Shown here piece by piece: positions 1 through 58,144 of a stretch of DNA of 58,144 nt. The stretch covers positions 1-58,144 of the forward strand of contig JAGAYF010000056.1 of assembly GCA_017940605.1 (NCBI GenBank), given 5' to 3'. The notes beneath the pieces were generated by a model, which saw only the letters and a list, made by a program, of their open reading frames with translations, ran no database searches and was not told the origin of the DNA. Numbering within the stretch: position 1 is the first letter of the stretch; every line of letters starts with the position of its first letter. The DNA is from Bacteroidaceae bacterium (GTDB lineage Bacteria; Bacteroidota; Bacteroidia; Bacteroidales; Bacteroidaceae). Both the position numbers and the translations under genes were made by a program.

Positions 1-2
1 AG

Positions 3-68
3 ACGGAGTTTTCACCACCTGACGAACCGACACTTTTTGATGGAGGGGGCTTACTTTTCGAAAAATAA
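3..68 (+). CDS. IS4-family transposase, C-terminal fragment (cut by window edge)
   Basis: The reading frame is open from the first bases and stops with TAA at 66-68. The encoded tail is acidic and ends in LFDGGGLLFEK. It is followed by a hairpin (69-100) and by a terminal sequence (121-143) that recurs inverted at the right end of the window, where a matching transposase start is seen. This supports the tail of the same IS in the same orientation. Only about 21 codons are visible, so the family assignment rests on the right-hand copy and the shared terminus. Confidence 0.6.
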   Translation, partial: TEFSPPDEPTLFDGGGLLFEK

Positions 69-100
69 ATCCGCAACGCCTATTCATCGGCATTGCGGAT
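69..100 (+). terminator. Hairpin terminating the left IS transposase
   Basis: Arms ATCCGCAACGCC (69-80) and GGCATTGCGGAT (89-100) pair over 12 bp with one G-U, with an 8-base loop. It starts right after the transposase stop codon. There is only a short T-run (GTTTTA) a few bases downstream. Confidence 0.6.
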
Positions 101-120
101 GGGCGTTTTATGCAATTTTG

Positions 121-143
121 AGTTTTAGCGGACAGCAATAATA
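121..143 (+). repeat. Right terminal inverted repeat of left IS copy
   Basis: These 23 bases (core TTTTAGCGGACAGCAAT) are the exact reverse complement of 58004-58026. They mark the outer end of an IS copy whose transposase lies to the left. The exact IS boundary and target duplication cannot be set because the flanking bases differ between the two ends. Confidence 0.75.
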
Positions 144-498
144 TCATAAATACTTACATTAAAACGGGAAACTTATCACAACATAAGCTTTTTACCTTAT
201 TTACATATATAGAAGGTCGCGTTCTCAACATCCATATACTCCACCATAAAATAACATAATAAAATTACACGAGTAACTATTCGACTTCACAAACCACCAT
301 ATTCAGACAAACCAAGAATATGTATCATCACAACATGAAAACGACAGCAAAATCTACGCCATGAGAAATCATTCATTCATAATCTTGCTTTACCACCCCT
401 TAAGTTAGAACAAGCCATTAATTTCTAACACAAAGAGCAGTCAACCAATAATAAGTAACACTGCTCTTAAAACGGCAGCTATCGAATCACAAAAAGTA
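144..498. other. AT-rich non-coding gap beside IS
   Basis: About 355 bases between the IS end and the ompA terminator. I find no convincing reading frame on either strand. It holds one hairpin, AAGAGCAGT (433-441) pairing with ACTGCTCTT (460-468) across an 18-base loop, which has no T-tail. The rest is AT-rich and featureless and may be the remnant of whatever was disrupted by the IS. Confidence 0.5.
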
Positions 499-529
499 TA
501 AGGGTGGCTCTATTGCAGAGCCACCCTTA
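499..529 (-). terminator. Terminator of the OmpA-family gene
   Basis: A perfect 13-bp stem, TAAGGGTGGCTCT (499-511) with AGAGCCACCCTTA (517-529) and a 5-base loop. On the minus strand it is followed by TACTTTTT. It lies 24 bases past the stop of the minus-strand ompA homologue. Confidence 0.85.
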
Positions 530-552
530 ATTGAGTTATAATATTCTAAATA

Positions 553-1722
553 TTATTGAAGTTCAACAGTAGCGCGACGGTTGTAAGAGATTGGAGAAAG
601 GTCGTTAACACCTCCGGCAGCCTTGATAACAATGTTGTCACGGCTTACACCCATCTTAACAAGTTCGTTAGCAACAGCCTCTGCACGCTTCTGGCTCAAA
701 GTCTGGTTGAATGCCTTGCTACCAGTCTTGCTATCAGCATAACCTGTAACGACAACCTTATTGCCATTAGCCTTAGCATACTTAGCAACTTCCTGAACAT
801 TTACAAGATCCTTGCGAGAAGCAATGCGGCTCTTACCAATATTGAAGAATACAGACTGTGCAGTTGTGGCAAGTTCTTTCTTAACAACTTCCTTAACTGT
901 AGCAGGAGCAGGCTTCTGGTTAGCCAACAGATTCTTCAAGCGAGCATTCTCGTTCTGAGCATCACGCAAAGAAGCGTTCAAAGCATCCATTTGCTCCTTA
1001 TTCATAGCCATCAAAGCATCAACATCGGGTACTTTAGCCCAAGTAGCCTTACCCAAGTTAAACTTCAAACCAGCTTCAGCACTTACTATAACATCATAAC
1101 CTTTGTAGGTGTGATTCTTAGTCGTAGCAGCAGCACCAGCAGTAACACCGTCCAACTTAGCTTCAGCCATCAAGGCAGTTACATCCAAGAACAAATCTAC
1201 GTGTTTACCCAAACGCCAAGTATTCATAATACCAGCATTGAGGTCAATAGCGTAGTTGTTGCAGCTCATGTTGCGCAATACACCACCACCCAAATAAGGA
1301 ATGAAGTTCCATACACGAGTTTCGTTGTAACCGCAAAGCAGATTGCTCAGATTGAAGAGAACTTGTTCATTGAGTGACCAATAGTACTTCATGGCTTTGT
1401 TCTGAGAGCAAATCTCTGACTGAACAGTCTTACCAGTGATACCATTAAATTTGGTACGGAGACCCAAGCCCGGAGTAAACATTTTACCTACACCAATGCC
1501 AAAACCCCAAGAACGGCGGAAATCCTTCAACGGGCTGTTGTCAAACCCTTGTCCGTGCTGTTCATTAGAGTAGAATACGTTGTAAGTACCACCAGCAGTA
1601 ACGAACCAGTTGCTCCAGAATGAATTGGTAGCAACACTGTACTTCTTAACGGGCACGTTGTCCTGTGCTAATGCAAAAGAAGACAAGCCAACGAATGCCA
1701 AAACAAACATTAATTTTTTCAT
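553..1722 (-). CDS. OmpA-family outer membrane protein
   Basis: 389 residues. A signal peptide is clear (MKK..LAFVGLSSFALA, cleavage near 19/20). Residues about 25-230 are aromatic-rich and alternate as expected for an OmpA-type beta-barrel, then a short heptad-like stretch (about 240-270, NKEQMDALNASLRDAQ) leads to a C-terminal OmpA peptidoglycan-binding domain. That domain shows TGYADSKTG (about 326), NQTLSQKRA (about 340) and a terminal YNRRATVEL, with the Arg that contacts diaminopimelate. The protein should anchor the outer membrane to peptidoglycan. It is monocistronic: a −33/−7 promoter (1815-1846) and a strong terminator (499-529) flank it, and the roughly 85-base leader suits a highly expressed gene. 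Confidence 0.92.
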   Translation of the reverse strand: MKKLMFVLAFVGLSSFALAQDNVPVKKYSVATNSFWSNWFVTAGGTYNVFYSNEQHGQGFDNSPLKDFRRSWGFGIGVGKMFTPGLGLRTKFNGITGKTVQSEICSQNKAMKYYWSLNEQVLFNLSNLLCGYNETRVWNFIPYLGGGVLRNMSCNNYAIDLNAGIMNTWRLGKHVDLFLDVTALMAEAKLDGVTAGAAATTKNHTYKGYDVIVSAEAGLKFNLGKATWAKVPDVDALMAMNKEQMDALNASLRDAQNENARLKNLLANQKPAPATVKEVVKKELATTAQSVFFNIGKSRIASRKDLVNVQEVAKYAKANGNKVVVTGYADSKTGSKAFNQTLSQKRAEAVANELVKMGVSRDNIVIKAAGGVNDLSPISYNRRATVELQ

Positions 1723-1814
1723 ACTTCTTAAAAATTTAATTATAACTCTATTTTTATTCTATTTATCTATAACTACCTAATATCATCAATGGCCTTTATA
1801 CGCCAAATTCACTG

Positions 1815-1846
1815 CAAAAATATAAAATTCCGTAATAGCGTGCAAA
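1815..1846 (-). promoter_or_regulatory. Promoter of the OmpA-family gene
   Basis: On the minus strand a −33 TTTG (1846-1843) is separated by 20 bases from the −7 box TATTTTTG (1822-1815), an exact Bacteroidetes sigma-ABfr arrangement. The predicted start of transcription leaves an approximately 85-base leader before the ATG at 1722. Confidence 0.8.
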
Positions 1847-1905
1847 TTTTCTTGAAATAATCTTGTTTTTTTTTGAAAAAAAATGACTTTTAGCCCCTGT
1901 TTCCC

Positions 1906-3750
1906 CTATTTCAAGAGCATTTCCAGCTTGTTTTTGTCCAAAATAGCGAGCACACTCTTTCCCTCAGGAGTATACTTGGGAGTAGAACAAGAAAACAAGT
2001 CTTCTACTAATTTTGACATTTCATCCTGGGTAAGGGACTGATTCGGTTCTATTGCATTTGCCTTAGCCAAAGTAAGGGCAATAACAGTATGTACCACTTC
2101 AGATGCGGCATCTTTTTCTGAATATTTGCCCAACAGAGTTGTCACCATGTCCACAGCATTTTGCTTCTCTGTTCCTGCAGGTACACCATTAACCGCATAA
2201 GTATTGCCTCCACATGAAGAAATATCAAACCCTACCGCCTTGAAGTCATCCATCATTTTGCGCATGACCACTGCCTGCGAAGCTGGCAATTGGAACAACT
2301 CAGGAAACAGCAATCCATGAGACACTCCATCGGCTTTCTTTTCCAATTGCTGCATAAACCTATCATATAGGATACGTACATGTGCACGAGACTGGTCAAT
2401 CAACATCAAACCCGAACTGGCCGGCATCAATATATATCGGTCATAATGGAAATAAGTCACAGAATTTTTACTCTCCCACTCTTGCTTTTCTTTCATAGAC
2501 GCATCTGCATACAACAATGGTTCAACGGGCACTTGTGTACCTTCAGTCCCTTGCGAAAGAATTGAAGAAGTTTCTAAGCCTTTATACAGTTCTTCCCAAT
2601 AGGTCTTATTTATATGCTGAGTTTCACTATTCAAGGCATCAAACGGATTGTATTTTTTATCTATTTGATATTTTGGGGGCTGTTTTCCCGTGGAAGAGTC
2701 CTTAGGGTTAAAGATTGGTATCTCCGGTGTCTCACTGGGTTCAAAATCCAACGTAGGGACTGCATTGAACGACCCTAAAGATTCCTTTACAACTGCCAAC
2801 AAAATCTGCCATATCGCTTGTTCGTCTTCAAATTTTATCTCCGTCTTTGTCGGATGTATATTAACATCTATTCTCGAGGGTTCTACATCAAAACGTATAA
2901 AATAAGGAACTTGTTTGTCAGGAGCGATTAATTTATCAAATGCAGATACGATTGCCCTATTAAAATATGGATGGCGCATATAGCGGCCATTGACGAAAAA
3001 GAATTGACGTGCACCTTTTGTACGAGCACTTTCGGGAGTCCCCACAAAGCCGTCTATCTTAACCAGCGAAGTTTCCACCTGAAGAGGCAACAGATTTTTA
3101 TCCAATGAACTTCCAAATAAATCTACAATTCGTTTTTTGAACGAACCTTGCCGCAAATCCAACAGTTGCACATTGTCACGATGAAAGGTAAACTCCTTGT
3201 CTGGATGGGCCAAGGCCACACGCTCAAATTCCTGCATTACACTCTTCGTCTCTGTTAAGTCAGATTTCAGGAATCTCCTTCGCGCAGGAACATTATAAAA
3301 TAGATTATTGACAATAAATTGCGCACCGACAGAACAGGCCACAGGTCTTTGCTCCGTAATTTTAGCTCCATTAAGTGTAAGCCACACCCCTATCTCGTCT
3401 TCCTCTGTCCTTGTCTTCAATTCAACTTGAGCCACAGCCGCAATACTAGCCAACGCTTCACCCCTGAAACCCATTGTCGTCAGTTTAAACAAATCAGACG
3501 CTTCACGTATTTTTGATGTCGCGTGTCTTTCAAAAGCAAGGCGTGCATCGGTCTCTGACATTCCTTTTCCATTATCTACCACTTGGATGGAAGTCTTTCC
3601 CGCATCAGTTATCCAGACTTCAATCCGATTTGCTCCTGCATCCACCGAATTCTCCATTAACTCCTTAATTACAGATGCGGGACGCTGTATGACTTCGCCG
3701 GCTGCAATCTGGTTGGCCACAAAATCAGGCAACAGATGTATTATGTCCAT
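1906..3750 (-). CDS. mutL: DNA mismatch repair protein MutL
   Basis: 614 residues. The N-terminal GHKL ATPase is intact: MENSVDAGA (about 32-40), DNGKGM (about 58-63), TMGFRGEALASI (about 92-103) and the FYNVPARRRFL segment. A low-complexity linker (about 335-400) joins the C-terminal dimerisation domain. At residue 452 the sequence reads DQSRAHVRILYD where endonuclease-type MutL has DQHA(X)2E(X)4E; neither Glu is present. Near the end CSTPKYTPEGK stands where nicking MutLs have CPHGRP. It probably acts as a matchmaker rather than a nickase. The start follows the stop of the OstA-like gene after 3 bases, so the two are co-transcribed. The T/A-rich stretch 1864-1882 beyond its stop may aid termination. 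Confidence 0.96.
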   Translation of the reverse strand: MDIIHLLPDFVANQIAAGEVIQRPASVIKELMENSVDAGANRIEVWITDAGKTSIQVVDNGKGMSETDARLAFERHATSKIREASDLFKLTTMGFRGEALASIAAVAQVELKTRTEEDEIGVWLTLNGAKITEQRPVACSVGAQFIVNNLFYNVPARRRFLKSDLTETKSVMQEFERVALAHPDKEFTFHRDNVQLLDLRQGSFKKRIVDLFGSSLDKNLLPLQVETSLVKIDGFVGTPESARTKGARQFFFVNGRYMRHPYFNRAIVSAFDKLIAPDKQVPYFIRFDVEPSRIDVNIHPTKTEIKFEDEQAIWQILLAVVKESLGSFNAVPTLDFEPSETPEIPIFNPKDSSTGKQPPKYQIDKKYNPFDALNSETQHINKTYWEELYKGLETSSILSQGTEGTQVPVEPLLYADASMKEKQEWESKNSVTYFHYDRYILMPASSGLMLIDQSRAHVRILYDRFMQQLEKKADGVSHGLLFPELFQLPASQAVVMRKMMDDFKAVGFDISSCGGNTYAVNGVPAGTEKQNAVDMVTTLLGKYSEKDAASEVVHTVIALTLAKANAIEPNQSLTQDEMSKLVEDLFSCSTPKYTPEGKSVLAILDKNKLEMLLK

Positions 3751-3753
3751 GAG

Positions 3754-5403
3754 CTATCGTTTTATGTTTTGCAAACTTTGGAAAGGCATTTCCCTTCTAA
3801 CCGTTTTCTTCAACTCTTTCCCTTTTTCCTTGGCCCTCCAGACAAAAATATCATGCTTGTCACGCGGTCTCATATAGTCAAACCATGCAAAGTTAGGCAA
3901 ATACATTTTTTCCTTTGGGGCAAAGAATAGAGGATAAAACGTACCTTGCACCTCGCGTGTCCATATTTTTTTCATCTTACGGTTTTCCATAAACAGACGC
4001 AACAGACTCGTCTCCGAGTAATTCATTCCTGTCATGATACTGTCATTATCCATTGGGAAGTATACCACAAGGACATTGTTCATTACCTTACATTCACTCA
4101 TATTATTCCCCTCAAAATACACGCGCATCTCTGCCCCTGCCACTTGATTGTAGTAAATCGAATCTATCCGCTCCACCATCAATGCCTGATTAATGATTCT
4201 GACACTATCCATGGTGCTGTCGTTAAAGAACGCCCTGATTTCCTCACCTAGTATCTGACGGTTCTCACTCCATAAGATAGGATTCCCATATTCATACAGA
4301 ACTTTGGCCTTTGAATTATAAGAAAAGGAATCCGCCACTGACTGAATATCCTCACGGAATGAACGAACATGATAATATCCGTTCATGATACGATAGACTG
4401 AGTCAGTCCTTATATTATATGTATATATTTTAAATGTATCTGCATGGAGAAACAAGGTGTCTTTTTCTGAATAGTTCTTTACCTGAGCCGTCCCATAGGC
4501 CAATCCATAGCCCGTTTCTTCTTCATAATAGAAGTAGTCACCCGTAAAGATGTTCTTATTTCCTTTGTCTTCATAAAAGATATTTCCAAAAGCCTCACTA
4601 ATACCTGTTTCTTTGTCATAGACCAACGAATCTCCCACCATTTGTTGTTCCTGATTCACTATTACGGAGCGATCAAGGAGGACAGCATTCTTGGAAACAG
4701 TATTAAAATCTCCATTTTCAGAATAAATCTTGGTATTACCACTCAAAATATTGGAAGGACCTGAAACATGAGCGAGTTTCGTTTGTGTATCATAGCGAAG
4801 CGTGTCACTTTTCAGTTCATAATCCTTATTGACCAATCTTACATTATAATTAAACAATGCCTTGCGGGTAGATGTCTCATACTGTCCCCAATCACTTGTC
4901 AAGACATTGTCATTGTCGACCAATTTTCCCCCTTCAAAAAAATAGCCCTCATCATACATTCTGTCGTAGTTCAGACTATCAGTATAAAGCGTAGTGGTCC
5001 GATGTTTCAGCACCACTTCCTGCCGAGCCTGGGCTATTTGCGAATTACCATCATAGAACAGATACCTGCTCACCAAAGAGAGTGTGTCGCCCTGAACCAT
5101 GCGAACATTTCCAAATGCCTCAAAAGAATTGGAATTCTGATAGAAATTTGCGCTGTCGCAATACAATAGGACTCCGTCATGAAAGAAAACGACATTTCCA
5201 ACAAAGATTTGCTCGTCGGGATTCCTATATTGGTCATAGCTCACCTTGTCCGCATGTCGCAGCTCTATTTTCTTTCCTTGCGGCCGTGCGTTCTTGGCCC
5301 TTATCCCCATGACAAGAAAAAAAGACAGTAAAAGGAGCAATAGGCTGTTGGCCAATACTCCTTTTGTCCATCTGCTTTTATATTGTTTAGCTCTCAATGT
5401 CAT
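3754..5403 (-). CDS. OstA/LptA-like periplasmic protein
   Basis: 549 residues from the ATG at 5403; the longer frame would begin with GTG at 5412. The ATG overlaps the preceding TGA as ATGA, a sign of translational coupling. A hydrophobic N-terminal segment (LANSLLLLLLSFFLVMG, about 17-33) serves as signal or anchor. After it come repeated short beta-strand units with the OstA flavour (VFFHDGVLLYCDSANFY, LSLVSRYLFYDGN, TLYTDSLNYDRMYDEG), which resemble the beta-jellyroll of LptA/LptD-N that ferries lipopolysaccharide across the periplasm. At 549 residues it is much longer than proteobacterial LptA (about 185), as is usual in Bacteroidetes. Neighbouring isomerases fit an outer-membrane biogenesis operon. 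Confidence 0.85.
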   Translation of the reverse strand: MTLRAKQYKSRWTKGVLANSLLLLLLSFFLVMGIRAKNARPQGKKIELRHADKVSYDQYRNPDEQIFVGNVVFFHDGVLLYCDSANFYQNSNSFEAFGNVRMVQGDTLSLVSRYLFYDGNSQIAQARQEVVLKHRTTTLYTDSLNYDRMYDEGYFFEGGKLVDNDNVLTSDWGQYETSTRKALFNYNVRLVNKDYELKSDTLRYDTQTKLAHVSGPSNILSGNTKIYSENGDFNTVSKNAVLLDRSVIVNQEQQMVGDSLVYDKETGISEAFGNIFYEDKGNKNIFTGDYFYYEEETGYGLAYGTAQVKNYSEKDTLFLHADTFKIYTYNIRTDSVYRIMNGYYHVRSFREDIQSVADSFSYNSKAKVLYEYGNPILWSENRQILGEEIRAFFNDSTMDSVRIINQALMVERIDSIYYNQVAGAEMRVYFEGNNMSECKVMNNVLVVYFPMDNDSIMTGMNYSETSLLRLFMENRKMKKIWTREVQGTFYPLFFAPKEKMYLPNFAWFDYMRPRDKHDIFVWRAKEKGKELKKTVRREMPFQSLQNIKR

Positions 5404-6770
5404 TTTATCCACCCAGGATATTTAAAATCGGGTTTCTTCCAACCGTCTTTTATGCTAATGTAAGTCGTTTTTTGCTTTTCTGCAATCCATTTATCCAAGG
5501 CTTCCTCCTGTTTTTTTGCATTGACAATATCCGTCAGCATTTGAAAATCCTCAGTAATGTCAGCCTTATGGCCGGGGTAACGGTTCTTCAGCAAAACAAT
5601 GGCACATACCAATTGGCCTTTGTTATTAATCATGGTGAATGGATCTGATATTTCCCCTATGTGCATCTTGTCAACCACCTTCGCCACCTCTTGCGGCAAG
5701 TCTTTCATCTGGAATTTCGAGGTCTGCATGCCCGTAGACTGATCGACATTGGCCATCAATCCATGATTGTTGCGCGTATCCTTATCCTCGCTGATAGCAT
5801 ACACTGCTTCGTCAAAGGTTATTTTCTTTTCACGTATGCCATTGGCCACGCTATCCAAGCGATGAATCGTTTTCTCCACCTCTTCGTCGCTCACCTGCGG
5901 TTTACGCAAGATATGCCTGACATTTACCTTGTCGCCACGGCGACCAATCAGTTGGATAATGTGGTATCCGTACTCCGTCTTAACGATTTTCGACACCGTC
6001 TTGGGGTCAGTCAGGGAGAAAGCCACATTGGAAAATTCGGGCACAGTCTCCGCACGTCCCTGATAACCGATTTCGCCACCCTGACGGGCCGAACCCTGGT
6101 CCTCTGAATACATTCGGGCCAACGTGGCAAAACTGGATTCCCCGCTGTTCACCCTGCGGGCATATTCCAACAATTCCTGCTTGACGCGGTCCACCTCCGA
6201 TTCCTTCACTTCGGGAGCTCGGGTCAGGATTTGGACTTCAACCTGCATGGGGACGAAGGGCAAACTGTCGGCAGGCATGTTCTTGAAATACCGCCGCACC
6301 TCAGATGGCGAAATCTTGCCGCTGCCCATGATTTTATTCTTGGTCTCCTTTATTTTTTCCGACTCAATATAATATTTAATGATTTCCTTGCGTATCTGCT
6401 TAATGGTCATTCCACGGTATTCCTGCAATTTCTCTTCCGAACCAGCCATCTGAATCATATAGTTCAGTTGTTCATTTGCCATGTCTATTACCTGAGCTTC
6501 CGTCACCTCAACACTGTCAATGGCCGCTTGGTTCAAGAACAATTTTTGAATGGCCATTTGTTCCGGGATTACAGTATATGGATCGCCGTCTATCTTCTGA
6601 CCCTGCAGTTCTGCATTCATGCGTTGGTACTCCACATCGGAACGCAGAATTACCTCATTTCCAATGACCCATATAACCTCATCGAGTGCATTTTCCTGCG
6701 CCACTGACGGCATCGCCATCACAAGGGACAAGACTGCTGCCGATAGCCATTTTTTGCTTCTGTCAGACAT
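5400..6770 (-). CDS. Periplasmic peptidyl-prolyl isomerase, SurA-like
   Basis: 456 residues from the ATG at 6770 (a longer frame opens with TTG at 6779). The signal peptide is MSDRSKKWLSAAVLSLVMAMPSVAQ. A SurA-type helical N-domain (DEVIWVIGNEVILRSDVEY, about 30-48) is followed by one well-preserved parvulin domain (about 175-285: ILTRAPE, YSEDQGSARQGGEIGY, TEYGYHIIQLIGRR) and a degenerate second one (NVRHILRKP to about 400). It should fold or chaperone outer-membrane proteins. It lies 12 bases after a second isomerase gene and overlaps the OstA-like gene by 4 bases. Confidence 0.93.
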   Translation of the reverse strand: MSDRSKKWLSAAVLSLVMAMPSVAQENALDEVIWVIGNEVILRSDVEYQRMNAELQGQKIDGDPYTVIPEQMAIQKLFLNQAAIDSVEVTEAQVIDMANEQLNYMIQMAGSEEKLQEYRGMTIKQIRKEIIKYYIESEKIKETKNKIMGSGKISPSEVRRYFKNMPADSLPFVPMQVEVQILTRAPEVKESEVDRVKQELLEYARRVNSGESSFATLARMYSEDQGSARQGGEIGYQGRAETVPEFSNVAFSLTDPKTVSKIVKTEYGYHIIQLIGRRGDKVNVRHILRKPQVSDEEVEKTIHRLDSVANGIREKKITFDEAVYAISEDKDTRNNHGLMANVDQSTGMQTSKFQMKDLPQEVAKVVDKMHIGEISDPFTMINNKGQLVCAIVLLKNRYPGHKADITEDFQMLTDIVNAKKQEEALDKWIAEKQKTTYISIKDGWKKPDFKYPGWIK

Positions 6771-6782
6771 TTTTCTCAACTC

Positions 6783-8213
6783 CTAATGTTTATTTACGGT
6801 TGCCAGCACAGACTTATTGATGGTGAATGGATATTTCTTGCGCAGGCTTTTTACCCATTCCTGTTCCTGCTCGTTCTGATAGTCGGCTATCACCCTTGCC
6901 CTGTCATCCATAAAAGTCTCAGGAGCTTTAATCTTCTTGCCCACCACCTTATAGAACGGGTAGCTCTTATTGGCCTTGGGTTCAGCCTTTCCGTAGATTT
7001 TTGCATTAACGTGGGATTCGTCCCCGTCCTTGTACACACCAAATTTTATAATGTAGGTGCTGCGGTCGCGCGGATTGATCTGCTTTTTCAAGTTCTCAAT
7101 GTCTTCCTTTGAATTACATTTCTCCACATACGGCACCAGCTTGTCCAGGATTTCCTGCGTCCTGGTCAGCACCACCGACCCCTTGAAACGAGGCTCGTCC
7201 CAAGTATACTTCTTCTTATTCTTCTTGAAATAATTTTCCAGTCCAGCCTTATCTGTCGCTGCCTTTTTCCAAATCTTGCCATTGGTCTCTTCGTAGAGCA
7301 GCAGTCCGTCATGATATTCTTTCAGGAGGTTGCGCAAATCACTGTTAGTCCTTACCGCCTCCTTTTCTGCGTTGTCGAGCACTTGCTCGCGGCTCAGTGC
7401 CCCATTGGACTCGTCTATCTTGTTTTGGATGCCCTGCTCCATCGCCTTGCTCTCATAGCCCTTTTCCTTCAGCATGCCTATGATCTCCTGCCTGCGCTGC
7501 TCATAGGGTTCCAATTGCTTGCGTTCCTTCATCAGCACGATGTGGTAGCCCGCCGTACTCAGGAAAGGCTCTGACAACTGGCCCGGCTGCAGTTTGTAGG
7601 CCGCCTCCTCAAATTCGGGCAGGCTTGATTTGGGCCCCAACCAGGGCAATTCGCCGCCCTTGGCCGCCGACATCTTATCATCGGAATACCGCTTGGCCAA
7701 ATCAGCAAAGTCCGCACCGTTCTTCAACAAAGCATAGACCGAATCAGCCAAGGCTTTCTTGGCCGCCACCACGTCATCACCGCTCTTCCGGGGAATGCCG
7801 AACATGATGTGCGACACCAGGATGATGTCCTCATCGCCTACTGTGGCCTTCGTCTGGTCATAGATTTTCCGTGCCTCGTTCTCCATATAGTTCTTGTCCA
7901 TCAAATACGGACGAAGCTGGACCACGCGGTACTTGTTGTACTCCTCGAGAAAGGACTCCTTTTTATCCAGCGTATCATCCAGTGCTGCCTGGACCTTCAG
8001 CCTGTAATTGACGTACATGTCGGCATAGTCGGCAATGGCCTTGGGGTTGGTTTCCAGCTTTCCATTGCTGTTCTTATTCAATGCATACTCAAACTCAGAG
8101 CGCAGCACATCCTTGCCAGCCACCTTCATGACTACGGGGTCGGTCGCGTCCTGAGCAACAACCGCAGCGGCCCAACCCATCAACAGAATGGCAGAAAACG
8201 GTATTTTTTTCAT
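6783..8213 (-). CDS. Periplasmic PpiC-type peptidyl-prolyl isomerase
   Basis: 476 residues from the ATG at 8213, where a normal signal peptide begins (MKKIPFSAILLMGWAAAVVAQ); an in-frame ATG at 8237 would add eight polar residues. A SurA-like N-region (VMKVAGKDVLRSEFEYALNK) precedes a single parvulin domain at about 125-235 (ILVSHIMFGIP, RYSDDKMSAAKGGELPW, GYHIVLMKERK). The C-terminal half is rich in Lys/Asp and is not catalytic by sequence. It is the first of the two isomerases and sits 36 bases after guaB, so it may be expressed with it. Confidence 0.92.
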   Translation of the reverse strand: MKKIPFSAILLMGWAAAVVAQDATDPVVMKVAGKDVLRSEFEYALNKNSNGKLETNPKAIADYADMYVNYRLKVQAALDDTLDKKESFLEEYNKYRVVQLRPYLMDKNYMENEARKIYDQTKATVGDEDIILVSHIMFGIPRKSGDDVVAAKKALADSVYALLKNGADFADLAKRYSDDKMSAAKGGELPWLGPKSSLPEFEEAAYKLQPGQLSEPFLSTAGYHIVLMKERKQLEPYEQRRQEIIGMLKEKGYESKAMEQGIQNKIDESNGALSREQVLDNAEKEAVRTNSDLRNLLKEYHDGLLLYEETNGKIWKKAATDKAGLENYFKKNKKKYTWDEPRFKGSVVLTRTQEILDKLVPYVEKCNSKEDIENLKKQINPRDRSTYIIKFGVYKDGDESHVNAKIYGKAEPKANKSYPFYKVVGKKIKAPETFMDDRARVIADYQNEQEQEWVKSLRKKYPFTINKSVLATVNKH

Positions 8214-8249
8214 TTCAAAATGCTTTGTTGTACTCACTTTTGCCCCACT

Positions 8250-9731
8250 CTACTTGCTGGCGGGGCTGTAATTAGGTGCTTCACTTGTTATGGTGATGTC
8301 ATGGGGATGGCTCTCCAGCATTCCGTTGCTGGTGATACGCGTAAACTGCGCATTGTGCAAGTCCTTGATCGTGCCTGCGCCGCAATAGCCCATGCCCGAG
8401 CGCAGTCCGCCGGCCAATTGGTAGAGCACTTCCTGCACCGTGCCTTTGTAGGGTACACGCCCGCTGATACCCTCGGGCACCAGCTTCTTTACTTCCACAA
8501 CCCCGCTTTGGAAATAACGGTCCTTGCTGCCATTCTCCATGGCCTCCAGCGACCCCATGCCACGATAAGCCTTAAACTTGCGTCCGTTAAAGATAATCGT
8601 GTCGCCCGGAGACTCCTCCGTTCCGGCAATAAGGCTGCCTATCATGACACAGTCGCCACCGGCAGCAAGGGCCTTGACGATGTCGCCCGAGTAGCGCAGA
8701 CCGCCGTCGGCAATGAGGGGCACGCCCGTGCCTTCCAGCACGGAAGCTACATTGTAGATGGCCGAGAGCTGGGGCACGCCCACGCCGGCCACGATGCGCG
8801 TAGTACAAATAGACCCTGGGCCTATTCCCACCTTGATGGCATCAGCTCCGGCATCGAGCAACAGCCTGGCGGCCTCGGTGGTAGCCACGTTGCCCACGAC
8901 GATGTCCACGTCGGAGAACCTGGCACGGGCTTCGCGCACTTTCTCCACAACAAATTTGGAATGTCCGTGGGCCGTGTCCACGACAATGGCATCTGCACCG
9001 GCCTTTATCAGGGCCTCCATGCGGTCCATCGTATCATTAGTCACACCTACGCCGGCAGCCACACGCAGCCGGCCCTTACTGTCCTTGCAGGCAATGGGCT
9101 TGTCCTTGGCCTTGGTGATGTCCTTGTAGGTGATGAGGCCTATCAGTTTTCCATCCTTGTCCACGACAGGCAGCTTCTCTATCTTGTTTTCCTGCAGGAT
9201 GAGTGCGGCACTGTTCAGGTCGGTCTGCTGGTTGGTAGTGACAAGATTTTCACTGGTCATCACGTCATCAATGAGTTTGTCAAGGGAACGTTCAAAGCGC
9301 AAGTCCCTGTTCGTCACAATGCCCACCAAATGGTTTTCCTCGTCCACGACAGGAATGCCGCCTATGTGGTATTCATTCATCAGCGCCAGGGCATCGCGCA
9401 CCTTTGACCCCCGCTTGATGGTCACGGGGTCGTAGATCATGCCGTTCTCGGCCCTCTTGACAATGGCCACCTGGCGTGCCTGCTCCTCAATGGACATGTT
9501 CTTGTGAATGACGCCAATGCCTCCCTCGCGGGCAATGGCTATGGCCATCTGGCTTTCGGTCACCGTGTCCATGGCGGCCGACACGAAGGGGATGTTCAGC
9601 TGAATGTTACGCGAAAACTTTGTGCTTAACTCTACTGTACGCGGCAGCACTTCTGAATAAGCAGGTATCAGAAGTACATCGTCAAAAGTAAGGCCATCGT
9701 AAGCAATCCTATCTTTTACAAATGAACTCAT
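8250..9731 (-). CDS. guaB: Inosine-5'-monophosphate dehydrogenase
   Basis: 493 residues, the normal IMPDH length, from the ATG at 9731 ([13 protein letters not shown]). The frame continues to 9761, but a −7 box at 9759-9766 makes the longer start impossible. It converts IMP to XMP with NAD, the committed step of GMP synthesis. The TIM barrel starts [13 protein letters not shown] (about 14-26); two CBS domains occupy about 95-205; the catalytic Cys309 lies in [13 protein letters not shown], and GMGSLEAM and a mobile-flap RY follow. It is separated from recQ upstream by a terminator and a dispersed repeat. Confidence 0.98.
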
Positions 9732-9758
9732 AATAATATTTTTGAATTTATTTGCACG

Positions 9759-9766
9759 CAAATTTA
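9759..9766 (-). promoter_or_regulatory. guaB −7 promoter box
   Basis: Minus-strand TAAATTTG fits TAnnTTTG, with about 22 bases of leader before the ATG at 9731. No convincing −33 element at the right spacing. Confidence 0.6.
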
Positions 9767-9951
9767 CGCATTAATTTCCAAAGGGAAAGCATAACGCGCC
9801 GTCTTTTTTTCACCATTTCAAAATTATTAGCCATTACGCCCCCCGCATAACACATTTTTCACCACAGAGACCAGGTTTCCTGAACCCAATGGCACACTGC
9901 ACCGCACAACACGACAAGGGGAAAACGACTGCGCGGCATTCGCCATTTTCA

Positions 9952-10031
9952 AACGCGGCCCGAAAAATCCAGGACAAGGCATGAAAACCACACAAACAAG
10001 GCGTAAAAACTGGGCGGACAAGGCGTAAGAA
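9952..10031 (+). repeat. Dispersed CAAGGCGTAA repeat, copy A
   Basis: Units start at 9975, 9997 and 10019 (22 and 22 bp apart). GCGGCC at 9955 is exactly 20 bp before the first clear unit. An expected unit 43 bp upstream (9932) is only a degenerate match (CGCGGCATTCG). Lies between the recQ terminator and the guaB promoter. Confidence 0.8.
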
Positions 10032-10058
10032 ATATCACAAACGGGGAGAAACAAAAAA

Positions 10059-10097
10059 CAACGGCATCGCGCATGAGCGTTGTGCGCAATGCCGTTG
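10059..10097 (-). terminator. recQ terminator
   Basis: CAACGGCATCGCGCA (10059-10073) pairs with TGCGCAATGCCGTTG (10083-10097) over 15 bp with one G-U. The minus strand continues TTTTTTGTTT. It starts about 50 bases after the recQ stop. Confidence 0.85.
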
Positions 10098-10147
10098 CTG
10101 CATACTGCGGCGGCAGCCCTATTGGGCGGACCGGCCGGCAAGCTGTC

Positions 10148-12328
10148 TCAATTGGCGTTGTCGGAAAGGAACTTGATTCTCACCAAACGGATTTCCTCTT
10201 CGCTGTTCTCGTCGTCAAGTTCGTCCATGGCATCATCCAATGAGTCTGTTTCCGATTCGCGGAAATAATCCAATATGTCCTCCACGCGGTCTTCGTCGAT
10301 TACTTCGTAAATGAAGTAATCAATGTTGATTTTCGTACCCGAATAGACGATTGACTCTATTTCGTCCAGCAATTCGTCGAAGCCTATGCCGTTGGCCACC
10401 GCAATGTCGTCCAGCGCCACCTTGCGGTCAATGCTCTGGATGATGGCCAGTTTGCGTTTCGACTTATTGGCCACGGTCCTGATGCGCAGGTCCTCGGGGC
10501 GTTCTATTTCATTGGCTTCGCAATGGCGTTGGATGAGTTCGCAAAACTCCTTGCCGTACTTATTGGCCTTGCCCTCGCCCACCCCAGGTATGTTCTGCAA
10601 TTCCTTGATGGTTACGGGATACGTAGTGGCCATGGACTCCAGCGACTGGTCCTGGAAAATGACGTAGGGCGGCAGGTTCAGTTTTTTAGACAGGCGTTTG
10701 CGCAGGTCGTCCAGCATTTGGTAAAGCGTCTGGTCAAGGGCAAATGCGGCACTTCCGGCATCGGCGGCCTCAATGTCTTCCTCATTGAAGCTGCTGTCCT
10801 CCGTCACCTTGAACGACACCGGCTTCTTCAGGAAACTTTTACCCTTGGATGTCACCATCAGCGCGCCGGAGTTTTCCACGTCCTTGGTCAGGTAGCCTGC
10901 CAACAGGGCCTGTCGGATCACTGACGTCCACAGTGTTTCGTTATCGTTCTCACCTTCACCGAACACCTCGAGTTCGTCGTGGTGGTGGGCCGTGACTTCG
11001 TCTGTTGCCTTGCCCATGATGACGTTCTTCACATATTCTTCATCTTTATCCTGCTTGACAGCCATGACTGTCTCAAGCACGGTCAACAATTCGTCTTTTG
11101 CTTCCATTTGTTTCTTGGGATTCAAACAATTATCACAATTACCACAATTATCATGATGATATTCTTCACTGAAATAGTGAAGTAACAATTTTCGGCGGCA
11201 AACCGATGATTCCGCATAGGAGACGGTCTCCTTCAGCAATTGCTTGCCAATGTCCTGCTCGCTCAACGGTTTGTCCTCCATGAACTTTTCCAATTTCTGT
11301 AAGTCTTTGTTGGAATAGAATGCCACGCACAGGCCCTCGCCTCCATCGCGGCCGGCACGGCCTGTCTCTTGGTAATAGCCCTCAAGGCTCTTGGGAAAAT
11401 CGTAATGTATGACAAAACGCACGTCGGGCTTGTCAATGCCCATGCCAAAGGCAATGGTGGCCACAATTACATCAATGCGCTCCATCAGGAAATCGTCCTG
11501 CGTCTGGCTGCGCGACGCCGCGTCCATCCCTGCATGGTAGGGGGCCGACTTTATGTCATTTTCGCCCAGCATTTGCGAAAGGTTCTCCACCTCCTTGCGG
11601 CTCAGACAATAGATAATCCCGCTTTTGTGCGGATGGGCCTTGATGAATTTTACCACTTCCTTGTTTACGTCGGCCGTTTTGGGGCGCACCTCATAATAAA
11701 GGTTGGGACGGTTGAAGGAACTCTTGTACTCCTTGGCCTCAAGGATGCCCAGGTTCTTCTTTATATCAATGCGCACCTTGTCAGTAGCAGTTGCCGTCAG
11801 GGCTATGATGGGTGCGCGGCCAATCAAGTCTACCGTGGGGCGGATATTACGGTACTCCACACGGAAATCATGACCCCATGCCGAAATGCAATGGGCTTCG
11901 TCAATGGCATAAAAGGAGATTTTCATCTGGCGGAAGAACTCCAGGTTTTCCGCCTTTGTCAATGTCTCCGGAGCAACGTACAGCATTTTTGTCACACCGC
12001 TGAGAATATCGGACTTCACCTGCTCAAGCGCCACCTTATTCAGCGTGGAGTTCATAAAATGGGCAATTCCTTCCGTTTCCGAATAAGAACGCATCATATC
12101 CACCTGATTCTTCATCAACGCGATAAGGGGAGAAATAACGATTGCCGTTCCCTCCATCATGAGAGCAGGCAACTGATAGCACAAAGACTTGCCGCCACCC
12201 GTCGGCATCAGCACAAAGGTGTCATTGCCAGCCAACACGTTCTTGACAATGGACTCCTGATCGCCTTTGAACGTATCAAATCCGAAATATCGCTTCAGCG
12301 TCTCAACTAAATTTCCTTCCTGTTTCAT
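10148..12328 (-). CDS. recQ: ATP-dependent DNA helicase RecQ
   Basis: 726 residues from the ATG at 12328 (MKQEGNLVETLKRYFG); an upstream in-frame ATG at 12385 would add 19 residues of no similarity to RecQ. Helicase motifs: MPTGGGKSLCYQL with Walker Lys47, DEAHCISAWGHDFR at about 143-156, TATATDKVR, and QETGRAGRDG. The RecQ zinc site follows (CRRKLLLHYF, then CGNCDNC). A winged-helix region and an HRDC domain (about 555-620, with IPGVGEGKANKYG) come next, and the final 100 residues form an acidic tail. It unwinds 3'-5' in recombination and fork repair. It is 110 bases downstream of clpX in the same direction. Confidence 0.97.
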   Translation of the reverse strand: MKQEGNLVETLKRYFGFDTFKGDQESIVKNVLAGNDTFVLMPTGGGKSLCYQLPALMMEGTAIVISPLIALMKNQVDMMRSYSETEGIAHFMNSTLNKVALEQVKSDILSGVTKMLYVAPETLTKAENLEFFRQMKISFYAIDEAHCISAWGHDFRVEYRNIRPTVDLIGRAPIIALTATATDKVRIDIKKNLGILEAKEYKSSFNRPNLYYEVRPKTADVNKEVVKFIKAHPHKSGIIYCLSRKEVENLSQMLGENDIKSAPYHAGMDAASRSQTQDDFLMERIDVIVATIAFGMGIDKPDVRFVIHYDFPKSLEGYYQETGRAGRDGGEGLCVAFYSNKDLQKLEKFMEDKPLSEQDIGKQLLKETVSYAESSVCRRKLLLHYFSEEYHHDNCGNCDNCLNPKKQMEAKDELLTVLETVMAVKQDKDEEYVKNVIMGKATDEVTAHHHDELEVFGEGENDNETLWTSVIRQALLAGYLTKDVENSGALMVTSKGKSFLKKPVSFKVTEDSSFNEEDIEAADAGSAAFALDQTLYQMLDDLRKRLSKKLNLPPYVIFQDQSLESMATTYPVTIKELQNIPGVGEGKANKYGKEFCELIQRHCEANEIERPEDLRIRTVANKSKRKLAIIQSIDRKVALDDIAVANGIGFDELLDEIESIVYSGTKINIDYFIYEVIDEDRVEDILDYFRESETDSLDDAMDELDDENSEEEIRLVRIKFLSDNAN

Positions 12329-12438
12329 ATTCCTACAAAGAGAAAGTGAATATATTCCTTTTGGAATAAACAAAGTTATAAACAAAAAAGAATATTACGC
12401 CTTATTCTTGAAAAAAAAATAGTAAATAAGCCTTTTTT

Positions 12439-13662
12439 TCAAGAAATTCCTATCCTATCGGCGGCAAAATGTGTTTTCACATAGTCGGCCGTGACCTTAA
12501 AACTGCGCTTGGCGGTCGACGGAAGTTCAAACATGGCGTTTTGCATGACACTCTCCACTATTGAGCGCAAACCGCGCGCACCTAAACGGTATTCCAATGC
12601 TTTTTCTACAATCGCGTCCAGGGCTGCGTCTTCAAAAGTGAGTTTAATGCCGTCCATCAGCATCAATTTCTCGTATTGCTTGACGATTGAGTTCTTGGGT
12701 TCGACCAATATGCGGCGCAGAGCCTCCTTATCCAATGGATTCAGGTATGTCAACACGGGTAGACGCCCGATTATCTCGGGAATCAGCCCAAATGACTTCA
12801 AATCCTGCGGCAATATGTAGCGCATCAGATTTTCCTTGTCTATCTGCATCACATTTTTCACAGAATCGTACCCCACTACATGGGTGTTCAGCCGCTGGGC
12901 AATCTTTCTTTCTATCCCGTCGAACGCGCCCCCACATATAAATAGGATATTCTTGGTGTCGACCTGCACATAGGATTGGTCTGGGTGCTTGCGTCCACCT
13001 CTTGGAGGCACGTTCACGACCGATCCTTCAAGCAATTTCAGCATTCCCTGCTGTACGCCCTCGCCGCCCACATCACGCGTAATGGATGGATTGTCCTGCT
13101 TGCGCGCTATCTTGTCTATCTCGTCAATGAACACGATTCCGCGCTGTGCTTGCTCAACATCAAAATCGGCTGCCTGAAGCAAGCGGGAAAGAATACTCTC
13201 GACATCCTCACCCACATAGCCTGCCTCCGTGAATACAGTGGCATCTACAATGGTAAACGGGACTTGCAGCAAACGGGCAATGGTTCTCGCAAGCAATGTC
13301 TTGCCCGTCCCCGTGTTTCCTACCATTATAATATTGGATTTCTCTATTTCCACTGCGTCAGTGTCCTCTTTCTGCCCTAATCGCTTGTAGTGATTATACA
13401 CTGCCACGGACAATGTTTTCTTTGCATCGTCCTGGCCAATGACATATTTGTCCAAAAAAGATTTTATCTCGCGAGGCTTGGGCACAGAAGTGTATTTGGG
13501 TACGTCCTTCCTTGCTTGCTCATGGGTTGTCTCCTGAACAATCTGGTATGCCTGCTCTGCGCATTCATCACAGATGAATCCGTTCAGCCCTGTCAAGAGC
13601 AAACGCACCTCTTTTTCCTTTCTGCCGCAAAAGGAACAAGCTTTATTCTTCTCTTCAGCCAT
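12439..13662 (-). CDS. clpX: ATP-dependent Clp protease ATP-binding subunit ClpX
   Basis: 407 residues from the ATG at 13662 (a TTG lies one codon earlier). The zinc-binding domain has Cys9, Cys12, Cys31 and Cys34 (CSFCG, CDEC). The AAA+ core shows Walker A GNTGTGKT (115-122), the pore loop GYVGED (about 148-153), Walker [11 protein letters not shown] (Asp180, Glu181) and the RH/sensor segment [18 protein letters not shown]. It unfolds substrates and feeds them to ClpP, whose gene ends 6 bases upstream. Same operon as tig and clpP. Confidence 0.98.
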
Positions 13663-13668
13663 CAATAA

Positions 13669-14334
13669 TTATTCCTTGCGCGACAAGACACGGTCCACCA
13701 TGCCATAATCGCATGCTTCCTGGGCCGACATCCAGTAATCGCGGTCACAATCCGCGGCTACCTTGTCAAAATCATTATGAGAATGGACTGCAATAATATT
13801 TGTCAGCTCCTTTTTCAATTTTTGAATCTCGCGCGCGGTGATTTCTATGTCGCTCGCCTGTCCTTGCACGCCTCCCAACGGTTGGTGAATCATTACGCGG
13901 CTGTGCTTCAGCGCTGAACGCTTCCCTTCCTTGCCGGCAACGAGCAATACGGCGGCCATCGAGGCGGCCATGCCCGTGCAGATGGTGGCGATATCGCTGT
14001 TCACAAACTGCATCGTGTCATAAATTCCCAATCCTGCGCTAACAGAGCCGCCAGGCGAGTTGATATAGATGGATATGTCCTTTTGAGGATCTACTGAGTC
14101 CAAATACAACAGCTGCGCCTGCAACGTATTGGCCGTATAGTCGTCGATTGCCGTCCCCAAAAAGATGATTCTGTCCATCATCAGGCGGGAAAACACGTCC
14201 AATTGGGTCACATTCAGCTGGCGCTCCTCAAGGATATACGGATTCAAGTATGAATTTTGCGCCTTCATCACGTCATCGAGAGCCATCGAGTTGATTCCCA
14301 GGTGGCCGGTCGCAAATTTTTTGAAATCGTTCAT
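13669..14334 (-). CDS. clpP: ATP-dependent Clp protease proteolytic subunit ClpP
   Basis: 221 residues. The Ser-His-Asp triad is visible: Ser125 in GMAASMAA, His150 in RVMIHQPLGG, and Asp197 in DCDRDYWMSA. The N-terminal 25-35 residues are probably removed by processing, as in other ClpPs. INSPGGSVSAG (about 91-101) forms the oxyanion strand. Sits between tig (18 bases upstream) and clpX. Confidence 0.97.
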   Translation of the reverse strand: MNDFKKFATGHLGINSMALDDVMKAQNSYLNPYILEERQLNVTQLDVFSRLMMDRIIFLGTAIDDYTANTLQAQLLYLDSVDPQKDISIYINSPGGSVSAGLGIYDTMQFVNSDIATICTGMAASMAAVLLVAGKEGKRSALKHSRVMIHQPLGGVQGQASDIEITAREIQKLKKELTNIIAVHSHNDFDKVAADCDRDYWMSAQEACDYGMVDRVLSRKE

Positions 14335-14352
14335 TCCTTTTTCCCTCTCTTG

Positions 14353-15708
14353 TTATGCAAACAGCTTGTTGAAGTCCTCAATTGAAATTTTCTTCTTCTG
14401 CAATTTCACTGTCTGCTTTATAGCCTTTGTCAATTCAATGTCAATCGCCCGTCCCACCAACTGATTGGCCTGCTTGTTGTCCTTCATCATGTCATTGGCG
14501 TAGTTATCCACATATTCTTCAGGCACATTATTCAATCCATACTGGGCAAACTGGGCGCGTGCTATTACCTTGGCTGCCTCCTTGACTTTTTCGTCGTTGA
14601 TTTCCACTTTCAGCAACTCTATCAACTTAGAACAAATCAAAGACCACTCGCGTTCCTTAACGATTTCGGTGAAATCATTCTCGACAGTCTTCTTCTGAGC
14701 ATCGTCCTTAGCGTTCAGCAACATTTCGCGCTTCATAATTTCCTCGGGGAACTTAACTTCACCCACCTTTTTCAGGCAGTAATCCTTCACATCAAGGATA
14801 AACTTGTAGTCACTGTCCTCACCGTAGATCTTCTCTATGTCAGCCTTTACGCGGGCACGGAATCCGTCTTCATCCTTCACGGCATCCTTGCCATATATGC
14901 TGTCAAAGAACTCCTGATTCAGTTCAGCAAGCTTCATGCGCGATATAGTCCTGACCTGATATTTGAAATCGCTCGTGTAGTTGGCCACTTCTTCTTTCTT
15001 GACTTTCAAAATGGCAGCGATTTCCGTATCTTTCCCGTCAAATGCCTTGGATACATTAAATATGACATCCTCACCGGGCTTGGCCACCTTGAACAGTGCT
15101 TTCTGCTCCTCGTTTGAGAAATATTTTGGCATCAGGCTGGCTTCCTCCACCTTGATTCCACCTTCCTTTTCTGCACCGTTTTCATCCAGTTCCACCAAAG
15201 CGCCGCGCAGCATGTCGCCATCTTCATAGCCGTCCACTTCCTCAAACTTGCCACCGCGGCTGCGGTAGCTCTTTATCTGGTCATCCACCTGCTTGTCCTC
15301 GACTTGGATATTGTAGTAGACGATTTTATCCTTGTCACTCAGTTCAATGTCAATCGTCGGCGCGAATCCCAACTCAAACTGCATCTCAAAATCATCGGCT
15401 TTCTCAACATCCACCTTGGGAGCGCCCTCGGCAAGCAACGGCGATGTCAGCAAATTCAGGTTCTGCTCCTTAATATAGTTGTTCATGGCTTCGGAAACCG
15501 TTTTTTCCAACTCCTCGGCCTTCACTTCCAATCCATACATTTTCTGAATGAGTTGCATCGGTACGTTTCCAGGGCGGAATCCAGGCATCTTAGCCTGCTG
15601 CTTGATCTTCTTCAGGTTCTTTTCCACCTTGTCCGCATAATCGGCCTTGCTTACCTTAACGACCAACTTGCCATTCACTTCATCTTTCTTCTCTAATGTG
15701 ATATCCAT
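14353..15708 (-). CDS. tig: Trigger factor, ribosome-associated chaperone
   Basis: 451 residues. The N-terminal ribosome-binding domain carries the signature region as MPGFRPGNVPMQLIQKMYG (about 41-59). The middle FKBP-like segment (about 150-245) is strongly divergent, as is usual in Bacteroidetes, so isomerase activity is doubtful. The long Lys/Glu-rich helical C-domain forms the chaperone arms. It heads the tig-clpP-clpX block and has its own −7 box at 15753-15760. Confidence 0.95.
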   Translation of the reverse strand: MDITLEKKDEVNGKLVVKVSKADYADKVEKNLKKIKQQAKMPGFRPGNVPMQLIQKMYGLEVKAEELEKTVSEAMNNYIKEQNLNLLTSPLLAEGAPKVDVEKADDFEMQFELGFAPTIDIELSDKDKIVYYNIQVEDKQVDDQIKSYRSRGGKFEEVDGYEDGDMLRGALVELDENGAEKEGGIKVEEASLMPKYFSNEEQKALFKVAKPGEDVIFNVSKAFDGKDTEIAAILKVKKEEVANYTSDFKYQVRTISRMKLAELNQEFFDSIYGKDAVKDEDGFRARVKADIEKIYGEDSDYKFILDVKDYCLKKVGEVKFPEEIMKREMLLNAKDDAQKKTVENDFTEIVKEREWSLICSKLIELLKVEINDEKVKEAAKVIARAQFAQYGLNNVPEEYVDNYANDMMKDNKQANQLVGRAIDIELTKAIKQTVKLQKKKISIEDFNKLFA

Positions 15709-15752
15709 AATTTTCTGCGTTCTATTTATATACTATTCTATAAAAACGGGTA

Positions 15753-15760
15753 CAAAGGTA
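15753..15760 (-). promoter_or_regulatory. tig −7 promoter box
   Basis: Minus-strand TACCTTTG matches TAnnTTTG, giving a leader of about 40 bases before the tig ATG at 15708. No clear −33. Confidence 0.6.
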
Positions 15761-15806
15761 ATACTTTATTTTGGTTTATGCTTTCTTTTCACGGTGTTTT
15801 TCGCCA

Positions 15807-17579
15807 TCACGGCAAATAAGGCGGCCTGACACAAAAATCGCCGTTCCTCACGCTGCTTATCTCCTGCAATTCCCTGAACATCCCATTGATTTCGGGTGTC
15901 ACCTGCCCATTGGAAGCCCGCAGGGCCACGTCCAACCGCGCCCGCAGCAGCAGGATGCGCCACCGCCAGGCACACCGGTTCTTCGGCGGCAGCTTCTTGT
16001 CGACTGTCTCCAGCAACTGGCACGCGCGCTGCGCCCCATGGTCATAGCCGGGTACTTTTATCACCTTGGGTTCTTGGGGATGCGTGTCCCAATTGACGGA
16101 TTTCATGCCCTGGTTCTTTTCCAAAATCAAGATAGCCTCCTTGATTTCATCCACATAACGCGGCGAAAATTCATGCGCCACGTATTCACGCAGGATATCC
16201 TCTGCCCCACGGTCAGTCTGCCAATAGAACTGGCTGTACAGCACCTTGTTGAAATCCTCAAACTTCCCTTCGGAATACGGATAGCCCCCTTCCGCCTTGT
16301 CCTTTGCCTGGGCCCACAGCTTTTCAAAGCGCAGCGGCAGTGGGTTCGCCCCGTAACCGCCCCAGGGGTAGTTCTGCCACATGCTTATCTCGGGAAAGTT
16401 CTGCAACGGCAGGCCGCCGGGCACAGGATGGCTCAGCAAATAGCCCGGGAAAGAGGTGTGCGAATCGGCCATGATGCAGTCCACCCAGGGGCGTTCCTCA
16501 TCAAATGCCCTCGTCAGGGCCTTCCACTCTCCCTTGTCCTGTTCCTCAAAATCAAAGAGCCATGTAGACATCACCAGCTTGGCGTGCGGCACTTTTCTGC
16601 GCATCATGGCGGCCAGCCGCTTGGTCAGCTTCAAATATCCGTTGCCTCCCCACTCGCGGCATCGGTCACAACTACAGCCGCCCTGGTCATAGGGCCACAG
16701 CCACACATTCTCTATATCCAGCCCGTTGCGCAGAAAAGCATCGAGCATCTCTTCCCGATTCTTCAGTATCAACGCCATGCCTCTCTCTTCCGAGGGACAT
16801 ATTTCACACCCATAGAAAGCCGTCCACCTGATCCTTTGTGCGCGCAGCTCGCTGGGCGTAGTGGAATAGCCCTCGTTGGCCAGCATGGTCAGTCCGCTGC
16901 CCATGCCCACCGCACGCCCTGCCGCCAGCAACTGCCTGAGGCGGTTCACCATGGCCTGCGCCTTGGGGTCGTCCAACCCCGTGTAGTGGTGCATGTCAAA
17001 CCACACTTGCAGCCCATTGTAGCCCCACAGCGCCAGTTCCTCTATGTAATCCTTCACCTCCTCAATGGGAGCGTCGTCATAGAAATTATGGAAATGGGTG
17101 GCCAAATAGATGCCGCGCACCGGTTTCTGCGGAACGGAGCGGCCCTCGCAATGCCCGACGCTCAAACTTCGGGGATTCACATAGGAAGCGTGCAGCAATT
17201 TGCCCAGGCCATACAAGACCCCCTTTCCGTCGGCAGCGGCAATCAGCAGTTCGCGCTTGCCCGACCATGATATTTCATACGATTCCGGCGGCAGGCCCTG
17301 CCCGTCTTCCGTCAGGCGCACATGGAGCGACTGTCGGGTAGGATGGGAAACGAACAGGCTTTGTTCCGACTTTCCGTTGACGACCCGCCTGAACACCTCC
17401 ACGCCTTTCAGCGCGACAGCATCATGCAACTGGGCCGTGTCCAGGTACACCTGCCCGAAATCCAAGCGCCTCTCAGCGGTTTTCGCACCTGCGCACATGC
17501 CCGTCACCAAAAACAGCAGCAACAACAGGCCGCGGTTGCCGCAGTGGGGAAGAATCCTTGAACTGTTCCAATTTTTCAT
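15807..17579 (-). CDS. Secreted glycoside-hydrolase-like (beta/alpha)8 protein
   Basis: 590 residues. A signal peptide (GLLLLLFLVTGMCAGA, to about 31) is followed by an alpha/beta domain (about 40-145) typical of the non-catalytic N-domains of GH20/GH67-type enzymes, ending GKGVLYGLGKLLHA. A TIM-barrel-like region starts at VRGIYLATHFHNFYDDAP and includes LWGYNGLQVWFDMHHY, NVWLWPYDQGGCSCDRC and KLVMSTWLFDF. The Cys pair CSCDRC is distinctive and could bind metal or form a disulfide. I cannot assign a GH family or catalytic acids. The C-terminal 150 residues look helical. It lies upstream of tig, with the tig promoter between them, so it is probably a separate unit. Confidence 0.75.
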   Translation of the reverse strand: MKNWNSSRILPHCGNRGLLLLLFLVTGMCAGAKTAERRLDFGQVYLDTAQLHDAVALKGVEVFRRVVNGKSEQSLFVSHPTRQSLHVRLTEDGQGLPPESYEISWSGKRELLIAAADGKGVLYGLGKLLHASYVNPRSLSVGHCEGRSVPQKPVRGIYLATHFHNFYDDAPIEEVKDYIEELALWGYNGLQVWFDMHHYTGLDDPKAQAMVNRLRQLLAAGRAVGMGSGLTMLANEGYSTTPSELRAQRIRWTAFYGCEICPSEERGMALILKNREEMLDAFLRNGLDIENVWLWPYDQGGCSCDRCREWGGNGYLKLTKRLAAMMRRKVPHAKLVMSTWLFDFEEQDKGEWKALTRAFDEERPWVDCIMADSHTSFPGYLLSHPVPGGLPLQNFPEISMWQNYPWGGYGANPLPLRFEKLWAQAKDKAEGGYPYSEGKFEDFNKVLYSQFYWQTDRGAEDILREYVAHEFSPRYVDEIKEAILILEKNQGMKSVNWDTHPQEPKVIKVPGYDHGAQRACQLLETVDKKLPPKNRCAWRWRILLLRARLDVALRASNGQVTPEINGMFRELQEISSVRNGDFCVRPPYLP

Positions 17580-17936
17580 CTATTCCATATGGTTGAAATG
17601 TGCTGTAAAATTACTATTTTTTCCGCAACCGCACTTATCACTGGCAGAAAAACATGCATTCCCACCCCAGGTCCGTCACTGCCCCACCCTACGGGCATCC
17701 CATGGCCCAAGCAAAGAACCTGAGAAGCACCGCAAGGCACAAAAGCCACGGGAACAAGGCGTAAAAGGTCGGCCTATGCGGCCCGAAAAATTTCAGGCAA
17801 GGCGTAAAAAACGCACAAACAAGGCGCAAGAAACCACAATTGCCTGCGGCAGGCCCACCCTGTCGCCGCACATTCTGATTCCAAGCATTTTACACCATGC
17901 GCCAGGCAAGCTTACCCACGCCGTGTCCGCAAAAGG
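17580..17936. other. Gap containing repeat copy B
   Basis: 357 bases between the start of the glycoside-hydrolase-like gene and the end of the DUF4348 gene, both minus strand. Contains copy B of the dispersed repeat (17733-17833). Otherwise I see no gene or strong hairpin. Small frames here read through the repeat only. Confidence 0.6.
17733..17833 (+). repeat. Dispersed CAAGGCGTAA repeat, copy B
   Basis: The most complete copy with D. Units start at 17733, 17755, 17798 and 17820, spaced 22, 43 and 22 bp. GCGGCC at 17778 is 20 bp before the third unit, followed by CGAAAAATTTCAGG. Confidence 0.85.
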
Positions 17937-18791
17937 CTATGACTTAAATTTATAGAGAATCCATTTTCCGCCCGAACGCCGGAAAAACAACAAGGACAGG
18001 AAGCCGTTGGAACTGCCCTCGAGGGCCACTACGCGACGATTCCGAAACTTCATGGACTGGCCGTAGTCAATGTTGGTAAATACGTCGCAGGGAAGCTCGG
18101 GGCGGAACGACGGCCACTGCTCGGGTTCTATCGTTCCCTCGAGATACTCGAAATCTTCCTCGGGATCGGACAGCGTAAAGGCGATGTCATCGGCCAGATG
18201 CTCCATCTGGAATTCCTCATCCGTCGCAAAACGCTGGTAGAACCTTATAAAGTCGCAGTCATGGTAGTCCTGAAGCCCATATTCCCTCAGGCCGCGCAGC
18301 TTCCACGAGTCGGCCCGCCGCGAAAAATGGTACTCCTCCACCCTGGATGCCTTCATGTAGAACCATTCTATCCTTACTTCGTCCACTTGGCGGCTGTTCT
18401 CCAGCTCCAATGAGCTTTCATGGTCAAAGAACACAGTGTAGACTGAATCGCGGGTGTGCATACGGTTGAATTTCCACTGACGGGAATCTATCTGCTGGGA
18501 CTTCCCATACCGTTCCACAGGCAGGGGAAATGCCACACGGGACATCTGAAACCTGCGGTTGGTCGTAAAGGAATAAATAAAGTCATTGAAGTATTCGTCG
18601 GCCGAACGGGAGGCCAAGGGAGTCTCGGGAATTGTGTCAACAACTGCCTCGGACACGGTATCCAGGGTATCCATGATACTGTCAGCGGCAGGCGACCCCG
18701 TTCCGGCCCTGCCTCCGCATGAAGAAAGCCAACAGACCATGATTCCTGCTGAAAGGAATAAGCAAACAAGGGGATTTGACCTCAGATTCAT
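17937..18791 (-). CDS. DUF4348-type lipoprotein
   Basis: 284 residues. A lipoprotein signal peptide ends at LSSCGG with Cys25 as the acylated residue. After a Ser/Thr/Asp-rich linker comes the segment DEYFNDFIYSFTTNRRFQMSRV, which I recognise as the start of the Bacteroidetes DUF4348 family. The body is an alpha/beta fold with many aromatic and charged residues (FYMKASRVEEYHFSRR, FRPELPCDVFTNIDYG). No function is known for the family; it is expected at the inner or outer membrane facing the periplasm. A −7 box TAATTTTG lies at 18817-18824. Confidence 0.8.
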   Translation of the reverse strand: MNLRSNPLVCLFLSAGIMVCWLSSCGGRAGTGSPAADSIMDTLDTVSEAVVDTIPETPLASRSADEYFNDFIYSFTTNRRFQMSRVAFPLPVERYGKSQQIDSRQWKFNRMHTRDSVYTVFFDHESSLELENSRQVDEVRIEWFYMKASRVEEYHFSRRADSWKLRGLREYGLQDYHDCDFIRFYQRFATDEEFQMEHLADDIAFTLSDPEEDFEYLEGTIEPEQWPSFRPELPCDVFTNIDYGQSMKFRNRRVVALEGSSNGFLSLLFFRRSGGKWILYKFKS

Positions 18792-18816
18792 ACCTTATCC
18801 ATCTTCAAAACCAGTG

Positions 18817-18824
18817 CAAAATTA
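18817..18824 (-). promoter_or_regulatory. −7 box of the DUF4348 gene
   Basis: Minus-strand TAATTTTG, with a leader of about 20 bases. No −33 found at 19-21 bases. Confidence 0.5.
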
Positions 18825-18943
18825 CAAGCAAAATCCCAATTAAGACATGTTTGCCGCACATTTTGTTGCATGCAGGCCGCGCGTTTTCATCCTCGGGCAT
18901 GATTTATTTGCTCCCACGAGGACGGGTTTTGCCGGAATAAGGC

Positions 18944-18951
18944 TATCTTTG
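18944..18951 (+). promoter_or_regulatory. −7 box of the uracil-DNA glycosylase gene
   Basis: TATCTTTG ends 4 bases before the ATG at 18956, which puts transcription start at or next to the start codon. The transcript is predicted to be leaderless. Confidence 0.6.
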
Positions 18952-18955
18952 CATC

Positions 18956-19546
18956 ATGGAAGTTAATTCTTTTGAACGACTTAGGGCAGAAGTGAGCCAA
19001 TGCCGTCGATGCAACCTGTGTCAAGGACGCACGCACGTCGTATTTGGCGAAGGGCCACAGACAGCCAGCATTATGTGCATAGGCGAAGGTCCGGGTTACT
19101 ACGAAGACCAGTTGGGGCGGCCTTTCGTGGGTGCATCCGGTCAGTTGCTGGACAAGATTTTGGCCGTATGCGGATTCAGCCGGCAGGAACAGGTCTTTAT
19201 TGGCAACATTGTGAAGTGCAGGCCGCCGCAAAACAGGGACCCGCTGCCTGAGGAACGGACCGCCTGCCTGCCCTACCTGTTGCGGCAGATTGAAATCATC
19301 AATCCGCCCATCATCGTGCTGCTGGGGGCTACTGCACTCAAGGGACTTATTGACGCCGAGGCGCGCATTACACGCCTGCGCGGGCACTGGATGCAGTGGC
19401 AGGGCCGTTGGGTCATGCCCACCTACCATCCGTCGGCTCTGCTGCGAAACGCAGCCCTTAAGCGCGACGCATGGGAAGACTTCAAGCTGGTAATCGACAA
19501 ATATCGCGAGGTAGTCGATCCGCAACACCACAGCGACTACCACTGA
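18956..19546 (+). CDS. Family-4 uracil-DNA glycosylase (4Fe-4S)
   Basis: 196 residues. The four cluster cysteines are Cys16 and Cys19 (CRRC) and Cys88 and Cys104. The uracil-binding and catalytic motif is GEGPGYYEDQLGRPFVG (about 43-59), the family-4 equivalent of GEAPGxxED. VKCRPPQNR (87-95) and the late motif TYHPSALLRN (the H-P-S loop) complete the active site. The family-defining UdgX insertion is not present. It removes uracil from DNA in base-excision repair. It stands alone, transcribed away from the DUF4348 gene, and appears leaderless. Confidence 0.93.
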   Translation: MEVNSFERLRAEVSQCRRCNLCQGRTHVVFGEGPQTASIMCIGEGPGYYEDQLGRPFVGASGQLLDKILAVCGFSRQEQVFIGNIVKCRPPQNRDPLPEERTACLPYLLRQIEIINPPIIVLLGATALKGLIDAEARITRLRGHWMQWQGRWVMPTYHPSALLRNAALKRDAWEDFKLVIDKYREVVDPQHHSDYH

Positions 19547-19552
19547 ACAGGG

Positions 19553-19807
19553 CTATGCGCCGTATCCAGCCGCCTGCAGAGCTTCCTTGAGCTGCATAAA
19601 AAAGTATACCTGCCCTGAATAGATGGGATTGGAACCGTCTACACTATCCAATAGCTCTACCAGGGATTTTACAGTGAAAGCCATGTCGGGAATGTTGGTG
19701 CTTTCATTCATGCGGAAGCTTTTGGGAAAACTTTCACGGTGCTCCCAAAACCATTGCCGCAGGTCGGCAATCTCCGCTTTCGTGTAAGTTCTTTTGTATT
19801 TCTCCAT
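19553..19807 (-). CDS. Small conserved protein, DUF6965-like
   Basis: 84 residues, with a basic start (MEKYKRTYTKAEIADLRQWF) and a hydrophobic helical end (VYFFMQLKEALQAAGYGA). The pattern W-F..FPKSFRMNESTNIPDM resembles small Bacteroidetes proteins of the DUF6965 type. Function unknown and the family name is from memory. It is convergent with the glycosylase gene, 6 bases between stops. The DAACS gene ends in the same direction 25 bases upstream, so the two may be co-transcribed. Confidence 0.7.
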   Translation of the reverse strand: MEKYKRTYTKAEIADLRQWFWEHRESFPKSFRMNESTNIPDMAFTVKSLVELLDSVDGSNPIYSGQVYFFMQLKEALQAAGYGA

Positions 19808-19832
19808 TTCGTATCAGTTTTTCATCATTCAT

Positions 19833-21038
19833 CTACACCCGCACACCGTGCGCAGGGGTTTTCCTGTGGAAGAAACGCTCCACCACAAGGGCTATCGCGC
19901 CGTCGCCCGTGACATTGCATGCCGTACCGAAGCTATCCATTGCAATGTAGAGCGCTATCATCATTGCCTGCTCATCCTGGCCGAACCCCAACATGGACGC
20001 AAGCACGCCCAGGGCGGCCATAATAGCCCCGCCAGGCACACCGGGCGCAGCCACCATCATGATGCCCAGCATAAGGATGAAACCGACAAACTGAAGCGTT
20101 GTGAAAGGCATATCCTGCATGAGCATCAAGGCTACTGCACATGCCGTAATCTTCAGTGCGCTGCCGGAAAGGTGTATGGTGGCACAAAGGGGTACGACAA
20201 AGCCTGCCACTTCCTGCGATACCCCGTTCTTGAGCGTTTGTTTCAGGGTGACGGGGATGGTTGCCGCAGAAGAAGATGTTCCAAGGCCGGTAAAATAGGC
20301 GGGCATCATGTTGCCCAGCAAGCTCATGGGGTTGCGACGCACCAACAGGCCTGCCACGAAATACTGAAACAGGAGGAGGAATATGTGCAGGGCAAATATG
20401 ACCAAGATAATCGAAACGAAAACCTGCAGCACGTGCCATGCCGTACCCGTGTAGGTCATGGCAATGAATATACTACATATATAAATAGGTAATAAGGGAA
20501 TGATGGCACATTCTATCGTTCCCACGACAATGCTTTTGAACTCTTCGAATCCTCGCTTCAGGGCAGGAGAGCGAAAAGAGGCCAGGCCCAACCCAACCAT
20601 AAAGGCCGTTATCAATGCCGTCATGACATCCATTAACGGAGGGATGCTGATATTGAAGTATGCCGCGACCTCCATGCCTTGTTCCAAAGAATGTGCGCCG
20701 CTCACACTGCCTATCATTGACGGGAACAGGCTGATGGATGTCATATAGGACAGACTACCGGCAAATACCGTATCAAGATAGGCCAAGAGGGCCGTGAAAA
20801 ACAATAGGCGGCCTGCTCCTTTGCCTATATCAGCTATGGCAGGCGTTACGAGCCCTATTATTATAAATGGTATAAGGAACTGAAGAAAATTACTGAACAA
20901 CTGACTGAACGTTGCCATCATGCGTACGGCCCATAATGGGAGCACCATACCCAATACAATGCCTAAAAAAATAGCAACGACGATACGCAACAACAAAGGT
21001 GCCTTGCGCAAGGTTGAGAACTGAAAAAATTGTTTCAT
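19833..21038 (-). CDS. Dicarboxylate/amino acid:cation symporter (DAACS)
   Basis: 401 residues from the ATG at 21038 (MKQFFQFSTLRKAPLLLRIV). The frame extends to 21065, but a −7 box at 21044-21051 lies inside that extension, so the internal ATG is right. About eight membrane segments with two re-entrant loops are expected. The serine-rich HP1 region reads GLGTSSSAATIPVT and the HP2 region VPGGAIMAAL, both diagnostic of the GltP/SstT family. TM7 carries the cation-site equivalent (LSGSALKI). It probably takes up dicarboxylates or acidic/neutral amino acids with Na+ or H+; the substrate cannot be read from sequence. Confidence 0.92.
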   Translation of the reverse strand: MKQFFQFSTLRKAPLLLRIVVAIFLGIVLGMVLPLWAVRMMATFSQLFSNFLQFLIPFIIIGLVTPAIADIGKGAGRLLFFTALLAYLDTVFAGSLSYMTSISLFPSMIGSVSGAHSLEQGMEVAAYFNISIPPLMDVMTALITAFMVGLGLASFRSPALKRGFEEFKSIVVGTIECAIIPLLPIYICSIFIAMTYTGTAWHVLQVFVSIILVIFALHIFLLLFQYFVAGLLVRRNPMSLLGNMMPAYFTGLGTSSSAATIPVTLKQTLKNGVSQEVAGFVVPLCATIHLSGSALKITACAVALMLMQDMPFTTLQFVGFILMLGIMMVAAPGVPGGAIMAALGVLASMLGFGQDEQAMMIALYIAMDSFGTACNVTGDGAIALVVERFFHRKTPAHGVRV

Positions 21039-21043
21039 GGATG

Positions 21044-21051
21044 CAAAAATA
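21044..21051 (-). promoter_or_regulatory. −7 box of the DAACS gene (leaderless)
   Basis: Minus-strand TATTTTTG with only five bases before the ATG at 21038, so the mRNA should begin at or within a base of the start codon. Confidence 0.6.
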
Positions 21052-21146
21052 AGTATTTTCATCAAAAGACACGGTTAGGACACGCATCAAAAAAATTGTT
21101 CCATACATGATTTGATGCGAATTAACCGTATTTGCATTTTTTTTTT

Positions 21147-21154
21147 TAACTTTG
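21147..21154 (+). promoter_or_regulatory. −7 box of parC homologue
   Basis: TAACTTTG follows an 11-base T-run and lies 22 bases before the ATG. A TTTG at 21131-21134 is too close to be a standard −33. Confidence 0.55.
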
Positions 21155-21176
21155 CTATCAAATTTATAATGACTAC

Positions 21177-23975
21177 ATGAACACAGAAGACGACAACGAT
21201 AAGATTTCCCCTGAGGACGGACAATTCATTGAGGATGCCATTGACATGGAAGCAGGACATTCCGCCTATACCCCCAATGCCGGCGGCGATGGCAGCGTAC
21301 ATCGACTGTCAGGGATGTTCCAAAATTGGTTTCTTGACTATGCCAGCTACGTTATCCTGGACCGCGCAGTCCCCCACTTGGCCGACGGCCTGAAACCTGT
21401 GCAACGGCGTATCCTTTATTCAATGAAGCGCATGGATGACGGGCGCTACAATAAAGTTGCCAATATCGTCGGCCACACCATGCAGTTTCATCCCCACGGC
21501 GACGCTTCCATATACGGTGCTTTGGTGCAAATGGGACAGAAAGACTTGCTCATCGACTGCCAAGGAAGCTGGGGAAACATTTTGACAGGCGACATGGCCG
21601 CCGCTCCACGCTACATAGAAGCGCGCCTCTCCAAGTTTGCATTGGATGTCCTGTTCAATGCAAAAACCACAGATTGGAAATTATCCTACGATGGGCGTAA
21701 CCGCGAACCAGTCACGCTTCCCGTAAAATTTCCCTTGCTTCTGGCACAGGGAGCAGAGGGCATTGCCGTGGGACTCTCCGCCAAGATTTTGCCACACAAC
21801 GTGGGTGAGATTTGCGACGCCGCCATAAAATATCTTCACGGGGAAGCCTTTCAACTTTTCCCTGACTTCCAAACCGGAGGCAACATAGACGTTTCCAAAT
21901 ACAATGACGGGCGACGCGGCGGAACGGTCAAGATCAGGGCAAAAATAGAGAAGAAAGACAACAAGACGTTGCTCATCAAGGAAATCCCCTTCAGCAAAAC
22001 GACTGGCGGGATTATCGAAAGCATTACCAAGGCCATCGGAAAAGGAAAGATTAAGGCACGCAAGGTAGATGACTATACCTCAGAAAATGTTGAGATAGCC
22101 GTTCAACTTGTACCAGGCACGAGTCCCGACAAGACGATTGACGCATTGTATGCCTTCACGGACTGCGAAGTGAGCATCTCCCCCAACTGCTGTGTCATTG
22201 TGGAGGACAAACCTTGCTTCCTCTCAGTCAGCGATGTCCTAACCCATTCTGTCGATACCACAAAAGAATTGCTGCGCAAAGAACTTGAGATCAAACGCAA
22301 CGAGATCCTTGAACAATTACACTATGCCAATCTGGAAGAAATCTTCATCAACGAGCGTATATATAAGGATAAGGAATTTGAAAATGCGCCCACGATGGAC
22401 GATGCCTGCATCCACATTGACGACAGGCTCACGCCCTACTACCCTCACATGGTTCGCGAGGTTACCAAAGAGGACATTCTCAAACTAATGGAAATCAAGA
22501 TGGCACGCATCCTCAAGTTCAATAAGGAAAAAGCCGACGAAGCCATCTTGCAAATGAAGAAAGACATCGCCAAAATAGACAAGGACTTGGGAAACATGGT
22601 CGAGGTTACATGTAATTGGTTTCAGATTATCAAGGACAAGTACGCCGCAAGCCATCCACGCCGCACCGAGATACGCTCCTTCGACACCATCGAAGCCAGC
22701 AAGGTCGCCGAAGCCAACCAAAAGCTATATATCAACCGCGCTGAGGGCTTCATTGGAACGGCATTGAAAAAGGACGAATATGTCATGCCATGCTCCGACC
22801 TTGACCAAGTCATCCTTTTTTACCGCGACGGAACGTTCAAAGTAGTCCATATCGCCGATAAACTTTTTGTGGGAGAGACAGAAAAGAGCAAGGCCGAAGG
22901 GAAAAAAGCCGACATCATCCACATTGCCGTCTATAAAAAGAACGACAGCCGCACCATCTATAACGCAATTTACCGCGACGGCAAGAAAGGCAACACCTAC
23001 GTGAAGCGGTTCAATGTGCCTGCCGTCATCAATGACCGGGAGTACGACTTAACCGTCGGGACGCCTGGCAGCAAAGTCCTGTACTTCTCTGCAAACAGCA
23101 ACGGAGAGGCCGAAATCGTCAAGGTTCTGCTCAAACCGTCACCCAAGCTCAAGAAACTTTCCTTCGACCTCGACTTTGCCCAGCAAATCATCAAGGGACG
23201 CAAAAGCAGGGGCAACACCGTCACCAAGTTCCAGGTACAGCGCATTCTGCTCAAGAGCCACGGCGTATCCACACTGGGCGGGCGCAAAGTTTGGTTCGAC
23301 ACAGCCATCCACCGTCTCAACTACGAGGAACGAGGCACGTACCTAGGCGAATTTGCAGGCACAGACAGAATTCTTGTCATCCTTCCCAACGGAGATTTCT
23401 ACTTCACCGATTTCGACCTCAACAACCATTACGAAACAGAACTGCTGCGCATAGAAAAATACGAGCCGGAAAAAGTTTGGACTGCGGTCATTCTCGACGC
23501 AAGCAGTGACAACACACCATACATAAAGCGTTTCAGCCTGGAGGCAAGCAACAAGCGCCAAAGCCTCTTGGGTGAAAACGCACAAAACCAACTGGCTCTG
23601 CTCAGCGACACCGCATACCCACGCATAGAACTCACGTTTACGCCCATCAATACAGGGAAAGAAGGCGACAAAGCCGTTAAGGAGCTGAAGCCCGAAATCA
23701 TAGACGCAGAAAGTTTCATCAGTGTGAAAGGATTCAAGACTAGAGGCAAACGACTGACCAAGTTCACCGTCGACAAAATAGAAGAATTAGAGCCTGTACG
23801 TTTCCCCGAACCGCCGCAAGCAGAAAACGAGGTTTCCGACGATGACAACGACGGAACGCCGCAGAACGAAGATCCCCAAGAAGACGTTTCTGCCGCTCCC
23901 GACGTAAGTCCCGATGCCCAAAAGAGCGATGACGAATTGTTTGACGAAATGACAGGTCAGCTGCGCCTATTCTGA
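21177..23975 (+). CDS. parC: DNA topoisomerase IV subunit A
   Basis: 932 residues. The breakage-reunion domain contains PVQRRILYSM (about 74-83), HPHGDASIYGALVQM (105-119) and the catalytic Tyr146 in AAAPRYIEARLS. The C-terminal part (about 540-860) carries degenerate blade repeats, and the last 60 residues are acidic and low in complexity. It lacks a clear GyrA box, so ParC is more likely than GyrA. Aligned with E. coli GyrA, the quinolone-contact residues Ser83 and Asp87 are Ala110 and Gly114. No parE homologue is adjacent. It decatenates chromosomes with ParE. Confidence 0.93.
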   Translation: MNTEDDNDKISPEDGQFIEDAIDMEAGHSAYTPNAGGDGSVHRLSGMFQNWFLDYASYVILDRAVPHLADGLKPVQRRILYSMKRMDDGRYNKVANIVGHTMQFHPHGDASIYGALVQMGQKDLLIDCQGSWGNILTGDMAAAPRYIEARLSKFALDVLFNAKTTDWKLSYDGRNREPVTLPVKFPLLLAQGAEGIAVGLSAKILPHNVGEICDAAIKYLHGEAFQLFPDFQTGGNIDVSKYNDGRRGGTVKIRAKIEKKDNKTLLIKEIPFSKTTGGIIESITKAIGKGKIKARKVDDYTSENVEIAVQLVPGTSPDKTIDALYAFTDCEVSISPNCCVIVEDKPCFLSVSDVLTHSVDTTKELLRKELEIKRNEILEQLHYANLEEIFINERIYKDKEFENAPTMDDACIHIDDRLTPYYPHMVREVTKEDILKLMEIKMARILKFNKEKADEAILQMKKDIAKIDKDLGNMVEVTCNWFQIIKDKYAASHPRRTEIRSFDTIEASKVAEANQKLYINRAEGFIGTALKKDEYVMPCSDLDQVILFYRDGTFKVVHIADKLFVGETEKSKAEGKKADIIHIAVYKKNDSRTIYNAIYRDGKKGNTYVKRFNVPAVINDREYDLTVGTPGSKVLYFSANSNGEAEIVKVLLKPSPKLKKLSFDLDFAQQIIKGRKSRGNTVTKFQVQRILLKSHGVSTLGGRKVWFDTAIHRLNYEERGTYLGEFAGTDRILVILPNGDFYFTDFDLNNHYETELLRIEKYEPEKVWTAVILDASSDNTPYIKRFSLEASNKRQSLLGENAQNQLALLSDTAYPRIELTFTPINTGKEGDKAVKELKPEIIDAESFISVKGFKTRGKRLTKFTVDKIEELEPVRFPEPPQAENEVSDDDNDGTPQNEDPQEDVSAAPDVSPDAQKSDDELFDEMTGQLRLF

Positions 23976-24018
23976 TTCTTTTTCCTACCCTACAAGCCAC
24001 CCCATTTGCCTATCCGTC

Positions 24019-24852
24019 ATGAATCTGCGCGCCACATTGAGTTTCTTGTTCCTGCTATCGGCATTTCCATTGCTGCATTCCCAAAACCCTTCCCATGAAA
24101 TGCCCCTGCCGTTGGAAAAAGAAGGTATGCGCACCCACTGCACCATGCTGGGAATAGGCCATCTCAACCAATTGGACACCTATCTTTCGCCACAGGAATA
24201 CACAGGAACGCAGGTCAGGCTCTTACAGGAAAACACCAAGAACACCAAGTTGATCCACGGTCGGGTAACCATGCAGAATCTCATCCAAGCCAACGGCGGA
24301 TACAGCCAATCGCGGACTGACAAGGGCAAATACATGAGCGGCATGCTGGAATGGCAGATGGCCCTGCTGCACCATTGGCACGTCCTGCCCCGTCTCACAC
24401 TCCTGGCCGGTCCTCAGCTTGGCACGCATTTAGGATTTCTCTACAATACGCGCAACGGCAACAACCCTGCCCAGGCCCGCTTGTCGGCCGACCTGGGCAT
24501 TTCGGGTGCTGCCCTGTACCGTTTTGTCCTATGGAAGAAAACCATGGACCTCCGCTACCAAGCGTCTCTGCAACTGGGAGGTCTTATGTTCTCCCCCCAA
24601 TACGGCCAGTCCTACTACGAGATATTCTCTCTCGGCCACTCCGACCACAACATATGCTTCACCTCTCCCTTTGCCGCTCCCAACATAGACCAGTTGATCA
24701 CCCTTGACGCGCACTTGGGCAAGGGGACACTGCGCATTGGGCTGCAAGGATTGGTGCGCCAGTCCCATGTCAATGAAATCAAGACACACGACTGGTCCTT
24801 CGCCTTCCTCGTGGGCTACGTCAAGAACTTCCAATTGGTCCTTTCCCGATAA
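24019..24852 (+). CDS. DUF3316-like secreted protein
   Basis: 277 residues with a signal peptide (LRATLSFLFLLSAFPLLHSQ, to about 21). The mature part is a run of alternating amphipathic strands (LQLGGLMFSPQYGQSYYEIF, ITLDAHLGKGTLRIGLQG) ending VGYVKNFQLVLSR, which suggests a small beta-barrel in the outer membrane. I place it in DUF3316 by overall resemblance. It starts 43 bases after parC and precedes the S41 peptidase gene by 24 bases, so the last two are likely co-transcribed. Confidence 0.75.
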   Translation: MNLRATLSFLFLLSAFPLLHSQNPSHEMPLPLEKEGMRTHCTMLGIGHLNQLDTYLSPQEYTGTQVRLLQENTKNTKLIHGRVTMQNLIQANGGYSQSRTDKGKYMSGMLEWQMALLHHWHVLPRLTLLAGPQLGTHLGFLYNTRNGNNPAQARLSADLGISGAALYRFVLWKKTMDLRYQASLQLGGLMFSPQYGQSYYEIFSLGHSDHNICFTSPFAAPNIDQLITLDAHLGKGTLRIGLQGLVRQSHVNEIKTHDWSFAFLVGYVKNFQLVLSR

Positions 24853-24876
24853 CACACATTTTCTGCCATCCCCGTC

Positions 24877-25893
24877 ATGAAAAAACTCATTCTCATCCTG
24901 TTCAGCCTGCTCCTGCTCAGTGCCTGCGTCAAGGAAGACACGTATGACAATTCGACACAGGGAAATTTTGAGACCCTGTGGAAAATCATCGACGAGCACT
25001 ATTGCTTTTTTGACTACAAGCACCAGGAATACGGATTGGACTGGAACGACGTACACAGGCAGTACAGCCAGCGCATCACCAAGGACATGACCCAGGAACA
25101 ACTGTTTGAAGTCCTGGGGAGCATGATACGCGAACTGCATGACGGCCACGTCAACCTGTCCTCCTCGTTCAACCTGGCCCGCTACTGGAACTGGTTTGAA
25201 GACTACCCTGCCAACTTCAGCGACAGCCTGCAGCGCAACTACCTTGGTACGGACTACAGGGTGACACAGGGCATCCGGTACAAAATCCTGCCCGACAACA
25301 TAGGCTATGTCTACGTTCCGTCATTCGACTACGCCTTTGGCTCGGGCAACCTGAGTGCCATTTTCTCCCACTTGGCCATTTGCACGGGCATCATCATTGA
25401 CGTACGCAACAACGAGGGCGGCATGCTCACATCGGCCCAAGCCCTGGCCGAATGCTTCATCAACGAAAAACAAGTTGGCGGCTACATCAGCCACAAGACG
25501 GGCAAGGGGCACGCCGATTTCTCAGCCCCGCAACCCATTGAGCTGACTCCGGCCAAAGGCATGCGCTGGCAAAAACCCGTCGTCGTGCTCACCAACCGCA
25601 AAACCTTCAGCGCAGCCAACAGTTTCACCATGTTCATGAAGGTATGCCCACAGGCCACGCTGATGGGCGCGCGCACGGGAGGCGGCTGCGGCCTGCCCTT
25701 CAACTCGGAACTCCCCAACGGATGGCTTGTGCGCTTCTCGGCCAGTCCCATGTACGACAAGGACATGCAGATCACCGAACACGGCATCGACCCCGACGTC
25801 AGCGTCGACATCAGCCCACAGGACTGGGCGCAGGGCAGGGACACCATGATTGAGACAGCCATTGCACACCTGCAATCCCTGTCAAGCCACTGA
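24877..25893 (+). CDS. S41-family peptidase, lipoprotein
   Basis: 338 residues. The signal peptide ends LLLSACVKE, with Cys17 lipidated. A helical N-domain (WKIIDEHYCFFDYK) leads to RELHDGHVNL (His88), and the catalytic core has IIIDVRNNEGGML (about 172-184) and the nucleophile Ser245 in TFSAANSF. The Lys that follows the Ser in CtpA-type enzymes is not at the expected place (TGGGCGLPF), so a tricorn-like Ser/His arrangement is more likely. There is no PDZ domain. Probable periplasmic-facing protease of unknown substrate. Confidence 0.88.
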   Translation: MKKLILILFSLLLLSACVKEDTYDNSTQGNFETLWKIIDEHYCFFDYKHQEYGLDWNDVHRQYSQRITKDMTQEQLFEVLGSMIRELHDGHVNLSSSFNLARYWNWFEDYPANFSDSLQRNYLGTDYRVTQGIRYKILPDNIGYVYVPSFDYAFGSGNLSAIFSHLAICTGIIIDVRNNEGGMLTSAQALAECFINEKQVGGYISHKTGKGHADFSAPQPIELTPAKGMRWQKPVVVLTNRKTFSAANSFTMFMKVCPQATLMGARTGGGCGLPFNSELPNGWLVRFSASPMYDKDMQITEHGIDPDVSVDISPQDWAQGRDTMIETAIAHLQSLSSH

Positions 25894-25944
25894 CAAAACT
25901 CTATCCTAAATTTTCTTTCCCTGGGAAGCACCCACCGGACACGG

Positions 25945-26787
25945 CTACCAACGGCGGTTCCAGCGGTACAGGTCGGCCTGTGCCTCTACTTTCTGCTCCA
26001 GTTCGTCGGGCAGGACGCTGAAAAAGTCCATTCCCGTGAGGCGCTCCACCTCATCGACCGTCGTCACGTACTGTTCCATCCTGACCTTGCCTTGCTCATG
26101 ATTCCTGCACACGAAGCCGATGGCCTTGGGGTCGTCTTCCTGCAGGCACAGCACCACCTTGAAGAACTGCTCGGGAACAGGTATCTTGTTTCCCCCTATG
26201 TACTCGTGCTCCTCCCCGTCAGCAAACAACGGGCCGCACACAATGTACACGCTGCCGAACTTCTTGGCCCAGTTTCTGCAGGCCTGCTCGATAGCCCCCC
26301 ACGACCCGCTGTTGGAACGATTGGTCTGCGGGCACATGTTGGTGAGCAGGAACGTCTGGCTCATGGCTTCGGCGTCCCACTTGTTATCACCGGCAGGGCA
26401 CATGTGGCCGCGCGTGTAGCCGCTCCCACGGTAGTCGGCCAATGCCGCACGCGGGAAAGACACTTCCTCGTCCTCGCGGAAGTCTCCGCTGCGGGGCAGG
26501 TCGCCAAAGGCATGGTCGGCCGTCAAGTGCCACGCCACCCAGTTAGGCTGCAGGGTATGGGGATTGTAGGACGTGATGTAGGCCTTGCGCACCAACAACT
26601 GCTCATCGTTTGCCAACTCGCCCGAACGCACCAGCAAGAGCGAGTCGGGTGCCATCGGCCTGTCGGCCTTTTTTTTCTTCCTGCCCATTTCCACGGTCTC
26701 CGACTGACGCCACCGATGGGCGTTCAGCGCATAGTAAGTTCCGCCAAGGGCCAACACAAGCAGGAGCACAAGCAATATCTTCTTCAT
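25945..26787 (-). CDS. DNA/RNA non-specific endonuclease (NUC1/EndA type)
   Basis: 280 residues with a membrane anchor or uncleaved signal (ILLVLLLVLALGGTYYAL, 4-21) and a Lys-rich linker. The beta-beta-alpha-metal active site reads YTRGHMCPAGD, with His128 as the general base; the first residue of the usual DRGH motif is Thr. LTNMCPQTNRSNSG (about 148-161) supplies the Mg-binding Asn, and WGAIEQACRNWA the second helix. It should degrade DNA and RNA outside the cytoplasm for nutrient recovery. Convergent with the S41 gene. A complete −33/−7 promoter lies at 26807-26838. Confidence 0.92.
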   Translation of the reverse strand: MKKILLVLLLVLALGGTYYALNAHRWRQSETVEMGRKKKKADRPMAPDSLLLVRSGELANDEQLLVRKAYITSYNPHTLQPNWVAWHLTADHAFGDLPRSGDFREDEEVSFPRAALADYRGSGYTRGHMCPAGDNKWDAEAMSQTFLLTNMCPQTNRSNSGSWGAIEQACRNWAKKFGSVYIVCGPLFADGEEHEYIGGNKIPVPEQFFKVVLCLQEDDPKAIGFVCRNHEQGKVRMEQYVTTVDEVERLTGMDFFSVLPDELEQKVEAQADLYRWNRRW

Positions 26788-26806
26788 GGGAAAAACATTT
26801 TGCCTG

Positions 26807-26838
26807 CAAAGTTACGAATAAAATGAGAGCAAAGCAAG
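26807..26838 (-). promoter_or_regulatory. Promoter of the nuclease gene
   Basis: On the minus strand a −33 CTTG (26838-26835) is followed after 20 bases by the −7 box TAACTTTG (26814-26807). About 15 bases of leader. Confidence 0.7.
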
Positions 26839-26968
26839 TGCGGGCAAACGAAGTTTGGACGCACGGCTTGGTCGAATGCGAGTAACACATTCGAAATGAA
26901 GCAGCATCATGCCGAACAATGGTCCTGCACATGACGGGCCTCCGCCACGCCAGGACCGCAAAAACCTG

Positions 26969-27046
26969 CAAGGCATGAAACATGCGCCAACAAGGCATAA
27001 AAGGCCATGGAATGCGGCCCAAGAAAAATCCTGCAAGGCGTAAAAA
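26969..27046 (+). repeat. Dispersed CAAGGCGTAA repeat, copy C
   Basis: Units at 26969, 26991 and 27034, spaced 22 and 43 bp. GCGGCC at 27014 is 20 bp before the third. The first two units carry the variants CAAGGCATGAAA and CAAGGCATAAAA. Degenerate half-units flank it. Confidence 0.8.
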
Positions 27047-27132
27047 ACACACTTCACGCCCCAGGCATGAGATTTGGCTTCAATATGCATTATTTTTACA
27101 AAGAAAATATGCCATTTACTAAATAAAAGATT

Positions 27133-27140
27133 TATCTTTG
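27133..27140 (+). promoter_or_regulatory. Candidate rhaB −7 box
   Basis: TATCTTTG, the only good TAnnTTTG match upstream of the rhamnose operon. It implies a long leader of about 105-110 bases. No −33 at the right distance, as expected for an activator-dependent promoter. Confidence 0.45.
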
Positions 27141-27252
27141 CAGGGAGAATACTTTGCACGGAGCACACTCCACGTGCTTTGTGCTTTTCCCAAAATGTAC
27201 TTGACAAGAACGACTGAATTCATGGAGCAACTAATTATAACTGTCACAAATC

Positions 27253-28722
27253 ATGGAAGGTGAACATCATTTCTTAGCCGTCGACCTGGGCGCAACCAGC
27301 GGGCGCACCATCGTGGGTACGCTCAGGGACGGGAAAATAGGATTGCAGGAACTGACAAGGTTCAAAAACGAGTACGTTCCCGTCGGCAAACACTACTACT
27401 GGAATTTCCTGGGGCTGTATGCCGAGATTGTACGCGGCCTGCAGACAGCACGTGAACAAGGGTACGACATTGAAAGCATAGGCATTGACACCTGGGGCGT
27501 CGACTTCGTCCTCGTGGGCAGGGACGGCCTCATGCTGAGAGCGCCGTTCTCCTACCGCGACCCGCACACCGAGGGCGTTATGGACAAGTATTTCCAGCAT
27601 GTGCCCAAGGAGAGAGTATACGGTCTCAGCGGCATTCAGTTCATGAACTTCAACAGCATTTTCCAACTCTATGCCATGCGGTGCAACAACGACAGCGCGC
27701 TGGCGGCCGCCGACAAGATCCTGTTTCTGCCCGATGCCCTGTCCTACTTGCTGACAGGCAACATGGTTACGGAGCGCACCATCCTGTCGACCAGCGCACT
27801 GATGGATGCCCAGACGGGCCAGATTGCCGAAGAGCTGCTGAGCCCCCTGGGAATAGGGAAAGACCAGTTCGCTCCCATTGTGGAGCCTGGGTTTGAGATA
27901 GGGCGGCTCAGTCCGCAACTTCAGAAAAAGACAGGTTTGGGAGCTGTTCCCGTCATAGCCGTTGCAGGCCATGACACGGCAAGCGCAGTGGCCGCCGTTC
28001 CGGCCCTGGATGACGACTTTGCCTACCTGAGCAGTGGTACTTGGAGCCTGATGGGCATCGAGACACCCCACCCCGTCATCACCAAGGACACATTTGAGAT
28101 GAACTTCACCAATGAAGGCGGCGTGGAGGGCACGACACGATTTCTCAAGAACATATGCGGCATGTGGTTGCTGGAATGCTGCCGCAAGGAATGGGCCGAC
28201 GCCCCCAGGGACTATGGGCAGCTGTACAAGGAGACACAGGAGGAAGAACCGTTCCGCAGCTTCATTTTCCCCGACAGCCCCGAATTTGCCAATCCCACCT
28301 CAATGGTGCAGGCCATCAAGGACTATTGCCGCCGCACCAACCAGCCCGTACCGGAAACCTATGGGCAACAGGCGCGCTGCATCTTTGATTCATTGGCCAT
28401 GCGCTACCGCCAGGTTTTCGAAATGCTCTCCACCTTGGCATCCAAGCCCATCAGGCGGCTGCACATCATAGGCGGCGGCAGCCAGAACGGGCTGCTCAAC
28501 CAGTTTACGGCCAATGCCACGGGCGTTGCCGTGTACAGCGGCCCTACGGAAGCCACGGCCATCGGCAATGTCATGATACAGGCCAAGGCCGCTGGGCTCG
28601 TGGACAGCCTGAAAGGCATGCGCCAGGTCATTGCCCAGAGCGTGTCGCCCCAGGAGTACCTGCCGGAAGATGCGGCCGCATGGCAGGAGGGATATGCCAA
28701 ATATCTGAAATGTATTGACTGA
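27253..28722 (+). CDS. rhaB: Rhamnulokinase
   Basis: 489 residues of the FGGY sugar kinase fold. The N-terminal ATP/phosphate loop is LGATSGRTIVGTL (about 10-22). WGVDFVLVGRDG (about 83-94) and the second domain AGHDTASAVAAVP (about 238-250) follow, with YLSSGTWSLMG and the late HIIGGGSQNGLLNQ. It phosphorylates L-rhamnulose to L-rhamnulose-1-phosphate. First gene of rhaB-rhaA-rhaD, 27 bases before rhaA. Confidence 0.96.
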   Translation: MEGEHHFLAVDLGATSGRTIVGTLRDGKIGLQELTRFKNEYVPVGKHYYWNFLGLYAEIVRGLQTAREQGYDIESIGIDTWGVDFVLVGRDGLMLRAPFSYRDPHTEGVMDKYFQHVPKERVYGLSGIQFMNFNSIFQLYAMRCNNDSALAAADKILFLPDALSYLLTGNMVTERTILSTSALMDAQTGQIAEELLSPLGIGKDQFAPIVEPGFEIGRLSPQLQKKTGLGAVPVIAVAGHDTASAVAAVPALDDDFAYLSSGTWSLMGIETPHPVITKDTFEMNFTNEGGVEGTTRFLKNICGMWLLECCRKEWADAPRDYGQLYKETQEEEPFRSFIFPDSPEFANPTSMVQAIKDYCRRTNQPVPETYGQQARCIFDSLAMRYRQVFEMLSTLASKPIRRLHIIGGGSQNGLLNQFTANATGVAVYSGPTEATAIGNVMIQAKAAGLVDSLKGMRQVIAQSVSPQEYLPEDAAAWQEGYAKYLKCID

Positions 28723-28749
28723 AAACAATAAAACAACAACTGATAAACG

Positions 28750-30009
28750 ATGAAAGACACATTAGTAAACGAGGCTTACAAGGTAGCCAAGGAACGTTAC
28801 GCCCAAATCGGCATCGACACCGAGGCGGCAATCGAGAAATTACAGCAGATTCACCTGTCGCTCCACTGCTGGCAGGCCGACGATGTCACGGGATTTGAAA
28901 ATCCTGACGGCAGCCTGACCGGCGGAATCCAGGCAACGGGGAACTATCCGGGCAAGGCGCGTAACATTGACGAGCTGCGCCAGGACATTATCAAGGCAAA
29001 GAGCCTCATTCCAGGCACTCACCGCCTGAACCTGCACGCAACCTACGGCGATTTCGGCGGAAAGTTCGTCGACCGCAACGAAATCGAGCCCAAACACTTT
29101 GAAAGTTGGATGCAATGGGGGAAAGAGAACAACATGAAACTGGATTTCAACACCACTTCCTTTTCCCATCCCAAGAGCGGCATGCTAACGCTGTCGAATC
29201 CCGACAAAGAAATCCGCGATTTCTGGATTGAGCACACCAAACGCAGCCGAATCATAGCCGATACCATGGGAAAGGCACAGGGAGACCCGTGCATCATGAA
29301 TTTATGGATACACGACGGCTCCAAGGACCAGACGGTAAACAAACTGCTCTACCGCCAACTGCTCAAGGACTCATTGGACGAGATTTTCAGCCAAGAGCTT
29401 CCCGACATGAAAGACTGCCTGGAGGCCAAGCTCTTCGGAATCGGAGCAGAAAGCTACACGGTCGGCAGCTTTGACTTCTACATGGGCTACTGCGCTCAGA
29501 ACAACAAGATCGTCACCCTCGACACGGGCCACTTCCACCCGACCGAGAGCATTGCCGACAAGATATCGTCCGTCCTGCTCTTCGCCCCCGAGGTCATGCT
29601 CCACGTAAGCCGCCCCATACGCTGGGACTCCGACCACGTCACCATCATGAACGACGACGTACTCGACTTGGCCAAGGAACTGGTACGCAGCAACCCTGCC
29701 CTGGACCGCGTACATATCGGCCTGGACTACTTCGATGCCAGCATCAACCGCATAGGGGCCTACGTTATCGGTTCGCGCGCCACGCAAAAGGCTGTGCTGC
29801 AGGCACTGCTCGAGCCCATTGAAAAACTGCGCAGCTACGAAGCCAACGACCAGCTGTTCCAACGCCTGGCCCTGCTTGAAGAAGGGAAGGCCCTGCCATG
29901 GAACGCCGTATACGATGAGTTCTGCCTGCGCAACAACGTGCCCGTAGGCGAGGATTTCATTGCTACGATTGAACAATACGAGGCCGACGTCACATCCAAG
30001 CGCAACTAA
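28750..30009 (+). CDS. rhaA: L-rhamnose isomerase
   Basis: 419 residues, the normal length for RhaA. Family-typical stretches are LSLHCWQADDVTGFE (about 31-45), HATYGDFGGKFVDR, GLDFN-like KLDFNTTSFSHP, NLWIHDGSKD, and TLDTGHFHPTESIADK, whose His and Glu ligate the metals. It interconverts L-rhamnose and L-rhamnulose in the cytoplasm. It is followed 6 bases later by rhaD. Confidence 0.97.
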   Translation: MKDTLVNEAYKVAKERYAQIGIDTEAAIEKLQQIHLSLHCWQADDVTGFENPDGSLTGGIQATGNYPGKARNIDELRQDIIKAKSLIPGTHRLNLHATYGDFGGKFVDRNEIEPKHFESWMQWGKENNMKLDFNTTSFSHPKSGMLTLSNPDKEIRDFWIEHTKRSRIIADTMGKAQGDPCIMNLWIHDGSKDQTVNKLLYRQLLKDSLDEIFSQELPDMKDCLEAKLFGIGAESYTVGSFDFYMGYCAQNNKIVTLDTGHFHPTESIADKISSVLLFAPEVMLHVSRPIRWDSDHVTIMNDDVLDLAKELVRSNPALDRVHIGLDYFDASINRIGAYVIGSRATQKAVLQALLEPIEKLRSYEANDQLFQRLALLEEGKALPWNAVYDEFCLRNNVPVGEDFIATIEQYEADVTSKRN

Positions 30010-30015
30010 TCAGGC

Positions 30016-30831
30016 ATGAACCCGAAAAGCATCTTGGAAGGCCGCCCCGCACTGGCCCGATGCGTCATGGAAGTAGCCGAAGTAGCCGGCTACCTGTGGC
30101 AAAAGGGCTGGGCCGAGCGGAACGGAGGCAACATCACGGTCAACATCAGCGAATACGTTGACGAAGACATAAGGCAGAAAAAAGCCATCGCCCCCGCCCG
30201 CCCCATAGGCCTGAAGCTGGAAGCACTCCGCGGCCAGTACTTTTATTGCAAGGGGACGGGGAAGCGCATGCGCGACCTGGCAAGGAATCCCATGGGCAAC
30301 GGCTCTGTCATCCGCGTACTCGAGGACGGCGAAAGCTATGAAATCATTGCCGACGAAGCCGTCATGCCCACCAGCGAGCTGCCCAGCCACCTGCTGGTCC
30401 ACAACTGGTTTCTCGAGAGCGGCTCTCCCTACCGCGTTTCGCTCCACACGCACCCCATAGAACTGGTGGCAATGTCGCACCACAAGCCTTTCCTGCAAAA
30501 GGACGTGCTGAGCCAACTGCTATGGAGCATGATTCCCGAGACGAAAGCCTTCTGTCCGCGCGGACTGGGTGTCGTTCCCTATCAATTGCCCGGCTCAAAC
30601 CTCCTGGCTCAGGCCACACTTGAGGAACTGGGCGACTATGATGTCGTCCTGTGGGAGAAACACGGTGTCTTCGCCGTGGACAAAGACATCCTCAACGCCT
30701 TTGACCAAATTGACGTACTCACAAAAAGCGCACAGATATACATCGCCGCCCGCAACATGGGCTACGAACCCGAGGGCATGTCGCAAGCGCAAATGCAAGA
30801 GATGAGCCAGGCATTCAACTTGCCGAAATAG
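30016..30831 (+). CDS. rhaD: Rhamnulose-1-phosphate aldolase
   Basis: 271 residues, class II (zinc) aldolase. ERNGGNITVNIS (about 34-45) forms the phosphate loop. The zinc ligands are His144 and His146 (SLHTHPIEL) and His216 (WEKHGVFAVD); the catalytic Glu is probably Glu121 in TSELPSH. It cleaves L-rhamnulose-1-phosphate to dihydroxyacetone phosphate and L-lactaldehyde. In many Bacteroides the permease rhaP stands between rhaA and rhaD homologues; here they are directly joined. A strong terminator follows. Confidence 0.96.
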   Translation: MNPKSILEGRPALARCVMEVAEVAGYLWQKGWAERNGGNITVNISEYVDEDIRQKKAIAPARPIGLKLEALRGQYFYCKGTGKRMRDLARNPMGNGSVIRVLEDGESYEIIADEAVMPTSELPSHLLVHNWFLESGSPYRVSLHTHPIELVAMSHHKPFLQKDVLSQLLWSMIPETKAFCPRGLGVVPYQLPGSNLLAQATLEELGDYDVVLWEKHGVFAVDKDILNAFDQIDVLTKSAQIYIAARNMGYEPEGMSQAQMQEMSQAFNLPK

Positions 30832-30853
30832 CCACCTTGCACCACACACGAGA

Positions 30854-30885
30854 GGCGGAATCAGGGTCACCACCTTGATTCCGCC
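30854..30885 (+). terminator. Terminator of the rhamnose operon
   Basis: GGCGGAATCA (30854-30863) pairs with TGATTCCGCC (30876-30885), and the stem continues inward with one mismatch. It is followed by CTTTTTAT. Confidence 0.9.
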
Positions 30886-31106
30886 CTTTTTATACCCCTG
30901 CCACAGACATCAGCCACTATCTTGCCATGCTCCGCCCACGCACGGAGCGACCGTCATGGACACCCAGGCCGCACGTTCCGCCTTGACGGCATACCTGCCC
31001 ACCATCGGCGTCACAAAGCCACCGCCATCAACATAGGCACTGTCCGCATCAGTCTCTTTTCCGCCGCCTTTTCAAGGGGGACAATGCATCTGCCCATTGA
31101 AGTTTG

Positions 31107-31185
31107 TCTTTTACGCCCCATATGGATGACTTTCACGCCCTGCATGCAATTTTTCAGGCCGCGTTCACCCAGTTCTTACGCCTTG
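31107..31185 (-). repeat. Dispersed CAAGGCGTAA repeat, copy E (reverse)
   Basis: Read on the minus strand, units start at 31185, 31142 and 31120, spaced 43 and 22 bp. GCGGCC begins at 31162, 20 bp before the second unit. Variants are CAGGGCGTGAAA and TGGGGCGTAAAA. It is the only copy on the minus strand. Confidence 0.8.
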
Positions 31186-31250
31186 CGCTTTCAGCTTTTT
31201 CCGAGATTCGTTCTTCCTATTGCCTTCAGCATAACAGGGAAGCAGTCCTG

Positions 31251-31961
31251 CTACCGCCCCGAATCCGCGCCGTTGCCGCCCGTTGCCATTGGAAACGGGG
31301 CTATCGTTTTCATCTGCGCCAGGATGGCCTTCTGGCGGCGCAACATGTAGGGCGAGGGGTGGGCCGAATTGTATTTCAGCGGATTGGGCAGCGTAGCCGC
31401 CACCAATGCACACTGGGAGCGCGACAATTGCGAGGGCTGGCAGTGGAAATGGTCGTCGGCCACGGCCTGCACACCATAGATGCCGTGCCCCATCTCAATG
31501 GTGTTGAGATAGACCTCCATGATGCGCTGCTTGCTCCAGATGAGCTCTATCAACAGGGTGAAATAGGTCTCAAAACCCTTGCGCAGCCAGGACGACTGAG
31601 GCCACAGAAAAACGTTCTTGGCCGTCTGCTGGCTGATGGTACTGCCGCCACGGCGGCGCTTGCCGTCCAATTGGTCGCTCAGGGCATTGCCTATCTCCCT
31701 GAAGTCAAAGCCATGGTGCTGCATGAAGCGCTGATCCTCGGACGCAATGACCGCAACGGGCATGTGGGCCGACATGTGGCTAAGCGCCACCCAATGGTGA
31801 TGCAACTGGACCGTCTCGCCCTTTTTGTGCTGCTCATACAGGCGCAAAAGCATCAACGGTGTCACGGGGACAGGGGCAAAGCGGTAGATGACAACCGCCA
31901 GGATGGTGCTTACAAAGAAAAACAAGAGGATTCTGGCTACCCATCGCCTGATCATACGCAT
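31251..31961 (-). CDS. mtgA: Monofunctional peptidoglycan glycosyltransferase (GT51)
   Basis: 236 residues from the ATG at 31961; a longer frame starts with TTG. One N-terminal membrane segment (ILLFFFVSTILAVVIY) anchors a GT51 domain. Its motifs are VIASEDQRFMQHHGFD (catalytic Glu), RRGGSTISQQTAKNVFLWP, and WSKQRIMEVYLNTIEMG (second Glu region), then the late ALVAATLPNP. No transpeptidase domain. It polymerises lipid II into glycan strands. It follows the OmpA-type lipoprotein gene in the same direction, with a hairpin between. Confidence 0.94.
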   Translation of the reverse strand: MRMIRRWVARILLFFFVSTILAVVIYRFAPVPVTPLMLLRLYEQHKKGETVQLHHHWVALSHMSAHMPVAVIASEDQRFMQHHGFDFREIGNALSDQLDGKRRRGGSTISQQTAKNVFLWPQSSWLRKGFETYFTLLIELIWSKQRIMEVYLNTIEMGHGIYGVQAVADDHFHCQPSQLSRSQCALVAATLPNPLKYNSAHPSPYMLRRQKAILAQMKTIAPFPMATGGNGADSGR

Positions 31962-31983
31962 AAGTCTGTGTCTTTGTTGCAAA

Positions 31984-32017
31984 GAAGCGCCTCCTTCCCT
32001 AAGAAAGGAGACGCTTC
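31984..32017 (-). terminator. Hairpin between the OmpA-type lipoprotein gene and mtgA
   Basis: GAAGCGCCTCCTT (31984-31996) pairs with AAGGAGACGCTTC (32005-32017) with one mismatch. On the minus strand it is followed by TTTGTTGC. Likely partial terminator 35 bases after the lipoprotein stop. Confidence 0.65.
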
Positions 32018-32051
32018 CTCATGCATGATTCTGTTTGTATACTGACTGCCT

Positions 32052-32741
32052 TTATTGCAGTGTGCCAGCCTGAGCTGCTTCAATCATCTGCTCACTGGCA
32101 TACATGAACACTTCCACGCGGCGGTTCTGGGCACGTCCCTCCTTGGTGTCATTGGAAGCTACCGGCTCGGCAGAACCCTGTCCCTGAACTGCCTTGAACT
32201 TGGAAGAAGCAATACCGCATTCCGTCAGGTAGCCACTGACGCTCTGCGCACGCTTCAACGAAAGCGGAACATTGATGGCATCCGTTCCCGTAGCGTCCGT
32301 ATGGCCGTAGATGGCCACGTCAATGTCGGGATAGTTCTTCAGCACGCCGGCAAACTTGACCAACGAATTCTTGGCCTTTGTACTGAGATCTGCCTTATTG
32401 GTAGCAAACAAGATTCCGGAGTCAAACGTCACCTTGACAGCCGTCAGCCCGTTCTTATCCTGAACCTCCTCGACCGTGGCATCCTGCACGGCAGCTGCAG
32501 CCTCGGCACGAGCCTTGTCCATCTTCTTGCCAATCAGCACGCCTGCGCCGCCGCCGACGGCCGTACCAATGGCAGCTCCCACGGCAGTGTTGCCAGCCAT
32601 TTTCCCAATGAGACCGCCCAGCACTGCACCGCCGCCGGCACCGATGAGTCCTCCCTTGGTCGTATTGTTCATACTGCTACATCCACTAAAGAGCAACATG
32701 GCTCCACTCAACACGTAAACGGAAATTCTTTTTGCTTTCAT
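32052..32741 (-). CDS. OmpA-domain lipoprotein with glycine zipper
   Basis: 229 residues from the ATG at 32741 (an ATG lies one codon earlier; the rest of the frame upstream covers the promoter). The lipobox is LLFSGCSS with Cys21. Residues about 30-75 are a glycine-zipper segment ([33 protein letters not shown]) able to pack in or on membranes. The C-terminal OmpA domain has [38 protein letters not shown] and [12 protein letters not shown]. Expected to tether the outer membrane to peptidoglycan. Related to YiaD-type proteins. Confidence 0.92.
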
Positions 32742-32773
32742 CATGATAAAATGTGTTTTAATAATTTGCATAG

Positions 32774-32781
32774 CAAAAGTA
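32774..32781 (-). promoter_or_regulatory. −7 box of the OmpA-type lipoprotein gene
   Basis: Minus-strand TACTTTTG. A TCTG about 19 bases upstream could act as a weak −33. It lies back to back with the proS promoter. Confidence 0.5.
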
Positions 32782-32824
32782 AGTATTTTCTGGAAAAAAA
32801 CAGAATTTGGTGGCATATTTTTCG

Positions 32825-32832
32825 TAATTTTG
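32825..32832 (+). promoter_or_regulatory. proS −7 box
   Basis: TAATTTTG ends 18 bases before the proS ATG at 32851. TTTG at 32806-32809 is 15 bases away, shorter than standard. Confidence 0.5.
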
Positions 32833-32850
32833 CAAAAAATTAAAAGAATC

Positions 32851-34335
32851 ATGGCAAAAGAGCTCAAAAATCTAACAAAACGAAGCGAAAATTATTCAAA
32901 ATGGTATAATGAACTGGTGGTAAAGGCCGACCTGGCAGAACAAGCCGACGTAAGGGGGTGCATGACCATAAAGCCCTACGGCTATTCCATCTGGGAAAAG
33001 ATACAGCGCGAGCTGGACAACCGGTTCAAGGAGACCGGCGTACAGAACGCCTATTTTCCATTGCTGATTCCCAAGAGCTTCTTCGGCAAAGAGGCCGACC
33101 ATGTGGAAGGATTTGCCAAGGAATGTGCCATCGTGACCCACTACCGCCTGAAGGTGGACGAGGAACAGGGCGGCATTGTGGTAGACCCTGCCGCACGCCT
33201 GGAGGAAGAGTACATCATCCGCCCCACCAGTGAGACAATCATCTGGAATACTTACAAAAACTGGATTCATTCCTACAGAGACCTGCCCATCCTGTGCAAC
33301 CAGTGGTGCAATGTCATGCGTTGGGAAATGCGCACCCGCCTGTTCCTGAGAACATCGGAATTTCTGTGGCAGGAAGGCCACACAGCCCACGCCACGCGCG
33401 AGGAAGCCGAAGAGCGCACCCGTATGATGATAAAGGTATACGCCGACTTTGTGGAGCAGTTCATGGCCATCCCCGTCATTCAGGGTGTAAAAAGCGAAAC
33501 GGAACGCTTTGCCGGTGCCATAGACACCTACACCATTGAAGCCATGATGCAGGACGGCAAGGCACTGCAGAGCGGCACGAGCCATTTCCTGGGACAGAAC
33601 TTCGGAAAGGCCTTTGACGTGCAATTCATTGACAAGGACAACACCCTGCAGTACGCATGGGCAACATCGTGGGGCGTAAGCACACGCCTCATGGGCGCAC
33701 TCATCATGACGCACAGCGACGACAACGGACTGGTGCTGCCACCCAACCTGGCCCCCATCCAAGTTGTCATCGTCCCCATTTACAAGACGGAGGATGACCT
33801 GAGGGCCATCACGGAGAAAGTCAATCCTATCATTGACGAACTGAAAAAGGCTGGCATCAGCGTAAAATTTGACGACGACGACAAGCGTCGCCCTGGATTC
33901 AAATTTGCCGACTACGAACTGAGGGGTGTTCCCGTAAGGCTGGTGCTGGGAAGCCGCGACGTTGAAAACGGAACGGTTGAAGTCATGCGGCGCGACACCC
34001 TGGAGAAGGAGACACTGCCTATCGACGGCATCTGCGAGGCTGTAGGGAAATTATTGACAGACATCCAAGATAACTGCTATGCCAAGGCCAAGACCTACAT
34101 GGACCAGCACATCTATGAATGCGACAATTACAATGAATTTAAGCAACGGATTGCAGATGGAGGCTTCTTCCTCTGTCCCTGGGACGGCACTGCCGAGACG
34201 GAAGCAAAGATAAAAGAAGAGACACAGGCCACCATCAGGTGCATTCCCTTTGGCGTAAGCCAGGAAAACCTGGGCAATGACATGGTGAGCGGTCAACCTG
34301 CGAAATTCAGGGCACTCATTGCACGCGCATACTAA
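32851..34335 (+). CDS. proS: Prolyl-tRNA synthetase (archaeal/eukaryal type)
   Basis: 494 residues from the ATG at 32851; the upstream extension of the frame overlaps the divergent promoters. It lacks the large INS editing insertion of the E. coli-type enzyme and so belongs to the short class II form. Motif 2 region [25 protein letters not shown] and motif 3 [12 protein letters not shown] are visible, and the anticodon-binding domain starts near [12 protein letters not shown] (about 295). A zinc-binding-like C-domain follows but with few Cys. It heads a plus-strand run; hisH begins 13 bases later. Confidence 0.96.
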
Positions 34336-34348
34336 TCAACCTGTTTTT

Positions 34349-34951
34349 ATGGAAGTCGCCATCATCAAATACAATGCCGGAAACATCTATTCCGTCGTCC
34401 ATGCACTCAAGAGATTGGGAACAGACCCCATTGTAACCGATGATGCTGAAACCATTAAGGGAGCAGATTGCGTTTTGTTTCCCGGGCAGGGAGAAGCAGC
34501 CAAGACAATGGAGTACCTGAGGGAACGCCATTTGGATAGTCTCATTAAAGAATTGGCGCAACCCGTCCTGGGAATTTGCATCGGCATGCAACTGATGTGT
34601 TCCTGCAGTGAAGAAAACGATGCTACCTGCCTGGGCATCTTTGACGTTCCTGTAAAGAAATTCGTATCGCCGGCAAGGGAATTAAAAATCCCCCACATGG
34701 GTTGGGATTCCCTTTCTGACATGCAGACACCGCTCTTCAAGGGGTTGAACACAGGAGACTACGTCTATTTCATCCACAGCTACTACGTTCCCCTCAATGA
34801 GCACACCATTGCACAGAATAATTACATCCTGCCATTCAGCGCAGCCATTCACAAAGGCAACTTCTATGCAACCCAATTCCATCCAGAAAAAAGCGGAACA
34901 ATAGGAAATACCATTCTGCAAAACTTTTTGGATATTGCATCACAATCCTGA
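34349..34951 (+). CDS. hisH: Imidazole glycerol phosphate synthase, glutaminase subunit
   Basis: 200 residues from the ATG at 34349 (the longer frame overlaps proS). Class I glutamine amidotransferase triad: Cys77 in GICIGMQLM, and His178 and Glu180 in QFHPEKSG. With HisF it makes IGP and AICAR from PRFAR and glutamine. First of four histidine genes. Confidence 0.96.
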   Translation: MEVAIIKYNAGNIYSVVHALKRLGTDPIVTDDAETIKGADCVLFPGQGEAAKTMEYLRERHLDSLIKELAQPVLGICIGMQLMCSCSEENDATCLGIFDVPVKKFVSPARELKIPHMGWDSLSDMQTPLFKGLNTGDYVYFIHSYYVPLNEHTIAQNNYILPFSAAIHKGNFYATQFHPEKSGTIGNTILQNFLDIASQS

Positions 34952-34966
34952 AAAAACACCCTAGCA

Positions 34967-35698
34967 ATGTTAGAACCAATTCCAGCCATAGATATTATTG
35001 ACGGGCAATGTGTCAGGCTTTCCAAGGGACGCTACGACACAAAGACCGTTTACAATGAAAATCCCGTGGACGTTGCATTGCAATTTGAGGCACTCGGATT
35101 TCAACGACTGCACGTTGTGGATTTGGATGGGGCAAAAAGCAGCCACGTCGTCAATCTGTCGGTTCTTAAAGAACTGACATCAAAGACCAAGCTCCACATT
35201 GATTTCGGAGGAGGCATCAAAACGGACGACGACATTAAAGCAGTCTTTCAATGCGGAGCAGAATTCGTGACTATAGGAAGCATTGCCGTAAAGAATCCAC
35301 AGATATTTGAGCATTGGATTGAGACATATGGTCCGAAGCACATCATTCTGGGTGCAGACGTCAAAGACGGATACATCAGCATCAACGGCTGGAGAGAATG
35401 CAGCGACATTCCGCTGTTTGAATTCCTAGATACATATTTAAATAAAGGCATCAAATATATTTTATGCACTGATATCAGCAAGGATGGCATGTTGAAGGGC
35501 ACATCAGTGGAATTATACACACAAATCATGCAACGATATCCACACTGTAAGCTGATAGCCAGCGGCGGAGTAAGCTGTATGCAGGACTTAACGGATTTAG
35601 ATGCAGCAAAAGTCCCCCACGTCGTTTTCGGGAAAGCCATATACGAAAACAGAATCGACATGAAAGAAGTCGCACAACGCTTTATTCACAACAGATAA
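34967..35698 (+). CDS. hisA: ProFAR isomerase
   Basis: 243 residues, (beta/alpha)8. The catalytic Asp9 lies in PAIDIIDGQCVRL, and the second in LGADVKDGYI (about 127). Phosphate loops GGGIKTDDD and ASGGVSCMQDL. It isomerises 5'-ProFAR to PRFAR. Starts 15 bases after hisH and ends 3 bases before hisF. Confidence 0.97.
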   Translation: MLEPIPAIDIIDGQCVRLSKGRYDTKTVYNENPVDVALQFEALGFQRLHVVDLDGAKSSHVVNLSVLKELTSKTKLHIDFGGGIKTDDDIKAVFQCGAEFVTIGSIAVKNPQIFEHWIETYGPKHIILGADVKDGYISINGWRECSDIPLFEFLDTYLNKGIKYILCTDISKDGMLKGTSVELYTQIMQRYPHCKLIASGGVSCMQDLTDLDAAKVPHVVFGKAIYENRIDMKEVAQRFIHNR

Positions 35699-35701
35699 GC
35701 C

Positions 35702-36463
35702 ATGCCGCTCGCAAAAAGAATCATTCCCTGCCTCGATGTCAAGGACGGCCAAACCGTCAAGGGTACTAATTTCATTAACCTGCGGCAAGCCGGCGACCCC
35801 GTTGAATTAGGAAAAAAATACAGTTCAGAAAATGCCGATGAACTCGTCTATCTTGACATTACGGCCAGCCACGAAGGGCGGAAAACCTTTACAGACATGG
35901 TCCGTCGCGTGGCAGCAAATATTTCCATCCCATTTTCCGTCGGCGGAGGCATCAATGAACTGAAGGATGTGGACCGATTATTGAATGCGGGAGCTGATAA
36001 AGTCAGCATCAACTCCGCAGCCATCCACCGTCCGCATCTAATTGATGACATTGCCTATCATTTCGGTTCGCAAGTCTGCATTGTGGCCATCGATGCCAAA
36101 TTGGAGGAAAACGGCCAATGGTACTGCTATCTGAACGGCGGCCGCATTCGCACAGATCACCAACTGCTGGATTGGGCAAAAGAAGCAGCCGACCGCGGCG
36201 CAGGCGAGATTCTGTTCACCAGCATGAATCACGACGGGGTGAAACACGGTTTTGCCAACGAAGCCTTGGCACAACTGTCCGAATCCCTCCCCATTCCTGT
36301 CATTGCCAGCGGCGGAGCTGGATGCATGGAAGATTTCAAAAACACGTTTCTTGTTGGAAAAAGCGATGCTGCCTTGGCCGCCAGCGTTTTCCACTACAAC
36401 GAAATTTCCATTCCCGATCTTAAACATTATCTGAGGCGAGAAGGAATCAATGTCAGAATATAA
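35702..36463 (+). CDS. hisF: Imidazole glycerol phosphate synthase, cyclase subunit
   Basis: 253 residues. Asp12 in [15 protein letters not shown] and the second catalytic Asp in [10 protein letters not shown] are visible, along with [14 protein letters not shown] and [13 protein letters not shown]. It is paralogous to HisA. It cyclises PRFAR with ammonia channelled from HisH. 11 bases before hisIE. Confidence 0.97.
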
Positions 36464-36474
36464 AATCACACACC

Positions 36475-37089
36475 ATGAACATCGATTTTGAAAAAATGAA
36501 TGGCCTCGTCCCCGCCATCATCCAAGATGCCGACACAAAAAACGTACTGATGCTGGGCTTCATGAATGAGGAAGCCTACCTCAAGACAATCGAAACGAAA
36601 AAGGTCACATTCTACAGCCGCTCCCGACAATGCCTGTGGACAAAGGGAGAAGAAAGCGGGCACTGGCTTCATCTCGTCGACATCAAGAACGATTGCGACA
36701 ACGACACCCTGCTGGTCACCGTCCATCCCGAAGGGCCGACATGCCACACAGGCACAGACACCTGTTGGGGAGAGCAAAATATTTCCAATCCCTTGCTTTT
36801 TCTGTCTGAACTACAGGATTTCATTGAGAAGCGCCATCAGGAAATGCCCGACGGCTCCTATACGACCAGCTTATTCAGGGACGGCATCAACCGCATAGCT
36901 CAAAAGGTCGGCGAAGAAGCCCTTGAAGCTGTCATTGAGGCTGTCAACGGCACAGATGAACGCCTGCTGTATGAAGCATCCGACATGTTCTACCACCTCA
37001 TCGTCCTTCTCACGTCAAAAGGCCTGCGCATTGAAGATGTCGCCAAGGAATTGATTGAGCGGCATAAGCCAGGGTGGGCCAAACACTGA
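36475..37089 (+). CDS. hisIE: Bifunctional PRA-CH / PRA-PH
   Basis: 204 residues, a fusion. HisI domain about 1-105 (MLGFMNEEAYLKT, FYSRSRQCLWTKGEESG, and the zinc/metal segment DNDTLLVTV..GPTCHTGTDTCW). HisE domain about 110-204 (SYTTSLFRDGINRIAQKVGEEALEAVIEA). It performs steps 2 and 3 of histidine synthesis. hisG, hisD, hisC and hisB are not in the window. Confidence 0.97.
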   Translation: MNIDFEKMNGLVPAIIQDADTKNVLMLGFMNEEAYLKTIETKKVTFYSRSRQCLWTKGEESGHWLHLVDIKNDCDNDTLLVTVHPEGPTCHTGTDTCWGEQNISNPLLFLSELQDFIEKRHQEMPDGSYTTSLFRDGINRIAQKVGEEALEAVIEAVNGTDERLLYEASDMFYHLIVLLTSKGLRIEDVAKELIERHKPGWAKH

Positions 37090-37116
37090 TAAAGCCACAG
37101 AAACAACCATTTTAAA

Positions 37117-37791
37117 ATGTTAGTTGATTACAAAAACGTTTCCATTGGCCAACACGACGTGGTCATATTAAAAGAAGTCGACTTCCAAGCCCATGAAAAT
37201 GACTTCATCTTCTTGACCGGCAAGGTCGGATCAGGCAAATCGACATTCCTGAAGAGCCTTTATTGTGCGGCAAACGTAACAGGGGAGAAGACCGAGGTAC
37301 TTGGTTTTGACATTTCCAAGTTAAAGCCCCGCAAGACCCCCTCACTCCGAAAGCAGTTGGGCATTGTATTCCAAAATTTCCAACTCCTGCCCGACCGGAC
37401 CGTATACGCCAACATGTCTTTTGTCCTGAAAGCCACCGGATGGAAGAAAAAGGACGAAATCAACAACCGCATAGAACAAGTATTAAGGACCGTGGCTTTA
37501 GAGGACAAGGCCAACAAGTTTCCCCATGAACTCTCCGGCGGCGAACAGCAACGTACAGCCATAGCAAGGGCCATCCTCAACCAGCCGCGTCTCATCCTGG
37601 CCGACGAGCCCACGGGCAACCTGGACATTGAAGCCAGCCAACAGATAGTGGAAATACTCAAGGACATCTGCTCCACGGGGACTGCCATCATCATGAGCAC
37701 CCATAACCTAGGTTTGCTGGAGCAAGTGCCCGATGCACAACACTACATTTTTCAGGACGGGCACATCACCCCAGCCACATCATCCAAATAA
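37117..37791 (+). CDS. ftsE: FtsE-like ABC transporter ATPase
   Basis: 224 residues. Walker [10 protein letters not shown] (35-43), Q-loop [15 protein letters not shown], signature [14 protein letters not shown], Walker [13 protein letters not shown] and switch His in MSTHN. Best matches FtsE/LolD-type ATPases that act with a MacB-fold permease such as FtsX. No ftsX homologue is adjacent, which is unusual outside Bacteroidetes. It sits 27 bases after hisIE and 25 before lysC, so co-transcription is likely. Confidence 0.85.
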
Positions 37792-37816
37792 TCCATACAA
37801 CAAATCCACATAAACC

Positions 37817-39130
37817 ATGAAAGTAATGAAATTCGGCGGAACTTCCGTAGGTTCTGCCCAACGCATGAAAAACGTAGCACAGCTCATCCACGACAACAAC
37901 CGCAACCTGGTAGTCCTGTCGGCCATGTCAGGAACGACCAATTCCCTCATTGAAATATCCGACTACTACGCCAAGGGAAACAAGGAAAGCGCCAGTGCAG
38001 TCGTCAATATCCTCAGAAACCTCTACACCAAGCACATCGGCGAACTCTACGCCACAGAGCAGAAGAAGAAGGAGATGTCCGATTTCATGGAGACCGTCTT
38101 TCACGAAATCATGCTGCTGGGAGCAGAACCCTATACCGACAACATCGGGAAGGCCATCGTAGCCAAGGGCGAGATTATGAGCACCCACATGGTCACCGCC
38201 TACCTGGAGGAATGCGGCATCAAGGCCCAGCTATTGTCAGCCTTTGATTTCATGCGCACCGACCAGGAAGGCCAGCCCGATATGAAGTACCTGCATGACG
38301 CACTCATTCCATTGATTGACAGCAACCCCGATGCGGAGATCTTCATCACCCAAGGGTTCATCTGCCTCAACCATGAGGGGCACATTGACAACCTGCAACG
38401 GGGCGGCAGCGACTACACGGCATCGCTCATTGGGGCTGCCATCCGTGCCGAGGAGATACAAATCTGGACCGACATTGACGGCATGCACAACAACGACCCC
38501 CGGTTTGTCGACAACACGCGCCCCGTGCCACAGCTCAGCTTCGAGGAAGCCGCCGAGCTGGCATACTTCGGGGCCAAGATACTCCACCCCACCTGCGTCC
38601 TGCCAGCCAAATTTGCAGGCGTGCCCGTAAAGCTGCTCAACACGATGGAACCCCAGGCCAAGGGCACTATCATCAACAACCAACTGTCCGAGGAAAACAA
38701 GATCAAGGCCATCGCCGCCAAGGACAACATCACGGCCGTCAAGATCGTTTCTTCGCGCATGCTCCTCGCCACAGGTTTCCTGCGCAAGGTATTTGAAATC
38801 TTCGAGACGTTCCATACCAGCATCGACATGGTGACGACTTCCGAGGTAGGTATCTCCATGAGCATTGACAACACCGACAACCTGTCCAAGATTGCCGAAG
38901 AGCTGCGCAAATACGGCACGGTGGAGATTGACCGCAACATGTGCATCATCTGCGTCGTGGGAGACCTGCGCATGCAGAACACCGGCATTGAGAGCCTCGT
39001 CACCGACGCGCTGAAAGACATTCCCATACGTATGATATCCTACGGCGGCAGCGAGCACAACATCTCCTTCCTCATCCATGAGGCCGACAAACAGAAGGCC
39101 CTCCAGGCACTGAGCAACAAAATCTTCTGA
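37817..39130 (+). CDS. lysC: Aspartate kinase
   Basis: 437 residues, monofunctional. KFGGTSVGSAQRM (about 4-16) binds ATP/aspartate; GFICLNHEGHIDNLQRGGSD (Gly-rich, Arg-Gly-Gly-Ser-Asp) and DIDGMHNNDPR follow. Two ACT domains occupy about 305-437 (NITAVKIVSSRML, MCIICVVGDLRM), so feedback control by lysine or threonine is expected. It begins the lysine/diaminopimelate branch and directly precedes lysA. Confidence 0.95.
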   Translation: MKVMKFGGTSVGSAQRMKNVAQLIHDNNRNLVVLSAMSGTTNSLIEISDYYAKGNKESASAVVNILRNLYTKHIGELYATEQKKKEMSDFMETVFHEIMLLGAEPYTDNIGKAIVAKGEIMSTHMVTAYLEECGIKAQLLSAFDFMRTDQEGQPDMKYLHDALIPLIDSNPDAEIFITQGFICLNHEGHIDNLQRGGSDYTASLIGAAIRAEEIQIWTDIDGMHNNDPRFVDNTRPVPQLSFEEAAELAYFGAKILHPTCVLPAKFAGVPVKLLNTMEPQAKGTIINNQLSEENKIKAIAAKDNITAVKIVSSRMLLATGFLRKVFEIFETFHTSIDMVTTSEVGISMSIDNTDNLSKIAEELRKYGTVEIDRNMCIICVVGDLRMQNTGIESLVTDALKDIPIRMISYGGSEHNISFLIHEADKQKALQALSNKIF

Positions 39131-39149
39131 TAAAACCGTTTTGTCCCCC

Positions 39150-40313
39150 ATGGAACTGCAGAAATACATTGAAAGATTCAAGGTAACGGAGACTCCGTTC
39201 TATTTCTACGACATTGATTTGCTGAAAGAGACCTTTTCCGAAGCCTCCGCCCAGATATCGACCATCCCCAACAGCACACTGCACTTTGCCGTCAAGGCCA
39301 ACGACAACGCCACCATCCTGCGCTACGCCAATGAGTACGGATTCGGCATCGATGCCGTCAGCGGCGGCGAGATACTCAAGGCCGTGGAGGCCGGCATCCC
39401 AGGCAACCGCATCGTGTTTGCCGGCGTGGGAAAGACCGACAGGGAAATCCTCATCGGCATCGACCACGACATCATGTGCTTCAATGCCGAGAGCGTACCC
39501 GAGATAGACATCATCAACAAACTGGCCGCCCAGCGGAACAAGACGGCCCGCATTGCCCTCCGCATCAACCCCAACGTGGATGCCCACACCCACAAGAACA
39601 TCACCACCGGCCTGGAAGAAAACAAGTTCGGCATTGCGCTCGATGACATGGTGGACGTAATCAGGCGCATACAGGCCCTGCCCCACGTCAGCTACCACGG
39701 GCTGCACTTCCACATTGGCTCGCAGGTGCTGGAGTTCGACTGCTTCGTCCAGCTATGCCACAAAATCAACGAGATACAGGACCGGCTGGAAGCCCTCGGC
39801 ATCCAAACGCAGAGCATCAACGTGGGCGGCGGACTGGGCGTTGACTACGAAGACCCCATGGGCCATCCCGTGGCCGACTTCAAGGGCTATTTCCAAACCT
39901 TCCGCGAACACCTCAGGCTGCGCCCGGGCCAGAGCTTCCACTGCGAGCTGGGACGTGCGCTCACCGCCCAATACGGCGCGCTCATCAGCCGCGTCGTCTA
40001 CGTGAAACAGGCCAAGCGCAAGCAGTTCGCCATCCTGGATGCCGGATTTACCGACCTGATGCGTCCCTCGCTCTACCAAGCCCACCACAAGGCCCTGAAC
40101 CTCACCTCGGACGGCAAGGCAGAAACATATGACCTGGTAGGCCCCATCTGCGAATCGACCGATGTCTTCGGCCAGGACGAGACATTGCCGGCCACACGGC
40201 GCGGCGACCTCATAGCCCTGCTTTCGGCAGGGGCCTACGGCCATGTCATGGCATCCACCTACAACAGCCGTCCGCTGGTGGGCGAAATCACGTCAGAGGA
40301 CATCGTTCTGTAA
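39150..40313 (+). CDS. lysA: Diaminopimelate decarboxylase
   Basis: 387 residues from the ATG at 39150 (a TTG opens the frame at 39141). PLP lysine Lys49 in HFAVKANDN; SGGEI; the Gly-rich phosphate loop NVGGGLGVDYEDP; and the C-terminal Cys-Glu pair in GPICESTDVFGQDE, plus YNSRP near the end. It makes L-lysine from meso-DAP. It ends the plus-strand run and is followed by a strong terminator. Confidence 0.96.
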   Translation: MELQKYIERFKVTETPFYFYDIDLLKETFSEASAQISTIPNSTLHFAVKANDNATILRYANEYGFGIDAVSGGEILKAVEAGIPGNRIVFAGVGKTDREILIGIDHDIMCFNAESVPEIDIINKLAAQRNKTARIALRINPNVDAHTHKNITTGLEENKFGIALDDMVDVIRRIQALPHVSYHGLHFHIGSQVLEFDCFVQLCHKINEIQDRLEALGIQTQSINVGGGLGVDYEDPMGHPVADFKGYFQTFREHLRLRPGQSFHCELGRALTAQYGALISRVVYVKQAKRKQFAILDAGFTDLMRPSLYQAHHKALNLTSDGKAETYDLVGPICESTDVFGQDETLPATRRGDLIALLSAGAYGHVMASTYNSRPLVGEITSEDIVL

Positions 40314-40337
40314 ACAGAGTCCCTACTCCTTTCTCCT

Positions 40338-40377
40338 CTCCTTCTGCCCGATGACTGCGGGCAGAAGGAGATTTTTT
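40338..40377 (+). terminator. lysA terminator
   Basis: Perfect 13-bp stem CTCCTTCTGCCCG / CGGGCAGAAGGAG (40338-40350, 40358-40370), followed by ATTTTTTT. Canonical intrinsic terminator for the proS-lysA run. Confidence 0.93.
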
Positions 40378-40487
40378 TGCCCCGTCAGCACCGACACAGG
40401 CAATGCCAGCCTCGGCAAGGCATCCTGTCTATGACGGAGCCCGGCTTGACCCACACGGAACACACGCAAGGCTCATTCCCCATCGAA

Positions 40488-40586
40488 CAAGGCGTAATAA
40501 CCCGAGGACAAGGCGTAAAAACACCAAGGACAAGGCGTAAAAACATGACCCATGCGGCCTGAGAAATTTCGGGCAAGGCGTAAAAT
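40488..40586 (+). repeat. Dispersed CAAGGCGTAA repeat, copy D
   Basis: Units at 40488, 40509, 40531 and 40574, spaced 21, 22 and 43 bp. GCGGCC at 40554 is 20 bp before the last. The best-conserved copy, with nearly identical CAAGGCGTAAAA cores. Confidence 0.85.
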
Positions 40587-40672
40587 CTTCCGAAGACACG
40601 GAGGCCGCATACGCATAACAGGCACGGGACGGCCCTTGCGAACTATAATTTTCAGAAAAAAATGACGTTTCA

Positions 40673-40704
40673 CTTGGGTATGCAGCAAAGATTTTCTAAA
40701 TTTG
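40673..40704 (+). promoter_or_regulatory. nnr promoter (leaderless)
   Basis: −33 CTTG (40673-40676), 20-base spacer, −7 TAAATTTG (40697-40704), then five bases to the ATG at 40710. Both elements and spacing fit the Bacteroidetes consensus, so the mRNA should start at the start codon. Confidence 0.75.
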
Positions 40705-40709
40705 CAGTT

Positions 40710-42245
40710 ATGAATATCTACACTGCTTCCGAAATGAAACGCCTCGAGGCGCTGGCCATGGATTATGGCGGCCTGAGGCCCATGGACCTGATGGAGAGGG
40801 CAGCCAACGAGCTGTTCAACGAGATAAGGTGCATCAAGGACGTCAATACTCCCGTCAAGGTATTTGCAGGTCCTCACAACAACGGCGGCGACGCGCTGGC
40901 CGTGAGCCGCCTGCTGAGCAAGGAGGGCTATGACGTGGAGGTATTCCTCTTCAACACGTCGGGCCACATGAGCGAGGAATGCGCCACGCAGCGCGACCTG
41001 CTCATCACCACCTGCACCGAGGTTGCCTTTCACGAGATACAGGCCAAGTTTGACCTCCCCCCCCTGTCGCAGAACGATTTGGTCATCGACGGCCTGTTTG
41101 GCATAGGCCTCAACGCCCCCCTGCCCGGCGGCTACGCCCTGCTGGTGAAGTACATCAACGCCAGCCAGGCCACCATCGTGTCCATTGACATTCCCTCGGG
41201 CATGATGTGCGAGGACAACACCGCAACGTTCCATTCACAGATTATCAGGGCCGACTACACGCTGTCGCTGCAGGGCGTGAAGCCCGCATTCCTCATGAGG
41301 GACTGCCAGCCCTACCTGGGCAAATGCAAGATATTGGACATCGGGATAGAAAGCCTGGGAGTGCCGCGTCTGGCCACGCTCTATACACTGTCCACCCCAC
41401 AGCAGGTCAAGCCATTGCTGAAGTACCGCGACCCATTTGGCAACAAGGGGACGTTTGGCCACGGGCTGCTTATCGCAGGTTCATACGGCATGGCCGGGGC
41501 AGCCGTCATTGCCGCCCAGGCCGCCATGAAGAGCGGCATGGGCAAGCTGACGGTACACACCCCCTCGGTCAACAACACCATCCTGCAAACATCCGTGCCG
41601 CAGGCCATCATCCACAACGACGAAGACAGCATGGCCTTTACCTCGCCTGAGGTGTCGGCCGACTATCAGGCCGTGGCCATCGGCCCGGGGCTGGGCACAC
41701 AGGCGCAGACGGCCACCGCCATGATGAACCAAATGAGCCACAGCACCACCCCGCTGGTGATAGATGCCGATGCTCTGAACATACTGGCAGAACACAAGGG
41801 ATGGCTGCAGCAAATACCCAAGAACAGCATCCTCACACCCCACCCCAAGGAGTTTGAACGGCTGTTCGGGGCAACGGAAAACGATTTCCAGCAACTCAAC
41901 AAGGCACGCGAGGAAGCACGCAGCCTGCAAATCTACCTCATACTGAAGAACCACTTCACCGCCATTTGCTGCCCCAACGGACACATCCACTTCAACACGA
42001 CGGGCAACTCAGGCATGGCCACCGCAGGCACGGGCGATGCCCTTACGGGCATTCTGCTGTCGCTCCTGGCCCAGGGATATGACCCCGAGTCGGCATGCCG
42101 GCTGGGATGCTACCTGCACGGTTCGGCCGGAGACCTGGCCGCCGACAAGCTGACCGAGGAAGGCATGACCGTAATGGACCTGGTGAATGAGATACCCTAC
42201 GCCATCAAAGAACTGAAAGCACAGAACATCCAATCAATACTATAA
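40710..42245 (+). CDS. nnr: Bifunctional NAD(P)HX epimerase/dehydratase
   Basis: 511 residues from the ATG at 40710 (the frame extends upstream through the promoter). N-terminal YjeF_N epimerase domain (about 1-215: FAGPHNNGGDALAVSRLL, VDGLFGIGLN). C-terminal ADP-dependent dehydratase of the carbohydrate-kinase fold (about 230-511: AGSYGMAGAAVIAAQAAMKSG, LTPHPKEFERLFG, GMATAGTGDALTGIL). It repairs hydrated NADH and NADPH. It is 14 bases before the DUF4831 gene. Confidence 0.95.
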   Translation: MNIYTASEMKRLEALAMDYGGLRPMDLMERAANELFNEIRCIKDVNTPVKVFAGPHNNGGDALAVSRLLSKEGYDVEVFLFNTSGHMSEECATQRDLLITTCTEVAFHEIQAKFDLPPLSQNDLVIDGLFGIGLNAPLPGGYALLVKYINASQATIVSIDIPSGMMCEDNTATFHSQIIRADYTLSLQGVKPAFLMRDCQPYLGKCKILDIGIESLGVPRLATLYTLSTPQQVKPLLKYRDPFGNKGTFGHGLLIAGSYGMAGAAVIAAQAAMKSGMGKLTVHTPSVNNTILQTSVPQAIIHNDEDSMAFTSPEVSADYQAVAIGPGLGTQAQTATAMMNQMSHSTTPLVIDADALNILAEHKGWLQQIPKNSILTPHPKEFERLFGATENDFQQLNKAREEARSLQIYLILKNHFTAICCPNGHIHFNTTGNSGMATAGTGDALTGILLSLLAQGYDPESACRLGCYLHGSAGDLAADKLTEEGMTVMDLVNEIPYAIKELKAQNIQSIL

Positions 42246-42259
42246 ATACAGTAACGGAC

Positions 42260-43333
42260 ATGAAAAGAATCATGATAGGTGCCTGCCTGCTGGCAGGAAT
42301 CGCAGCAGGCCACGCACAGACCACAGTGCTGCCCTACACGCCAGGCATCACGCAGGAGGGAGTCACATACTATCTGCCGCAGACCATGCTGAGCATCACG
42401 GTCACCGCAACCTGCACGACGGCCACCCCAGGCGACCTGAATGCCTATGCGGGGCGATACCTGAAACTCAACGACGTCATCAGGGAAAAGCAGGTGAGTT
42501 GGGTGATTGACGACGTGAGCATCACGCCCTTCGGCGTTCCCGACACCAGCAAGGTTTATTCCATTCCGCTGAAGAAGGCAACGACCGCCCCACTGGTGAG
42601 CCTGAGCAAAAACGGGTTGCTGCTGGCCGTCAACAGCCAGGTGGAGGAAGAACCCAACCCCAAAGACCCCAACCTGAACAAGGAGGAGAAGTCGTTGCTC
42701 AACCCACGCGATTTCATGACGCAGGAAATCCTGATGGCAGGCAGCGCAGCCAAGATGGCAGAGCTCACGGCCAGCGAGATATACGACATCCGCGACAGCC
42801 GAAGCCAGTTATCGAAAGGACAAGCCGACAACATGCCCAAGGATGGAGAGCAGCTGAAGCTCATGATTCAGCAACTGAACACCCAGGAGGAAGCATTGCT
42901 GCAACTCTTCAAGGGAAAGACGGAGAAAGTAACGCGCTCCTTCACCATGAACTTCCTGCCCACCAAGAATGTCAAGAAGCAAATCTTGTTCAGGTTCTCA
43001 ACGGAACTGGGCGTGGTGGATGAGGAGAACCTGGCAGGCGAACCCATCTACATTGACGTGGTCAACCAGAAGACCGTCCCATCGGAGCAGACGGACGGCA
43101 AGAAGAAAAAGACCGACGAGCAGGCACTGAGGTACAATGTGCCCTCCGACGTAACCGTCAAACTCTACACCCGCGAGCGCAAACTGGCTGAGATAACCGC
43201 TCCCATGGGCCAGTTCGGCCATGTGGACATACTGAGCAGCGAACTGTTCAACAAGCGCACCTCCACACAAGTCCTTTTCTACCAATCTACGGGCGGCGTA
43301 AAGAAAATCATTGAAGACTATCCTGGAAAATAA
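42260..43333 (+). CDS. DUF4831 family secreted protein
   Basis: 357 residues with a signal peptide (MKRIMIGACLLAGIAAGHAQ). YTPGITQEGVTYYLPQTMLSI is the family start. The remainder alternates beta-rich segments with a charged loop (VEEEPNPKDPNLNKEEKS). No catalytic motif. DUF4831 proteins are common in Bacteroidales with no known function; envelope location is inferred. Lies between nnr and the TSCPD gene at short spacing, so the three are likely one operon. Confidence 0.85.
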   Translation: MKRIMIGACLLAGIAAGHAQTTVLPYTPGITQEGVTYYLPQTMLSITVTATCTTATPGDLNAYAGRYLKLNDVIREKQVSWVIDDVSITPFGVPDTSKVYSIPLKKATTAPLVSLSKNGLLLAVNSQVEEEPNPKDPNLNKEEKSLLNPRDFMTQEILMAGSAAKMAELTASEIYDIRDSRSQLSKGQADNMPKDGEQLKLMIQQLNTQEEALLQLFKGKTEKVTRSFTMNFLPTKNVKKQILFRFSTELGVVDEENLAGEPIYIDVVNQKTVPSEQTDGKKKKTDEQALRYNVPSDVTVKLYTRERKLAEITAPMGQFGHVDILSSELFNKRTSTQVLFYQSTGGVKKIIEDYPGK

Positions 43334-43345
43334 CACTACGACAGC

Positions 43346-43606
43346 ATGAAACAGATTTCCTATCACCCACAGGGAACTTGCTCAAAACTGATCAACATTG
43401 AGGCCGACGATCAACAGCACATCACAGACTTGAAAGTAATCGGCGGATGCCATGGCAACTTGCAGGGAATAGCAGCCTTGGTGAAAGGCATGCCACTAAG
43501 GGAGGCCAAGGAACGGCTTCAGGGCATCCGGTGCGGAAACAAGTTGACAAGCTGTCCTGACCAAATCAGCAAGGCCATTGCAGAGTTGGAGAAAGACTAT
43601 CTTTAA
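43346..43606 (+). CDS. TSCPD domain protein (TIGR03905-type)
   Basis: 86 residues. Family marks are YHPQGTCSKLI (about 6-16), VIGGCHGNLQGIAALVKGM and the signature TSCPDQISKAI. Its Cys residues (12, 35, about 69, 75) are conserved in the family and suggest metal or nucleotide binding. Related to the TSCPD domain at the end of class II ribonucleotide reductases. 12 bases after the DUF4831 gene. Confidence 0.9.
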   Translation: MKQISYHPQGTCSKLINIEADDQQHITDLKVIGGCHGNLQGIAALVKGMPLREAKERLQGIRCGNKLTSCPDQISKAIAELEKDYL

Positions 43607-43632
43607 AACAACCTTTTTAATATTCTGATTTT

Positions 43633-45276
43633 ATGAAACGTTCACTATGGGCCACCGCTATCCTACTGGCCTTGAATTGTCCCTATGTCACTTGGGCACA
43701 AAGTCCTGCCGAAAAACCTGATTATTCGGCTTACATCCTCACACCGCCCGCCCCTGAAACACCGCGCATCAACAGCGCAAAAGTTTTCGGAGTGCGCCCG
43801 GGTGCTCCTTTTCTCTATACAATAGCAGCAACAGGCGTCCGCCCCATCACTTTTTCAGCCAAAGGACTTCCCGCTGGACTTAAAGTCAATCCTGAAACAG
43901 GTAAGATAACAGGAAAAGTCAAGAAACAAGGAACTTACCATGTCACCCTGCAAGCCCAAAACGCCAAGGGCACAGCCACACGCGAACTGCGCATTGAAGT
44001 AGGCGACCTCATCGCCCTCACACCGCCCATGGGGTGGAACAGCTGGAACTGCTGGGGCAACAGCGTGAGTCAGGACAAAGTGATGGCCTCTGCCAAGGCC
44101 ATGGTAGAGAAAGGCCTCATCAACTATGGCTGGACGTACATCAACATTGACGATGGATGGCAAAGCATACGCGGCGGCAAGTACAACGCCATGCAGCCCA
44201 ACCGCAAATTCCCCGACATGAAAAAACTGGCAGACGACATACATGCCATGGGCCTCAAGTTAGGCATCTATTCCGGCCCTTGGGTAGGAACCTACGCGGG
44301 ACATATTGGCAGCATGAGCGACAATGCCGACGGAACATACGACTGGATTAAGGAAGGCAGGCACAATGAAAATTACAAATACGTCTCTCCCGAAGATCCA
44401 GAGGGCAAACAAATCAGGAAAGAGCACTACTACCACGGAATGTACTCATTTGCGCCACAAGATGCGCAGCAATGGGCCGATTGGGGGATAGACTACTTGA
44501 AATATGACTGGAATCCCAACGATTATTACTACGCTACCGAAATGTATGATGCCATCAAGAAGCAGAACAGGGACATTGTCTACAGCTTGTCCAATTCTGC
44601 ACCCTATGCTGACGCACCCATCTGGATGGAAAAGTCCAATTGCTACCGCACAACGGGCGACATCCGCGATAATTGGAACAGTATCTTCAACATTGGCTTC
44701 CAGCGTCAGGATCATTGGGCATCGTTCAACCGCCCAGGCCATTGGGCCGACGCAGACATGCTTGTCGTGGGCATGGTAGGCTGGGGGCCACATCTTCACT
44801 ACACGAAATTGACGCCCGATGAGCAGTATTCCCACATTTCCCTTTGGGCTCTTCTGGCTTCTCCCCTGCTCATCGGCTGCGACATGTCCCAATTGGATGA
44901 TTTCACCATCAGCCTTCTCTGCAACAGCGAAGTAAACGACATCAACCAAGACCCCTTGGGCATACAGGCCTATCGCTATTATCACGATAAGACCTATTCC
45001 ACCTACGTAAAGCAACTGGAGGACGGAAGCATGGCCATTGGCATGTTCAACCTGAGCGACCAGCCCAAGAACATCGGCATCATTCCCGCCTCACTCGGCT
45101 TCCGTGGCAGACAAACCATCCGTGATGTGTGGCGACAGAAAGACATTGCCACGATAGAACCCAAGGAACGTTGGGAAACCGAGGTCGCTCCCCACGGTGT
45201 CGCTCTCATCAAGGTTTATCCTGGCAACACACGCCGCCGTGTCATAGAGATTGCACGCGGCGTTGAGAGAAAATAA
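43633..45276 (+). CDS. Alpha-galactosidase, GH27
   Basis: 547 residues. Signal peptide to about 23 (ALNCPYVTWAQS). An Ig-like domain (about 45-125, GLPAGLKVNPETGKITGKV, a putative He_PIG fold) precedes the GH27 barrel. PPMGWNSWNCWG (131-142), INIDDGWQ, the nucleophile Asp292 in YLKYDWNPND and the acid/base Asp343 in RTTGDIRDNW are all present. The C-terminal all-beta domain ends with a basic tail. It releases terminal alpha-galactose from plant or host glycans. No SusC/D genes are nearby, so this is a lone enzyme, not a full polysaccharide locus. Confidence 0.94.
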   Translation: MKRSLWATAILLALNCPYVTWAQSPAEKPDYSAYILTPPAPETPRINSAKVFGVRPGAPFLYTIAATGVRPITFSAKGLPAGLKVNPETGKITGKVKKQGTYHVTLQAQNAKGTATRELRIEVGDLIALTPPMGWNSWNCWGNSVSQDKVMASAKAMVEKGLINYGWTYINIDDGWQSIRGGKYNAMQPNRKFPDMKKLADDIHAMGLKLGIYSGPWVGTYAGHIGSMSDNADGTYDWIKEGRHNENYKYVSPEDPEGKQIRKEHYYHGMYSFAPQDAQQWADWGIDYLKYDWNPNDYYYATEMYDAIKKQNRDIVYSLSNSAPYADAPIWMEKSNCYRTTGDIRDNWNSIFNIGFQRQDHWASFNRPGHWADADMLVVGMVGWGPHLHYTKLTPDEQYSHISLWALLASPLLIGCDMSQLDDFTISLLCNSEVNDINQDPLGIQAYRYYHDKTYSTYVKQLEDGSMAIGMFNLSDQPKNIGIIPASLGFRGRQTIRDVWRQKDIATIEPKERWETEVAPHGVALIKVYPGNTRRRVIEIARGVERK

Positions 45277-45300
45277 TATTTTTATACACTTATATTTAAG

Positions 45301-45338
45301 TCAGAGGGGAGTTGTATCACATAACAACTCCCCTCTGA
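45301..45338. terminator. Bidirectional hairpin between alpha-galactosidase and hxlR
   Basis: Perfect 15-bp stem TCAGAGGGGAGTTGT (45301-45315) with ACAACTCCCCTCTGA (45324-45338). It sits between convergent genes. T-tails are weak on both strands. Confidence 0.75.
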
Positions 45339-45442
45339 TGGTTCAATAGGAACTATATTATCTCATCACTACGTATCTTTTGTGCCGATAAGGCATACTT
45401 TCATTTTATCAGACACATAACCATAAATAAGACAAGCGGCAT

Positions 45443-45799
45443 CTACTCTACGAGAATATCCTTTACGACATCATCAAAATGGTGCTTCGCCCATTCTATC
45501 AAGGAATTGATAGAAGGCATCAGCGACTTACCCGTATCTGTTAAAGAATATTCTACTCGGGGTGGGACTTCTGGATACACTTTCCGTGCAACAAGATTGC
45601 TGTTCTCCAAATTCTTTAATGTGGCCGACAACATCTTTTGGGAGCAGTCCGACATATGGCGACGCAATTCATTAAACCGTAATATGCCTGTCCCACTGGT
45701 GTACAATGAATATAAGACCAACATGGACCATTTGTCGCCGAAACGGCTGATGACCTGCCTGATAGGACAGGCCAAATACTCTGCTTTGATATCTGTCAT
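45443..45799 (-). CDS. HxlR-family transcriptional regulator
   Basis: 118 residues from the ATG at 45799 (GTG possible at 45805). Winged helix with CPIRQVISRFGDKWSMLVLYSL (about 11-32), GILRFNELRR and MLSATLKNLE, VEYSLTDTGKSL. Cys11 is at the position of the redox-sensing N-terminal Cys of YodB/QorR-type members; a second Cys lies in SDCSQKML. It likely senses electrophiles or oxidants and controls the divergent reductase gene and itself. Confidence 0.93.
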   Translation of the reverse strand: MTDIKAEYLACPIRQVISRFGDKWSMLVLYSLYTSGTGILRFNELRRHMSDCSQKMLSATLKNLENSNLVARKVYPEVPPRVEYSLTDTGKSLMPSINSLIEWAKHHFDDVVKDILVE

Positions 45800-45815
45800 A
45801 TTCACTAATTTTAGG

Positions 45816-45823
45816 CAAAGGTA
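45816..45823 (-). promoter_or_regulatory. hxlR −7 box
   Basis: Minus-strand TACCTTTG, with only about 11-17 bases before the start codon. Confidence 0.5.
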
Positions 45824-45829
45824 GAGAAA

Positions 45830-45925
45830 AGTTACCTAGTATGGAGACATTATACTATGATAATTTAAGTTAAATCTTATTTTTGCAATTTCTTGCTACT
45901 CAACAATTCCTACTTTTCGGTAACT
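45830..45925. promoter_or_regulatory. Candidate HxlR operators in the divergent region
   Basis: Two symmetric signals. TAGTAT (45837-45842) and ATACTA (45852-45857) form a perfect inverted repeat with a 9-base spacer, next to the hxlR promoter. AGTTACC (45830-45836) and GGTAACT (45919-45925) are inverted copies 82 bases apart. Either could be the binding site; this is inference. Confidence 0.4.
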
Positions 45926-45945
45926 ATTCCACGAAAAAGTATCTT

Positions 45946-45977
45946 CTTGTAAAAAAGAAAAATACATTGTACTTTTG
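45946..45977 (+). promoter_or_regulatory. Promoter of the NmrA-like reductase gene
   Basis: −33 CTTG (45946-45949), 20-base spacer, −7 TACTTTTG (45970-45977). Leader about 40 bases to the ATG at 46022. Confidence 0.75.
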
Positions 45978-46021
45978 CATCGTTTTAATACAGAAAATTA
46001 AGTTTAACTATAAAAAAAATT

Positions 46022-46681
46022 ATGGCAAAGAATGTCTTATTAATTGGTGCAACAGGTTTCGTAGGTTCAGCTATCCTGAACGAGTTGGTAAATCGCGGCC
46101 ACAAGGTGACGGCAATAGTACGTAATGCAAAAAGTCTGGCGGACAAACAAGATGTCGAGATTGTTGTAGCTGATGCAACCAATCCTTCAGAGCTAAAGCG
46201 TCTGGCCAAAGGCAAGGATGCAGTCATTTCGGCCTATAATCCTGGCTGGAAAAACCCTCACCAGTATGAAGAAACGCTGGAAAACTATCCTAAAATCGTA
46301 GAAGGTGTCAAGCAAGCAGGAGTCCGTCGACTGCTCATCGTAGGTGGCGCAGGCACTCTCTTTGTCAAGCCAGGTGTTCGTCTCATTGACACTGGCACAC
46401 TTCCTGAAGCATGGTTGCCTGGCGTAAAGAGCCTTGGGGAATTCTACCTGAACACACTGACGAAAGAGCAGGATATTGACTGGATATTTTTCTCTCCTGC
46501 CGGCAATCTTGGCAACATGACAACAGGCGTGCGCACAGGCAAATATCGTCTTGGTAAAGATGACATGCTCTTTGACGAAAAAGGTGAGAGTTTCATTTCC
46601 GTTGAGGACTATGCAGTGGCAATGGTTGATGAGTTGGAGCAAGAAAATCACCATAAGGAGCGTTTCACAGCAGCATACTAA
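46022..46681 (+). CDS. NmrA-like NAD(P)-dependent reductase/epimerase
   Basis: 219 residues, atypical SDR. The Rossmann loop is LLIGATGFVGSAILNEL (6-22), then VTAIVRNAKSL and VVADATNP for the cofactor, KDAVISAYNPGW, and RRLLIVGGAGTLFVKPGVRL. It lacks the YxxxK of classical SDRs. Its divergent HxlR partner suggests a role in quinone or electrophile detoxification. A tall hairpin (46719-46759) separates it from the macrodomain gene. Confidence 0.9.
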   Translation: MAKNVLLIGATGFVGSAILNELVNRGHKVTAIVRNAKSLADKQDVEIVVADATNPSELKRLAKGKDAVISAYNPGWKNPHQYEETLENYPKIVEGVKQAGVRRLLIVGGAGTLFVKPGVRLIDTGTLPEAWLPGVKSLGEFYLNTLTKEQDIDWIFFSPAGNLGNMTTGVRTGKYRLGKDDMLFDEKGESFISVEDYAVAMVDELEQENHHKERFTAAY

Positions 46682-46718
46682 TCTATATTGAGACCTCCCT
46701 TACAACTCTTATGTAACT

Positions 46719-46759
46719 CAGGAAGATTGTCTTCGCTTCATGCGAAGACAATCTTCCTG
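46719..46759. terminator. Perfect 18-bp hairpin after the NmrA-like gene
   Basis: CAGGAAGATTGTCTTCGC (46719-46736) is matched exactly by 46742-46759 around a 5-base loop. A-run rather than T-run follows on the plus strand, so it may attenuate rather than fully terminate. Confidence 0.6.
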
Positions 46760-46811
46760 AAAAAACAGAATTCAGACCGCTCTATACCATCCATAAACAG
46801 AATGAAGGAAC

Positions 46812-47582
46812 ATGAATCGCGCAGAAAATCTTGATTATATCCTGAGACAACTGATGACCGATGTCGGCAAGCAATACGCCTTACCTGCATCACTCTCAGA
46901 CAAACAGCGGATGATGCGTGCATTAATGAACATACGTCAACCCATTCCCGCTTCCCAGGAATTTCTTAAAGCCCAAGATTGGGAACTCCAGCGGCAAACA
47001 GAGGAAAAAGGTGTGGTTTCGCTTGACGGAGAAGGAATACTTCTATGGCAAGGTGACATTACTCGCCTTCAAGTTGATGCCATTGTCAATGCAGCCAACA
47101 GCCAGATGCTCGGTTGCTGGACACCTCTTCATCAATGTATAGACAACTGCATCCACTCAGCTGCCGGCATCGAACTTCGACAGGCATGCCATGAACAAAT
47201 GCAGGCACAGGGACATGACGAACAGACAGGAAAAGCCAAGATAACGCTGGGATATAATCTGCCTGCCAAACATGTCATTCATACCGTTGGCCCTATTATT
47301 CCGCAAGGCATGGTTCCTACCCAGGAACAGGAAGAACTTTTAGCCTCATGCTATCATTCATGTCTCAATCTTGCCGAAACATATCATCTACGGAGCATCG
47401 CTTTCTGTTGCATTTCAACAGGAGTATTCAATTTTCCAAACGAACGTGCTGCAGAGATAGCCCTTGCTACCGTCAGAAAATGGTTCGCTTTGCATCAGAC
47501 ACCTACTATCACTCAAGTTGTCTTCAACGTTTTTAAGGATAATGACCATGAAATCTACCAACGACTACTCACAGAGGATTGA
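46812..47582 (+). CDS. Zinc-macrodomain protein-ADP-ribose hydrolase
   Basis: 256 residues. An N-terminal helical region (1-70) precedes a macrodomain. The ADP-ribose loop and zinc site read VNAANSQMLGCWTPLHQC (92-109): Asn93 and Asn96, with Cys102, His107 and Cys109 as expected zinc ligands, matching the Zn-Macro class found with SirTM in Firmicutes. CIDNCIHSAAGIELR and CISTGVFNFPNERAA (the phosphate loop) follow. It should remove ADP-ribose from target proteins. Overlaps the sirtuin gene by 35 bases. Confidence 0.93.
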   Translation: MNRAENLDYILRQLMTDVGKQYALPASLSDKQRMMRALMNIRQPIPASQEFLKAQDWELQRQTEEKGVVSLDGEGILLWQGDITRLQVDAIVNAANSQMLGCWTPLHQCIDNCIHSAAGIELRQACHEQMQAQGHDEQTGKAKITLGYNLPAKHVIHTVGPIIPQGMVPTQEQEELLASCYHSCLNLAETYHLRSIAFCCISTGVFNFPNERAAEIALATVRKWFALHQTPTITQVVFNVFKDNDHEIYQRLLTED

Positions 47583-48396
47583 ACAACTGGGCCATCTCAT
47601 ATCCAATGCCGACAACATCATTATAGGCGCAGGCTCCGGACTGTCAACGGCAGCCGGTTTGCAATATTCGGGTGAAGAGTTTGAACACTACTTCCATCCG
47701 TGGATAGAACGTTATGGCATCACTGACCTCTACAGTTCCTCATTTTATCCATTCCAAACTGAAGAAGAGACGTGGGCTTGTTGGGCCATGCACATCTGGT
47801 ATGCGCGCTACCGTCCCCATGCCATGCCGCTTTACAAGCAGTTGCTGGATATTGTCAATGGCAAGAACCACTTTGTCATCACCACAAATGTTGACGGTCA
47901 GTTTGAGAAAGCGGGATTCTGTAAGGAAAGGCTCTTTGCCACACAAGGTGACTACGCACTCTTTCAGCCCAAGTCCGGCTATCCTAAAGAAACATGGAGC
48001 AATCAGAAATGGGTGGAACAAGTGCTGCCACTCATAAAGGATTGCCGTATCCCAACAGACATGATTCCGCGTATGCCAGACACCCATGCCCCTGTGGCCA
48101 TGAATCTTCGCTGCGACAACACCTTTGTTGAGAACATTTATTGGCATCAACAATACCAACGTTACCAGAATTTCATAACAGAGTGTTCAGGGAAACGGTT
48201 ACTCCTGCTTGAATTGGGAGTAGGTTTCAATACGCCTGTCATCATTCGGTTTCCGTTTGAGCGCATGGCAACAGAGTGGGAGCAAACAACCCTTGTCCGA
48301 TTCAACAAGAGCGAGCCACAAACTTTCATCAATGGTTTATCCCGCTATGTCGCATTCCAAGAAGATATAGGCACCATTCTGCAGGCAATCAGATAG
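47548..48396 (+). CDS. SirTM-type ADP-ribosylating sirtuin, zinc-ribbon Cys lost
   Basis: 282 residues from the ATG at 47548; AAGGA lies eight bases before it, and an ATG at 47542 is possible. NAD-binding GAGSGLSTAAG (27-37), then TTNVDGQFEKAGF (Asn114, Asp116). The catalytic His-Gly of deacetylating sirtuins is Gln133-Gly134 (ATQGDYALF), the mark of the SirTM class of protein mono-ADP-ribosyltransferases. The usual four zinc-ribbon Cys are missing: PKSGYP (141-146) and MPDTHAP replace the C-x-C segments, though NLRCD and the following core remain. No GcvH-L, LplA or lipoyl target gene is adjacent. A terminator follows at 48433. Confidence 0.9.
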   Translation: MKSTNDYSQRIEQLGHLISNADNIIIGAGSGLSTAAGLQYSGEEFEHYFHPWIERYGITDLYSSSFYPFQTEEETWACWAMHIWYARYRPHAMPLYKQLLDIVNGKNHFVITTNVDGQFEKAGFCKERLFATQGDYALFQPKSGYPKETWSNQKWVEQVLPLIKDCRIPTDMIPRMPDTHAPVAMNLRCDNTFVENIYWHQQYQRYQNFITECSGKRLLLLELGVGFNTPVIIRFPFERMATEWEQTTLVRFNKSEPQTFINGLSRYVAFQEDIGTILQAIR

Positions 48397-48432
48397 TGCC
48401 TATACACAGAATTCATCCTATTCTGCTACTTG

Positions 48433-48464
48433 CTTTCGCACCATGATGGTGCGAAAGTTTTTTT
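48433..48464 (+). terminator. Terminator of the macrodomain-sirtuin pair
   Basis: CTTTCGCACCA (48433-48443) pairs with TGGTGCGAAAG (48447-48457), with seven T bases following. Canonical intrinsic terminator. It overlaps the start of a spurious 67-codon frame. Confidence 0.93.
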
Positions 48465-48602
48465 AACCTATACAATAAATAAACCTCGCTTTCAGATTCC
48501 GTTCGGAAATAGGATATTCAAATTTTTCTTGAAAACATTGTACATTTATTCATTTCTGCGAAAAAGCAGTAAGAATTTGCATTGCGTATACGCATTTTTA
48601 TC

Positions 48603-48610
48603 TAACTTTG
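48603..48610 (+). promoter_or_regulatory. trpB2 −7 box
   Basis: TAACTTTG, with a 36-base gap to the ATG at 48647. A CATTG about 18-20 bases upstream could serve as −33. Confidence 0.55.
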
Positions 48611-48646
48611 TAATCGGAATAATCCATCTATAAACAATACACATCT

Positions 48647-50017
48647 ATGAGCAACAAGACAAAACGCTTCTTGCTTCCTGAAAGCGAGATACCCACACAG
48701 TGGTACAACATCCAGGCAGAAATGCCCAACAAGCCCCTACCCTTTTTGCACCCAGGCACTAAGCAGCCCTTGAAGTCGTCAGACCTCTACCCAATCTTCT
48801 GCGAAGAATGCTCCAACCAGGAACTTAACCAAACCGACACCTGGATTGACATTCCCGAAGAAGTGCGTGACCGCTACAAAAACTGGCGATGCACCCCCCT
48901 GGTGCGTGCCTATGGACTGGAAAAGGCCCTTGACACACCCGCCCACATCTATTTCAAGAACGAAAGCGTAAGTCCCGTAGGAAGCCACAAGCTCAATTCT
49001 GCACTGCCCCAGGTATATTACAACAAGCAGCAGGGTGTCACCAACATCACCACCGAGACCGGTGCCGGACAATGGGGTACTGCATTGGCCTACGCCTGTT
49101 CACAGTTTGGAATTGACGCTGCTGTCTACATGGTAAAGATTAGCTATGAGCAAAAGCCCTATCGCCGTTCCATGATGAACATCTTTGGCGCACAGGTAAC
49201 ACCCAGCCCGTCCATGAGTACCCGTGCCGGAAAAGACATCCTCACACAACACCCCGACAGCAACGGTTCTTTGGGCACAGCCATCAGTGAAGCCATTGAA
49301 TTGGCTACACAGACCCCCAATTGCAAGTACACTTTGGGCTCAGTCCTCAACCATGTCAGCCTTCACCAAACTGTAATCGGCCTTGAAGCCGAAAAGCAAA
49401 TGGCCATGGCCGGCGAATATCCCGACAAGGTCATTGCATGTTTTGGCGGCGGCAGCAATTTCAGCGGCATCGCATTCCCCTTCATGCGCCACAACTTCAG
49501 CGAAGGAAAGAAGACAGAGTTCATTGCTGCCGAACCTGAGAGCTGTCCCAAGCTGACCAAGGGTGTTTTTGAATATGACTTTGGTGACGAGACAGGTTAC
49601 ACCCCGTTGCTCCCCATGTACACGCTGGGTCATAATTTCCAACCAGCCAGCATCCATGCAGGCGGCTTGCGCTATCATGGTGCAGGGGTCATCCTGAGCC
49701 AATTACTCAAGGACGGTTACCTGAAAGGTGTGGACCTGCCACAGAGCGAGACTTTCAAGGCCGGCATACTCTTTGCCCGCAGCGAGGGCATCGTTCCTGC
49801 TCCCGAAAGTTGTCACGCCATTGCCGCAACCGTGCGCGAAGCACTCCGATGCAAGGCAGAAGGCAAGAGCGAGGTGCTTCTGTTCAACCTGAGCGGGCAC
49901 GGCATCATCGACCTTGCCAGCTATGATCGCTACATGCAGGGCGACCTGACCGACTATGTCCCCAGCAACAGCGAACTGGAGAGCTACCTGAAGGACATTG
50001 ACGTGCTGCAACCATAA
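48647..50017 (+). CDS. TrpB2-type tryptophan synthase beta-like protein
   Basis: 456 residues, longer than TrpB1 (about 400) and with the TrpB2 N-terminal extension. PLP lysine Lys115 in SPVGSHKLNSAL; TETGAGQWGTALAYA; the phosphate loop CFGGGSNFSGIAFPF; EPESCPKLTKG; and HAGGLRYHGAGV, all in the TrpB2 form. No trpA or other trp gene is nearby. It may recycle indole to tryptophan or act as a serine-related PLP enzyme. Ends before a bidirectional terminator shared with the purF homologue. Confidence 0.92.
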   Translation: MSNKTKRFLLPESEIPTQWYNIQAEMPNKPLPFLHPGTKQPLKSSDLYPIFCEECSNQELNQTDTWIDIPEEVRDRYKNWRCTPLVRAYGLEKALDTPAHIYFKNESVSPVGSHKLNSALPQVYYNKQQGVTNITTETGAGQWGTALAYACSQFGIDAAVYMVKISYEQKPYRRSMMNIFGAQVTPSPSMSTRAGKDILTQHPDSNGSLGTAISEAIELATQTPNCKYTLGSVLNHVSLHQTVIGLEAEKQMAMAGEYPDKVIACFGGGSNFSGIAFPFMRHNFSEGKKTEFIAAEPESCPKLTKGVFEYDFGDETGYTPLLPMYTLGHNFQPASIHAGGLRYHGAGVILSQLLKDGYLKGVDLPQSETFKAGILFARSEGIVPAPESCHAIAATVREALRCKAEGKSEVLLFNLSGHGIIDLASYDRYMQGDLTDYVPSNSELESYLKDIDVLQP

Positions 50018-50035
50018 CCAGCGGTACTTCCATAC

Positions 50036-50077
50036 AAGATAATCGCCCCTTTCTTCACGGAAAGGGGCGATTATCTT
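50036..50077. terminator. Bidirectional terminator trpB2/purF homologue
   Basis: An 18-bp stem, AAGATAATCGCCCCTTTC (50036-50053) with its exact complement at 50060-50077. Between two convergent genes; T-run on the plus side is short. Confidence 0.85.
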
Positions 50078-50095
50078 ATTTCATGCCACGGCATT

Positions 50096-52006
50096 TCATG
50101 GCTCATCCTGCCTGCCAGAAGCACAATACACCTGTTCAACAAAATCAACAAAGGCCTGGTTGACGCGCCTTGTTCCTCCGGGCGTGGGATAGTTTCCGCT
50201 GAAATACCAGTCGCCGCTGTGATGGGGACATGCCCTGCGGAGTCCTTCCAGCGACTGATACACTATTTCTACTTCAGCCTCCACATCCTCGGCACGAAGC
50301 ATTTGGGCCATCTTCAGGGAAATCTCTTCCGCCGTAAACGGAGCGTATATTTCCTGTACCGCATTGACCACAGGCTGGTCAGCCGGCTTTTCTAACTCTG
50401 CGCGGCACTTTTCGCATACCTGATGTATCAGTCCGTCCATCTTCCTGTCCTCCAGCAGGGCTATGGTTGCCCTGAATGCTATGAATTCCTGCAAACTGGG
50501 CATGTCTATGCCGTAATAGTCAGGATAACGCACCTGGGGCGAAGACGACACGACCACGATCTTCCTGGGATGCAGGCGGTCCAGTATGCGCAGGATGCTC
50601 TCCTTGAGCGTAGTCCCCCTGACGATGCTGTCATCTATGATGACCAGGTTATCCTTGTAGGGACACAGGCTGTTGTAGGTCACGTCATACACATGGGAAG
50701 CCAGGTCGTTTCGGCTGTTACCCTCGGCAATGAACGTGCGCATCTTGATGTCTTTCCACGCCACTTTCTCACTTCTCACCCTTTGCGCCAGTATGTCCTC
50801 AATGTCGGTAGGCTTGGCATCCGTCCCTAAGTCCATCAGGGCCTTGGCCTTCTGTTGGTTCAGGCAATCGTTGAATCCTTCCACCAAACCATAGAAAGCC
50901 GTTTCCGCCGTATTGGGTATGAACGAAAAGACCGTATGCTTCAGGTCCTTGCCTATGGCCTTGTAGACGGGTTCTACCAGTTGCCTTCCCAATGCCTTGC
51001 GTTCTTGGTATATGTCAGCATCATTGCCACGACTGAAGTAGATTCTTTCAAACGAACATGCGCTCAATGTGCGCGCAGGAAGCACCTGTTCCAACCTCAT
51101 CTCACCCGACTTGCTTATCAGCAGGGCCTGACCGGGCAACAATTCGTTTACTTCATGGGATTCCACGAACAATGTCGTCTGTATTACCGGTCGTTCCGAT
51201 GCCACAACGACTTGCTCATCATTCTTGTACCAAAAGGCCGGCCTTATGCCCCATGGGTCACGCATGACAAAGGATTCGCCGCTACCTGTAACGCCGCACA
51301 GCACATAGCCACCGTCCCATATGCCACTGGAGGTACGCAACACATTGGCCATGTCAATGTTGTCCTCAATGTATCGGGTGATGTCGCTTTTCTGCATCCC
51401 TGCCTGAATGCCATGGCGGAACAAACGTTCGCTTTCGCGGTCCAGCCGATGGCCTATCTGCTCCAACAGGATGTAGGTATCGCCGTATATGCGCGGATGC
51501 TGGCCCATCTGTACGATGCTGTCAAATATTTGCCGTACGTTGGTCATGTTGAAATTGCCGCATAGGCACAGATTGCGGGCTTTCCAATTGTTCCGCCTCA
51601 GGAAGGGGTGGACATAGGCAATACCCTTGCGCCCCGTCGTACTGTACCGCAGGTGACCCATGTAGATTTCGCCCGCAAAGGACACGTTGCGCCGCACAAA
51701 GGATACATCGGCCATCTGCTTTCCTGTCAATTCCTGCATGGGGGCATGCACACGGCCGAAGACTTCGGCAATAGCACCCGAACCCAACGCCCTTTCACGG
51801 AACATGTACTCCTCACCGGCAGGAGCATCCATCTTGACACACGCTATGCCTGCTCCTTCCTGACCTCGGTTGTGCTGTTTCTCCATTAACAGGTACAATT
51901 CATCGAGACCGACGGTCCATGTCCCATATTTTTCCTGAAAATATTCAAGTGGCTTGAGCAATCGCACCATGGCGATTCCGCATTCGTGTTTCAAAGACTC
52001 CATCAT
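50096..52006 (-). CDS. Amidophosphoribosyltransferase-like protein, long form
   Basis: 636 residues, against about 470-505 for classical PurF. Class II glutamine amidotransferase start KHECGIAMVRLL: the nucleophile Cys9 must be freed by removal of MMESLKHE, as in Bacillus PurF. EKQHNRGQEGAG, LRYSTTGRKG and CLCGNFNMTN form the glutaminase. The PRPP loop VIIDDSIVRGTT is intact. Insertions in the middle and a C-terminal extension of about 90 residues (AEEISLKMAQMLRAED) account for the extra length, typical for Bacteroidetes. It may provide phosphoribosylamine for purines; another copy may exist elsewhere in the genome. Confidence 0.9.
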   Translation of the reverse strand: MMESLKHECGIAMVRLLKPLEYFQEKYGTWTVGLDELYLLMEKQHNRGQEGAGIACVKMDAPAGEEYMFRERALGSGAIAEVFGRVHAPMQELTGKQMADVSFVRRNVSFAGEIYMGHLRYSTTGRKGIAYVHPFLRRNNWKARNLCLCGNFNMTNVRQIFDSIVQMGQHPRIYGDTYILLEQIGHRLDRESERLFRHGIQAGMQKSDITRYIEDNIDMANVLRTSSGIWDGGYVLCGVTGSGESFVMRDPWGIRPAFWYKNDEQVVVASERPVIQTTLFVESHEVNELLPGQALLISKSGEMRLEQVLPARTLSACSFERIYFSRGNDADIYQERKALGRQLVEPVYKAIGKDLKHTVFSFIPNTAETAFYGLVEGFNDCLNQQKAKALMDLGTDAKPTDIEDILAQRVRSEKVAWKDIKMRTFIAEGNSRNDLASHVYDVTYNSLCPYKDNLVIIDDSIVRGTTLKESILRILDRLHPRKIVVVSSSPQVRYPDYYGIDMPSLQEFIAFRATIALLEDRKMDGLIHQVCEKCRAELEKPADQPVVNAVQEIYAPFTAEEISLKMAQMLRAEDVEAEVEIVYQSLEGLRRACPHHSGDWYFSGNYPTPGGTRRVNQAFVDFVEQVYCASGRQDEP

Positions 52007-52042
52007 CTTGCTATAAGAGTAAGCATGTTCTAAAAATTAATG

Positions 52043-52050
52043 CAAAAATA
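52043..52050 (-). promoter_or_regulatory. −7 box of the purF homologue
   Basis: Minus-strand TATTTTTG, with a leader of about 30 bases. No clear −33. Confidence 0.55.
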
Positions 52051-52211
52051 TAAAAAAAGTCGTTTTCGGACCACGGAAAATTACAATTTTGTGCTTTTCG
52101 CGCCCATTTTTATCACAAATTAAACAAAAACGCCCTCAACCAGCGCAAAATTACTCCGATGAACTGGAACAACAGCCCCCACATCGTTTCATCAAGGATG
52201 CAGTAATGTGA

Positions 52212-52277
52212 AAAAAGTCGGGGAGTTTTTTGAAAAAGTCGGGGAGTTTTTTAAAAAACTACGGGAGTTTTATTTTC
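52212..52277. repeat. Triple 21-bp tandem repeat
   Basis: Units start at 52212, 52233 and about 52254. The first two are AAAAAGTCGGGGAGTTTTTT plus one base; the third is a variant with AAAACTACGGGAGTTTT, which is an A/T-flanked inverted repeat. Lies after the GSCFA stop (on the minus strand) and may also terminate that gene. Confidence 0.75.
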
Positions 52278-52313
52278 AAAAAGGGAAAATGGACGGAAAA
52301 GGTGAACTTATTT

Positions 52314-53186
52314 TCAGGACTTACTGTGAGTCCGGTGCGCCTGAGCCTTAAGTATGGGCCGCATGCGTGCTACTTGGGCAAGGGCCGAGGGGGTGAAATA
52401 GCATTGGGTGAACCTTTCCCATATATACTGCACGGCCAAGGAGGACGGATGAACCATGTCGTCAGCATAGAAACGGTAGTCCCGCAACTCATCTTCCAGT
52501 ATTTCATAGGCGGGGAAATAGGTTATCTTGTCAGGATACGACTTTTCCAACTCATGCGCATATAGCATGAGCGCAGCCTTGGCAAGGCGGTTGCCATGTG
52601 CGCCATATTTCAGATAGCGATAAGGACTGACCGTCAGTATGACACGCAAGTGCTGATTTTGCCTGAACAGTTCGGACAGCAGGAGGTGACTGCATTCCAG
52701 CATATCGGCTACCGAGGCCTCATGTTCCTCAAACAAAGCCGCAGGCTGCTTGTGGCAATTGGAAACAATGAGTGGGCGTTCCTTCAGCCGATAGTAATGA
52801 TTCGTACCAAAGGTTAACACCAGCACGTCCATCTGCTCGTACAGATGAAGGGCAGTATCGAAGGAAGCAGTAATCTGCCCCAGGCATTCTTCGCGCGTAG
52901 CGGCAGAAAACAACGTGGAATGCAGCCAACTTCCCCACCGACCTTCACCGTCACGAAAGAGAAAGCACTCCGCATCGAACTTTCGTGCCTGAAACTGGCC
53001 CAGCACCTGAAAGATGCTGAGTGGATTGTACAGGACACCCGTTGGATTGACCACACAGGGAAACTGATTCTCGGCCATGCGGCTGCCCATGTTTTCAGCA
53101 AAGCAGGAACCCAGGAACATGGTCCTGCTGCATTCGGAAACAGAGAACGGGGGCGTGGGAATATCTACCTTGGTTTGCAGCTCCAT
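52314..53186 (-). CDS. GSCFA-domain protein
   Basis: 290 residues from the ATG at 53186 (a TTG opens a longer frame at 53201). The domain name motif appears as MFLGSCFAENMGSRM (about 24-38). VLTFGTNHYY, VILTVSPYRYLKYGAHGNRLAKA and YFPAYEILEDELRDYRFYADDMVHPS show the SGNH-like catalytic architecture (His in the last). Function unproven; SGNH relatives are acyl- or sugar-ester hydrolases. Divergent from dxs. Confidence 0.9.
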   Translation of the reverse strand: MELQTKVDIPTPPFSVSECSRTMFLGSCFAENMGSRMAENQFPCVVNPTGVLYNPLSIFQVLGQFQARKFDAECFLFRDGEGRWGSWLHSTLFSAATREECLGQITASFDTALHLYEQMDVLVLTFGTNHYYRLKERPLIVSNCHKQPAALFEEHEASVADMLECSHLLLSELFRQNQHLRVILTVSPYRYLKYGAHGNRLAKAALMLYAHELEKSYPDKITYFPAYEILEDELRDYRFYADDMVHPSSLAVQYIWERFTQCYFTPSALAQVARMRPILKAQAHRTHSKS

Positions 53187-53212
53187 AAAGGGGTATGACA
53201 AAATATTTTGGG

Positions 53213-53220
53213 CAAAATTA
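53213..53220 (-). promoter_or_regulatory. GSCFA gene −7 box
   Basis: Minus-strand TAATTTTG, about 26 bases from the ATG at 53186. Back to back with the dxs promoter box at 53243-53250. Confidence 0.55.
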
Positions 53221-53242
53221 ATGTTTTACGGTGAATTCTGTG

Positions 53243-53250
53243 TATTTTTG
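53243..53250 (+). promoter_or_regulatory. dxs −7 box
   Basis: TATTTTTG, leader about 16 bases before the ATG at 53271. Only 22 bases separate it from the divergent GSCFA −7 box, so the two promoters share upstream DNA. Confidence 0.6.
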
Positions 53251-53270
53251 CACGGCTTTATTTTATAGAA

Positions 53271-55178
53271 ATGAAGGATTTTGAAACCTCATATCCGCTG
53301 TTGAACAGAATAGATACGCCATCGGACCTGAGAAAACTACCCGAAAGCATCCTGCCCGCAGTATGTGAAGAAATAAGACAAGAGATTATCGATGTGTGCG
53401 CCCACAACCCAGGCCATTTGGGCTCCAGCTTGGGAGCTGTGGAGCTGGCTGTGGCCCTGCAATACATCTTTAATACGCCAGAAGACCACATTGTGTGGGA
53501 CGTAGGGCATCAGGCTTACGCCCACAAGATTCTGACGGGCAGGAGGAAGGCTTTCTACCAAAACAGGAAAAGTCATGGGCTCAAACCCTTCCCCTCGCCA
53601 CAGGAAAGCCCATACGATGTAAACACATGCGGCCACGCTTCTAACTCGATATCCATTGCCCTGGGACTGGCCGTGGCGGAAGAAATGCAGCAAAGCCAGC
53701 GAAAGGTGGTGGCAGTCATTGGTGATGGGGCTATGAGCGGCGGTTTGGCGTATGAAGGGCTGAACAATGTGTCATCAACCCCCAACGACTTACTCATCAT
53801 ACTGAATGACAACAATATGAGTATCAGTGGAAGTGTAGGAGGAATGAAGCAGTATCTCCTACATCTCCATACAAGCAATTTCTATAACACCCTGCGATTT
53901 AAGGCTGCCCAGAAATTTTCCTCATGGGGCATCCTGAACGACAGCCGACGCAAGAAAATCATTCGCTTCAACAACTCTGTCAAATCCTTGCTGGCCAATC
54001 AGCAAAACATATTCGAGGGACTGAACATCAGGTACTTTGGTCCGATTGACGGCAACAACATTCAGGAACTTGTACGCACCATTCGCGAAATCAAGGACAT
54101 GAAAGGGCCGCGCATCCTGCACGTTCACACCGTGAAGGGCAAAGGCTTTTCCATGGCAGAAAAGGAAGCTACCATCTGGCATGCCCCGGGCAAGTTTGAT
54201 CCCGTTTCAGGACAGCGGCTGTCCAGTCCGGCACAGCACCAGCCGCCCAAATTTCAGGACATATTCGGAGACACTTTGGTGGAACTGGGCAAGATGAATG
54301 AAAAGATTGTAGGCATCACCCCCGCCATGCTTACAGGATGCTCCATGGACCGTTTTCAGAAAGTGTTTCCCAAGCGCACGTTCGACGTAGGCATTGCCGA
54401 GGGGCACGCAGTCACCTTTGCCGCTGGAATGGCCATAGACGGGATGATTCCTTTCTGTAACATTTACTCTTCCTTCGCACAACGCGCCTACGACAACATC
54501 ATTCATGACGTAGCCATCTCAGGATTGCACGTCGTATTCTGCCTTGACCGCGCAGGACTCGTGGGAGAGGACGGACCGACGCACCATGGCGCTTTCGACA
54601 TAGCGGCATTGCGCCCCATCCCCAACCTAACGATTGCATCGCCCATGGACGGGAAAGAACTGCGGCGCATGATGTTCAGTGCACAACTGGAAAATGCCGG
54701 CCCATACGTCATTCGCTACCCAAGGGGACGCTGCTCCGATGAGGACTGGCAGTGTCCGTTGGAACAGATTGAGACCGGAAAGGGAAGATGCCTGAAACAA
54801 GGTACGGAAACGGCACTCCTAACACTAGGACCTATTGGCAACCTGGGCATCCAAGCCATAAAGAAGGCCGAGGAAGAACTGTCGCAGCAAGGAAGGGCCG
54901 CCGAAATTGCCCACTACGATATGCGTTTCGTAAAACCTCTGGACAACGCACTGCTGGATGAGATAAGCGAGAAATTCAAGAAGATCATCGTCCTGGAAGA
55001 CGGCGTAAAGGAAGGCGGATTCGGCAGTGCCGTACTGGAATACCTTTCCGAGAAACAATATGCAGGGCAAATCGTCCGCCTGGGCTACCCCGACCGCTTC
55101 ATCAGTCACGGAACAGTGGCAGAACTGCAGGAAGAAGCGGGCATTGACATCACTTCCATAAAACATGCATTGCTATGA
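53271..55178 (+). CDS. dxs: 1-deoxy-D-xylulose-5-phosphate synthase
   Basis: 635 residues, normal length. Thiamine diphosphate motif [24 protein letters not shown] (about 148-184); [12 protein letters not shown]; transketolase pyrimidine-binding domain with [17 protein letters not shown] and [18 protein letters not shown]-terminal domain from about 500. First step of the MEP isoprenoid pathway. Its last four bases are shared with the trkA start. Confidence 0.97.
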
Positions 55179-56518
55179 AAATCATTATTGCCGGAGCAGG
55201 AGCCGTCGGAACGCATTTAGCGAAGCTTTTATCGCGTGAGCGTCACAACATCACGATTCTGGATGCGCAGGCAGAGAAGTTTGACGACCTCGTAGCCAAC
55301 TATGACCTGCTGGGACACGCAGTAGACCCCACGTCCATCGATGGATTGCGCACGGCGGGGGCCGACAAGGCCGACCTGGTCATTGGAGTGACTCCGAATG
55401 AGGCAGCCAACCTCACCTGCTGCATGCTTGCCAGCAAGATGGGAGCGAAAAAGACCGTGGCGCGCGTTGACACGGACGAATACATCCGCCCTGAGAACCA
55501 GGAATTTTTCAAAAGCGTGGGCATAGGCTCCGTCATCATGCCCGAATGGATTGCAGCGAAGGAAATCGCCCTGAGCGTGCAGCGCAGTTGGATTAGACAA
55601 TGGTGGGAAGTGGAGAACGGGGCGCTCGTACTCATGGGAATCAAGGTGCGCAACAACTCCAGCATCCTCAACACGCCGTTGAAGAACCTGTGCGGGCCGG
55701 ACGACCCGTACCACATCGTGGCCATCAAGCGCGGAAACGAGACCATCATCCCACACGGCAACGACATGGTGCAGTGCTACGACCTCGTGTACTTCATGAC
55801 CACGAAAAAATACATCCCATACATTCGCGAGATCACGGGCAAGAACGACTACCCCGACGTCAAGAACGTCATCATCATGGGAGGCGGGAGCACGGCCGTC
55901 TATGCGGCCCGCATGATGCCGTCCTACATGAACGTGAAAATCATTGAGCGGGACTTGCAACGCTGCCACCAGCTGAATGAGCTCATCAACAACAAAAACG
56001 TGATGGTCATACACGGAGACGGGCGCGACATCTCGCTATTGACCGACGAAAACGTTAACAAGACCGAGGCATTCATTTCCCTCACGTCCAATGCCGAGAC
56101 AAACATCCTGAGCTGCCTGGCTGCAAAGCGCATGAACGTCAAGAAGACGGTGGCCATGCTCGACAACATCAACTTTGCCAGCATGGCGGAGAGCCTCGAC
56201 ATAGGTACGCTCATCAATAAGCAGACCATTGCGGCCGGATACATCTACCAAATGATGCTCAAGGCCGACGTAACCAACGTAAAGAGCCTGATGGTGGCCA
56301 ACATAGACGTTGCAGAATTCAACGTTGCCCCCAACGCCAGGATTACGCGCAAGCCCGTGAAGGAACTCTCCCTGCCCAGCGGTTGCACCCTGGGCGGATT
56401 GGTCCGCCACGAGCAGGGAATCCTCATCAACGGCAACACGCAAATACAGGAAGGCGACCACGTGGTTGCGTTCTGTCACGGAAACGAGCTGAACAAGTTA
56501 GGAACTTTCTTTTCATAA
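55175..56518 (+). CDS. trkA: Trk potassium uptake NAD-binding subunit TrkA
   Basis: 447 residues with two RCK_N/RCK_C units. First Rossmann loop [16 protein letters not shown] (3-18), second [17 protein letters not shown] (about 229-245). It gates TrkH in response to nucleotides. The ATG overlaps the dxs stop as ATGA; trkH follows after 13 bases. Coupling of a Trk gene to dxs is probably positional. Confidence 0.95.
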
Positions 56519-56531
56519 CCCACCGACCGAC

Positions 56532-57983
56532 ATGAACCTCAAGACCATCTGCCGCTTCATTGGTTCCCTCGTCCTGCTGGAGGGAATCCTGCTGCTGCTT
56601 TGTCTTGCCGTGGGCATCATCTACCGAGAGACAGACCTGCTCCCCATCATCATTCCCTCTGCGCTGGCCATCGTGCTGGGTGTGGGGCTGCGCATCCACG
56701 GCCGCAATGCCCGCGCCAATCTCTTCAGGCGCGAGGCCTACTTCATCGTGGCCATCGTATGGATTGTCTTTTCAGCCATCGGCATGCTCCCGTTCCTGCT
56801 CAGCCCGCACGACATATCGGTGTCGACAGCCTTTTTCGAGGCCATGTCGGGCTTTACCACGACGGGCGCATCGGCCCTCAGCCAGCTGGATGCCCTGCCC
56901 CACAGCCTGCTGTTCTGGCGAAGCCTGAGCCAATGGATAGGAGGACTGGGTATTGTGTTCTTTACGCTGACGCTGCTGCCCTCCAACATACAGGGAGGAG
57001 GCCGGCTGTTCAGCGCCGAGGCGACAGGGCTGACCCATGAAAAGCTGCACCCACGCATCGGCACGACAGCCCGCTGGCTGTGGTCGCTGTATGCCATGCT
57101 GACGGCCACATGCGCCCTGTGCCTGTGGTTGGGAGGCATGTCCACCTTTGACAGCGTCAACTTTGCCATGACCACCCTGGCCACGGGTGGTTTTGCCCCG
57201 CACGCCAGCGGCATCCTGTTCTACAATTCGGCCACCATCGAACTGATAGAGATGCTGTTCATGTTCATCGGCGGCATTAACTTCACCATTCTCTACCTGT
57301 TGTTTGTCAAGCACAAGTTCAGGAACGTCCTGCGCAACGAAGAGATACGCTATTTCTGCCTTTCCACGCTCATCATCGGGTTCATCTGCTCCTACGCCCT
57401 GTTCATCCACGGCCATGACCCGCTCGATGCCCTGCGGCGCGGTTTCTTCAACGTCATTTCGCTGCATACGACGACGGGATTCGTGTCCGACAACTATGCC
57501 CTCTGGTATCACCCCACCCTGTTCCTGCTGCTCATAGCCACGGCCACGGGAGCGTGTGCCGGCTCTACCACCGGCGGTATCAAGAGCGTGCGCGTGCTGG
57601 TCCTGCTCAAGACGGCCACCAGCCAGTTCAAGCGCCTGCTCCACCCCAACGCCATCATTCCCGTGCGGCTCAACCATGCCCCCGTCTATGAGCGCACCGA
57701 GCACGTCCTCATCTCCTATTTTTTTTGGTACGTAGTCCTTATCCTCGCCGGAGCCATTGCCTTCGACATCATGAACCTACCGCTGCTCGATGCAGTGAGC
57801 CTGTCCATTTCCTGCGTCAACAACATTGGCCCTATCGTAGGCCATGAATTCACGCCCCTCTCCGATTTTTCCGCGCTCAGCCCCGCTGCCAAATGGGTCA
57901 GCTGCTTCCTCATGCTGGCCGGCCGTCTGGAGATTTTCAGCATCCTGCTTCCGCTGACGTCGTCTTTCTGGAAACAGGACTGA
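56532..57983 (+). CDS. trkH: Trk potassium transporter membrane subunit TrkH
   Basis: 483 residues with about ten membrane spans. The pore-loop filters are visible as MSGFTTTGASAL (first), TLATGGFAPH (second), HTTTGFVSDNY (third) and CVNNIGPIVGH (fourth), as in four-repeat SKT transporters. IGGLGIVFFTLTLLP follows the first. High-affinity or major K+ uptake with TrkA. The IS terminal repeat begins 20 bases past its stop, leaving the gene intact but replacing any terminator. Confidence 0.95.
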   Translation: MNLKTICRFIGSLVLLEGILLLLCLAVGIIYRETDLLPIIIPSALAIVLGVGLRIHGRNARANLFRREAYFIVAIVWIVFSAIGMLPFLLSPHDISVSTAFFEAMSGFTTTGASALSQLDALPHSLLFWRSLSQWIGGLGIVFFTLTLLPSNIQGGGRLFSAEATGLTHEKLHPRIGTTARWLWSLYAMLTATCALCLWLGGMSTFDSVNFAMTTLATGGFAPHASGILFYNSATIELIEMLFMFIGGINFTILYLLFVKHKFRNVLRNEEIRYFCLSTLIIGFICSYALFIHGHDPLDALRRGFFNVISLHTTTGFVSDNYALWYHPTLFLLLIATATGACAGSTTGGIKSVRVLVLLKTATSQFKRLLHPNAIIPVRLNHAPVYERTEHVLISYFFWYVVLILAGAIAFDIMNLPLLDAVSLSISCVNNIGPIVGHEFTPLSDFSALSPAAKWVSCFLMLAGRLEIFSILLPLTSSFWKQD

Positions 57984-58003
57984 TCCCCATCATCACTATT
58001 CTG

Positions 58004-58026
58004 TATTATTGCTGTCCGCTAAAACT
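58004..58026 (+). repeat. Left terminal inverted repeat of right IS copy
   Basis: Exact reverse complement of 121-143 (core ATTGCTGTCCGCTAAAA). Marks the beginning of an IS copy running out of the window. Confidence 0.75.
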
Positions 58027-58046
58027 TTTTTGACGGAAATAAAATT

Positions 58047-58076
58047 AGGCTGAAACCTTTGCTTGGGTTTCAGCCT
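58047..58076 (+). terminator. Insulating hairpin in front of the IS transposase
   Basis: Perfect 11-bp stem AGGCTGAAACC (58047-58057) with GGTTTCAGCCT (58066-58076), followed by TTTT. It lies between the IS end and the transposase start and should stop read-through from the neighbouring trkH. Confidence 0.8.
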
Positions 58077-58116
58077 TTTTGGTTACTTTTGTTTTTACCA
58101 CAAAACAAGTTAAACC

Positions 58117-58144
58117 ATGAACAAAGGTACGCATTTTATCGGAC
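58117..58144 (+). CDS. IS4-family (DUF4372-like) transposase, N-terminal fragment
   Basis: Only nine codons are visible, MNKGTHFIG, cut by the window edge. This start is characteristic of DUF4372-type IS4 transposases of Bacteroidales (MNKxTHFxGQ). It follows the terminal repeat and insulating hairpin in the expected order. The family call is from memory of these few residues. Confidence 0.65.

Follow-up and report, generated by a model that had tools for sequence, protein, structure and literature searches.

Class-M sirtuins (SirTMs), as delimited in the available part of PMC4518038, are set apart by phylogeny, by a QG dipeptide and by linkage to a macrodomain, and the catalytic residues of SpySirTM and its GVGx[NT]TP motif are described in the same source. 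In the extended operon, the enzymes act on a lipoylated GcvH-L (PMC4518038; PMC11490716), and Zn-Macro/SirTM pairs are also reported in "independent operons", outside the GcvH-L/LplA2 operon (PMC4518038). According to the accessible sections of PMC11490716, the macrodomain of a lone pair ("minimal operon") does not demodify SpyGcvH-L, and the modified target of lone SirTM/Zn-Macro pairs is stated as an open question. According to the same source, no hydrolases other than Zn-Macros are known to cleave Cys-ADP-ribose (PMC11490716). The sirtuins ThsA and FAM118B are without the entire zinc module, as far as the available text of PMC12700824 goes. With regard to regulation, the N-terminal Cys of DUF24 regulators is described as a sensor of oxidants and electrophiles, and HxlR of B. 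subtilis as a sensor of aldehydes, in the accessible parts of PMC6943732 and PMC7835342.

Here, these systems are compared with a locus in the window, that is, the whole stretch of 58,144 nucleotides from a Bacteroidaceae bacterium that was analysed. The locus includes a macrodomain gene and a SirTM gene that overlap by exactly 35 bases by their ORF coordinates (47548-47582) and have a single terminator-like hairpin with a T tail downstream, as an earlier sequence-only reading of this DNA had pointed out. That reading saw in them a minimal or reduced pair with an unspecified target. The idea of a lone pair with an unspecified target is not new, because such pairs have been published (PMC4518038; PMC11490716; both available in part), and the words minimal and reduced do not fit the locus: a divergent HxlR gene and a gene for an NAD(P)-binding protein are found upstream, the promoter element in front of the pair also precedes small redox-type genes across the family, and the two genes form the distal end of a gene set linked to HxlR. 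We read the locus, with a probability of about 0.68, as a thiol/electrophile-stress operon under HxlR control, in which a SirTM of a zinc-free clade and a Zn-macrodomain would act, in most carriers, on a target other than lipoyl-GcvH. The HxlR regulator probably binds a 41-bp element and would control rightward transcription of the genes for an NAD(P)-binding redox-type protein, the Zn-macrodomain and the class-M sirtuin. The inducer would be thiol or electrophile stress, sensed through the HxlR-type regulator; the SirTM would attach ADP-ribose to a protein, with NAD+ as the donor, and the Zn-macrodomain would take it off again.

Organization of the locus and of related loci

Table 1. Features of the locus (positions are those of the window).
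Feature	Position	Strand	Remarks
HxlR/DUF24-family regulator gene	45443..45805	-	Divergent from the putative operon; Pfam HxlR and PDB HxlR matches
41-bp conserved promoter/operator-like element	45909..45949	+	TACY-n4-GGTA core; its end is a putative -33 TTG
TACTTTTG, TAnnTTTG-type box	45970..45977	+	
NmrA-like NAD(P)-binding protein gene	46022..46681	+	First gene after the element; Pfam NAD_binding_10, 2.7e-28
19-bp perfect hairpin upstream of the macrodomain gene	46718..46760	+	No T run after it on the + strand
Zn-macrodomain gene, putative ADP-ribosyl hydrolase (eraser)	46812..47582	+	256 aa
SirTM gene, putative ADP-ribosyltransferase (writer), without the four zinc Cys	47548..48396	+	ATG at 47548; 282 aa
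Intrinsic terminator 3' of SirTM	48432..48464	+	12-pair stem, T tail

The box TACTTTTG is one that we take to be a match to the Bacteroidota -7 box TAnnTTTG, and a sigma-70-type promoter scan, which gave 8 sites versus 7.0 in shuffles, was set aside. No TAnnTTTG box was found in the 130-bp gap between the NmrA-like and macrodomain genes, for which a fold z-score of -6.42 was obtained; because this gap contains a strong hairpin, it is uncertain that the two genes are carried on one transcript. The NmrA-like protein is 94-95% identical to the copies in L050 and L035, despite dS of 1.65-2.15.

Genes of these kinds are found again beside the pair in relatives. Genes for NmrA, PNPOx-like, macrodomain and SirTM proteins are consecutive in L035, where they overlap or are only a few bases apart, and the nearest relative of the locus, L034, has cupin, PNPOx-like, macrodomain and SirTM genes, in that order. 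Among Bacteroidales loci whose SirTM is zinc-type (all four zinc Cys present), the order is HxlR, NmrA, MBL-like, PNPOx-like, macrodomain, SirTM in L051, HxlR, cupin, MBL-like, PNPOx-like, macrodomain, SirTM in L074 and, with neither NmrA nor cupin, HxlR, MBL-like, PNPOx-like, macrodomain, SirTM in L075. The PNPOx-like gene lies between the macrodomain and SirTM genes in L047, and the HxlR gene of G064 is divergent from NmrA, PNPOx, MBL-like, macrodomain and SirTM genes. The label MBL-like denotes a weak NCBIfam hit alone (E 1.7e-4).

The macrodomain and the sirtuin

The macrodomain protein has the Zn-Macro 8rsi as its best PDB match (E 1.7e-82) and scores 344 bits with the NCBIfam model NF003163, "protein-ADP-ribose hydrolase" (cut-off 272). 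The zinc motif Cys102, His107 and Cys109 is kept, as the sequence-only reading had it, and the Cys-His-Cys zinc loop that replaces the glycine-rich catalytic loop, LGCWTPLHQCIDN, is aligned to LGCFIPMHNCIDN of 8rsi. The protein is a putative zinc-dependent eraser that would hydrolyse protein-ADP-ribose. A macrodomain match was found in 16 of the 18 zinc-free loci besides the window (absent in L037 and L049), and the gene is split over frames in L050 and L080.

In the PDB, the sirtuin is matched best by SpySirTM 5a3a (E 1.8e-39) and by 8rsn, a fusion of macrodomain and SirTM (E 5.1e-18); Pfam SIR2 gave no match at E up to 1. The SirTM marks Asn114, Asp116 and Gln133 are present together with Arg188; in the 5a3a alignment these correspond to Asn118, Asp120, Gln137 and Arg192 of SpySirTM. 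None of the four varies among the 45 class-M sequences aligned, and neither does Gln133-Gly134, the QG that stands in place of the catalytic HG. The GVGx[NT]TP motif is present as GVGFNTP (residues 224-230). Linkage to a Zn-type macrodomain is found in the window; the four-Cys zinc small domain, a general sirtuin feature present in SpySirTM, is not. Family matches and residues uphold the SirTM/Zn-Macro pair as real, with putative writer and eraser roles, and the class-M sirtuin would be the protein ADP-ribosyltransferase of the two; class M is characterised by this activity and by the lack of a deacylase activity.

A SirTM clade without zinc ligands

All four zinc Cys are lost in the window SirTM, where P141, Y145, M176 and T179 stand instead. 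A scan of genome contigs gave 66 loci, 56 of class M (L034-L089; QG visible in 55, L087 being too short to cover it) and 10 with HG-type sirtuins (L090-L099); a SirTM match was present in 24 of the 399 genomes of the family, some of these matches being fragments or distant tandem sirtuins. Zinc Cys were counted over 54 aligned class-M rows, from which exact duplicates, L059 (a near copy of L058, with four Cys), the fragments or broken copies L025, L026, L027, L032, L049, L084, L085, L087, L088 and L089, 11 HG-type rows and 8 tandem-sirtuin rows had been excluded. In 22 rows, here called zinc-free for their missing ligands, there are none (20 rows) or one (2 rows, L047 and L048, which retain the third zinc Cys alone), and all four are present in the 32 other rows (32/32). 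As to the excluded rows, the fragments L049 and L027 resemble the zinc-free form and L084, L085, L088 and L089 the zinc-type form, and the tandem-sirtuin row L019 has Tyr at the third zinc position. A local sequencing error as the source of the missing Cys is ruled out, because 19 other rows are without all four Cys and 2 more are without three.

In a tree built without the zinc columns, the 20 rows without any zinc Cys group together (98/97, UFBoot/SH-aLRT), which had been proposed as a point to check; support is weak when L047 and L048 are added (81/28), and a quicker tree with the zinc columns kept gave an SH-aLRT of 99 for all 22 zinc-free rows. The Cys-less form is a clade, and we regard it as a new SirTM variant: a Bacteroidaceae clade (gut, rumen) that has lost the Cys4 site and whose members presumably carry no metal there. 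Among 11 pairs, several of them near synonymous saturation, dN/dS was 0.088-0.16 for the whole gene and 0.045-0.20 for residues 140-192. The latter values indicate that the ex-zinc module is constrained despite its lost metal ligands and, by this measure, the module, including the catalytic Arg188, is under purifying selection. Since the zinc site is lost and the module kept, it must be held together another way.

A moved metal site has been considered, in which Cys166, a newly gained Cys189 and His200 would bind zinc instead of the Cys4 ligands. Cys166 is found in 22/22 zinc-free and 18/32 zinc-type rows, Cys189, directly after the catalytic Arg188, in 19/22 versus 1/32, and His at position 200 in 19/22 versus 4/32. 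However, Cys166 is frequent in zinc-type proteins too, the pattern of columns may come from shared ancestry alone, and a contact between the three residues is an idea from sequence only, so that we hold a moved site to be improbable. Even less credence is given to the SirTM being a decaying or inactive copy. Broken copies do occur elsewhere (internal stops in G223, one internal TGA in G164), SirTM fragments are found in G392 and G072, and no SirTM was found in the 18 other genomes of the genus, but the dN/dS of the whole gene, the lack of stops in the 21 zinc-free sequences that entered this analysis, the invariance of the catalytic residues (45/45) and the overlap of the macrodomain and SirTM genes in 15 of 22 zinc-free loci examined make decay highly implausible.

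Linkage to an HxlR-type regulator

The divergent regulator gene encodes a protein that scores 103.4 bits with Pfam HxlR (cut-off 20.8) and matches HxlR 7bze in the PDB (E 7.7e-23), as well as YybR, YodB and QsrR; it is the sole HxlR gene found in the window's assembly. Its N-terminal Cys (Cys13, counted from GTG) is present in 32 of 32 HxlR sequences of SirTM loci that cover the column. When up to 6 kb on either side was searched with tblastn, 11 of the 19 zinc-free loci (the window and 18 named ones) gave an HxlR match, as did 22 of the 38 class-M loci of zinc type; none of the 10 HG-type loci did. HxlR, in 33 of 57 class-M loci, is the most frequent of the compared neighbour families besides the pair itself. 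As a background, the Pfam model gave 16 HxlR hits in about 49 Mb from 16 Bacteroidaceae genomes, or about 0.004 expected per 12.8-kb locus, a figure for Bacteroidaceae. Linkage to HxlR is seen in Bacteroidota, Bacillota, Actinomycetota and one Pasteurellaceae record. The orientation of the linked gene varies, with HxlR on the same strand in L063, L064, L067 and L069 and behind the pair in L047, L066 and L080. The tblastn search left 8 of the 19 zinc-free loci and 16 of the 38 zinc-type loci without HxlR, several of them being cut short, and the Pfam model found no match genome-wide in G164, G208 and G269. Two of these genomes are zinc-free carriers, G164 (81% complete; element present) and G208 (93% complete).

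A promoter element shared with redox-type genes

The element upstream of the NmrA-like gene was first described by a pattern of 30 fixed bases, from which the window differs at 3 of 30. This pattern was found with 0-3 mismatches in 12 of 18 zinc-free loci (window included, L049 left out); in the same scan, L038 had a degenerate copy (7 mismatches), no element was found in L048 and L080, and L039, L040 and L043 are cut short upstream. The pattern was then loosened to fit the window (CCTACNNTTNGGTAACTATNNNACNNNNNNGTRNCTTCTTG, up to 3 mismatches), which gave one match in the window's genome, the site of Table 1, and 40 sites in 35 of the 399 family genomes, counts that, like those of the neighbours, are not blind because pattern and accessory-gene queries were derived from SirTM loci. 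The reversed pattern, used as a control, gave 0 sites in all 399 genomes. In a set of 16 genomes, the loosened pattern gave 10 sites in 8; by class, it was present in 7 of the 10 zinc-free carriers, in none of the 3 zinc-type carriers and in 1 of 3 genomes with a broken or partial SirTM. The element precedes the pair's own operon in five zinc-free carriers (G000, G347, G355, G359 and G403), is upstream of a separate cupin gene and not of the pair in G064 and G164, and was unmatched in G019, G208 and G339. In G359, the most instructive case, the SirTM operon and an HxlR/NmrA pair lie about 1.5 Mb apart, with the element at both. It is not common to zinc-type Bacteroidales, given best matches with 9-11 mismatches of 30 in L051, L074 and L075 and its absence from the three zinc-type carrier genomes.

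In the 33 of the 40 sites whose surroundings were examined, the first matched gene is cupin (26), NmrA-like (4), MBL-like (2) or PNPOx-like (1), the single PNPOx-like gene being followed by the macrodomain and SirTM genes. Two of the 26 cupins are just 35-39% alike, and some are broken. An HxlR gene is present in 24 of these 33 loci and divergent in 23, and the TAnnTTTG box starts 20 bases past the element at 32 of the 33 sites and 19 bases past it at the remaining one. Because 27 of the 35 element-bearing genomes are without a SirTM hit, it looks as if the pair had been added optionally to a regulon already in place.

It could be thought that the locus is an ordinary stand-alone SirTM/Zn-Macro pair, for which HxlR linkage and zinc loss are functionally meaningless, the zinc module having never been more than a scaffold from which the metal drifted off. 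Lone pairs are indeed known (PMC4518038; PMC11490716; in the parts available), and zinc-type and zinc-free forms have the same kinds of neighbour, so that zinc loss brought no visible change of context. However, the HxlR linkage exceeds the family background and occurs in several phyla, and the promoter element is common to redox-type genes unlinked to the pair. A stand-alone pair is considered rather unlikely, and an HxlR-controlled stress operon is the reading retained here.

The target of modification

Neither the GcvH model PF01597 nor PF21948, which by its name we take to cover LplA and LipB alike, was matched in the window's assembly (2.01 Mb, 73% complete), in agreement with the earlier statement that GcvH-L and LplA2 are missing. 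Whether gcvH or lplA occurs elsewhere in such genomes had been left as a check, and the outcome is divided: GcvH and LplA/LipB are both unmatched in 7 of 10 zinc-free carriers (G000, G064, G164, G339, G347, G355 and G403) and both present in 3 (G019, G208 and G359). Five of the seven are 81-85% complete, the window's own genome 73% and G064 99%, and with these values G064 alone is firm as a genome without GcvH and LplA. The seven carriers argue against lipoyl-GcvH, which is unlikely to be the target of the zinc-free SirTM in most carriers.

The co-encoded PNPOx-like protein might be the ADP-ribosylation target, by analogy with GcvH-L in the extended operon. Its gene is a neighbour of the pair in 3 of the 19 zinc-free loci and 8 of the 38 zinc-type loci, and in L047 it separates the two genes. 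Yet no PNPOx match was obtained in 7 of 10 zinc-free carrier genomes, the window's included (the match is full in G064 and in G359, whereas G339 has a fragment at a contig edge and a weak hit), which speaks against it as a universal target, and the element also precedes the gene in genomes that have no SirTM hit; a PNPOx-like target seems quite improbable. The boldest candidate is HxlR, or protein thiols at large, because Zn-Macros have been described as cleaving Cys-ADP-ribose and HxlR, with its invariant Cys, is the commonest neighbour of the pair among the families compared. The pair could attach ADP-ribose to protein thiols and remove it again, the sensing Cys of its own HxlR perhaps among them, and so reset a thiol-redox switch by NAD+-dependent S-ADP-ribosylation, and the zinc-free SirTM could have dropped its Cys4 site to work under the inducing thiol stress. 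This proposal is a long shot, and zinc-type SirTMs share the HxlR context, which counts against zinc having been dropped for work under thiol stress.

Origin of the locus and published record

No match to the 41-bp element, and none to the SirTM, was obtained in the 18 other genomes of the genus, and the G+C content of the four genes is 0.44-0.475 versus 0.53 in the flanks. Horizontal acquisition of the locus is likely from these data. A plasmid origin was rejected, with no megablast match of 45443-48464 in a plasmid collection. In the main texts of openly available papers that were searched, no description of the HxlR linkage, the promoter element, the regulon or a zinc-free SirTM was found. 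A paper on Treponema denticola names HxlR and a sirtuin and, in its available text, treats them apart.

Significance and comparison with known systems

The locus offers a handle on the target of lone pairs, through a predicted inducing stress (thiol or electrophile, with an HxlR-type sensor) and a defined DNA element. A second handle is provided by those carrier genomes in which no lipoylation enzymes were detected and which thereby exclude the known target. Nature has, in addition, set up in the zinc-free clade a test of the role of zinc in class-M sirtuins, because the catalytic Arg of the module stays and the metal ligands go.

With SpySirTM and SauSirTM, the window SirTM shares QG for HG, the Asn, Asp and Arg residues, GVGx[NT]TP and a linked Zn-macrodomain; these proteins differ from it by their Cys4 zinc site and by the company of GcvH-L, LplA2 and OYE/LLM, instead of which HxlR-linked accessory genes are found in the window. 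Lactobacillales and Staphylococcaceae have an extended SirTM operon (GcvH-L, LplA2, OYE, LLM) in which, as is predicted for the window, a writer/eraser pair stands beside redox enzymes, and an oxidative-stress theme is common to both, whereas the window locus is without lipoylation parts and has other redox-type genes and an HxlR context. Among Zn-Macros, a subfamily of MacroD-type macrodomains (8rsi, 5kiv, 8rsl), the macrodomain shows the same Cys102-His107-Cys109 motif, is similar to 8rsi across residues 1-253 of 256 and has no notable sequence difference, but its partner is a zinc-free sirtuin. The SIR2_2 sirtuins ThsA and FAM118B have a sirtuin fold without bound zinc, as is presumed for the window SirTM, which, unlike them, keeps the module and loses the metal ligands alone, within class M. 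Finally, the thiol-sensing HxlR/DUF24 regulons (HxlR, YodB, CatR, HypR, QsrR) have the same divergent regulator with an N-terminal Cys and, as in the window, small redox-type genes beside it; in contrast to these regulons, the window regulator, whose DNA binding is predicted, is linked to genes that include an ADP-ribosylation pair.

Neighbourhood of the macrodomain-SirTM pair

The NmrA-like protein of the window is 94-95% identical to its copies in two other genomes (dS 1.65-2.15), a conservation far above that of its neighbours. The gap between the NmrA-like and macrodomain genes has a fold z of -6.42 and holds a perfect hairpin followed by an A run, with no T run; it may serve in transcript processing or attenuation. 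Near the macrodomain gene of Bacteroidota loci, and of some Bacillota loci, there repeatedly lies a 291-aa type of protein that has no Pfam match and only a weak MBL-fold match in NCBIfam.

Features at SirTM-related loci (L, fetched locus; G:C, genome and contig; G000, the window's own assembly)
Feature	Location	Remark
NmrA-like gene	window 46022-46681
NmrA-like gene	L035:4161-4820
NmrA-like gene	L050:1170-1826
Hairpin	window 46718-46760	19 bp, perfect
291-aa protein	L036:4399-5271	lipoprotein-like start
Tandem sirtuin-like genes	L134:3673-5434	G337
Tandem sirtuin-like genes	L135:3990-6689	G324
Tandem sirtuin-like genes	L136:3532-5119	G148
Broken/partial SirTM	G223:C58, G392:C7, G072:C10
SIR2-family sirtuin	G000:C38:14390-14911	Pfam SIR2, 140.7 bits
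DUF1848 protein gene	L059:6870-7883	after SirTM; 345.5 bits

Other sirtuin arrangements

Sirtuin-like genes also occur as close-set twos at three loci, where no macrodomain match was found; the first gene of each carries QGDW and TTNQDAQ. A Lactamase_B_2 protein (Pfam), a cupin and a further HxlR-like gene are close to the tandem of L134, and cupin and HxlR-like matches are also present at L135. Three SirTM copies contain internal stops or are mere fragments, and look as if gene loss were under way in some genomes. The window's own assembly encodes an ordinary SIR2-family sirtuin besides SirTM.

Among Clostridia SirTM loci, DUF1848-related ORFs of one cluster are found in L059 and 11 others (L054, L056-L058, L060, L063, L064, L067, L069, L076, L077), their position relative to SirTM having been checked in L059 alone.
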